From Planctomycetota bacterium (GTDB lineage: Bacteria; Planctomycetota; Planctomycetia; Planctomycetales; Planctomycetaceae): a stretch of DNA of 42,107 nucleotides. The first letter of the stretch is position 1. The number at the start of each line of letters is the position of its first letter. Positions 1 to 42,107 of this stretch are shown piece by piece. The position numbers and the translations under genes are program-made. The DNA lies in contig VGZH01000050.1 in assembly GCA_016872645.1 (NCBI GenBank), forward strand, positions 1 through 42,107, given 5' to 3'. The notes beneath the pieces are model-generated. The model had not been told where the DNA came from. It made no database searches and saw only the letters and a program-made list of their open reading frames with translations.

Positions 1-178
1 TCGAACCCTCACCGCAGCCCCGTTCCTCAACCCACAGGAGTCCCTCAACAACCCAGCGTCATCAAATTCAGCCGACCAGCGTTGCCATTTTCAACCGTCG
101 TCAGCAACCAGCGTTTCAGCACTTTCTGTAAGTACTCAATCTTCAGACGATCAGAGTATCCGCGCCGAGCAATGGAGT
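1..178. other. Left-edge gene-free stretch
   Basis: I see no convincing coding sequence, hairpin terminator or RNA gene here. It lies just downstream of the sulfatase stop codon on the minus strand and would hold that gene's 3' untranslated region. Confidence 0.4.
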
Positions 179-1627
179 TCACTCGACTGTTTCGGCCTTC
201 CTGATGCCAGAACCAATTTGCTTTGTCGCCGAGTCACCCAGGTCCGCACGGGCTTTGTCGGCGAGAGTGGTCAATCGCGCGACAAGATCCGCGTATTGCT
301 CGGCAACGTTGGTGGTTTCGTTGCGGTCGGCTTCGAGGTCGAACAGGGCGAGGTCGATTTTCTTGGTCGCGGGTTTTCCGGGGCGACTGTTTCCGCCGAC
401 ATTGTCGGGGGTGGTCGAAATGTAGTCGTGCGGGAAGTGCAGTTTCCAGTTTCCGCTGCGCACGGCTTGCAGGTGTTGGCCCCAGTAGAAGTAGAACGCT
501 TCGTGCGGCGACTTCGCGTTCGGTTGACCGGAGATCAGCGGCCAGATATCGAGGCCGTCGATCGGACGCTTCGGCAACTCGGCGCCGGAAAGTGCAGCGA
601 GCGTCGGTAGGATGTCGATCGTCATGGCTGGCTCACGGCAGACGTGGCCGGCGGGAATCTTGCCGGGCCAGCGCATGACGCAGGGAACTCGAACGCCACC
701 TTCCCAACTCGTCCCTTTGCCTTCACGCAGTCCGCCGGACGAGCCGGCGTGATTGCCGTAGGTCAGCCACGGGCCGTTGTCGCTGGCGAAGATCACCAGG
801 GTGTTGTCCGTCAGCCCCAGCCGGTCGAGCGTTGTGGTGATCTGGCCGACGGACCAGTCGATCTCTTGGATCACATCGCCGTACAAGCCTTGATCGGACT
901 TGCCGCGCTGCTTGTCCGAAACGAACAGCGGCACATGCGGCATCGAGTGTGGCACATAGACGAAGAACGGCCGAGCCATGTGCGACTCGATGAACTTCAC
1001 CGCTCGCTCGGTGTACCAAGTTGTCAGGTTCGGCTGATCCTCGGCCGTAACCTGCGGGTTGATGACATTATCTCCTTCGATCAGCGGCAGATGCGGCCAG
1101 CGTTTGAGTCGCTCTTCCATCGACAAGTTCGCGACGCCGGGATGATACGGCCACATGTCGTTCGAGTACGGCAGCCCGAAGTACTCATCGAACCCATGCC
1201 GCTTCGGCAGAAATTTTTGGTGATGACCGAGATGCCACTTGCCATAAATGGCCGTTGCGTAGCCACGCGGCTTGAGTACTTCGGCGATCGTCGTCTCGCC
1301 CTCGTGAATCCCGTTCTTGCTCTGCGGCCCGAGCGCACCAAGGATTCCGACTCGATTCGGATAGCACCCCGTCAATAACGCCGTGCGCGACGCCGAACAA
1401 ACCGCCTGAGCCACATAGAAATCGGTAAACCGCACGCCGTCCGCCGCGAGCTTGTCGAGATGCGGCGTCTTCCAACCTTTCGCTCCGTAACAGCCAAGAT
1501 CGCCGTAACCGAGATCATCCGCGTAAATCAGCACGACATTCGGGGGCCGGTCGGCCGCCGGCGACACCGTGGCCAAGACGTTCAACAGCAGACCACAGAG
1601 GAGCCCTGCGAAGATTCGTTGAAGCAT
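179..1627 (-). CDS. Secreted sulfatase (S1, arylsulfatase-like)
   Basis: A 482-residue formylglycine-dependent sulfatase that should hydrolyse sulfate esters outside the cytoplasm, probably on sulfated polysaccharide; the substrate cannot be read from sequence. Residues 1-25 form a Sec signal peptide ending near SPAADRPP. The metal-binding start motif [14 protein letters not shown] (Asp37/Asp38) is followed by the sulfatase signature [12 protein letters not shown]. Cys77 there is the residue converted to formylglycine and Arg81 closes the C-x-A-x-R site; it is the CxA rather than the commoner CxP form. FASDNGPW near residue 280 is the second metal-binding block, followed by the usual [18 protein letters not shown] region. 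Length is typical for the family. The ATG has a GGAG ribosome site 7 bases upstream. It is the last gene of a same-strand run after the esterase-like gene, 95 bases away. Confidence 0.93.
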
Positions 1628-1693
1628 CGGATGTCTCCAGTCAGTTCATTGGCCGTTGATCGGAAATGAAAGCGGCACCGTCGCGAAAGGAAA

Positions 1694-1711
1694 GCGGCGA
1701 GGAATCGCCGC
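1694..1711. repeat. Short palindrome between esterase and sulfatase genes
   Basis: Perfect 7-base arms GCGGCGA and TCGCCGC around a GGAA loop, 12 bases past the esterase stop codon. On the minus strand it is followed by a pyrimidine-rich run (TTTCCTTTC), so it might end or stabilise the esterase transcript. The flanking string ATCGCCGCACT recurs at the palindrome near 6685-6704. Confidence 0.5.
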
Positions 1712-1722
1712 ACTCACAATGG

Positions 1723-3708
1723 CTATTTCGTTTCGATCTTTCGCGGAACCACCAACGCTTGCAACTGCGGCACGTCGAAATGTTCGAGCAGGCCGAAGCA
1801 GAACAGCTCAGGAGCTTCGCTGACTCCACGATTGCCTGCGATCACATATTGTTTCAAGCTGGTGATTGCGTCTCGTTGAGTGACTTGTCCGATGGCTTGC
1901 GGCTCCAGCGCGGCGGCGACGAGCGTGAAGAGTCCCGTGCGCGGGCCCACCGAGTACAACGTCACGGTGCGTCCGGAGCGATCAGTGTCGTGAGCGTGTC
2001 GCGCGATCGCAGCGATTTGGCTGGCTTGGACGCCGAGCGGCCGATCGCCAACGGTGTCGAGCATCAGCCCCCACAGCCAGTCGCGAGCGACGATCTTCGA
2101 TTCGCCGAAAAAGAGCGGATCGACGGCCAACACTCGCTGACCGGAGGCCAGCAGTTTTTCGATGTCCTCGGCGACGGCCGCTCGGCCAGCGTCGGCAACA
2201 ACAACTGTCGTCCCCTGCGATTCACCGCGAGTCAGTTCGACAACTGGCACCGTCCAAGTTCCGCCGAGCCGCAGTCGCCAGCGCTGAATTTGTGTGCCAC
2301 CCGATTTGGCGTCCGTCGCCTCGGACGGTGAAAGCTCCTCCGCATCCACGTCGTACTGTTTCGCTGCGACGATCTGCGCGAGCCGTCTTCGTCGCTGATC
2401 TTGCCAGTCTTGTCTGGCCGATTGATTGGCCGGCACTGCGTCCGCGTTAGGCAATTTCTCGGCCAGCGCTTTCGCCAGTGACGTAAACGTGGCGTTGTCG
2501 TCGGGCACCGTCACGAGCAACTCTTCGAGTTTCTTAACCTCGTCCGCTTCACAGGCGATTTCTAGGGAATCAAAGTCGTTTGAACGGTCGTAAAAGAACG
2601 TGCCGATCGCTCGGTAGAAGGCTTCGCGGTTGTCTTGGCCGAAGTTGTGATCGCCAGGGACGTGGTTGACGTGTGTGATCAACCGATCGGTCTCGCCGAA
2701 CAGGGAATAAATCGGTCGGCAACCTGCGAGCAAAGGTGGCAACGCATGCCCGGCAGCGAAACAACAGTTGTCGTGAGCATTGAACGTCAACAGAGTGGCT
2801 CGCGGTGCTCGCATCGCCGTCAGGTGCATGTAGTCGACATACTTGCCCAAATCACACGGCGTCTGTTCAGAATCGCCGAGGTCCGTGTTGCTGCGGACTC
2901 GCGTCAGATAACTTGAATAGCCAGCGACCGGGTTGGCGAATGTCACACGCGGGTCAAGCCCGCTGATGAAGATCGTCTGCCAGCCGCCGCCCGACAGGCC
3001 GGAGACAGCAACTCGGTACGAGTCGGCGTTCGGAAGTTTCAACAGCAGGTCGAGCCCCTTCGACATGGTTAAATAAAACGGTGCGATGCCGCTGGTACCG
3101 CACAGGTCGAGCTGATTCATTTTCGTATGATTGAAACCGTCCTGCTTGAACTGCCCCATGCCGAACCATTCCGGATTGAGCACGATCATGCCGCGTTTCA
3201 CCAGATTGATGCAGCGGATTTGTTTGTAGTCCGCCGCCTTGCCGTTGCCATCATGCCCATTGACGTTCAGCACGACCGGTACTTTTACAGCTTTGTCGTC
3301 GGCAAGTTTGTCCGGGACGTACAAGAGCGCCGGAATCCACATTCCTGGCAGGCATTCGTAGCGCAGTTTCTTCACGACGTACCCCGGCCCGCGCAGCGGC
3401 TCGCCGACATACTCGACTGCCAGCGGGTGATCTCGCCACTTTGCCGCCTCGCCACGAAAGACCACTTTGTCGAGCACCTCCCTTCGCCATTTTGCGGCCA
3501 GCGTTTCCCAGTCTTTCGTTGTCTTCACTTCTGGAAGTTGCGGGATGCGGTGCTCGAGAAACACTTGCGTCTCTTCCAGCGACGTCTGCGGAGTGATGAT
3601 CGGCTTCGCTAATTCAGCCTTTAAGTCCAGACTTTCGGCACAGGTTGCGGGATGTTGCACCGCAAGCATGATCGAACAAGCGATGCAGAACAAAGAGATT
3701 CGGTTCAT
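1723..3708 (-). CDS. Secreted acetylxylan-esterase-like alpha/beta hydrolase, two-domain
   Basis: A 661-residue exported hydrolase. The first half resembles the acetylxylan esterase/dienelactone-hydrolase-like group that planctomycetes carry in large numbers. The ATG at 3708 is preferred because it directly opens a signal peptide (MNRISLFCIACSIMLAVQH, cleaved near TCAES); an in-frame start at 3762 would put 18 non-signal residues in front. The nucleophile elbow GLSGGGWQT places the catalytic Ser at about residue 239, and HVPGDHNFGQDN near residue 355 is the likely catalytic His region. The C-terminal 230 residues look like a second alpha/beta-hydrolase-type fold without an obvious GxSxG, so probably non-catalytic. 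The gene is 89 bases downstream of gatB and 95 upstream of the sulfatase, which suggests co-transcription. De-esterification followed by desulfation of a polysaccharide is a reasonable inference; the substrate is unknown. Confidence 0.8.
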   Translation of the reverse strand: MNRISLFCIACSIMLAVQHPATCAESLDLKAELAKPIITPQTSLEETQVFLEHRIPQLPEVKTTKDWETLAAKWRREVLDKVVFRGEAAKWRDHPLAVEYVGEPLRGPGYVVKKLRYECLPGMWIPALLYVPDKLADDKAVKVPVVLNVNGHDGNGKAADYKQIRCINLVKRGMIVLNPEWFGMGQFKQDGFNHTKMNQLDLCGTSGIAPFYLTMSKGLDLLLKLPNADSYRVAVSGLSGGGWQTIFISGLDPRVTFANPVAGYSSYLTRVRSNTDLGDSEQTPCDLGKYVDYMHLTAMRAPRATLLTFNAHDNCCFAAGHALPPLLAGCRPIYSLFGETDRLITHVNHVPGDHNFGQDNREAFYRAIGTFFYDRSNDFDSLEIACEADEVKKLEELLVTVPDDNATFTSLAKALAEKLPNADAVPANQSARQDWQDQRRRRLAQIVAAKQYDVDAEELSPSEATDAKSGGTQIQRWRLRLGGTWTVPVVELTRGESQGTTVVVADAGRAAVAEDIEKLLASGQRVLAVDPLFFGESKIVARDWLWGLMLDTVGDRPLGVQASQIAAIARHAHDTDRSGRTVTLYSVGPRTGLFTLVAAALEPQAIGQVTQRDAITSLKQYVIAGNRGVSEAPELFCFGLLEHFDVPQLQALVVPRKIETK

Positions 3709-3797
3709 GGCGTTCTTCTTTATTGCGGTAGTGTTGCTCAACTGTTGCTGGGGGAGGAGCATTGAATCCGTCTCGACATGAGACGCGCCGAAGATGT

Positions 3798-5312
3798 CTA
3801 CGGCTTGCTTAATTCGTCGATCAGCATCTGCCGCACGAGTTTCGCGTCGGCTCCTTTGAGTTCCTTCATAATCTGGCCGATCAGCGAACCGACGGCGGCT
3901 TGCTTGCCCGATTTGAAATCAGCAACCGGCTTCGGATTGCGAGCGATCACGTCGGCGATGACTTGCGTAATCGCGCTGGCATCGGTGAGAACGGCGAGGC
4001 CCCGCTCGGCGATAATCTGCTCGACGCGAGAGGTGCTGAGGTCAGCCCGAATGTCCTTTTCGTACGCAGTGTCGTGGTCGGTCAGCAACGCCGCGAAGAC
4101 CTCGCGAGCACTTTTGACCGTGAGCTGATTCGCGGTGACTCGCTGCAAAAGTCCCCCCAGCACTTCGGGGCGAATCGGAAACGTGTCGACGCCGAGGTTG
4201 CGGGCATTGAGTTCGCGCTGCACGTCCTGCGTGAGCCAGTTGGCGGCCTGCTTGCCGTCGCCGCAAAGTTTCGCGACTTGTTCAAAATAGAGCGTGAAGC
4301 GATCTCCCTGCGAGACAATAACGTCGGCGTCATAGTGCGACAGGCCCAGGTCCGCTCGGTAACGGCGACGACGCGAGGCTGGCAGCTCGCAGATTTCGGC
4401 TTTGACCTCCGCAAAGAATTCGTCGCTGACGGTCACTGGGGTCAGATCGGGATCGGGGAAGTAGCGGTAGTCGCTGGCCTCTTCTTTGCCTCGTTGAGCA
4501 AAAGTCACGCAGCGGTTCGCATCCCAGCCGCGTGTTTGCTTCGGGACGTCGCCGATCTTCGCGTGAGTCTTTTCCCATTCCTCGATTTGCCGAGCAACCT
4601 CGAACTCAATGGCCTGTTCGACGCCGCGAAAGCTATTGAGGTTTTTGATTTCGACGATCGGCGTCGCAATCTTCTGCCCGTCGTCTGTGTGGACCCACAG
4701 GTTCACATTCGCGTCGCAACGCAGCGAGCCCTCCTGCATGTTGCAATCGGAGACGCCGATGTACGTCAACAACAGCTTCAACTCTTCGAGGTATTTCTTC
4801 GCCTCAGCTGCTGACCGCAGATCTGGCTCGCTGACAATTTCCAACAGTGGCGTCCCCGCACGATTCAGATCAACATGACTGTCATGACCGCGTCCGGACT
4901 CGTCGTGCATGTTTTTTCCGGCGTCCTCTTCGAGGTGGGCACGGATCAGCCGTACTCTCTTCGTCTCTCCCTTCTCGATATCCGTGTCAATCTCCACAAA
5001 GCCGTGGCTGCTGAACGGCAAGTCGTACTGACTGATCTGATAGCCCTTCGGTAAGTCAGGATAGTAGTACTGCTTGCGATCCCATTTGGTGAAGCGGGCG
5101 ATGTCACAGTTCAGGGCCAGCGCGGTCTTCAGAGAGAGCCGAAACGCCTTCCGATTCATCACCGGCAACGATCCCGGCAGCCCGAGGCACACGGGGCAGG
5201 TCTGTGTGTTTGGATTGTCAGGGTTGAATGCCGACGTACAACCGCAAAAGATTTTCGTCTGCGTCAGCAATTGGACGTGCACTTCCAGGCCAATGATGGT
5301 TTCGTAGTACAT
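3798..5312 (-). CDS. gatB: Asp-tRNA(Asn)/Glu-tRNA(Gln) amidotransferase subunit B
   Basis: GatB is the tRNA-binding and kinase subunit of the GatCAB amidotransferase, which converts Glu-tRNA(Gln) and Asp-tRNA(Asn) to the amide forms in the cytoplasm. The 504-residue length is normal. The N-terminus has the signature [14 protein letters not shown], then the zinc-binding cysteines CGC and CPVC (about residues 23-41). Next come the conserved [19 protein letters not shown] block and the [12 protein letters not shown] and EIKNLNSF motifs. The last 150 residues form the helical GatB/YqeY domain. gatA and gatC are not in the window, so the operon is split in this genome. The start codon shares a CATG palindrome with an upstream plus-strand ATG (5311), so the divergent genes are close together. 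Confidence 0.97.
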
Positions 5313-5418
5313 GAAGATCTTCTTGGATTACGGTTGCGAAATGGACCGGAGGGATTGCAGCAAAGGGGTCGCTGGGTTGCAATCACAGACGCGGGCCGTT
5401 GAGGAAAGGTTGCGAAGC

Positions 5419-6669
5419 ATGTCAGCTCCAAAAATGAGTCTCCGACTTTGGCTGCAAATCGCGGTAGTGTTTTTGACGTTCGCCGCCACAACGCACGCGG
5501 CGGACCGGTTGGCTGGCGACCTCATCACATTGCGGAACGGTTCCAGGCTGCGTGGCGTTCTGTTCGAGCAGTCCGACAAGTCGATCACGCTGCTGGTGTC
5601 GGCGAAGTGGCTCTCGACGGCGAATGCGAAGTTACTTCAGCCCGCAAAACAGCAGAACATCGAGACACACATGGCGGGACTCGAACAAGCCTTGCGACGG
5701 TTGAAAACCGTGCGACCTCCTGCCGGAAACGGAGCACTTGAGGCTTTTCTCCGCCAGCAGGCGGACGACGTCGAGGCGGAATTGGCAAAGGCCGAAGGAT
5801 TTCAGCCAGAGTTTTTGTGGCTGACACTACCGAAAAACGACGTTGCTCGCGTCGAGGTATCTACGCTCGAGCATCGGCAGTTGCTGGCATGGGCGTGGGT
5901 CGAGGAAGTTGATCGTGCTGAGAGTCGTTGGGCGGAGGAACTGTCTCGCGATTTGAAAGCACGAAATGTGTCGCCGGTCGGTTGGCCGTTTCCGTTCATT
6001 GAACGATTGCCGGCTCGCGAACAGTCGGACGATGAGTGGGCGGCGCGGCTCGCATTGACGGAATATGCCTTAGGAAAGCCGCTCGATTTTCAAGGAACCG
6101 GCGACGTCCTGGCTCGCGCGGGGAGAGAGATTCAACAAGCCGATGTCGCGCAATTGCTCGCCGAATTGCTGCGAGGGCAATTGCAATCACAGCTCGGCGA
6201 TTTGTTGAACGAAGGAAAACCCACAAAGAAGTCCGCCGACAATGCCGCCAGAGCAGACTCGCTGAAAAAGGTGATTCAAATCGCAGAGTCTGAGAAGCGA
6301 CTCGGATTTCGTGCGACTCGGTTGGATTTGGCTGGCGACATCCAGCAGGCGACCGTGACAACGCAATTCGTCGCTCGATTGGCAGATGGCTCTTGGCGGA
6401 CGGTCTTTCAATACTCGGAACGTGCAGATGCTGCCAAAACGCGGCCAGAGATCGAAAAACGGATTCAAGACGACCCACAAGTGAAGCAAGTGCTTGAATT
6501 GACTCGGCAGATCGGACTGACAGCCGAGGCACAGATTCAGCAAGCGATCCGTTTTGGAGCAGCAACGATGACGGCTCAACAAGCCTGCGACAGCCAGTTC
6601 GCCTCGTTTCGAGATGTCTACCGGTTGTCATTCGTTCGCCCCCCGCTTTCGGTTCCTCGTGGGAATTGA
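5419..6669 (+). CDS. Secreted protein of unknown function
   Basis: A 416-residue protein I cannot assign to a named family. The ATG at 5419 is chosen because a GAGGAAAGG ribosome site lies about 9 bases upstream and the translation opens with a signal peptide (MSAPKMSLRLWLQIAVVF, cleavage near THAAD). The reading frame stays open back to 5311, but those residues are not signal-like. After the signal, GDLITLRNGSRLRGVL resembles the short beta-strand openings seen in many planctomycete periplasmic proteins. The middle is charged and helical, with many Gln, Glu and Arg and probable coiled-coil segments between about residues 60 and 340. No catalytic motif is visible. It is transcribed away from gatB. 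A structural or adaptor role in the cell envelope is possible but is only a guess. Confidence 0.75.
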   Translation: MSAPKMSLRLWLQIAVVFLTFAATTHAADRLAGDLITLRNGSRLRGVLFEQSDKSITLLVSAKWLSTANAKLLQPAKQQNIETHMAGLEQALRRLKTVRPPAGNGALEAFLRQQADDVEAELAKAEGFQPEFLWLTLPKNDVARVEVSTLEHRQLLAWAWVEEVDRAESRWAEELSRDLKARNVSPVGWPFPFIERLPAREQSDDEWAARLALTEYALGKPLDFQGTGDVLARAGREIQQADVAQLLAELLRGQLQSQLGDLLNEGKPTKKSADNAARADSLKKVIQIAESEKRLGFRATRLDLAGDIQQATVTTQFVARLADGSWRTVFQYSERADAAKTRPEIEKRIQDDPQVKQVLELTRQIGLTAEAQIQQAIRFGAATMTAQQACDSQFASFRDVYRLSFVRPPLSVPRGN

Positions 6670-6684
6670 GTCGAACGATAGGAA

Positions 6685-6704
6685 TGCGGCAATCCATCGC
6701 CGCA
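6685..6704. repeat. Short intergenic palindrome
   Basis: Arms TGCGGC and GCCGCA around an 8-base centre, 16 bases after the stop codon of the preceding plus-strand gene. The string ATCGCCGCACT at its right side also occurs at the palindrome near 1705-1715, so the two look like members of one small repeat family. No T-run follows, so it is a poor intrinsic terminator. Confidence 0.4.
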
Positions 6705-6848
6705 CTTCAAACGGCGAGTAGACTTGCGCGAAACTTCAGCTTAGACAAAACGCCTCACGCACCTGCACGCTCGATGCCGTGCTGATCCCGATGCTATTTC
6801 CAAACGATGAATTTTCTCATGACCTTCAAGGCATAATCTCCTCGCTAG

Positions 6849-7353
6849 ATGTTCGTTTGGCTGAACTGCCTGTCGGCCGTTTCGCTGCAGACGGCTCCGT
6901 TCATGGCCTGTTGGGTGCAGGAAGAGGTTCGCTCCGAAACCAGCAATCCGGCGGAGAACGATCCGACAGAAGTTATCGTAGATGACGTTGCGCTCTCGCA
7001 TTCACGGTACGAACTGCGAAGAATGCGACGTCTATCATTTGGCACGCGAATGATGCAGTCGAGAAGGCCTTTGGCAGGCCTTGGTCGATTTGCGACCATG
7101 CCGTTGGCTGGTGTCAAAGATCGCTGTCGGGCCAGTCTCGCGTGAGCACGTGCGGCGCGCCGTCGCATCCGTGACAGCGGGCAGCCGACGACTGCGGCAA
7201 TTGGCTGATGCTGGACAGATCAAGGTCGTGAGCAGCATGTACGACGTATTTTCCAGTACAGTGACTTTCCTCGAGACTGCGGAACTCGAATCTTCGTCGG
7301 ACGAAACGCCGCGAGCCGAAGCGTTGCAGCTTCGGCCCGCGGAAACGGCTTGA
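6849..7353 (+). pseudogene. Decayed beta-carbonic anhydrase remnant
   Basis: The 3' part (about 7123-7265) reads in one frame as a typical C-terminus of a beta-carbonic anhydrase: a segment equivalent to the NVR...L...SP.L..L helix, then AGQIKVVSSMYDVFSSTVTFLE, which matches the family pattern of a GxLKIVGAxYDL-x-TG-x-V-x-FL ending (longest run quoted is within limits as two pieces: AGQIKVVSS and MYDVFSSTVTFLE). Further 5', weaker pieces in other frames resemble the LFVLRNAGN block (near 6930) and the HSxCGAM block (near 7000), but no intact CxDSR or HxxC zinc site remains. The gene is therefore broken by frameshifts and substitutions. The C-terminal call is fairly firm; the upstream limit is a guess. 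The rest of 6670-7381 shows nothing else I recognise. Confidence 0.55.
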
Positions 7354-7381
7354 TGTTCGCATTCAGTACGAACATGTCGGA

Positions 7382-10339
7382 TCATTTCGGTTGATTTGGC
7401 TCCGGCTTGTTCGGCACTGGAACAACGATGGGATCGATCGGCGAAGCATTCGTTGCTGGCACGTCTGGCGTCGGTTGGAGCAACTGAAGCAACCCGCCAC
7501 CCCCACCGCCACTGATCGAGTTCACGTTGTAGATGTACTCCGCATTGAGAGCCTTGTTGATCTGCGTCTGTGCTTTCTGCAGATGAGCCGATGTGTACGG
7601 GTCCAGGTTGCCGGGAGCTTCCTTGAGAATCCGCTCCACGCTCGCCAGGATTTTTTTCACTTCGACCAAGGCGAGATTGGCGATGGCTTTGCTCGCTTCG
7701 GTGTCGGTGAATTTTTGCGGCAAAGTCAATTCGATCAGACGGTCAAGGTGCTCCTGCTGCAGGTTGCGCCGGAGGCTGCTGATCATTGGAACTCGCGGAG
7801 TGTGCTGCTTGTCAGGATTTTTGTCCGCTTCACGCCAGACGTTGGCAGTGATTGCCGAAAGTACCTCCGGTAATGTGACCGCATCTTGATCCGGCGGAAT
7901 CGTCAGTTCGTTGTCATAAATTCGACGAAGCGTTGTCGGCCGCAGCAGTGACGACATGATCGAAGTTTGAAAACCAGCGATCTTGTCGTTGATCGGCCAC
8001 GTTGCGTCGGAATCGTCGAAGCGGTCGCCATCGATCCACTTTTCTCTGGTCATGCGAACCAGCAGTGCTGGAGTCAACCCGAACGCGGCATCCTCAAACG
8101 TGTTCTCGATGGTGAACTTGAGAGCTTCGCGTTGCATCGCGGCAGGGACTGGTTCGATCGGGGCACGACCGTTCTTATCCCCCTTTTTGTCCCGATTGAT
8201 GAACGCTCCGCCCAACCAGTTGGCCATCATCCCGACCGACTGCATCTGCATGTTGAAGGTCAGCTCGTAACCTTGTCGCGACTTGGCCCACGATTGTCCG
8301 TCTTTGACGAACTTGTCGAGAATCTTCGCACGGTTGTTCTTGATGAGCCGAATTTGATTCTGCGCATAGTCCAGCGGATTCTTGCTGAAGTCGTACCGGC
8401 GAGCCAGCGGGTCCGACCCCACCGTGTCCTCGTCGGTCGCGTACACCAGTTCCGGCTCTGCCACACGGTCGAGAATTGGCTTGAGGTCGGCCGCAAACGT
8501 GTAGCCGTATTCGATGGCCCACATGTCGTACGGACCGACCCCCGTCATCGACCAATCCCCTTGAGCCTTGTTGTTGGGATCAGCCGGGACGTTCATGTTA
8601 ATCGGCAAATAATCCATCACCGAACCGGCCAGCGTTTTTTTTCCCTTGATCTCGTCGCTGTTGATTTGGGCAAGCGTGTAGACACTGGACGCTTTGAAGT
8701 TGTGTCGCAAGCCAAGTGTGTGCCCGACTTCGTGACAGACCAACTCGGCCAACAGCGGGCCGATGAACGATTCCGGCATTCCGTCGAGCTTCGGCTCTTC
8801 GGGAGCGGCCGGAGCGCCTCCAGGCGCGGCCGGTTGCTGATCGTTGATGCCTTCGACTTCCGCCAGGTCGAACGTCATGCGAGCCATCGCCAAGTCGAGC
8901 ATCTTGGCTTGAGCCGCCATGCACATACCATTGACCTGGCTGGTGCGGCCGAGAAGGCCATCCATGGGATCATCGCCGAACAACGTTGTGCGATTCATCG
9001 ACAGCGGATGTCCTGCGAACGGCGCGGCCGCGTCACGTTGGATTTGCTGAGCCACTTGATTGCGTTGCGACGGTGCGGCCAGGCGAACTCGGGGATCCCA
9101 ATTCGGATGCTTGGCCAGCCACGCATACGTGTCGGAATCGAAGCCCTCCATCGCGAGCGTTGGCAGCACGTCGTTGAACTGTCGGTTGAAGTGCCGAATC
9201 CAACCGTCGGTGAGGACGATGTCGGCATCGAGAATCTCGCCCGTCCAAGGATTCACGCGACTAGGGCCGATCGCGGTCCCGACGTTGTTATTCAACCAGC
9301 GAATGAAATTCCAACGGACGTCTTCCGGATCTTTATCCATGTAGGCTCCGGTCTGAGCATCCTGCTGCAAGACTTCGATCGCCCCGACGATGCCCACTTT
9401 CTCGTAGGCTTTGTTCCAATAGAGCGTCCCCTCTTTGACCCAGCGACGATAGCGGACGGGAGTCGTGTGCTCGATCACAAATGTGATTGGTTTGACCGGC
9501 GGACTGAGCTTCAGCGACGGATCTCGCTTCTCCAGGTGCCAGCGGTTGATGTAGCGGACACGCGTGTCATCGGTGACATACTTGCCGTAGTCGCTGTAGC
9601 CGGTGGTGAAGTAGCCGATCCGCTCGTCCGCCTTACGCGGCTGATATCTCGTGTTCGGCGTAATTTCGCTGATCGAGTAGTGCAACGTCTGAAGTTGTCC
9701 GCTGCCACTGGCAACCTCGAACGCCACTTCGACGTTTTTGCTGAACGCCTTAGCCTTCTTGATCGTGACGATGTTCGGGCTGCGAACACCACCCGCGCCG
9801 CTACGTCCGCCACCGAAGAACAGTCCCGACTGGCCAATCAGCAGTTGATTGAGGTCGATGATCGGCAAGCCTTCCGGACTTATCGTCAGGATCGGTACCT
9901 CGGTGATCAACTTATCGGTGAAGAGTCGGTTGACTGAGCTGGTTGCTTCGGGATCGCCGCCCGAACGAATATCGATGTTCGGGTCCATCAGCGCAAGCCG
10001 CTTGTCGTACCGTCTCCAGTAGACGACGCGGTCGCCCGCTTGCAGACCGGCGAATTGAGCGCCGCTGGCGACCGTCATCGCCATGAAATACTTCTGCTGC
10101 AAATAGTCGCGAGGCAATTCCGCCAGCACGTGCCCGTCTTTCGCACGGACATACAAGCCGTACAACGACGACTCCCCCTCGGGAGGCGAAACCCTCTTGA
10201 AATCCCTCAGCATGTCGGCCGCCGGCGGAAATTCCGAAGGAGCCGGAGCCTGCGCTCTCACATCGCCAGCCGTGACCGTCATCGCCAGCAGCAAACCAAC
10301 TAGACCCAACCAACGATGCCGCCAATCAAAGGATTTCAT
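7382..10339 (-). CDS. Secreted zinc-dependent metalloprotease (DUF5117/DUF4953 type)
   Basis: A 985-residue exported protease-like protein. The ATG at 10339 has an AAGGTGG ribosome site and opens a signal peptide (MKSFDWRHRWLGLVGLLL, cleaved near VRAQAP); the frame extends to 10477 without another credible start. The N-terminal third matches the DUF5117-type region. The zinc site is CHEVGHTLGLRHNFKAS at about residues 535-551, a metzincin-like HExxHxxGxxHN; the third ligand is His546, and the DUF4953-type region surrounds it. A conserved SVMDYLP lies about 40 residues later. A proline/alanine-rich loop precedes the zinc motif. The C-terminus ends in a low-complexity tail with six glycines in a row followed by a Pro/Asn/Val-rich stretch. 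Substrates are unknown; the protein should act in the periplasm or outside the cell. Codon usage matches its neighbours. Confidence 0.9.
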   Translation of the reverse strand: MKSFDWRHRWLGLVGLLLAMTVTAGDVRAQAPAPSEFPPAADMLRDFKRVSPPEGESSLYGLYVRAKDGHVLAELPRDYLQQKYFMAMTVASGAQFAGLQAGDRVVYWRRYDKRLALMDPNIDIRSGGDPEATSSVNRLFTDKLITEVPILTISPEGLPIIDLNQLLIGQSGLFFGGGRSGAGGVRSPNIVTIKKAKAFSKNVEVAFEVASGSGQLQTLHYSISEITPNTRYQPRKADERIGYFTTGYSDYGKYVTDDTRVRYINRWHLEKRDPSLKLSPPVKPITFVIEHTTPVRYRRWVKEGTLYWNKAYEKVGIVGAIEVLQQDAQTGAYMDKDPEDVRWNFIRWLNNNVGTAIGPSRVNPWTGEILDADIVLTDGWIRHFNRQFNDVLPTLAMEGFDSDTYAWLAKHPNWDPRVRLAAPSQRNQVAQQIQRDAAAPFAGHPLSMNRTTLFGDDPMDGLLGRTSQVNGMCMAAQAKMLDLAMARMTFDLAEVEGINDQQPAAPGGAPAAPEEPKLDGMPESFIGPLLAELVCHEVGHTLGLRHNFKASSVYTLAQINSDEIKGKKTLAGSVMDYLPINMNVPADPNNKAQGDWSMTGVGPYDMWAIEYGYTFAADLKPILDRVAEPELVYATDEDTVGSDPLARRYDFSKNPLDYAQNQIRLIKNNRAKILDKFVKDGQSWAKSRQGYELTFNMQMQSVGMMANWLGGAFINRDKKGDKNGRAPIEPVPAAMQREALKFTIENTFEDAAFGLTPALLVRMTREKWIDGDRFDDSDATWPINDKIAGFQTSIMSSLLRPTTLRRIYDNELTIPPDQDAVTLPEVLSAITANVWREADKNPDKQHTPRVPMISSLRRNLQQEHLDRLIELTLPQKFTDTEASKAIANLALVEVKKILASVERILKEAPGNLDPYTSAHLQKAQTQINKALNAEYIYNVNSISGGGGGGLLQLLQPTPDVPATNASPIDPIVVPVPNKPEPNQPK

Positions 10340-10811
10340 AAGCCCACCTTCTCGCTCAGACTTGGGGAACTTTGGGAAGCACGACTTCGGGGACATCCCG
10401 GAGCGCGCCGATTCAGCGAAGAGCGGACCGAAGCCATAAAGTTGATCGTCATGTTGCCCGATCCGCACAATCGCCATAAGTTACCAATCTTACCTGCGGA
10501 TCCGCCGATGGAAACTCAGAAGGCCAACTTCTTGGCGATTTTCCTGGGATGGATAGATCATCTAGGCCGGATGTGAGTGCGGCGGTGCAGAAACGCACAT
10601 AAAAAGTTCGCAGCATCTCTTCGAACCACGGCAATCGAGCGCGCTTCAACGATGCTCAGGGGCGCTTCGCGAAGATGGCGGAGGTCACAGTCGGGAATCC
10701 GCCGTTCCAGGCACTTGCAACCCCCGACCGACCCCTACGTGGCGGCACAAGAACTCAAGTCTGTCAAATTTCCGAGGACGTCGTGATCTCGCCACCAACC
10801 AGAAGCTTCGT
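10340..10811. other. Gene-free stretch upstream of the metalloprotease
   Basis: About 470 bases between the metalloprotease start and the PP2C stop. It should hold the protease promoter and the PP2C 3' region. The reading frames here have no protein-like composition, and I found no clear hairpin with a T-run. Confidence 0.4.
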
Positions 10812-11555
10812 TCACAAGCAACGTACGACAATACAAGTAATGTTGTCTTTGCTGCCGCCGTCTTCGGCCGATTTGACAATCCCGGCAGCTGCGGCGTTCA
10901 GGTCATCCTGCTTCAGCAAGGGGATGATCTGTTCGAGATTGTTCTTGATCCCGTCGGTCACTCCGTCCGAGCACAACATGAACCGGTCTCCAACCTGAAC
11001 GTCGAGCACTTTCGCTTCAGAACCGGTGCCACCTTCTTTTGTGCCAAGATAACGATACAGCACGTTTTTGTAGCGGTGTGTTTTGGCCTCTTCCGTCGTG
11101 ATCGTGCCTGCGTCGAGCAACGCTTGTGTCAGCGAATGATCTTTGGTGAGTTGTTCGAGCCGATCACCACGCAGTCGATACACACGGCTGTCTCCAATGC
11201 CACCGACGTACACTTTTCCACCGGCCAACAACATAAACGCCAGCGTCGTACCCATGTTGAGGTATTTGGAATCGAGACTGGACAATGCCATGATCTCACC
11301 ATTGGCAAACGCGACCGCTTCGTCGAGCCGCTTCAGAACTTCGTCAGAAGTGGCGTTGTCGAAATCAATCGTCTGTTCCAGCCGATGCGGGATGATGTCG
11401 GTCGCTAGCGCGCTGGCTTTTTCGCCAGCGCTTTGTCCTCCCATGCCGTCAGCAACGATGAAAAATCTCCCACGCGGATCGACAACAAACGAGTCCTCGT
11501 TGTTCTCGCGGAAGTTCCCTTTGATGCTCAGGCTGCCCCAACCCACTTGAACCAT
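10812..11555 (-). CDS. PP2C-family serine/threonine phosphatase
   Basis: A 247-residue soluble PP2C/PPM phosphatase that removes phosphate from Ser/Thr, and so probably opposes the Hanks-type kinases abundant in planctomycetes. All metal-binding blocks are visible in order: RENNEDSF (about residues 17-24), VADGMGGQSAGE, VGGIGDSRVYRLRGD, MLCSDGVTDG and the closing GSKDNITCIVV. The ATG at 11555 is preferred; the frame also permits a TTG at 11567. There is no transmembrane segment or extra sensor domain, so it is a minimal catalytic protein. It is 46 bases downstream of the BshB1-like gene and is the third gene of a compact operon. No kinase gene is in the window. Confidence 0.94.
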   Translation of the reverse strand: MVQVGWGSLSIKGNFRENNEDSFVVDPRGRFFIVADGMGGQSAGEKASALATDIIPHRLEQTIDFDNATSDEVLKRLDEAVAFANGEIMALSSLDSKYLNMGTTLAFMLLAGGKVYVGGIGDSRVYRLRGDRLEQLTKDHSLTQALLDAGTITTEEAKTHRYKNVLYRYLGTKEGGTGSEAKVLDVQVGDRFMLCSDGVTDGIKNNLEQIIPLLKQDDLNAAAAGIVKSAEDGGSKDNITCIVVRCL

Positions 11556-11601
11556 CGTGATGACCAATCGAAAAATGGCTCGCCTTTGCCGAGGGCAAAA
11601 G

Positions 11602-12336
11602 CTATCCCAAAACCGTCTTCACCAAATCCTGAACACCCAATGTCGAAGCACTCACGAAATACTCACCCGCTTCGAAGCCTGCACTCTCACCAAACAACCG
11701 ATTCTGGCTTTCCAGCAATCGAAAGAGATTCTCTTTCGCTGGCGGAAACTGGGTTTTATAGGCCCGGATCGCCGCGAGTTTAAGTTCCAACGTCTCGGAA
11801 ATATCAACCACGAAACCGCTTCCGCCATGTTGATCGCGTGTCAACTGCCGTAGCCCCAAAGGATACCACACTTGTTTGCGGACGGAGTGCGGCGGCCAAC
11901 CCGCAAAATGTTCGTCCCACTTCGAGAGCCGCGAGTAGAACACTGCGGCATCTGTGATCTGCATCGCTTGCCAATGATCCGGAGACGCCAGAGGTGTCTT
12001 GTCGAGTATTCCGAGCACAACACTTGGCCGATATTTGCGGAAGAGTGTCGCCAACGCCACGCGAGACTCGAACGAGTCAAACAGCTTCCGATTGGGTAGC
12101 GTCAACGTCTCGCGCATCCTGACACCCAAAATGTTCGCCGCCTCGGCCGCTTCGGCAAGTCGAACTTCCGGCCCGGGGCTGCCAGGAGTCGGCTCACCGT
12201 CAGTCAGGTCGACAATCCCGACGCGATATCCCTGCTGTCCGAGTTTGGCCAACGTCCCGCCACACCCAATCTCCACATCGTCGGGATGCGCACCGACCGC
12301 GATGACATCGAGTGATTCGGGTAACGACACAGACAT
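11602..12336 (-). CDS. bshB1: BshB1-like N-acetylglucosaminyl deacetylase (PIG-L family)
   Basis: A 244-residue LmbE/PIG-L family zinc deacetylase. The zinc motif [16 protein letters not shown] is at residues 13-28, and the [16 protein letters not shown] and SPDHWQAM blocks are those of the BshB1 subgroup, which deacetylates N-acetylglucosaminyl-malate in bacillithiol biosynthesis. The ATG at 12336 has a GAGG ribosome site 6 bases upstream; longer in-frame reading overlaps the previous gene. It starts 8 bases after the stop of the alpha/beta hydrolase gene, so the two are surely co-transcribed. bshA and bshC are not present, so whether the true product is bacillithiol or another GlcN conjugate cannot be told from here. 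The subfamily call rests on the motifs; the pathway is an inference. Confidence 0.85.
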
Positions 12337-12344
12337 GACTGACC

Positions 12345-13325
12345 TCAACTCGGCACCGCGGGTGTTGGACACACAAACTCTCGAATCAATTTCGCCAACC
12401 GATGCGGATGAGTCAGAAAAGCCCACAACCCGGTGGAATGCAGGAACTCGGTGCGAACATTCGGCAACAGCGCCGCCAGTTCATCGCGGCAACGAGCCTG
12501 CGTCTCCCCTTCGCCTTCGACCTGCAATAACAGCGTCGGCGTCGCGAGTTGATCCAACCGCGATCGTGCATCGAAGCGACTGAGCATTCCGAATCGCCCA
12601 GCCAACTCGGCAACCGGCGTCCGGCCCGCATTATCCAGATAGAACAACCACCGTGACGGATCAATCGGCGGAAACCACAACCGATGCCCGCGCTCCTGCA
12701 GCCCTCGCCAAAGCGGCATTGATTGCATTTGCCCCGGCATCCAACGCAATACGCTTGCAGAGGCACGTTCAAACACAGTCAGCGGCAAGTGCGCAAATGC
12801 CCCGTGCAACGTCAAGCTGCGAACTTGCGAACCGAGTCGAAGGGCCGTCTCCAGCGCAAGCGCGGCCCCGAACGACGTCCCGAACAAGTGGCAGCCTTCA
12901 GAGCCAGCGAACTCCTGAACAACCTTCGAAACCGAGTCGGTCAGATGTGGCCACGTCGCCCGCCGGCCTGTCGGATAGTCAAGCAGGACACAGCGGCAAT
13001 TCGCTTTCAGCAGATAGACACACAACGCGAACAACTCGTGCGAGCCGCTCAGTCCGTTGAACATCACCAGCGTCGGCCCTTGACCCCAAACGCGACCGAC
13101 AATCGGTCCAGCACTCGTGGCGGTATGCCACGCCGTGCATTCATCTCGAAACGCGGCCAGCACCTGCTGCCACTGCAACGGCGGTGGACAACCTTCGCGC
13201 GGAGGCATCCCGGCCAGCCGATTTGAGTCAGGTAATTCGCCCGCACAATGCGACTCGCCACCACAACATTCTTCCTCGGCAGGGACGCCGTCGAGAACTT
13301 CGGAAGACTCCGGAACGCTGCTCAT
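12345..13325 (-). CDS. Alpha/beta hydrolase with apparent loss of the catalytic His
   Basis: A 326-residue cytoplasmic alpha/beta-hydrolase-fold protein. The oxyanion block is [11 protein letters not shown], and the nucleophile elbow [13 protein letters not shown] puts Ser at about residue 151. The C-terminal block reads [20 protein letters not shown]; relatives normally have Gly-His before the aromatic residue, but here the position is Leu (codon TTG). A nearby His (in THPH) could substitute, or the protein may be inactive or non-hydrolytic. The N-terminal 50 residues are acidic and Cys-rich ([10 protein letters not shown]) and are not part of the fold. The ATG at 13325 is preferred over an in-frame TTG at 13334. 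It is the first gene of the operon with the BshB1-like deacetylase and PP2C. The substrate is unknown. Confidence 0.82.
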
Positions 13326-13334
13326 AGCGGGCAA

Positions 13335-13676
13335 ATATTCCCAAACGGAACCAGCGGGTGCGACAGGCTCATGCTAGGTGCAACAACAACAAATGGAAAG
13401 CGCCGCACAATACCTCTCTACGCCCCGGATTCTTTTTCAAATCTGGTTCAGTTCCACACCACCAACCCGCGCCGTATGAGCTACGTTGGGCGACGCTGTA
13501 TTGGGTTCTGTACCACGCGGTGCTTTGGATGGCGATGTTCCTTCCAGACGCCGATCACGAATTGATCAAGTCGCGGCTCACCGGGGATTTGCCGCAATTG
13601 CACCCCGCGGCTCAAGCGAACTGCGCACCGACTCGTTCGGCAATCCGGTAATTCGTTCGTTGATGCTGCACGAGAT
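13335..13676. other. Gene-free or decayed stretch
   Basis: About 340 bases between two minus-strand genes. A plus-strand frame near 13480-13650 gives a protein-like stretch (RWATLYWVLYHAVLWMAMFL, then a charged region) that recalls the aromatic helix of DinB-like proteins, but it is too short and too weak to call. It may be a gene remnant. I see no terminator. Confidence 0.3.
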
Positions 13677-14381
13677 CTACATAGTGCCCAGCGTTTCGTC
13701 GGCCGAGCAAACAAGTTCATAGGTCGTCGAAGCATCGTCAGCAGATCGTAATTCGTCGAGGAATCCGGGGAGTTGAATGATCCTTCCCAAGCGTGAGAGC
13801 ACATGCAGGTGCGTACGTGAATCACGACACAGCACCAAGAAAAAAATATCGGTCAACTGCCGCTTCGGCGCACCAAATGGAATTCCGGAAAAAGTCCGGC
13901 CGAACGCGATCACCGATTGACCATATGCCTCAGGCAATGGATTGCGAGGATGCGGGATCGCGACGCCCGACTCAAATCCGGTAGACATCACCTCCTCGCG
14001 CTGCAGCACCGCTTGCAAGACATCGGCAGGTTGCCAGATTTGCCAGGTACGTCCAGCAACCTCGATCAAGCACTCCAGAGCTGAACGCTTCGTGCGCGCT
14101 TCCAGCGGGACTTGCACTGTGTCTGGATGCAACAAACTCCTTACCGGGCAGCGAACGTCCGCTTCAGAGTCTTGATGTGCACGCTCAAGGCCGTGGAGTT
14201 CGTCGCCAGAATACTCACGCATTTCCTGCTCAAGCCAATACGTGACTTCGGCGGGATGAAACCGCCACTCTGCTTGCAACTTCCTCCCCGGAATGCGACC
14301 GCGCTGCACGAGTTTCTCGATCTCGCGGCGATCCCGCCCCAGAAACTGCGCGAGTTCTTCCAGCGACATCCACTCGTGCAT
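13677..14381 (-). CDS. HTH-EIIA fusion (MerR/excisionase HTH plus PtsN-like EIIA)
   Basis: A 234-residue cytoplasmic protein with two domains. Residues 1-55 form an excisionase/MerR-type helix-turn-helix: MSLEELAQFLGRDRREIEKL, then RGRIPGRKLQAEWRF and a wing ending near YWLEQ. Residues about 80-230 are a PTS EIIA domain of the fructose/nitrogen (PtsN) class. The phosphoryl-accepting His144 lies in GVAIPHPRNPLP, and DIFFLVLCRDSRTHLHVLSRL is the conserved later helix. This is the layout of a regulator whose DNA- or partner-binding end is coupled to phosphotransfer state. No HPr or EI gene is nearby. The ATG has a GAGG site 8 bases upstream. What it regulates is not visible. Confidence 0.88.
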   Translation of the reverse strand: MHEWMSLEELAQFLGRDRREIEKLVQRGRIPGRKLQAEWRFHPAEVTYWLEQEMREYSGDELHGLERAHQDSEADVRCPVRSLLHPDTVQVPLEARTKRSALECLIEVAGRTWQIWQPADVLQAVLQREEVMSTGFESGVAIPHPRNPLPEAYGQSVIAFGRTFSGIPFGAPKRQLTDIFFLVLCRDSRTHLHVLSRLGRIIQLPGFLDELRSADDASTTYELVCSADETLGTM

Positions 14382-14473
14382 GTCCCAGCCCTCAGTTCCA
14401 ACAATGGGAGGGGCATGCTATCGCGACCGCACAGGGGATTCACGCGGCTTTTCGACCAATCCAGAGTGCCAAC

Positions 14474-15316
14474 TCAGCGGCTCACCGAGCGCACGTCGGC
14501 GAAATTCTGCCGACAATGCTGCAACCAATCCTGGTCCACCGACTGCCAAAGCGATTCGGACCAGATTTGATAGTCCACGTAACCGCGATAGCCAGCGTCG
14601 ATCAACCCACTCAAGATTTCGGCCACTGGCAGAATCCCTTCACCGGGCAGAACACGGTCATACTCGCTGATTCCCGCAGGAGAAGCGTCACTGACCTGCA
14701 CAACACCGATTCGAGACACCAACTCTGGCAGCCGTTGCAACAGTCCTTTTTCCGGCCAAAGGTGATAAATATCGAACGCCAACTGCACTGCTGGATGGTT
14801 CACTCGGTCGATGAGTGCCAGCGTTTCGTCCAGACCGTGCAAAAAAGTCCAATCTTGACAGAACACTTTCCTCATCGGCATTAACGACAGCGTCACGTCG
14901 TTGTCCGCCGCTTCGTCGGCGAGTTGTTTCAGAGATTCCACGACCAACCGCGTCGCGTGTTTTGTGATGTGATTATTGATGGGTCCGGTCACGACCACCA
15001 ATGACCGCGCCCGCAACATCCCTGCCAGATGAATCAAGTCCAGCGTTTCTTCCAGGACATCATCCAACTCGTGGCCGAATGCACCAGTAAAGCCACCCGC
15101 AAACGACAAAGTCGAGACGGACATGCCGTTCTCACTCAACCATTCCAGCCCGCGGTCTTCACCGTACTCCAATAGCTTCGGCAGCCAGACCCCCATCGTG
15201 TCGATCCCGGCCAACCGATACCGCACTACGTCTTCTTCGAATGACCAACGTAAGGTCGATGCCTGATTGAGTGAAAGCGTTGGACCGTGATCCAGTGATT
15301 CTAAGTTTCTCTGCAC
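14474..15316 (-). CDS. Sugar phosphate isomerase/epimerase-like TIM barrel
   Basis: A protein of about 281 residues in the xylose-isomerase-like TIM-barrel (AP endonuclease 2) family. Recognisable blocks are LSLNQASTLRWSFEEDV and RLAGIDTMGVW at the N-terminus, STLSFAGGFTGAFGHELDD, LVVVTGPINNHITKHATRLV, the metal-ligand region FDIYHLWPEKG, and the late IGVVQVSDASP plus LPGEGILPVAEILSGLIDAGY. The start is uncertain. The frame is open to 15580, but residues before about 15316 are not family-like; a GTG at 15316 with AAGGAG further upstream gives the usual length. Family members interconvert sugar or sugar-acid substrates with a divalent metal; the substrate here is unknown. The gene follows the DUF3500 gene on the same strand after a gap of 250 bases. 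Confidence 0.8.
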   Translation of the reverse strand: MQRNLESLDHGPTLSLNQASTLRWSFEEDVVRYRLAGIDTMGVWLPKLLEYGEDRGLEWLSENGMSVSTLSFAGGFTGAFGHELDDVLEETLDLIHLAGMLRARSLVVVTGPINNHITKHATRLVVESLKQLADEAADNDVTLSLMPMRKVFCQDWTFLHGLDETLALIDRVNHPAVQLAFDIYHLWPEKGLLQRLPELVSRIGVVQVSDASPAGISEYDRVLPGEGILPVAEILSGLIDAGYRGYVDYQIWSESLWQSVDQDWLQHCRQNFADVRSVSR

Positions 15317-15566
15317 ACATCTTGGCTGCCGGACTCCTTTTCTCTGACGAGCGGCGGGAAAAGATCGGCTCAAGATAGGCCTCGCTAGAATAGAATTCAG
15401 GACCGCACCAACAATGCCGGTATCGGTTCCATAAAAAAAATCACAACGACTGGCTGAAGTGATCCAACGAAGGGAGATGACTGTCGAACAGACGCTTTTT
15501 AGAAATGTCAGGCGGATTCGATTCAAATGAAGAACCACTCGCGATGGTCGGCCAAGGCCTGACGAT

Positions 15567-16625
15567 CTAGCCGCGAGCATTGGTCAGGACCGACGGATCG
15601 TCAGCCACATTGACCCAAACATGCACATGAGGTGTCCCACGGAAATGCCACACGAACGACGGGCCTTCTAATCTCCAGTTGTCCCAAATTCCGTCGTTCC
15701 CCAAGTCGCCCTCGCGGTAGAACAACAAGCGAACTTGTTCCAAACCGCCTTGAGCCTGCAAACACTTCGTCACTTCTTGCCGATCCGACAACCGATACGG
15801 CTCCACCAACAAGTCCAGCACTCCTTGCAAATGCTCACGCTGATCTTTGCTCAATTCCGAAGCCGGCAATCCGGAAAACTTCCCCTTCCCCTGAAATGCA
15901 ACCGCACTTTCGTTGGGCATCTTCTCGATCAAAGCGACTTCACGCTGCTTTCCGTCAAGCATCTTGAAGAGCTCATTCGCTTTAAGAGCTTGCGGCCAAA
16001 AGACGTTTCCAGGATGGTTGATTTGTTCCGTGAACCCCGAGGCTGCGTGCCCGTAGAAAATCGGACCACCGAATGCGACATGCTCGGTCGTATTGCCGTC
16101 GCAGCGAATCGTCAGATGTCGTCCGGTCATCACGAGTTCAAACTTCTCGCTGCCGGGATTCCCGAAGATGGCGATGGTCTGCTGCTTGCCATAACCGCCG
16201 GCATCGTCTTGCAACTGCTTGCGAATGCGGTCGTGCCAATCCTTCGAGTAAAGGCTCCAGAATAGAGCCTCAATCATGTCTTTCTGATCACGGGTGTAGA
16301 AATTCGTGCCAATACCGAGCGTCTTCACGTCGGTGATGAACCAGTTGTTCGAGACGTGCGTCCGGAGCACTTTGCGGTCGTCGGTGTAATCCCAGGAGAA
16401 ACAGATTTCTTCTTTCTGCTTCTCGCTCAACGAGTCGTACAGCTTCTTGACCAACGACTCCGGAGTCTTCGCATTTGCTACGGATTCCTCCGCTCGCAAG
16501 ACTCGCGGCAAAGCCATCGCGGCAGCACCGGCACTCGCCGCTTGGACGAAGTGACGTCGATTCACCTTTCCGAACCCTTCCGCTTCCGGACACTCGCACT
16601 CGGGACAGCGTTCGCGATCAGGCAT
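15567..16625 (-). CDS. Tat-exported DUF3500 protein
   Basis: A 352-residue protein of the DUF3500 family, whose function is not established. The ATG at 16625 is chosen for its AAGGGGA ribosome site 6 bases upstream; an ATG at 16676 is also in frame. The N-terminus begins with a short Cys/Glu-rich segment (CPECECPE) and then a twin-arginine signal NRRHFVQAASAGAAAMAL, so it is probably exported folded, perhaps with a cofactor or metal. The family core shows the GNPGSEKFELVMTGRHLTIR region and AFGGPIFYGHAASGF, and the end has WHFRGTPHVHVWVNV, a His-rich strand that could bind metal. CPECEC before the twin arginines is unusual. Neighbours are sugar-metabolism-like genes on the same strand. Confidence 0.85.
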   Translation of the reverse strand: MPDRERCPECECPEAEGFGKVNRRHFVQAASAGAAAMALPRVLRAEESVANAKTPESLVKKLYDSLSEKQKEEICFSWDYTDDRKVLRTHVSNNWFITDVKTLGIGTNFYTRDQKDMIEALFWSLYSKDWHDRIRKQLQDDAGGYGKQQTIAIFGNPGSEKFELVMTGRHLTIRCDGNTTEHVAFGGPIFYGHAASGFTEQINHPGNVFWPQALKANELFKMLDGKQREVALIEKMPNESAVAFQGKGKFSGLPASELSKDQREHLQGVLDLLVEPYRLSDRQEVTKCLQAQGGLEQVRLLFYREGDLGNDGIWDNWRLEGPSFVWHFRGTPHVHVWVNVADDPSVLTNARG

Positions 16626-16838
16626 GAGAGTCCCCTTGATCGATTCGCAGCAGGCATCAATCACGACCCGGTTCATGTAACGGGGCGAGACTTTAACAAC
16701 GAGCTTTCAAAACGCAAACGGTTTTTTTGTCGGTTCCGCAACTTAACGCGACGACAAAAAATCACACACACCGCGCGTTGACAAACAATCTGAGAATCTC
16801 TCGCACGGTGAGTCGCGGCGAGACGGTTCCGCCGCCGA

Positions 16839-17867
<1,029 letters not shown>

Positions 17868-18168
17868 GAGTCAGTCCTAAATCCTGATTTGTCACCGTCC
17901 CCACGGGATTACCACGGTGGTACTTATTTTGGAGCGAAAACTGGAACGCACAAACAAACGCTCGGTGGCGTTTGACTCTGAAGAACCGATCGCTTGAGCG
18001 ATTCGGCTGGTTTGCATTGCTCGTTTGATTGATCGGCAGCAGCGTAGCGCAAAGGCCAACGAGCCACTGACACAAGGCCGGTGCGGCGCGTGGGAACGCA
18101 ACGATCTTGCACGACACTCACACACGGCGGTCTTTGCCCGAGCGGAATGATCGACAGGACCGGTCAAC
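17868..18168. other. Gene-free stretch upstream of the aldolase
   Basis: About 300 bases between the aldolase start and the kinase stop on the same strand. It should hold the aldolase promoter. No coding sequence or convincing terminator hairpin was seen. Confidence 0.4.
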
Positions 18169-18885
18169 TCAACCAACCGCAGGCCAAGTCACTCGGAAAG
18201 TCGTGCCGCTTTCCATCGATGATTCGCAGTCGATTTGCCCGCCGTGCTGCTCAACGATTCGCCAGCACTTACAAAGGCCGAATCCCAACCCACGACCAGC
18301 CTGCCTGCCAGAATAGAACGGATCAAATAGGTGTTCTCGCTCATCGGGGGACAGGCCGATGCCACGATCCTGAACGACAAACATCGCCGAACGCCGCGAT
18401 TCGAACTCCTGACTGAAAGATCCGACCGTGATGAAACTGCCAGCCGCCGATGCATTCAGGCTGTTGAGCAAGAGATTGCTGATGACCACTCGTAACTGCA
18501 CCGCATCCGCCAGAATCGTCACTGATGAGTCTCCTTCTCGAACGACTGTCAGTGACTTGGCCCGCAGCGATTCGCCTAACTTGAGAAGCATTTCGTCCAC
18601 GACGTCTACCAGATTCAGCAATTTCAGTTCCAACTTCGGCGGCCGAGCAAACAGCATCAGGTCGCCAATCATGTCACGGATACGGAGTGCTTGCGCTCCA
18701 ATGGTCAGCAGAGCTTGCCTTCGCTCCGGGTTGTTTTCGGTTTTGAGTAGCAGTTCCGCTCGGCCGACAATCGTCGCGACAGGATTATTGATCTCGTGTC
18801 CCGCTCCGGCCGCGAACTCGGCGAGGGCCTCGAGTTTCGCCCGCAGCATGGCATCTGAGGTCGAGATGCGGGGAAGCTCGGACAC
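18169..18885 (-). CDS. Soluble sensor-less histidine kinase
   Basis: A 239-residue histidine kinase with only the DHp and ATPase domains. The start is a GTG at 18885 with GAGGTGA 5 bases upstream; the frame is open further, but those residues are not conserved-looking. The H-box AGAGHEINNPVATIVGRAEL places the phosphoacceptor His at residue 30. The N-box is VVISNLLLNSLNAS, the G1 box DRGIGLSPDE, the F-box HLFDPFYSG and the G2 box GRGLGFGLCKCWRI. There is no PAS, GAF or transmembrane segment, so input must come from a partner or from cytoplasmic context. The HTH-REC regulator upstream on the same strand is a plausible partner, but a terminator lies between them, so they are not simply co-transcribed. 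Confidence 0.9.
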   Translation of the reverse strand: MSELPRISTSDAMLRAKLEALAEFAAGAGHEINNPVATIVGRAELLLKTENNPERRQALLTIGAQALRIRDMIGDLMLFARPPKLELKLLNLVDVVDEMLLKLGESLRAKSLTVVREGDSSVTILADAVQLRVVISNLLLNSLNASAAGSFITVGSFSQEFESRRSAMFVVQDRGIGLSPDEREHLFDPFYSGRQAGRGLGFGLCKCWRIVEQHGGQIDCESSMESGTTFRVTWPAVG

Positions 18886-18943
18886 GATGTTCACCTCGGC
18901 AAATTCCAAACAGGACTGAAGGCAACCACGTACTTCAAAAAGA

Positions 18944-18971
18944 AAACCCGGCTCCCACGGAAGCCGGGTTT
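18944..18971 (-). terminator. Intrinsic terminator of the HTH-REC gene
   Basis: A perfect 10-base stem (AAACCCGGCT with AGCCGGGTTT) and an 8-base loop, followed on the minus strand by TTTTCTTTTT. It lies 33 bases after the stop codon of the response regulator and about 60 bases before the kinase start codon. It is the clearest rho-independent terminator in the window and separates the two signalling genes into two transcripts. Confidence 0.85.
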
Positions 18972-19003
18972 GCAATCTCAATTATCCGATTGAAATCTCA
19001 AAT

Positions 19004-19585
19004 CTACTTCACGGCAACGGGCTCGACGTCCAGCAGCAAGCAAATCCGCTCGATAAGATTTTCAACTTCAAACGGCTTTTGCATAAACTCGTTTGCGCCG
19101 TTGGCTTTCAAGTCTTCGATCTTGTCTTGCTCGACCATGCCGCTGATACAGATGATCTTTACGTCGTCGAGTGAGTTGTCGCTGCGAACTCGTTGGCAGA
19201 CTTCCTTGCCGTTGATGTCCGGCAGCATCACGTCCAGCACGATCACGTCCGGGTGATATTCGCGGACCATCATGCCAGCGTCGAAGCCGTTGTTGGCCAC
19301 GCGAATTTCAAAGCGGCCGTCCGCTTCGAGCGCGTCGCGAATCAGTTCCACGAGTTCCTCGTCATCGTCGACGATCAATGCCTTGCGGCGTCCGCTTTCG
19401 AGGGCATCGGTCGGGATGCCGTTCTCTTTCATGAAGCGATACAGAATGTCCCGCGGAATGCGGCGGAACCGCGATCCGGGAACGCGAAATCCTCGCAACT
19501 GGCCGGAGTCGAAACAGCGAATGATCGTCTGCTGACTCACCTTGCAAATTTTGGCAGCTTCACCGGTCGTGAATACGGTTTTCAT
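19004..19585 (-). CDS. HTH-REC response regulator (DNA-binding domain first)
   Basis: A 193-residue regulator with reversed domain order. Residues 1-52 are an excisionase/MerR-type helix-turn-helix (TTGEAAKICKVSQQTIIRC, then GFRVPGSRFRRIP). Residues about 68-190 are a receiver domain with acidic pocket IVDDDEE (Asp73, Asp74), phosphoacceptor Asp118 in VIVLDVMLPDING, the switch Ser in ICISGM and the invariant Lys in MQKPF. The ATG at 19585 has AAGGA about 10 bases upstream; the 44 residues further upstream in frame are low-complexity and unlikely to be translated. Most response regulators carry the output domain C-terminally, so this order is notable. It ends at the strong terminator 18944-18971. 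Confidence 0.9.
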   Translation of the reverse strand: MKTVFTTGEAAKICKVSQQTIIRCFDSGQLRGFRVPGSRFRRIPRDILYRFMKENGIPTDALESGRRKALIVDDDEELVELIRDALEADGRFEIRVANNGFDAGMMVREYHPDVIVLDVMLPDINGKEVCQRVRSDNSLDDVKIICISGMVEQDKIEDLKANGANEFMQKPFEVENLIERICLLLDVEPVAVK

Positions 19586-20052
19586 CAGGCATCCATCCTT
19601 TGAACTGGCCGATCCGCCTGATGTCTCAGTCCTCTGAGAATCGGTCGGATGCGGTGAGACTTCCTTGTCCTTCTCAGCGCTGAAGATGATGAACGGAATC
19701 GTCAACGGACTCGCCAATGACGTGTGCCGAGCTAGTAAACCTTAGCAATCTTGACTGTCTTATCGGTTCTCAAGGTCGTTCACGTTGAGCCAACCTACCA
19801 GCTTTAGCACGGCGGCGATTGTTGTGTATTCCCCGAAATCGGTCAACAGCCGTTTCTTCCCTCAAAACCCCCGTCCTGATGAAGTCGCAAACTCACGCAA
19901 ATCAACGCATTTTGTCGAGTCCAGCAATCTTTGCCGCAAAGGCAATCGCACCCTCCTAATGTCCGCTGCGATCACCCTGGGCGAAAATTCAGAGAACGAT
20001 CCTGCAGATCATCGCTGGCCGTTCGTGAGAAACATCCGCAAAAGCTAAACAC
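19586..20052. other. Gene-free stretch upstream of the HTH-REC gene
   Basis: About 470 bases between the regulator start and the hemP stop. It should hold the regulator's promoter. I see no protein-like frame, RNA gene or clear hairpin. Confidence 0.4.
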
Positions 20053-20235
20053 TCATTTCTGCAGGATCAGCTTTCCGTTGCGGGTCAGCTTCAGCCGGTA
20101 CAGTTCATCACCATGACGAATCAACAATTCCTTCTCTCCACGCAATAGATCGCTGGAGGCCATCTCGCGAACAACCTTCGCTGCCGCCGATCGAACTTCA
20201 ACTGGCGCTCGGCTGGCAGGCGTTTCGTGTATCAT
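20053..20235 (-). CDS. hemP: Hemin uptake protein HemP-like
   Basis: A 60-residue protein whose second half matches the HemP/HmuP family: SDLLRGEKELLIRHGDEL, then YRLKLTRNGKLILQK, with the conserved pattern of a hydrophobic strand, H-G, Y-x-L-x-L-T and NGKLIL at the C-terminus. In proteobacteria HemP/HmuP is linked to heme uptake and can activate the heme receptor gene. Here no TonB-dependent receptor or heme transporter is nearby, so the role is open. It follows the DUF1559 gene by 52 bases on the same strand and may be read from the same promoter. The family match is good despite the short length. Confidence 0.78.
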   Translation of the reverse strand: MIHETPASRAPVEVRSAAAKVVREMASSDLLRGEKELLIRHGDELYRLKLTRNGKLILQK

Positions 20236-20287
20236 GGCCGGACTCCGTCGAGGATCGCCGAGTTCACCGTACGCGCATCAGGCGTGA

Positions 20288-21298
20288 CTAGAAGTCACCC
20301 ACGAGATCACGACCGGCACGAGTCCCCAAAGCCCGCCACGTCTGCAGGCTGATATTGTTGCTGATTCCTCGCACGGCCCCGTCCGCCATCAACGAATGCA
20401 CGGTTCCCGGGTGATAACTTCGCGACGTAACGATCGCATAGGTATTGACCGTCGCGGACGATCCTTCGCGCATGCCCGACACATCAATGTCGTAACGCAC
20501 GCCGGCTTGCAGGTGCGGCACTTCGGCATTCGGAGTGAACGTTGTCGTGACGCCGTTGTGAATCGCGCGTCCACAGACCCATTCACTGTGGCCATTGGTG
20601 GCCGACCATCCGCCGCCAGTTGTGTACGTTCCCGACACGGCAGCCGGACTCGCTGGGCCAGTTGCAGGCATGGTGGGCACGTCATGAAAGCGAGGCGTGA
20701 ATGCCTTGACCTCGCTAAAAGCGATCGTCGAACTGGATCCGTCGCGAAAATCACGCAGCCCGATCCTGGCGTTTGGAGCCAAGGCACCCGTTCCAATCTG
20801 TCCATTCGTGGGGTTAAAAATTAGGTATTCGCCCATGTTGGCTCCGTAGCACAGCGGCCGATGCTCCGGTACACCAGAAGCGTTCAGTCGAACGCGATCA
20901 TTCGGATCGCTCGGGCACATGTAGATCGGAATCCGCACGGTTGCGATCCCGAACGGCGGAAACACAGAGGTGTTCGCCGCATGGTGATACCCGAAACTGA
21001 AATTGATCTTCTTGTATTCCGATCCGCCGTCGATGTACGGGAGGATGTAAGCCTGAGCTGACCATGGCTGAGTCACGCTGGTTCCGGACACACAACCCGA
21101 AGGCGGGAAACAGCTGTGATTCGCCTCGTAGTTGTGCAGAGCCAGACCGATCTGCTTCAGATTGTTCTTGCACTGACTTCGACGAGCCGCTTCGCGAGCT
21201 TGCTGCACTGCTGGCAACAGGAGAGCAATTAAGATCGCAATCACAGCGATCACCACAAGCAACTCAATGAGCGTAAATCCACGACGAGATCCTCGCAT
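20288..21298 (-). CDS. DUF1559 pseudopilin-like protein (H-x9-DG type)
   Basis: A 336-residue member of the DUF1559 family, very large in planctomycetes. The N-terminus is a type IV pilin-like signal: [20 protein letters not shown], with cleavage expected after Gly7 and Glu at position 5 of the mature protein. It is followed by the helix [20 protein letters not shown] and the family block [17 protein letters not shown]. The end has the H-x9-DG motif [12 protein letters not shown]. The mature protein should be anchored by the N-terminal helix with the domain outside. The ATG has a strong GGAGGTG ribosome site. The function of the family is not settled; pilus-like surface fibre or envelope protein are suggestions only. 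It is transcribed toward hemP. Confidence 0.93.
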
Positions 21299-21527
21299 TA
21301 CCGCACACCTCCAGGGAAAAAAGTCACCACCGAGCGACGAATTTGGGGCCCAGATGGCTGGCGAGCCGTGGAGGCTTAGCTGGCGACTGGAAGGTCATTC
21401 ACGAAATTGAGACTCAGTTTCAATTTCAACAGCGGAAGAATAGCGACGCCAACGAAATCGTCAAGCATGGTTTCGAAGGAACTCAGCAAACATAGGCACA
21501 ACTCAGCCCTCGAAGGCAAGTTGCAAC

Positions 21528-23393
21528 CTAGGTTCCTAGCCGTGATGGCGTCGACAAATACAGCATCAACACGACGAGATCAGCCGGCGTAATTCCGCTG
21601 ATGCGACTCGCTTGCCCGATGTGCCGCGGGCGGACCCGACTTAGCCTCTCCTTCGCTTCGGCTCGAAGTTGTGGGCAGGCATGGAAATCAAAGGCGTCCG
21701 GGATGCGAACCGTGTCAACTTGCTCCTGACGCTCAATGGTCGCCGTCTGTCGACGAATATAACCAGCGTACTTGGCCTCGATCGAAAGTTGCTTCGCCGC
21801 CAACGTCGGCAAGTTTAACGACCGCGCTTCCTCGCTGAACTGACAAACGTCGAGCCACTCGATCTCCGGTCGGCGCAGCCATTCTTCGAGGCTGTGCCCT
21901 TGATGGAACTTCTTGACCGCCAATTCATACGCCACGGCAATCGCCGCTTCGTGAGCCTTCCAGCGGCATACCCGTTCGCCCGACGCCAGTCCGACGCGGG
22001 CACCAACCGGAGTTAACCGTCGGTCGGCATTGTCATGCCGCAGGAGCAGGCGGTATTCCGCTCTTGAAGTAAACATGCGGTAGGGCTCATCGACCCCCTT
22101 CGTGACGAGGTCATCAATCATCACGCCCAGATACGCCTGGCAGCGATCAAGAATCAGCGGTTGTTTGTCGGCAATCTTCAACGCCGCGTTGGCCCCCGCG
22201 AGCAAGCCCTGTCCAGCCGCCTCTTCATAGCCGGTTGTCCCGTTGATCTGCCCAGCGAAATACAGCCCCTCGACCCGCTTCGTTTCGAGTGAGGCGTGCA
22301 ACTGCGTTGGGGGAGCGAAGTCGTACTCGACCGCGTAGCCATAGCGCATGATCTCGGCTCGTTCGAGGCCGGGGATCAAATGCACCAATTCCTCCTGCAC
22401 GTCGCGAGGCAGGCTGGTCGAGATGCCGTTGCAATAGTACTCGCAGGTGTGGCGCCCTTCGGGCTCCAGAAAGATGTGATGAGCGGTCTTGTCAGCAAAC
22501 CGTACCACTTTGTCTTCGATGCTTGGACAATAGCGTGGTCCGGTCGATTGAATCTGTCCCGAATACATGGGTGCCCGATGCAAATTGGCTCGAATGAGAT
22601 CGTGGACTCGCTCGTTCGTTTCGGTCAGGTGACAGCACATCTGCGGTTGAGTGATCGCGTCGGTCAGGAACGAGAACGGCTGCGGTTCGTCGTCCCCCGG
22701 TTGCTCCTGAGTGGCTGAGAAATCAATCGTGCGTCCATTGATCCGGCACGGCGTACCGGTCTTGAATCGCCGCAGTTCAAAGCCGAGTTCGGTCAGAGTG
22801 TGCGACAATCCGGTCGTCGTTCCTTCCCCTGCTCGGCCCCCGGAGACTTTGGCTTCGCCGGTGTGCATGATCGCTTGCAGGAACGTCCCGGTCGTGATGA
22901 CGACCGCCTTGGCTCGGTAGATTGCTCCCCCTTTGACGCGAACACCTTGTATCTGGTTGAGATAACGGCCATCGGTCATCGGCCCACGGCTTTCGGCCGA
23001 GCATTTCAGCCCCTCGACCACTTCTTGCCGCAGAGTCAGATTCTCTTGCTGCTCGACTCGCCACTTCATCGCGAACTGATACGCCTTCTTGTCGGCCTGT
23101 GCACGCGGGCTGTGCATGGCCGGGCCTTTGGTGCGGTTGAGCATCCGAAATTGAATACCGGTCTCGTCGATGACTCGCCCCATTTCGCCGCCAAGGGCGT
23201 CGATCTCACGGACGATCTGTCCTTTCGCGACACCGCCAATCGCCGGATTGCAGCTCATTGCGGCGACCATGTCGCAGCTCATGGTCAGCAACGCGGTCTT
23301 CGCACCAAGTCGTGCGGATGCCAGCGCCGCTTCGCAGCCGGCGTGTCCGGCTCCGATCACCACCACGTCAAAATCGTAGATCACGTCGCTCAT
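21528..23393 (-). CDS. mnmG: tRNA uridine-5-carboxymethylaminomethyl modification enzyme MnmG
   Basis: MnmG (GidA) works with MnmE to install the carboxymethylaminomethyl group at uridine 34 of several tRNAs, using FAD, NADH and methylenetetrahydrofolate. The 621-residue length is normal. The FAD-binding motif VVIGAGHAGCEAALASARLG is at residues 10-29, the first signature SCNPAIGGVAKGQIVREID follows, and the second signature falls in GLYFAGQINGTTGYEEAAGQ. The C-terminal helical MnmE-binding domain ends in PRHIGQASRISGITPADL. mnmE is not next to it. It starts 44 bases from the divergent SGNH hydrolase gene. Confidence 0.97.
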   Translation of the reverse strand: MSDVIYDFDVVVIGAGHAGCEAALASARLGAKTALLTMSCDMVAAMSCNPAIGGVAKGQIVREIDALGGEMGRVIDETGIQFRMLNRTKGPAMHSPRAQADKKAYQFAMKWRVEQQENLTLRQEVVEGLKCSAESRGPMTDGRYLNQIQGVRVKGGAIYRAKAVVITTGTFLQAIMHTGEAKVSGGRAGEGTTTGLSHTLTELGFELRRFKTGTPCRINGRTIDFSATQEQPGDDEPQPFSFLTDAITQPQMCCHLTETNERVHDLIRANLHRAPMYSGQIQSTGPRYCPSIEDKVVRFADKTAHHIFLEPEGRHTCEYYCNGISTSLPRDVQEELVHLIPGLERAEIMRYGYAVEYDFAPPTQLHASLETKRVEGLYFAGQINGTTGYEEAAGQGLLAGANAALKIADKQPLILDRCQAYLGVMIDDLVTKGVDEPYRMFTSRAEYRLLLRHDNADRRLTPVGARVGLASGERVCRWKAHEAAIAVAYELAVKKFHQGHSLEEWLRRPEIEWLDVCQFSEEARSLNLPTLAAKQLSIEAKYAGYIRRQTATIERQEQVDTVRIPDAFDFHACPQLRAEAKERLSRVRPRHIGQASRISGITPADLVVLMLYLSTPSRLGT

Positions 23394-23437
23394 CGCTTGC
23401 TCTCGCGTCCGGGAATTCGGCGCGAGATCATATCGGC

Positions 23438-24463
23438 ATGAGCGGCCTCAACCAATTCGCGACGTACCTGTTCTCCAGCGGAGATGCGTTCTTCGTTGGA
23501 GCCGCGTTGATTGCCCTCGGCCGAGCAACCACTTGGCGATTTCGGAGAAATCCGTTCGCAAAAGGGTTGCGACTGGTGACTGTGCTTGGAGTCATCTTCT
23601 GCGGCCTGTCGATGACACCGCTCCCTTTGTGGCTCTACGGCCTCTGCCTGATTACGCCTCTTGTCAGTTTGAATGTGCCGTTTCAAGCCGAAAGCCAATC
23701 TGGTTGTCGACGAATCGTCCGCCGAGCACAGCCACTCGTCGAATTCCTGTGGGTCACGACTGTCGCCACAGAGTTGATTGATCGTCACCGACTGTACGCT
23801 CCTCCGTTGGTAACCTTGCCGGCGGAAGCACATGTCATTGGCGATTCCCTGAGTGCCGGCATCGCCAACGAGCAAGAGCACCTCTGGCCGAGTTTGCTCG
23901 CGAGTGAATGGCACGTGCCGGTGAAGAATCACGCTCAAGCCGGAGCCACCACCGCGTCCGCTTTTCGGCAGGCCGAAGAGATCGAATGCGACGACTGCCT
24001 CGTACTGATTGAGATTGGCGGCAACGATCTGCTCAGCGGCCGAGACGCACAGCAAATCGAAGCAGACTTAAATCGGTTGTTGACCCGGCTCAGTCCGTCC
24101 AAGGCGGATCGGACGCTGATAATGTTCGAGCTTCCTGTGCCACCCCTTCCCAGTGGCTACGAATTCGCGCGGCTGCAACGCCGACTGGCTCATCGACACG
24201 CCGTGCGCCTGATTCCACGCCGCGAGTTCGCCAAAGTGCTGCTCGCCCCGGGTGCCACAACTGACGGCTTGCACCTTTCTCGAAGCGGGCACCGAACCGC
24301 GGCTGATTGGGTGCTGCAAAAGCTGACACATGGTCGCCGACAATGGATGACTACCAACCCAGGAACGAACGCCGACAAGCTCATCGAAAGAGGAACTAAA
24401 AACTCATACGATCAGGTGACAACGTCTATCCGACCTCAACCAACGGTTTGCCTAGCACATTGA
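23438..24463 (+). CDS. Membrane-anchored SGNH/GDSL hydrolase
   Basis: A 341-residue esterase-like protein. The ATG at 23438 is chosen because the longer frame runs antisense into mnmG and reads as Arg/Ser-rich noise. Residues 1-85 contain two or three hydrophobic segments ([26 protein letters not shown] and [15 protein letters not shown]), so the protein is probably in the membrane with the catalytic domain after it. The catalytic domain has block [14 protein letters not shown] with the nucleophile Ser, block [12 protein letters not shown] and block [13 protein letters not shown] with the Asp-x-x-His pair. The substrate could be an acyl or acetyl ester on a lipid or polysaccharide. No strong ribosome site is visible. 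Its 3' end overlaps the 3' end of the DUF1963-like gene on the other strand. Confidence 0.85.
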
Positions 24464-25086
24464 ACTTCGGCGCGACTCCCAGTCCCGGTTGCGTGCTGGC
24501 CGACATCCGGCCATTGGCTCGTTGAGGAGCGCCGTCGGCGAAGCTGACAGTGACGTAGCTGTTGAAGTCGGTCGTCGTGAACAGGTCCAACCGGGACGCA
24601 ATCGAATAGAGGTTCTGGCGGCATTAACGGGACGAATTTCTCGCGTGTCGGCAAAGCATAGCTGCGAACAATTTGCTCCACATCAAAGACCATGAAAACC
24701 GTAATCAAACGATCTTGCCAAACGGTGCCGAGACTCGGTTCGCTAAGTCGAACCTGTGCCAGAAAACGAATCGGATCAGAGACTCCATCACGGACCGGCC
24801 AAGTGTCGCCTGCCTCGGCATACGGTCGGCCACCGACATGCGATTTAACGATCAAGTCATCTTCAGTGACCGAGTCGTTTTCGACGGGACGCAGCATTTG
24901 AACGGACGGACAATCTGTCGCCATTTCACGAACCGTGGCCAAGATTTCGTGCCGTACAGTCGCTGAGAGATTTCGATTGGCCTGCCTGGCCCAATAGGCT
25001 CGCAGGTTGTGAGGCAGCAAAACGGCGATCAACAGGCTCACCAGCAACCCGCCAATCGTCCAGCCAAGGATCGATCCCAATATCAC
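24426..25086 (-). pseudogene. Frameshifted DUF1963 (YwqG-like) membrane-anchored protein
   Basis: A GTG at 25086 with GGGAG 5 bases upstream opens a protein with one N-terminal membrane helix (ILGSILGWTIGGLLVSLLIA). A domain like DUF1963 follows: VKSHVGGRPYAEAGDTWPV and PIRFLAQVRLSE. After about residue 160 (near [10 protein letters not shown], around 24605) this frame becomes Arg/Gln-rich noise ending at 24436. The neighbouring frame instead reads [20 protein letters not shown], then VTVSFADG and ends [17 protein letters not shown], stopping at 24426; that is clearly the original C-terminus. A one-base shift, possibly with some lost sequence, has therefore broken the gene. It could be a sequencing error or real decay. 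The function of the family is unknown. Confidence 0.7.
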
Positions 25087-25144
25087 AATTGCTCCCTAGA
25101 CGGTTTCAAGGAGTCTAAAACCGTCGAGCTCGCGCGTTCAAATG

Positions 25145-26359
25145 TCATCCGAACGTCCAGACATGCACCCAGCCGCCGATGTCGGTCGCGGCGAGCGTAC
25201 GTTGATCGGGAGACAGCGCGATCGACGACGTCCAATCTTTGAATTGCCCGCCGCGCGGTTTTCCGAGTTGAGCGACCTCTTTGCCGTCTTCGACTTGGCA
25301 AATGCGAATGACGGTGTCTCGACCCGCGGAGATCACGAACTTGCCATCGGCGGTGAATTTCACGTCGGTCGCTCCGGATTGATGACCGGAGATCGTCCGC
25401 ACCAGCTTGCCGGTTTCCATTTCCAGCAGATGAACTTGGCCGTTGTCGGTCTCGCCCCCTTGAACCGCCGCGACAAGCTTTCCATCCGGCGAGATGTCGA
25501 GCGCGACTAATCCATTGGCGATGAACTTTCGCCACATCTGCGCCGACCCATACGTGTTTTGTTTCGGGTCGAGCTTCGGGAACTGCACCTTTAGCAGATC
25601 GAGCTGCTCGGCACCGTCGGCGACGTTGAATCGTTTCAGCGCCGGACACGGGATGTCGAAGTCGTCTCGCTTGTAGCGATATTCGGAGACGACCGCCGTT
25701 TCGCCATCACCGGTCAGCGCAGTCGCGACGATCCAGTTCCACAGAGACCCGTTCCAACGCGACAGCTCTTTCCGAGCCGCCACATCCCACGCGATGACTA
25801 ACGACGATTGATCGCCGGTCAGCAACCGACGCCCATCCGTGCTCAGCGACATCGCGTCGATCCAATCACGATGACCTTCCAGCGTGTGCGTTGAGCCAAT
25901 CGTTTCAATTTTGATTCCCGGACCATCTTTGTCGTCGGGTGACACTTTCTTGCCCGCTCGTCTCGCCTCGGCATCACGCAGTTCGTGATCGACGACCACC
26001 TCAGTGAATCCGCTCGGCGACGCCGCGACATCCCAAAATCGAATCGTCTTGTCGAAGCTGGCCGAGATCAGCGTTTTGCCATCCGGCGTGATCGCTAAGC
26101 GGCTGATCCCGTTTGTGTGCCCCACCAAACTGAGCTTCGGAACCGGCGCGACTCCGACCGACTTCGTCTGTTGCTCAATCGGCGGGATGTCGGTCGGCTC
26201 CGGCAACTCCCAGATCAGCAATCTTCCGTCTCGATCCCCCGCTGCGATGCGACGATCCGAACCGAGAAACGCCACCGCCATCGGCCATGCTCCCTCGTTT
26301 CGATTCTGAAACGGGAGCTGCCAGATTTGCTTCGAGGTTTGTGGATTGATGTCAGGCAT
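25145..26359 (-). CDS. WD40-repeat protein
   Basis: A 404-residue beta-propeller protein made of WD40-type repeats. Clear repeat cores are GHTNGISRLAITPDGKTLIS with FWDVA, GHRDWIDAMSLSTDGRRLLT with AWDVA, and GHQSGATDVKFTADGKFVIS; weaker blades are at both ends (AFLGSDRRIAAGDRDGRLLIW and SPDQRTLAATDIGGWVHVW). There is no obvious signal peptide, although partners in this gene set are exported. The ATG at 26359 is preferred over 26389, which lies in a palindromic spacer. In planctomycetes a WD40 or c-type cytochrome gene is often found with DUF1501 and DUF1549 genes, as here; the set's function is not established. Confidence 0.9.
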   Translation of the reverse strand: MPDINPQTSKQIWQLPFQNRNEGAWPMAVAFLGSDRRIAAGDRDGRLLIWELPEPTDIPPIEQQTKSVGVAPVPKLSLVGHTNGISRLAITPDGKTLISASFDKTIRFWDVAASPSGFTEVVVDHELRDAEARRAGKKVSPDDKDGPGIKIETIGSTHTLEGHRDWIDAMSLSTDGRRLLTGDQSSLVIAWDVAARKELSRWNGSLWNWIVATALTGDGETAVVSEYRYKRDDFDIPCPALKRFNVADGAEQLDLLKVQFPKLDPKQNTYGSAQMWRKFIANGLVALDISPDGKLVAAVQGGETDNGQVHLLEMETGKLVRTISGHQSGATDVKFTADGKFVISAGRDTVIRICQVEDGKEVAQLGKPRGGQFKDWTSSIALSPDQRTLAATDIGGWVHVWTFG

Positions 26360-26368
26360 GTTCCGTAG

Positions 26369-26427
26369 GACAGGCGGCTCGCCTGTCATTCGAGTTCAGG
26401 GATGACGCACAAGCGAGTCGCTCGTGC
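26369..26427. repeat. Two GTAG-tagged palindromes between DUF1501 and WD40 genes
   Basis: Two adjacent palindromes fill the short spacer. The first has perfect arms GACAGGCG (26369-26376) and CGCCTGTC (26380-26387), preceded on the plus strand by CGTAG. The second has arms 26407-26416 and 26418-26427 with one mismatch (GCACAAGCGA/TCGCTCGTGC); on the minus strand it is preceded by CGTAG, and that TAG is the stop codon of the DUF1501 gene. The two face outward from opposite ends. RNA made from the minus strand would fold into hairpins between the two coding regions. Confidence 0.65.
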
Positions 26428-27686
26428 TACGACGTGAGCAACTCGGACACGACCTTTGATCCGAAGGGAGCCAGCGGGATCGGGCGGACTCCGGCGAAGT
26501 TTTCTTTCTTCGGGTCGATCCCCAGCGCCGAGTAGATCGTCGCGAAGAAATCTCCCTCGGTGACCGGGTTGTCTTTCACGTCCACGCCGGTCGCGTCGGA
26601 TTCGCCGTAGACTTGGCCTCCTTTGATGCCGCCACCGGCGAGAGCCGTGCTCCAACTCCGGACATAGTGATCGCGGCCGGCCCGGTTATTGATGTTTGGA
26701 GTGCGGCCGATCTCGCCCATCCAGACGACGAGCGTGCTGTCGAGCAATCCGCGCTGTTGCAGATCGACCAGTAATCCGGCCCACGCATGTTCCATCGGCG
26801 GGACGAGGGCCTTGTGCCAGACCGCGTTATCGGCGTGCGAGTCGTAGCTGCTCTGACTGACTTCGACAAACGTGACCCCCTCCTCAATCAGCCGCCGCGC
26901 GAGCAAACAGCGACGACCAAAGACGCTGTTGCCGTACAACTCCGAGTGCTTCTCCCATTCGGCGTCGATATCGAACACTTTGCGAACTTCCTGCAAGCGC
27001 CGCGACGCCTCGTAAGCTTCGCGGTGCATCTTCGAGGTTTCGGCGCGATGCTCTTTGGCGTAGGTCTCTTCGAGGAACGTTCGCAGTTGATGCCGACGTG
27101 ACTCGACCTCCGGCGACTGACTCGATGACGAGAATGGTGGCAGACTCCCTTCCGGGCCAATCGCGAACGGCTGAAACTTTGGGCCAAGAAACCCGGCTCC
27201 GGCGTCCGCCTGCGAGAAAACTTTGATGAAGTTCGGCAAGTTAGTTCCCTCGCGACCGTTGTACTTGGCGATGATCGCGCCGAACTCGGGGAAGCGGACA
27301 TTGGCCGTCGGTCGATAGCCAGTGTGCATCAGATAGATGCCGCCGGGATGATCGACCTCGCTGGTCCGCATCGAGCGGATCACGGCCAGCTTGTCCATCT
27401 GCTGAGCGATCTTGGGCATCAGTTCGCAAATCTGAGCCCCCGCCACGTTGGTGTTGATCGGCCGAAACGTCCCGCCCGTCCGCGCACCGGGCTTCATGTC
27501 AAACGTCTCGAACTGGCTGGCTCCGCCGTTCATCCAGAGCAGGATGCACCGCTTCTTCGTCGGAGCGGACTCCGCCGCGAGCGATGCCGGACCGTGAAAC
27601 AGGTCTCCCCAATTCATCACGACTCCACCCGACGAGGTGGCCAGGGTTCCCTTGAGCAACGCGCGTCGTGAGAGGTGATCGATCAT
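26427..27686 (-). CDS. DUF1501 protein, Tat-exported
   Basis: A 419-residue DUF1501 family protein, which belongs to the alkaline-phosphatase/sulfatase-like fold superfamily but has no proven activity. The ATG at 27686 gives a twin-arginine signal SRRALLKGTLATSSGG; the longer frame to 27749 is made of palindromic spacer sequence. Typical blocks are CILLWMNGGASQFETFDMKPG, the GTFRPINTNVAGAQICELMP region, IRSMRTSEVDHPGG, SYDSHADN and VWMGEIGRTPNIN with GRDHY. The gene follows the DUF1549/DUF1553 gene, its near-constant partner in planctomycetes, by 82 bases. The stop codon lies inside the tag of a palindrome. Confidence 0.93.
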   Translation of the reverse strand: MIDHLSRRALLKGTLATSSGGVVMNWGDLFHGPASLAAESAPTKKRCILLWMNGGASQFETFDMKPGARTGGTFRPINTNVAGAQICELMPKIAQQMDKLAVIRSMRTSEVDHPGGIYLMHTGYRPTANVRFPEFGAIIAKYNGREGTNLPNFIKVFSQADAGAGFLGPKFQPFAIGPEGSLPPFSSSSQSPEVESRRHQLRTFLEETYAKEHRAETSKMHREAYEASRRLQEVRKVFDIDAEWEKHSELYGNSVFGRRCLLARRLIEEGVTFVEVSQSSYDSHADNAVWHKALVPPMEHAWAGLLVDLQQRGLLDSTLVVWMGEIGRTPNINNRAGRDHYVRSWSTALAGGGIKGGQVYGESDATGVDVKDNPVTEGDFFATIYSALGIDPKKENFAGVRPIPLAPFGSKVVSELLTS

Positions 27687-27705
27687 GAATTCTTTCTTCA
27701 CCGTC

Positions 27706-27758
27706 ACGCTCGCCAAGAGCGTGGGTTTCGCGAGGTCGCCCACGCTCATGGCGAGCGT
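27706..27758. repeat. GTAG-tagged long palindrome between DUF1549 and DUF1501 genes
   Basis: Two 20-base arms (27706-27725 and 27739-27758) are complementary with one mismatch and are separated by a 13-base loop. The right arm begins, on the minus strand, with GCTACG-type sequence directly after CGTA, eight bases beyond the stop codon of the DUF1549 gene. Transcribed RNA would form a long stable hairpin in the spacer. No T-run follows, so it is not a standard terminator; it may protect the upstream mRNA or be a mobile repeat. Confidence 0.7.
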
Positions 27759-27768
27759 AGCTACGGGG

Positions 27769-29415
27769 TTAGTGATTGAACCGAAATTCGCTGCAAGTCA
27801 TCAGTGCCCAAATGGCATCGCGCAATCGTTCGGGGTTCATCTTCTCGTCGGCGGAGAAGAACTCGGAAAACTTCTGACGTTCTTCATCGTTCGGCGGGCG
27901 ATTGAGGAGTGAGAGGTAAAGCCGATCGATTCGATCTGGCCACGGGGAGGTCGATTTCACGAGCGAGTCGTACAGGCTGCCGGGACTGGTCACAATCAAT
28001 TGGCTGACCGGACCGTTGTTCAAAAACAAATGCTCGTGCAGGCCCCCTTGGAAGTCGCCGGTGCCGGTGTTCGGCTGACCGAAGAAGCGGATCATGTAGC
28101 CGCCGTCGATCGGAGCGAATCGGCCCACGTTCTTCTTTGCGTCAGGCTTCACGGATGTTTCAAACCCGGTCGCGACGCGCCACGAGTCCATCAATTCTTC
28201 GGCAGACAACGGCCGGACGCGCGCCTGCTGGAACAAACGCGGCAAAGGATCGGCCTCCGGGCCGATCGATGACAACTGGTATACCTGAGAGTTGCACAGC
28301 TCGCGGATCAGCCACTTCAGATCGAACTGGTGCTCGACCAATTCGCGAGCCAGCGCGGTCAGCAATTCGGGGTGACTCGGCTTGTTCGAATCGCTGAGGT
28401 TGTCCACCGGATGTACGAGTCCCCGACCAAGAAACATCGCCCACAGCCGGTTCGCGGTTGCTTTTGCGAAGTACGGGTTGTCAGCGCGAGTGACCCACTC
28501 CGCCAACTGGTCCTTGCGTGAAAACACCGGCGCCGGAGGCGGCTTGTTCTCTTCAAACTTGGCGACCTCCTTGAAGCCATCGGGGAGCGGCGGTTCGACG
28601 AGCGGATCGCCGATCAAGAACTTCGGAGCGACCGGATCCCCTTTCTTCCCCGGCTTGTCCTCCTTCACGGCACCGGTGAAGAGGATGTCCCCCGTGCTTT
28701 TTTCGGCGACCATGTACTTCGATTGATTGTCCGCCTTGCCGGCCGAGACAATCTGCAACCGTGCCAGGAACGCGGCCATGCCGTAGAAATCCTGCTGCGT
28801 CCACGACTCGAACGGATGGTTGTGGCAGCGAGCACACTGCAATTGCACGCCGAGAAACGTCTGAGTGACCACCTCGGTCATGTCCTCAGGACGCTGCCGG
28901 TACTGCACGAAGTAGAGCGGCGGTCCCTGCTCGACCGAGTTCCCTTCCGCCTTAAGCAGTTCGCGCACGAGCTTGTCGTACGGCGTGTTTTCGGCGAACC
29001 GCTGACGCAGCCAGCCTTGAAATCCATCCCGTTTGTCCACCTCACTGCCCGGCGGATTGCGAGTGAACAGCAACACGTCCCACAGCTCGGCCATGTGCCG
29101 AGCGTATCGCGGATCGTCCAGCAGCCGATCAATCAGTTGCCGCCGCTTGTCTGGCGACTGATCTGCCAGAAAAGCGACCGCTTCTTCGTGAGTCGGAATG
29201 ACGCCAACAATGTCCACCGACACGCGCCGCAAAAACTCCGCATCGCTTGCCGGAGCGGCAGGGCTGACCTTCTCTCGCTCCCACACGGCACGAACCTCGG
29301 TGTCGATGACCTCTCGCAACGGCGGCCCCGCGGCGGCGGCTTGCACCAACGACAACGAGACAAGCGCCGCGAGCGGCCACCGAGTCAGTCGTCGATCGTT
29401 TGAACGTTGCGTCAT
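27769..29415 (-). CDS. DUF1549/DUF1553 protein with CxxCH motif
   Basis: A 548-residue exported protein. The ATG at 29415 opens a signal peptide (arginine-rich start, then WPLAALVSLSLVQAAAAGPP). Residues about 35-240 are the DUF1549 region (FLRRVSVDIVGVIPTHEEAV, then RQLIDRLLDDPRYARH), ending in LQCARCHNHPFE, where Cys194, Cys197 and His198 form a CxxCH that may bind heme or metal. The DUF1553 region covers about residues 280-530 (RLWAMFLGRGLVHPVDNLSD, SHPELL, RPLSAEELMDSW, and the last block ending in WALMTCSEFRFNH). It is the first gene of the DUF1549-DUF1501-WD40 run. Its biochemical function is unknown. Confidence 0.92.
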   Translation of the reverse strand: MTQRSNDRRLTRWPLAALVSLSLVQAAAAGPPLREVIDTEVRAVWEREKVSPAAPASDAEFLRRVSVDIVGVIPTHEEAVAFLADQSPDKRRQLIDRLLDDPRYARHMAELWDVLLFTRNPPGSEVDKRDGFQGWLRQRFAENTPYDKLVRELLKAEGNSVEQGPPLYFVQYRQRPEDMTEVVTQTFLGVQLQCARCHNHPFESWTQQDFYGMAAFLARLQIVSAGKADNQSKYMVAEKSTGDILFTGAVKEDKPGKKGDPVAPKFLIGDPLVEPPLPDGFKEVAKFEENKPPPAPVFSRKDQLAEWVTRADNPYFAKATANRLWAMFLGRGLVHPVDNLSDSNKPSHPELLTALARELVEHQFDLKWLIRELCNSQVYQLSSIGPEADPLPRLFQQARVRPLSAEELMDSWRVATGFETSVKPDAKKNVGRFAPIDGGYMIRFFGQPNTGTGDFQGGLHEHLFLNNGPVSQLIVTSPGSLYDSLVKSTSPWPDRIDRLYLSLLNRPPNDEERQKFSEFFSADEKMNPERLRDAIWALMTCSEFRFNH

Positions 29416-29597
29416 CCTCATTCTCCGAGCCAATGGGTCGAAAGTACTCAGAGCTGAACGGCGTGATGTTATCGCTGACCCACATTTTTTTTAACCACAA
29501 TCAATCGCTTCGAATTTCTGGTGACGGTTTTGTCTCCCGCGCTTCAGCTTAGGCTGTTACCACGATCCAATACTCCGTCACCACTCTGGAGCCTACT

Positions 29598-30593
29598 GTG
29601 CTGATCCTCAATGCTGTTGATGTCCGCGAAGCCCTGCCGATGCCGTTGGCCATCGAGGCGATGAAGCAAGCCTTCGCCGCCTTCAGCGAGGGCAAAGCAC
29701 TTGTGCCACCGCGGATTCACCTTCCGATTGCTCCGCATTCTGGCATCAGCCTGATCATGCCGTCGTTTGTCGATGCCGCCACAACGTCAGAGCAGGCGCT
29801 CGCGGTGAAGGTCGTCTCCCTGTTTGACGGGAATCAAGCTCGCGGACTGGCTCGGATTCAAGCGGCGGTCCTGGTGTTGGAACCGGACACCGGTCGACCA
29901 ATCGCGTTGCTGGATGGTGTGATGCTGACGGCGCTTCGCACGGCGGCGGCAAGTGGCGCGGCGACCGATCTGTTGGCTCGGCGAAATTGCCGGACAGTGG
30001 CTCTCTTCGGAGCCGGCGTTCAGGCCATCACGCATCTGTTTGCGATGTGCGCAGTGCGGCCGATTGAAAAGATTTTCATCTACGGTCGCACGCCGAGCAA
30101 AGTCGCGGCCTTGATCGCAGAATTCGCGGGACGTCCGGCACTCACCGCGCAGCTCATTGCCGCAGAGTCCCCTCGACAAGCGTTGGTCGATGCCGACATC
30201 GTCTGCTGTACCACAACCTCACAAACGCCGGTCTTTGACGACGCTGATCTCAAGCCCGGAGTTCACATCAACGCCGTCGGTTCATTCACGCCGCAAGCTC
30301 GTGAGGTTCCGCCCGAGACTGTGTGCCGATCATTGGTCGCGGTCGACAGTCGACACGCCGTGTGGCAAGAAGCGGGAGATCTCATTCAGCCGCTGCAGGC
30401 GGGTTTGATCGGTCGCGAACACATTCACGCAGAACTCGGCGAACTGGTGCTTGGCCGGAAGAGTGGCCGAACGGACGATCGGCAGGTCACGTTTTTCAAA
30501 TCGGTCGGCTTGGCCGTGCAGGACGCCGTCTCCGCGCGAGTTGCGCTGGAAAACGCCGCACGGCTGAAACTTGGCCAAGAGGTGTCGTGGTGA
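29598..30593 (+). CDS. Ornithine cyclodeaminase / mu-crystallin family protein
   Basis: A 331-residue NAD(P)-dependent enzyme of the OCD/mu-crystallin family. The start is a GTG at 29598 with TGGAG 8 bases upstream. The substrate-side region has PPRIHLPI and LAVKVVSLFDGN with a conserved Lys at about residue 71. The Rossmann motif is VALFGAGVQAITHLFAM (about residues 133-149), followed by the IFIYGRTPSKVAAL helix. The late block is PGVHINAVGSFTPQAREVP. Family members include ornithine cyclodeaminase, alanine dehydrogenase (archaeal type) and ketimine reductases; which one this is cannot be decided from sequence. The broken ECF sigma gene follows it on the same strand. Confidence 0.88.
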   Translation: MLILNAVDVREALPMPLAIEAMKQAFAAFSEGKALVPPRIHLPIAPHSGISLIMPSFVDAATTSEQALAVKVVSLFDGNQARGLARIQAAVLVLEPDTGRPIALLDGVMLTALRTAAASGAATDLLARRNCRTVALFGAGVQAITHLFAMCAVRPIEKIFIYGRTPSKVAALIAEFAGRPALTAQLIAAESPRQALVDADIVCCTTTSQTPVFDDADLKPGVHINAVGSFTPQAREVPPETVCRSLVAVDSRHAVWQEAGDLIQPLQAGLIGREHIHAELGELVLGRKSGRTDDRQVTFFKSVGLAVQDAVSARVALENAARLKLGQEVSW

Positions 30594-30644
30594 GCGAGAC
30601 CTCACTGAGTGTTCTGGACCGCGCGCGAGGTAACGGCAACGGCA

Positions 30645-31146
30645 ATGACGAGTCGTAGCGACATCTCGCTGCTGCTACGTGCTTGGCTGTTGCGATTCGA
30701 GGTCTCGCCAATGGACGCGGGTAATCTGATTCAAGAGGTCTTGCTGATCGTCGTGCGCGAGTTGCCTCAGTTCAAACATTCCGGAGGAGCTGGTGCGTTT
30801 CAGAGTTGGCTGCGAACAATCCTGGTTTACCGACTCCGCGATTTTGGCGATCGCGCAACTACCGCCCGGTCGCTGCGGGAGGCCGCACCTGGATGGAACA
30901 GCTCCAGCAACTTGAAGACGAATCGAGCAACGTCAGTCGCGAATGGAATCTCGAACAGGAGCGGCATGTGATGGCGCGACTGTTGGAGCAAGTCTGCCCG
31001 CGCTTTAAGGCCCGAACTTGGGGAGCCTTCCGCCGCCAGATGTTCGACGGACAGCGGGTCGATGCCGTCGCCTCGGAACTCGGTAATTCAACGGTCTGCG
31101 CAGAGAAGCGGCGGGACACATCGAAGAGGCCCCGAATCCGCTGTGA
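30645..31146 (+). pseudogene. Broken ECF sigma-70 factor gene
   Basis: Three frames together spell a planctomycete-type ECF sigma factor. The first frame (from the ATG at 30645) has MTSRSDISLLLR, then a region-2 core DAGNLIQEVLLIVVRELPQF and SGGAGAFQSWLRTILVYRLRDF. Near 30845 the match moves to another frame: AAGGRTWMEQLQQLED, then ERHVMARLLEQVCPRF, KARTWGAFRRQMFDGQ and RVDAVASELGNS. Near 31092 it moves again: NGLRREAAGHIEEAPNPL and stop at 31146. The segment between SLLLR and the region-2 core is about 25 residues too short, and the region-4 recognition helix is missing between ASELGNS and LRREAA. At least two frameshifts and two deletions make it non-functional. It follows the OCD-family gene after 51 bases. 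Confidence 0.82.
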
Positions 31147-31271
31147 CAAACATTCGCTGGGTGAATGGCGGTGCCTCTAATCCGAAGGCCGAAGGGTGCG
31201 CTGGAGATTCCTCTCGCTCCACCCCAGTCCCCGTCAACCGTCGTGGCCGTCACTTGTTTGTGTGATGACCT

Positions 31272-34200
31272 CTAATCGTCGATGAAGCCCAGAGCCCGCA
31301 GGATCACCTCGGCGGCGGCGTTCCGTTTTTCTTCATCGCGGAGCCGCTCGGGAAGTTCCATTTCCTCGGCGGCAATCGCTCCGGGAATCACGGGGTCGGC
31401 TTCGATGCGAAGCGACTGCGCGTATTCACGGCCATCGACATCCAACACGACCCGGTACATTCCCGGCGAAACCGTTGAGCCACCGCCCGTTCCGCTGGGG
31501 CCTCGACTACCACCTCCGCCACCGCCACTTGTGCCGGATGGAACGGTGCGGGGCGTCTGAGTCGCAGGTGAGCGAGCGGTGTCCGTCGAGCCTGCTACGG
31601 CCGGGCGATCAATTTGGGTGTCGCCTCGCGGTCGACCACCGCTACCACCGGATCCGCGCTGGCCGCCACTAACTCCTGATCCAGCGGTTGGACGGTTGGC
31701 TGAGCGGCTCAAGTCCCAGGTCACTGAATACAAACCCGGTTCCGCACGACCCGGCAATGTGCGCACCGTCGTGCCGGTGTGATCCAGGATCCGCAAGCTG
31801 ACTTTTTGAGCCTTCTCGGCCAGTGCGTAGGTCAGTGACGCGCTGCGAGACGGGTTGGCTCCGGAATAGATCTGACTTCCACCCCCGATTCCTCGCGACG
31901 GCTCACCGCGCCAACGGACAACCGTGTTGGGTTCGAACAAGTGTGCTGAGGCTTGCAGCACATCGGCGGTCATTTGACGCAACGGAGTGATGTCCACGAC
32001 CCACAAGCTGCGTCCATGTGTCGCGGCGACCATTTCGCCGGCGGTCGGATGAATGGCCAACTCGTGAATCGCGACTGTGGGCAGATTGTTATTGGCCTTC
32101 GTCCACGACTCGCCCCGATTGATCGACGCAAACACGGCGAATTCAGTCCCGACAAACAACAGATTCGGATTGCGGACGTCCTCGCGCAGACAGCGCGTCG
32201 AGCCCACAGGCAGATTGGCGCGCAGCGATCTCCACGTTTCACCGAAATCTTCGGTCACACAGATGTAGGGTTCGTCGTCATCCGAGCGGTGCGCGTCGAA
32301 GGAGACGTAGCAGCGTCCCACGACAAATCGAGACGGCTCCACGGTGGCAACCCACCGCGGTCCGGGAAGACCGACCTTGTCTGCGACGTTTTTCCAATTC
32401 GCTCCGCCGTCGCGAGTGATCCACAAGTTGCCGTCGTCCGTACCGGCCCACAGCACGTCCGGATCCTGCGGCGATTCGGCGAGTGCCGTACCGGTACCGC
32501 GCCCTGTGCGTGCGATTTCCGGAGAAATCACCTTCAGGTCATCACCACGTTTGACAGATCGAAAAACGTAATTCCCCGCCGTGTAGTAAATCCCGGGATT
32601 GTGATTCGAGAGGATGAACGGTGTGTTCCAATTAAAGCGGAAGCGTTGCCCGCGTTGGCCGCGTGGCGAGATGCCCCTTCGCTCCCCAGTCTTCAAGTTC
32701 CGGCGGCTTAACGCGCCGTTCTGGCTTTCCGAGTAGACGATGTCGGGATCAAACGGATCGACTCGGCAGACAAAACCATCGCCAGTTCCCACGGAAATCC
32801 AGTCCGAATTGATTGGGCCAGTGCCATTGAGCGTTCGCGTCGGGCCGCCCCAAGAACCGTTGTCCTGCAACCCTCCGTACGCACGATATGGCTGCCGATT
32901 ATCCAGGGCCACATGATAAAACTGTGCGATCGCCAAGTGATTCAAATGCTCCCAATGAGTCATGCGATCCCAGGTCGCATAGAAGCCTCCGTCGGTGCCG
33001 ACCACCATGTGACGGCCATCTTTCGGATCGATCCACAAGGCATGGAAGTCCGCATGCACATTGCGTCCGCCGTCAGCGGTAAAGGTCTTGCCACCGTCTT
33101 TGGAGCGATGCAGCGACACCCCGAGAACGTACAAGTATTTTTCATCCTGCGGATCAACTCGGACTTGGCTGAAGTACATTGGCCGCGGGTTCAGGCTGTT
33201 GATGCGGGTCCACGTTTCGCCGCCATCGGCCGAACGATAAACGCCACCGTATTCAAATTCGTTGGGCCCCTGTGTCCCTTGGGCGTTTGGAGATTGGCCG
33301 CCGTACTGAAAACCGAAAGGTCGTGTATTGACGCCGCCAGGTGGTTCCAACTTGAGTTTGAAATCTCTGGCTTCTTTGTCACGAAGCCCTTTAACCGTGA
33401 CTTCGTCTCCCTCGAATCGCTCACGCAGGGTTTCTAAGAGTGCCGCCGCTGTTGTGATCGGCTTGCCGTCAAATTCATGGAGTACGTCCCCCACATCGAT
33501 CCCTGCCTTGCTGGCCACGCTTGAATCCGAAACTCGTTCGACCTTGATGCCTCCTCCGCCCAAATCTTCGGAGCTGATTCCCAGTAATGACGACAACACT
33601 CGGCTTCCTGTGGCGCCGCCACCACTAAATCCTCCCGTCGGGCGTGCATCCAACGTGGCTGTGATTTCCAGGACTTTTCCGTCACGGGCAATCTCCAGCG
33701 CCAGTTGATCGCCGGCGCGAGTCGTGCGGAGCATTTCCGTGAATTGCTCGTAGCTGTTGATCGGCTCCTTCTTGGCGGACTTCACAATGTCCCCGGGACG
33801 CAAATCGGCACGCGCGGCTGGACCACCATCAATAATCTCAATGATCTTCACACCGTCCGAAGTATCTTCGCCTTGGAATCCCAAGTAGCCCGAACTGGGT
33901 CCGCTGACCGTAGCGCCCAGCGGACGTAACGACAGTGTGGCTTCGATCTCCTGCGTCTTCTCTTCGCGGACGACTTCCAGCTTGAGTTTTTCGCCTGCGG
34001 GCTTGCCCTTGAGGGCGTCCGTCAACATCGAGTAACCGGTAATCGGCTGGCCATTAAGCGACTTGATGACGTCGCCAACTTTCAGTCCCGCCTGTTCGGC
34101 GGGGCCTTTGGGAGTGATCTGTGTAATTTGTGCTCCTCCACCACCGTTTTGCCCCTGCACTCCCAAATAGACGCGGTTCGCAGCGATCCCCTTGCCGATG

Positions 34201-35297
34201 TTCTCGCAGTCGATGATCGCAAACAGGATGTTGGGGTCTTTGCGATACCAATCGACGTCCATGCGCCCGAGCTGACCCGTTGGCAGACCAGACTTAGCGT
34301 CGCCATTGAGCTTCTTCCACGTCTTGCCGCCGTCCGTCGTTTTGTGCAAGCCGCTGCCAGGTCCCCATTTTTTGATCGGGTCGTACAAGTCGTAGCCATC
34401 TTGAACCGGTGGCTGCCCAGGATGACTGTCGTAGCCATCTCGCTGCCGTTCCCACGTTGCCACGATCATTGTGTCGGGCGCGGTCGGGTGCATCACGATG
34501 TCGATCACGCCAGTCTTGTCGTCCGTCGGCAGTACGCGTTCCCAGGTCTTGCCCCCGTCGATTGTCTTGTACAACCCGCGTTCGGCACTGGGTCCGTACA
34601 ACCGCCCCAACGCTCCGACATAAACGATGTCCGGATTCGTGGGGTGTACCATGATCTTGCCGATTTGATAGGACTTTGTGAGTCCCATGTTGATCCACTT
34701 CTTGCCGCCATCGGTCGACTTGTAGACGCCATCGCCGTAGGAAACGGAATTGCGAGGATTCGCTTCACCGGTTCCGACCCAAACAATGTTCGCATCGGAC
34801 GGTGCCACGCAGACATCGCCGATAGAGACCGTCGCTTCATTGTCGAATTGATGCTCGAACGTCACGCCGTTGTTTGTGGTCTTGAGCAACCCGCCCGACG
34901 CGGTCGCGATGTACCAAATCGAGGGATCGGCTTCGAACACCGACACCGCCGTGATGCGACCACCCATGCCGGCCGGACCGATCGAACGCCACTTCAGCGC
35001 CTTCACCCAATCGGACGGCAGAGCGAATTCGCGCGGCTTGGTCTCTCGTTTCGTGGTCGCGGTCGTCTCCGTTGCCGGCTTCTTGGTCCCGGTGCGAATT
35101 TGTTCGACCTGTTTGCGCAGCGCGTCCAGTTGCTTGAGCACTTCTTCCAACTGCTTCTCCGAAGTTGCCGGCGCCTCCTCTTTGGCCGCGGCGGCTTCCT
35201 GAGCCGTCGCACGCGGCGTATCGAGAGCCGACCACCAAATCCCCAGACACATCAAAAAAAGCGAACTTCCCAAACGAGGCCCAAGCGAAGTCGTCAT
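31272..35297 (-). CDS. Secreted BNR/sortilin-like propeller with three inserted PDZ domains
   Basis: A 1341-residue exported protein. The ATG at 35297 (GGAG 8 bases upstream) gives a signal peptide (LGSSLFLMCLGIWWSALD, cleaved near ATAQEA). A short Glu/Lys coiled coil follows (about residues 44-70). Residues about 100-370 are BNR/Asp-box propeller blades of the VPS10-like kind, with repeats such as TTNNGVTFEH, STDGGKKW, TIDGGKTWERV and TTDGGKTWKKL. Three PDZ domains follow at about 375-460, 470-552 and 570-655, each with a GLKVGDVIKSLNG-like or RPGDIVKS core. The propeller then resumes (SADGGETWTRI, SKDGGKTF, TRDGGANWKN, NRGESWTK) to about residue 1100. A low-complexity Gly/Ser/Pro/Thr region (about 1170-1275) precedes a short closing domain. 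Peptide binding or protease-adaptor work outside the cytoplasm is likely; no catalytic triad is visible. Confidence 0.9.
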   Translation of the reverse strand: MTTSLGPRLGSSLFLMCLGIWWSALDTPRATAQEAAAAKEEAPATSEKQLEEVLKQLDALRKQVEQIRTGTKKPATETTATTKRETKPREFALPSDWVKALKWRSIGPAGMGGRITAVSVFEADPSIWYIATASGGLLKTTNNGVTFEHQFDNEATVSIGDVCVAPSDANIVWVGTGEANPRNSVSYGDGVYKSTDGGKKWINMGLTKSYQIGKIMVHPTNPDIVYVGALGRLYGPSAERGLYKTIDGGKTWERVLPTDDKTGVIDIVMHPTAPDTMIVATWERQRDGYDSHPGQPPVQDGYDLYDPIKKWGPGSGLHKTTDGGKTWKKLNGDAKSGLPTGQLGRMDVDWYRKDPNILFAIIDCENIGKGIAANRVYLGVQGQNGGGGAQITQITPKGPAEQAGLKVGDVIKSLNGQPITGYSMLTDALKGKPAGEKLKLEVVREEKTQEIEATLSLRPLGATVSGPSSGYLGFQGEDTSDGVKIIEIIDGGPAARADLRPGDIVKSAKKEPINSYEQFTEMLRTTRAGDQLALEIARDGKVLEITATLDARPTGGFSGGGATGSRVLSSLLGISSEDLGGGGIKVERVSDSSVASKAGIDVGDVLHEFDGKPITTAAALLETLRERFEGDEVTVKGLRDKEARDFKLKLEPPGGVNTRPFGFQYGGQSPNAQGTQGPNEFEYGGVYRSADGGETWTRINSLNPRPMYFSQVRVDPQDEKYLYVLGVSLHRSKDGGKTFTADGGRNVHADFHALWIDPKDGRHMVVGTDGGFYATWDRMTHWEHLNHLAIAQFYHVALDNRQPYRAYGGLQDNGSWGGPTRTLNGTGPINSDWISVGTGDGFVCRVDPFDPDIVYSESQNGALSRRNLKTGERRGISPRGQRGQRFRFNWNTPFILSNHNPGIYYTAGNYVFRSVKRGDDLKVISPEIARTGRGTGTALAESPQDPDVLWAGTDDGNLWITRDGGANWKNVADKVGLPGPRWVATVEPSRFVVGRCYVSFDAHRSDDDEPYICVTEDFGETWRSLRANLPVGSTRCLREDVRNPNLLFVGTEFAVFASINRGESWTKANNNLPTVAIHELAIHPTAGEMVAATHGRSLWVVDITPLRQMTADVLQASAHLFEPNTVVRWRGEPSRGIGGGSQIYSGANPSRSASLTYALAEKAQKVSLRILDHTGTTVRTLPGRAEPGLYSVTWDLSRSANRPTAGSGVSGGQRGSGGSGGRPRGDTQIDRPAVAGSTDTARSPATQTPRTVPSGTSGGGGGGSRGPSGTGGGSTVSPGMYRVVLDVDGREYAQSLRIEADPVIPGAIAAEEMELPERLRDEEKRNAAAEVILRALGFIDD

Positions 35298-35546
35298 GGT
35301 CGAGGCTCCCCAAGTCGTCGGACAAAAGCCAAAGAAGTTAGTGGCGGAACGCCGCAAGCACGGAAATGAGGTCGACAGCGTGCAAATGGCCGGGCCGCAT
35401 TGCAAGCGATATAAGGTCGACGATTCTAAAACGGCTCATCTTGCTTTTGGCAAGCCGTGCAAACCGAAACCGGCAAGCCTTCCGTGATCCCAGAATACGT
35501 TTGGCATCTCGTTTGAGAATGGCGTCACGCAGGCACTTTCTACTAT

Positions 35547-35841
35547 GTGCAATCAAACCCAGACGCCCCTTTCGCACAGTGCATTTAATGTCCTGGATTC
35601 GTGCAGGTAACGCAGTCCGCGAGCAGTTCTGATTTTTTCGCACGGTCGCTCGACACGAAGTTGTCCCACGCATCTTCGAAAAATTTGGCTGGTCAAGGTA
35701 ATGCGGTTGGAATGTTTGGATTCACTGCGCCCGCGTTCTCTTGTTGCATCCAGGCCGAAGAATCTGCACCACCTCGAAATCCACGAGCGGGACCAGTTCG
35801 ACGACACGCTTTTGGCCCGTTGGGTTCGGCAGCCATCCGTT
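35547..35841. repeat. 295-bp direct repeat, copy 1
   Basis: The same 295-base sequence occurs in the same orientation at 38843-39137. By eye there are about nine differences, eight of them within the first 75 bases; the following roughly 200 bases are identical except for one base near the right end. No frame has a clear family match, and the copy has no terminal inverted repeats. It lies upstream of a DNA-alkylation-repair remnant. The two copies enclose that remnant and the FG-GAP/ASPIC-UnbV gene. Confidence 0.9.
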
Positions 35842-36116
35842 TCTGCTGAGCAAGTTCTGAAAAGCCCCGCAGGACTCGACCTCGCCGCGTGGCTGGATCG
35901 CATCGAGAAGGGAATGACCGCCGCTGTCCCCGAAGTTCGCTGGACGATGAACAGGTGCCTGACAGAAATCGGCATCCACTTCCCCAAAAAGTCCGCGAGC
36001 CGGCACTCGCAATCGGTGAGAAGTTGGGAATCGATCGCGATTATCCCTGTTCCAATGGGTGTGCCTTTCCGTTCGCCCCGATCTGGATTTACGAAATGGT
36101 GAGGCGGCAGTGGTGA
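35842..36116 (+). pseudogene. C-terminal remnant of a DNA alkylation repair (AlkD-like) gene
   Basis: Two frames together give the end of an AlkD-like HEAT-repeat protein. The first frame reads LAAWLDRIEKGMTAAVPEVR and then WTMNRCLTEIGIHFPK. After about 35980 the match passes to another frame: VREPALAIGEKLGIDRDYP, then CSNGCAFPFAPIWIYEMV and a stop at 36116. The combination IGIH...R..A..IGEKLG...DYP...GC..PFAPIWI..MV is the conserved ending of this family. The N-terminal two thirds are absent: directly upstream is the 295-bp repeat, which probably replaced or truncated it. A frameshift is also present. The remnant cannot be functional. Confidence 0.72.
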
Positions 36117-36511
36117 ACCATCAACCAGCCCGCCGCACAGCAATGCCGGTGCAGAGTGCAAAGTGAAAAACGCAATTCATCCATTTTGCACTAAGCACTG
36201 CCTCCTCTAAATCCAACATCCGGAGCCTCACGGCATCATTTCTCGCCACCGTTCCAATACGTTGAAAGAGTCGCGAATGACACAACACGGACCAACGACG
36301 TCAATGCCACCTGAGACACCCGATCCGGCGTGGTAGCGGAATTGGTGCGAACCGCTAAGGGCCGAAAGAAAACGATTCATCCGCCCAGCAACTTGGATGG
36401 CCACTCGCTGGCGTTTGGCGGATCGAATAACGATCGCGCCTTGTCCGCAAGCAAGCAGCCAATAAGATCAACTAGCCACGAATGCCACACGAATCTAAGA
36501 AGAGGCCGCCC
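36117..36511. other. Gene-free stretch upstream of the FG-GAP gene
   Basis: About 395 bases that should contain the promoter of the following gene. An imperfect inverted repeat is visible (36151-36168 with 36184-36201, GTGCAAAGTG-like arms). A plus-strand frame at 36330-36480 is protein-like in composition but unrecognised. Confidence 0.35.
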
Positions 36512-38818
36512 ATGCTCTCACGCAAAGTTTGGAAAATCATCATGGGGTTGGTGTTGCTTGTGGCCGTTGTTTTTGTTGGTCGAGAAATCACCGGTCGCCT
36601 CGCTGTCTCGCGTCACGATGGAGTTGGCAAGATTGTCAAGGAGGGCGTGACTTCGTCAGACGAGTCTGGTGTTTCAGGATCGACTTCAAAACGAATTTTT
36701 CTGAGCCGCCAAACCATCGATGCCAGCGGCCTCACGTTCGTGCGGGAGCGATTGAAGCCTTGGAAAGCCGACGCTTCCCTGGCGGAAATTGCCAAGGTCT
36801 GGGAACACCCGGGACGCGATGTCATTCAAGAAGCCGACCAAAAGTTAGCGGAAGACAATCTATCGGCCGATTTTTCAGCCTTTCTGCGCATGGTGCAGGC
36901 CTCATGCCGGGTCTACGAGGGGGATCCCAAGCAGGCGTTTGACGACTTAGCACGGCTACGGCTCGAGATGGAAAATAATCAAACCGTGGCAGAGAAGTAC
37001 CTGTATACGGTGATCTACCTGCAGGCCGTCACATCGCTCCGCCGCGGCGAAACAGAGAACTGCGTCAAGTGTCGCGGCGAGGGATCTTGCATTCTCCCCC
37101 TTTCTCCCTCCGCGAAACACACCGATCAATCTGGCTCCCGATTGGCCATCAAGTACTTCACGGAATACCTCGACAAGTTCCCCGAGGATTTGGAAGTTCG
37201 CTGGCTGCTCAACGTGGCCCACATGACGCTCGGACAATATCCCGAGGGGGTCGATTCTAAATACCGGATTTCGTTAGCCCAGTACGAGCGTTCCGAGTTC
37301 TCGATCGGCAAGTTTCGCGATGTCGGTCACCTTGTGGGGATCAATTGCCTGAACATGGCGGGGGGCGCGATTCTCGATGATTTCGATAACGATGGACTAC
37401 TGGACCTCGTGTTCACCACAGCTGATCCCACGCAGACCATGGCCTACTTTCGCAACAAGGGAGACGGCACGTTTGGGGATCGCACCAAAGAAGCCGGTTT
37501 GTCGGATCAACTCGGCGGGTTGAACTGCGTTCAAGCCGACTTCAACAACGATGGCTTTCTGGACATCTTTATCCCGCGCGGCGCATGGCTCACGACACCC
37601 ATGCGGCCGAGTTTGCTCAAGAACAACGGGAACAACACGTTCACTGATGTCACTGCCGACGCAGGCCTCATGCACCCGATGAATACCGACACATGCCAGT
37701 GGGCCGACTTCGATAACGACGGCTGGCTCGATTTGTTCGTGTGCGGTGAAGCCCAACCGAGTCGGCTGTACCGGAACAAGGGGAATGGGACTTTCGAGGA
37801 TGCGACATCGACCGCTGGACTCGACGACATTCCCGGAATGTGGAAGGGTTGCTCGTGGTTTGATTACGACGGAGATCGCTTCCCCGATTTGTTCCTCAAC
37901 AACCTGACTGGGGCGCCGAAACTCTTCCACAATAACCGCGATGGCACGTTGAGCGACGTAACGCTCGAGAAAGGTATCGATGCCCCCACCGTGGGACTGT
38001 CGTGCTGGACTTGGGACTACGATAACGACGGCTGGCTGGATATTTGTGCCACCAGTTTCGACAGGTCGCTCACCGACATGGTCAAAGGACTGCTTGGAGA
38101 ACCGCACCAGCGAAAGCCGGGCAAGCTGTACCGCAACTTGGGCGGCAAAGAATTCGAAGATGTGGCCCAGGAGGTCGGACTTGATGAATGCTATTCATCG
38201 ATGGGCAGTAACTTCGGCGACTTCGACAACGACGGCTTCCTCGATATTTATCTGGGAACGGGCGACCACGACGTCGCCACGCTGGTACCCAACCGCTTGA
38301 TTCGAAATCTTGGCGGTAAAAAGTTCGTCGACATCTCAGCGTCGTCGGGAACCGGACATCTGCAAAAGGGACACGGGATCGGCTGCGGCGATTGGAATCG
38401 CGACGGAAACTTGGACATCGCGATTGAGATGGGAGGTGCGATTCCTGGTGACCGGTACCACAATGTGTTGTTCCTCAATCCGGGCCAAGGAAACCACTGG
38501 CTTAACGTAAAGCTCGTGGGAAAGAAGTCCAATACTTCGGCAATTGGCGCTCGTATCAAGGCTGTTACTTCGGGTGAAAACCCGCAAACCATTTACCGCA
38601 CGGTTTGCTCGGGGAGCAGTTTCGGGGCGAACCCGCTGGAGCAGATGGTCGGGCTAGGCAAGGCAGAACAAATCGCGGAACTTGAGATCTATTGGCCCAC
38701 CAGCGACACCACTCAAGTTTTTCGAGATATTCCCGCCGATCAGGCCATCGAAATCACGGAGTTCGCTGCGGATTTTAAGAAGCGTGAATACAAGCCAATT
38801 CCATTACCCAAGGAATAG
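36512..38818 (+). CDS. CRTAC1-type protein: FG-GAP propeller plus ASPIC/UnbV domain
   Basis: A 768-residue membrane-anchored protein. The ATG at 36512 is preferred because GAGG lies 7 bases upstream; 36482 is also in frame. One N-terminal helix (IIMGLVLLVAVVFVG) should anchor it with the rest outside. Residues about 90-240 look helical and TPR-like, with a Cys pair region CVKCRGEGSC followed by a conserved HTDQSGSRLAIKYFTEYL. Seven FG-GAP/VCBS calcium motifs follow: DFDNDGLLDLV, DFNNDGFLDIF, DFDNDGWLDLF, DYDGDRFPDLF, DYDNDGWLDIC, DFDNDGFLDIY and DWNRDGNLDIA, enough for a seven-bladed propeller. The end is an ASPIC/UnbV domain (NHWLNVKLVGKKSNTSAIGA, then ELEIYWPTSDTTQVFRDI). The role is probably calcium-dependent adhesion or binding. 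It lies between the two 295-bp repeats. Confidence 0.93.
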   Translation: MLSRKVWKIIMGLVLLVAVVFVGREITGRLAVSRHDGVGKIVKEGVTSSDESGVSGSTSKRIFLSRQTIDASGLTFVRERLKPWKADASLAEIAKVWEHPGRDVIQEADQKLAEDNLSADFSAFLRMVQASCRVYEGDPKQAFDDLARLRLEMENNQTVAEKYLYTVIYLQAVTSLRRGETENCVKCRGEGSCILPLSPSAKHTDQSGSRLAIKYFTEYLDKFPEDLEVRWLLNVAHMTLGQYPEGVDSKYRISLAQYERSEFSIGKFRDVGHLVGINCLNMAGGAILDDFDNDGLLDLVFTTADPTQTMAYFRNKGDGTFGDRTKEAGLSDQLGGLNCVQADFNNDGFLDIFIPRGAWLTTPMRPSLLKNNGNNTFTDVTADAGLMHPMNTDTCQWADFDNDGWLDLFVCGEAQPSRLYRNKGNGTFEDATSTAGLDDIPGMWKGCSWFDYDGDRFPDLFLNNLTGAPKLFHNNRDGTLSDVTLEKGIDAPTVGLSCWTWDYDNDGWLDICATSFDRSLTDMVKGLLGEPHQRKPGKLYRNLGGKEFEDVAQEVGLDECYSSMGSNFGDFDNDGFLDIYLGTGDHDVATLVPNRLIRNLGGKKFVDISASSGTGHLQKGHGIGCGDWNRDGNLDIAIEMGGAIPGDRYHNVLFLNPGQGNHWLNVKLVGKKSNTSAIGARIKAVTSGENPQTIYRTVCSGSSFGANPLEQMVGLGKAEQIAELEIYWPTSDTTQVFRDIPADQAIEITEFAADFKKREYKPIPLPKE

Positions 38819-38842
38819 GCGACGATCGGTTCTCTTGACGGC

Positions 38843-39137
38843 GTGCAATCAAACTCAGACGCCACTTTCACGCAGTGCATTTAATGTCCTGGATTCGTGC
38901 GGGTGGCGCAGTTCGCGAGCAGTTCTGATTTTTTCGCACGGTCGCTCGACACGAAGTTGTCCCACGCATCTTCGAAAAATTTGGCTGGTCAAGGTAATGC
39001 GGTTGGAATGTTTGGATTCACTGCGCCCGCGTTCTCTTGTTGCATCCAGGCCGAAGAATCTGCACCACCTCGAAATCCACGAGCGGGACCAGTTCGACGA
39101 CACGCTTTTGGCCCGTTGGATTCGGCAGCCATCCGTT
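38843..39137. repeat. 295-bp direct repeat, copy 2
   Basis: Second copy of the repeat at 35547-35841, same orientation, starting 24 bases after the stop codon of the FG-GAP gene. The sequences immediately outside the two copies are unrelated on both sides, so the boundaries are sharp. No DNA-alkylation-repair sequence follows this copy. Confidence 0.9.
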
Positions 39138-39348
39138 CTGCAGAGCGAGTCCGCGCTCTTGTTCCCACGCGTTCTTCCGTGAGATGTTTAGCGGTGCTAA
39201 CGACGGTCGCAAATGGCGGGATGTACTAGTGCCGCTCATTGAACTCCCCTGGCTTTCGACGGTTTGCTAATGGCAAGAATCTGGACGAGGGAATTCGAAA
39301 TACATGGCGTCCGGTGTCGCGACGAAAGCGTTGGGGCAAGGCTTCGAA
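39138..39348. other. Spacer after repeat copy 2
   Basis: About 210 bases up to the stop codon of the PLP enzyme gene on the other strand. I see no gene or terminator. Confidence 0.35.
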
Positions 39349-40434
39349 CTATGATTCGTGCAACCGCGAGAATTCTTCCAGGTTGACCAGCGGAGCACCG
39401 GCCGTCGCGGCGACCGTCTCCTCGACCGAGTGGGGGTCTTTGAAGCCGGAACCGGTGATCATGCAGATGATGTGGGCGTCGGAGGTAAGGCGGCGTTCGC
39501 GAGCGGCTCGCAGGGCACCAGCGAGGGCGACGGCTCCGGCGGGTTCGGTGAAGATCCCTTCGTCGCGGGCGAGGCGGCGTTGAGTTTCCCAGACTTGGTC
39601 ATCGGTGACGACGTGGCCGCTGCCGCCGGAGGCTCGGCATTCGTTGACGGCCCAGTGGCCGTCGTTGATCGTCGGGACTTGCAAGCCGCTGATGCGTGTC
39701 GTGCTGGTCACTTCGCGAGCTTGCGTGTGTCCGTCGCGCAACGGTGAGGCCATCGTGTCGTTTCCTTCGGGCTGCACGACTTCGACGGCGGGGCTCTTTC
39801 CGAGCACTCCGCGTTCGACAAGTTTGCGAAAGCCTCGTGCGGCGGCGACGGCGAGTCCCCCTCCACCGGCGGGACAGAAGAGATGATCAATCGTCGGCGT
39901 TTGCTCGGCGAGATCGAACGCGACGGTTTCCACGCCTGTCATGCCGGGAGCGGAATACTTGTACGAGCTGACTTGCACAGCAGCGTCCGGTTCGCTGCCC
40001 CATTTCTGAATGAGTGCCATCACGGCCGAGGTGGTCGCGATATCGGCTCCGAAGCCGCGAATGCGATACAGCTTCGCTCCGTAACAGAGCATCTGCTGCA
40101 ACTTGCCAAGCGGCGCCCCTTCGACAATCGCGATCAGGCATTGAATCCCCGCCGCCGCGCAATACGCGGCCAGCGACGCTCCGGTGTTGCCGCTCGACGT
40201 CGCGATGCAGCGTGTCTTTCCGGCGGCGACCATGTGCGAGACCGTCGCCGCCGCGAAGCGATCCTTGTACGAAGCCGTCGGGCTGACGAAGTCGAGCTTG
40301 AACCAGAGGTTCTTCAATCCGGCGTTCGGCCCGATGCTTCGCGAGCGAACGAGCGGTGTCTGTCCTTCGCCGAGCGTGATGCGAGCGTGTTCCGGCACGA
40401 AGTCGATCAGGTCTGCCCAACGCCAGATGCTCAT
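39349..40434 (-). CDS. Threonine synthase-like PLP-dependent enzyme
   Basis: A 361-residue fold-type II PLP enzyme most like threonine synthase, which converts O-phosphohomoserine to threonine. The opening LGEGQTPLVRSRSIG is typical. The PLP Lys57 lies in SPTASYKDRFAA, the Asn-binding block is ATSSGNTGASLAAY, and the phosphate-binding glycine loop is FCPAGGGGLAVAAARG. FTEPAGAVALAGAL and ICMITGSGFKDP close the fold. The latter is the threonine-synthase type of C-terminus (TGxGxKD). Related enzymes such as diaminopropionate or cysteate synthase cannot be fully excluded. No homoserine pathway gene is nearby. The ribosome site is weak (GAGA). Confidence 0.85.
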   Translation of the reverse strand: MSIWRWADLIDFVPEHARITLGEGQTPLVRSRSIGPNAGLKNLWFKLDFVSPTASYKDRFAAATVSHMVAAGKTRCIATSSGNTGASLAAYCAAAGIQCLIAIVEGAPLGKLQQMLCYGAKLYRIRGFGADIATTSAVMALIQKWGSEPDAAVQVSSYKYSAPGMTGVETVAFDLAEQTPTIDHLFCPAGGGGLAVAAARGFRKLVERGVLGKSPAVEVVQPEGNDTMASPLRDGHTQAREVTSTTRISGLQVPTINDGHWAVNECRASGGSGHVVTDDQVWETQRRLARDEGIFTEPAGAVALAGALRAARERRLTSDAHIICMITGSGFKDPHSVEETVAATAGAPLVNLEEFSRLHES

Positions 40435-40454
40435 GGTTGATCTCGCTGAGTCTC

Positions 40455-40522
40455 AGGATGGCTGCCCTCGACCATCTTGCCTGGTCTTGCACAAACGCGG
40501 GACGGCCGAGGGCGGCCATCCT
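40455..40522. repeat. GTAG-tagged inverted repeat between divergent genes
   Basis: Two 16-base arms (40455-40470 and 40507-40522) are complementary with one mismatch and separated by 36 bases. On the minus strand the right arm is preceded by TTGTAG. It lies between the divergent start codons of the PLP enzyme and the phosphatase-like gene, inside their promoter space, so it is not a terminator for either. Confidence 0.65.
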
Positions 40523-40589
40523 ACAATCGCCTCGTCGCGAAACGGTATCGCGGAGACTGCGGATCGCAACCTTGGAAGTGAGGTGATTC

Positions 40590-41708
40590 GTGCGAGAGAT
40601 ATTTGTCTGGCCGTTTGCCATTGCAGTGCTCTTGATCTGCTGGAGTGAATCGTTCGCTGGCGAGGCTGCTCTCAAGAGCAAGAACGTCATCTACATCACT
40701 TGGGACGGCTTTCGCTGGCAGGAGTTTTTCGGCGGCGCACAGCAGACGTTGATTGCCAAAGACGCCGGAGTCTCCGACATCGATGGGGTAAAGCAACGCT
40801 TCTGGCGCGAATCCGAATCAGAGCGTCGCGAAGTCTTGTTGCCGTTTGTCTGGAAGACGATCGCGACGCGCGGGCAAATCTTTGGCGATCCGGCGGCGAA
40901 CGCGGCGGCGAAAATGGAGAATACTCACAAGTTCTCCTACCCCGGTTACAGCGAGATGTTCTGCGGGTTCGCGGATGACAAAGGGATCGACTCGAACAAG
41001 AAATTTCCGAACCCGCATGTCAACGTGTTGGAGTTCTTGAATCGCCGTCCCGGTTTTCAGAGCCGTGTTGCCGCGATCGCGACGTGGGACGTGTTTCCGT
41101 CGATCCTCAATCAGGAGCGAAGCGGCGTGTACGTTCACGCGGGGCCGGGGCCAATTCCAGGGAACTCGCTCAGCGATCGTGAGAAGATGCTCAACGAAAT
41201 GATTGCCGACACGGTCATGCTCTGGCCGGACAATCAACTCGATGTGATCACCATGCAGGTCGCTCGCGAGTACCTGCTCAAGCACAAGCCGCGAGTTCTC
41301 TTCATTGGGCTGGGGGAGACGGACGAGTGGGGACACGGGCGTCGTTACGACCGGTACTTGCATGCGGCGAATCGAGCGGATGCTTTTGTCGGCAAGTTGT
41401 GGGAGTTGTTGCAGTCGCTGCCGGAGTACAAGGACCAAACGTCGCTGGTCCTGGGTTGCGATCATGGCCGAGGGAGCACGATTCGCGACTGGACCGACCA
41501 CGGAGCGAAGATCGAGGGGGCGGAGTTCGTCTGGTCGGCGGTGTTCGGCCCGGACACGCCGGCGTTGGGAGTGCGATCGGATGTGAACGTGACGCTCAGC
41601 CAAATCGCGGCGACGTTGGCAACGCTGGTCGGCGAGGATTTTCGCGCGGCCAGCCCGAAAACGGCAGCTCCACTTCCCGGCGTCATCTCCACGAAGCCGG
41701 CGCAATGA
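40590..41708 (+). CDS. Secreted alkaline-phosphatase-superfamily protein
   Basis: A 372-residue exported metalloenzyme of the alkaline phosphatase superfamily (phosphodiesterase/phosphopentomutase-like fold). The GTG start at 40590 has GAGGTGA about 4 bases upstream and opens a signal peptide (REIFVWPFAIAVLLICW, cleaved near SFAGEA). Metal ligands are visible as Asp39 in YITWDGFRWQEF, Asp and His in GLGETDEWGHGRRYDRY, Asp and His in LGCDHGRGS and a last His in TDHGAKIEG. The nucleophile position is expected in HKFSYPGYSEMFCGF (about residues 113-127), with Ser121 a candidate. The substrate is unknown; a phosphate or sulfate ester is likely. It is divergent from the PLP enzyme gene. Confidence 0.85.
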   Translation: MREIFVWPFAIAVLLICWSESFAGEAALKSKNVIYITWDGFRWQEFFGGAQQTLIAKDAGVSDIDGVKQRFWRESESERREVLLPFVWKTIATRGQIFGDPAANAAAKMENTHKFSYPGYSEMFCGFADDKGIDSNKKFPNPHVNVLEFLNRRPGFQSRVAAIATWDVFPSILNQERSGVYVHAGPGPIPGNSLSDREKMLNEMIADTVMLWPDNQLDVITMQVAREYLLKHKPRVLFIGLGETDEWGHGRRYDRYLHAANRADAFVGKLWELLQSLPEYKDQTSLVLGCDHGRGSTIRDWTDHGAKIEGAEFVWSAVFGPDTPALGVRSDVNVTLSQIAATLATLVGEDFRAASPKTAAPLPGVISTKPAQ

Positions 41709-41889
41709 CGTCTCGTCGTGAGTGACCGATGAGCCGGTTTGCCGTCTTTCGAATGAGTTGCAATGCTCCAAACCGCATGTTTCCGAAATTCTGAAATTTT
41801 CGCGAAGCGTTGGGAGTTGCGGGGTGTTGAGTGCCGCAGACGGGCCGTCGCGACGCTGTGGATGAAAGCGTCCGTTAGACTGTTTCATA

Positions 41890-42107
41890 ATGCCGAACCC
41901 CGCAGGCGAGTTCATGGATACTGCGCTGGAAATGCCCGGCCTGATTGTGTCGAGCAGTTCCGAGCGTGCGGCTATGCCCTCGTCGGCTCCGATTGCCACG
42001 GCCGCAAGATCGCAGACCAAGCCTGCTCGAACTCATGACCCGATTGGCGAGTGCATTGTCCGCTTCACCGACGAATTGCAGGCCGGCCTCCGCCCGAAGA
42101 TCGAAGA
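41890..42107 (+). CDS. Possible gene start, cut by the right edge
   Basis: An ATG at 41890 opens a frame that stays open to the end of the window (72 residues). The first 48 residues are Ser/Ala/Pro-rich, and the last part (HDPIGECIVRFTDELQAGL) is more protein-like. No ribosome site is clear. It could be the N-terminus of a real protein or chance; I do not recognise it. The stretch 41709-41889 before it shows nothing else. Confidence 0.4.
   Translation, partial: MPNPAGEFMDTALEMPGLIVSSSSERAAMPSSAPIATAARSQTKPARTHDPIGECIVRFTDELQAGLRPKIE

Follow-up and report, generated by a model that had tools for sequence, protein, structure and literature searches.

The pair of near-identical direct repeats on contig VGZH01000050.1 of a planctomycete draft genome (5.76 Mb, 213 contigs) carries the remains of a DUF1801 gene. 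Judged by comparison with genomes of the same genus, the last 120-130 bases of the repeat almost certainly represent the 3′ end of such a gene (PF08818). We lean towards a history, graded here as a whole chain of events, in which a fragment of the dead gene was duplicated locally, as a tandem that was later truncated, and afterwards underwent partial gene conversion. The window is the entire stretch of 42,107 nucleotides that was analysed, and the features of the locus are listed in its coordinates.

29598-31180, forward strand: conserved neighbours marking the ancestral locus, whose counterparts in relatives lie on the upstream side of the alkylation-repair gene.
31272-35405, reverse strand: Sortilin/BNR-PDZ gene, 1377 aa, 4.1 kb, left of D1.
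35547-35841, forward strand: repeat copy D1 (left), the extra copy, with its last ~120 bases (35722-35841) assigned to a DUF1801 gene (3′ end).
35842-36116, forward strand: DNA-alkylation-repair remnant abutting D1, about the last 100 codons, frameshifted; the intact relative belongs to PF08713.
36117-36200, forward strand: spacer 3′ of the alkylation-repair remnant, which can still be aligned with the corresponding position of the same-genus genome G003.
36482-38818, forward strand: intact FG-GAP_3/UnbV_ASPIC gene, 778 aa, between the alkylation-repair remnant and D2.
38843-39137, forward strand: repeat copy D2 (right), in the native position, with its last ~120 bases likewise assigned to a DUF1801 gene (3′ end).

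The two copies have the same orientation, measure 295 nt each, are 97% identical, start 3296 nt apart and have four different flanks in all. They differ at nine positions of the repeat (13, 22, 28, 30, 59, 63, 64, 71 and 278), eight of which fall within repeat positions 1-75 (hypergeometric test, P 9e-5). The mismatch level is 12% over the first 67-75 bases, against no mismatch at all along one stretch of 206 consecutive bases (P about 1e-4 if mismatches are placed at random), and a weak gapped similarity extends for ~15 bases beyond the right edge. A preliminary description of this DNA had reported a near-identical direct pair of 295 bp, with about 200 almost perfectly identical bases and the differences gathered in the first 75, and it was accurate on each of these points. 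It also placed a truncated alkylation-repair remnant and an intact FG-GAP/ASPIC-UnbV gene between the copies, where both are found, and noted that recombination could delete about 3.3 kb, which agrees with the D1-D2 interval of 3296 bp. The dead DUF1801 3′ end within the repeat itself was missing from its list of contents.

In its own genome the repeat occurs at two places at E ≤ 0.001, both at this locus, and the 17 other places listed at E ≤ 10 are each only 15-31 bases long. No full-length match was found outside the own genome among the 170 genomes of the family. D2 matched 14 of these 170 genomes at E ≤ 0.01: its own, three of the same genus with partial but strong matches (G003, E 3e-11; G006, 1e-7; G007, 4e-6), and ten with weak matches (21-38 bases, E 0.001-0.01), which we took as chance. 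D1 matched one of the 12 genomes of the genus at E ≤ 0.001, its own; the other eleven are drafts of 87-97% completeness, in which absences are weak evidence. The two copies differ in their genus matches because of seeding, as the mismatch at repeat position 278 removes from D1 the 11-base word on which the search starts; with 7-base words both D1 and D2 match G002, G003, G006 and G007. Position 278 is also the sole mismatch that the relatives can polarise, with D2 carrying the base of all four and D1 the changed one. Searches of Rfam (35000-39600, E ≤ 1) and of a plasmid collection (distant blastn) returned no match, ARAGORN found neither tRNA nor tmRNA in the whole window, and no exact 31-mer of the repeat occurred in a collection of genome contigs, which may omit the own genome.

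These results bear on the suggestion, made in the preliminary description, that the pair might be a non-autonomous mobile repeat. MITE-like non-autonomous elements are of comparable size and have no transposase gene, and the window repeat resembles them in both respects; its edges are sharp, and no coding gene spans the whole of it. In contrast to such elements, it lacks terminal inverted repeats (compared without gaps, the exact ends of the copies agree at 8 and 7 of 25 positions), target duplication and dispersed copies in the draft genome, where its two places form one locus. Target duplications, which the preliminary description had proposed to look for, are absent at the edges of both copies (the most similar 8-mers up to 15 bases from the edges agree at 5/8 positions for D1 and 4/8 for D2), and the copy count that it had proposed comes to two in the draft genome. 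The scan of proteins in the area turned up no transposase, in line with its remark that neither a transposase nor terminal inverted repeats were visible. With two copies only, no inverted ends, no flanking duplication, a gene fragment inside and a DUF1801 3′ end whose intact gene is native to this locus in relatives, the mobile-repeat reading is already largely refuted, and we regard a MITE-like element as hardly tenable. As counter-evidence to its own reading, the preliminary description had named the existence of only these two copies, with a simple tandem duplication of a known gene fragment in related genomes. The outcome is close to this, as just two copies of a known gene fragment are present, except that the relatives show a single intact gene and no duplication.

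The assignment to DUF1801 is based on three lines of comparison. Firstly, the DNA that matches the repeat in G003, G006 and G007 is the 3′ end of an open reading frame, which in G007 encodes a DUF1801 protein (PF08818; Pfam, 2.9e-17). Secondly, a search with this protein matches both D2 (39015-39149, E 1e-4, 44% identity) and D1 (35719-35841, E 2e-4, 44% identity). Thirdly, when the D2 region was aligned locally, as DNA, with nine DUF1801 loci and each alignment was compared with 50 mononucleotide shuffles, the scores were 80-104 for the loci of G007, G006, G003 and G002 (shuffle maxima 34-42) and 44-54 for four more loci (shuffle maxima 34-39). The likeness of D2 to DUF1801 runs past the edge of the repeat, to 39149-39150 with three of these four relatives and to 39134 with G003. 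The own genome has a separate, open DUF1801 paralogue (contig C46, 67% with the G007 protein as query), and as DNA this intact paralogue scores 30 against the repeat, under the best shuffle of 38. Pfam recognised no family at E ≤ 1 in the DUF1801 fragment (45 aa).

For the first ~170 bases of the repeat (35547-35720 and 38843-39016) no source was detected among the DUF1801 loci or in Rfam. Aligned together with the 24 bases before them to the nine DUF1801 loci, they gave nothing above the best of 200 shuffles, and a likeness of a few residues seen by eye was dropped, with no score above the shuffles. This part may be decayed DUF1801 sequence or something else.

The ancestral surroundings of the DUF1801 gene can be read from the relatives. 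In G003, G006 and G007 an intact alkylation-repair gene (PF08713 in G007) lies upstream of DUF1801 on the same strand, adjacent to it in G006 and G007 and at a distance of 2.7 kb in G003. The window gene at 29598-30593 has its counterpart upstream of the alkylation-repair gene in all three (84-86% identity), and that at 30806-31180 in G007, so that the order flanking gene, alkylation-repair gene, DUF1801 is kept in three same-genus genomes. Of 296 loci surrounding homologues of the alkylation-repair gene, the best 80 were compared; three of these 80 have a same-strand DUF1801 gene downstream, and the same three (G003, G006, G007) have the 29598 gene; one more (L148) has a DUF1801 gene on the opposite strand, 4.2 kb away. 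Near full-length alkylation-repair matches (E ≤ 1e-100) outside the own genome occur in four genomes of the genus, and DUF1801 lies on the same contig in three of them; in the fourth, G009, the two genes are on separate contigs. In the 2.7-kb insert of G003 (contig C384, locus L071), which occupies the same gap as the FG-GAP gene in the window, we observed a 270-aa open reading frame with no Pfam family at E ≤ 1.

In the window both the alkylation-repair and the DUF1801 gene are dead. The spacer that follows the alkylation-repair remnant is native to the locus, and therefore D2 occupies the native DUF1801 position, with D1 as the extra copy. Within this spacer, 36149-36200 is a short intergenic repeat-like sequence: a search of the own genome with 35406-36481 returned the second copy of the repeat and two short, weak matches to this segment (contigs C140 and C51; 27-47 bases), which also occurs in G003. 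D1 joins directly to the middle of the alkylation-repair gene, a novel joint that connects a downstream end to an upstream site, and past the joint there is a short, imperfect likeness over ~15 bases. In aligning with intact genus genes in conserved order, the remnants in the window resemble ordinary pseudogenes of the DUF1801 (PF08818) and DNA_alkylation (PF08713) families; they differ from the ordinary case in that one remnant occurs twice and in that no source was detected for the first ~170 bases of the repeat. A further alkylation-repair remnant, also frameshifted, lies in G011 (contig C129, locus L070, about 9950-10170). It is truncated at a different point, and breakage of the locus has thus occurred more than once in the genus.

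Left of D1, the Sortilin/BNR-PDZ gene occupies the place expected for the front of the alkylation-repair gene. It was found in one of the 12 genus genomes at E ≤ 1e-100, the own genome, and in three of the 170 family genomes at E ≤ 1e-150, namely the own genome and two of other genera, with 51 and 53% identity over parts. It is probably a lineage-specific insertion and, from this distribution, probably reached the locus horizontally. The FG-GAP gene has a 64% homologue in G011, on another contig than the G011 alkylation-repair remnant; a contig end cuts off one side of this homologue after 535 bases. The repeat was not seen beside either of these G011 features, both of which lie within ~0.3-0.5 kb of a contig end. 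The own genome holds no second copy of the alkylation-repair remnant or of the FG-GAP gene, and the left spacer has no likeness to the other spacers of the locus.

We propose the following history for the locus. From an ancestral order of flanking gene, alkylation-repair gene and DUF1801, both of the latter genes would have died in the lineage of the window, with D2 left in place as the native DUF1801 remnant. D1 would then stem from a fusion of this remnant, at its 3′ end, to an internal site of the alkylation-repair gene, as happens in a tandem duplication, and the remainder of the first unit would have been cut away at the present site of the Sortilin/BNR gene. The central 206 bases probably stayed identical through homologous exchange between D1 and D2. 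The preliminary description had named gene conversion or a recent duplication as the source of the mismatch pattern, and the clustering of the mismatches and the 206-base run support this as likely; the pattern fits conversion of the central 206 bases at a later time, but changes that arose in a burst within the first 75 could also have produced it. Two complete units do not stand side by side in the window, as there is no alkylation-repair gene with the stretch that precedes the repeat left of D1. What the sequences show directly is the identity of the 3′ part, the native gene order in relatives, the two copies and the new joint; the tandem step, which is unseen because this second full unit is missing, is inferred, as are the order of the events and the conversion.

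In Salmonella, duplications and deletions are known to arise spontaneously with endpoints in short direct repeats (PMC3411829). Tandem duplications of this kind resemble the locus described here in joining a downstream end to an upstream site on a local scale. The locus differs from them in the absence of a second full unit, in a likeness at the joint that is short and imperfect, and in that the event is reconstructed.

The main rival to a truncated tandem duplication is a single event of templated repair, in which a break was healed by copying 295 bases of the nearby DUF1801 remnant while DNA from the Sortilin side replaced the front of the alkylation-repair gene, with no larger tandem unit at any stage. 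Such an event would need fewer steps, and it is consistent with the position of D1 exactly between lineage-specific DNA and the truncated gene, with the loss of everything else of a first unit, and with spacers that lack any likeness to each other. However, no hallmark sets it apart from a tandem duplication that was later truncated, and the contrast between 12% mismatch in the first 67-75 bases and 206 identical bases would still call for a second event. We consider templated repair possible but doubtful.

Direct repeats that enclose one unit could also result from a circle, made of the alkylation-repair remnant and the FG-GAP gene, that integrated by a single crossover in the repeat, or from a mis-assembly through the 206 identical bases, in which case the alternative way of joining the sequence would give a 3.3-kb circle or a variable-number array. 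The draft state of the assembly (213 contigs) speaks for these readings, as does an identical tract that is presumably hard to bridge with short reads. Nine differing sites and four different flanks nevertheless indicate that two copies exist in the data. In the D1-D2 interval no gene for replication or mobility was recognised, and the remnant of the alkylation-repair gene belongs natively to the locus, as does its spacer, neither having been newly brought in. Both variants are improbable in our judgement. Still less probable is a small unit, made up of the repeat, the alkylation-repair remnant and the FG-GAP gene, whose copy number changes or which is excised as a 3.3-kb circle through recombination between D1 and D2; were this so, loss or amplification of the FG-GAP gene in the population would be reversible.

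Local duplication of a DUF1801 remnant, whether by a truncated tandem, as favoured here, or by templated repair, makes the repeat pair most likely a product of ordinary genome decay in a planctomycete chromosome. Its importance is local: one candidate mobile element is removed, and a route is suggested by which one conserved gene pair of a planctomycete genus may have decayed, through truncation, the arrival of a lineage-specific gene and local duplication.
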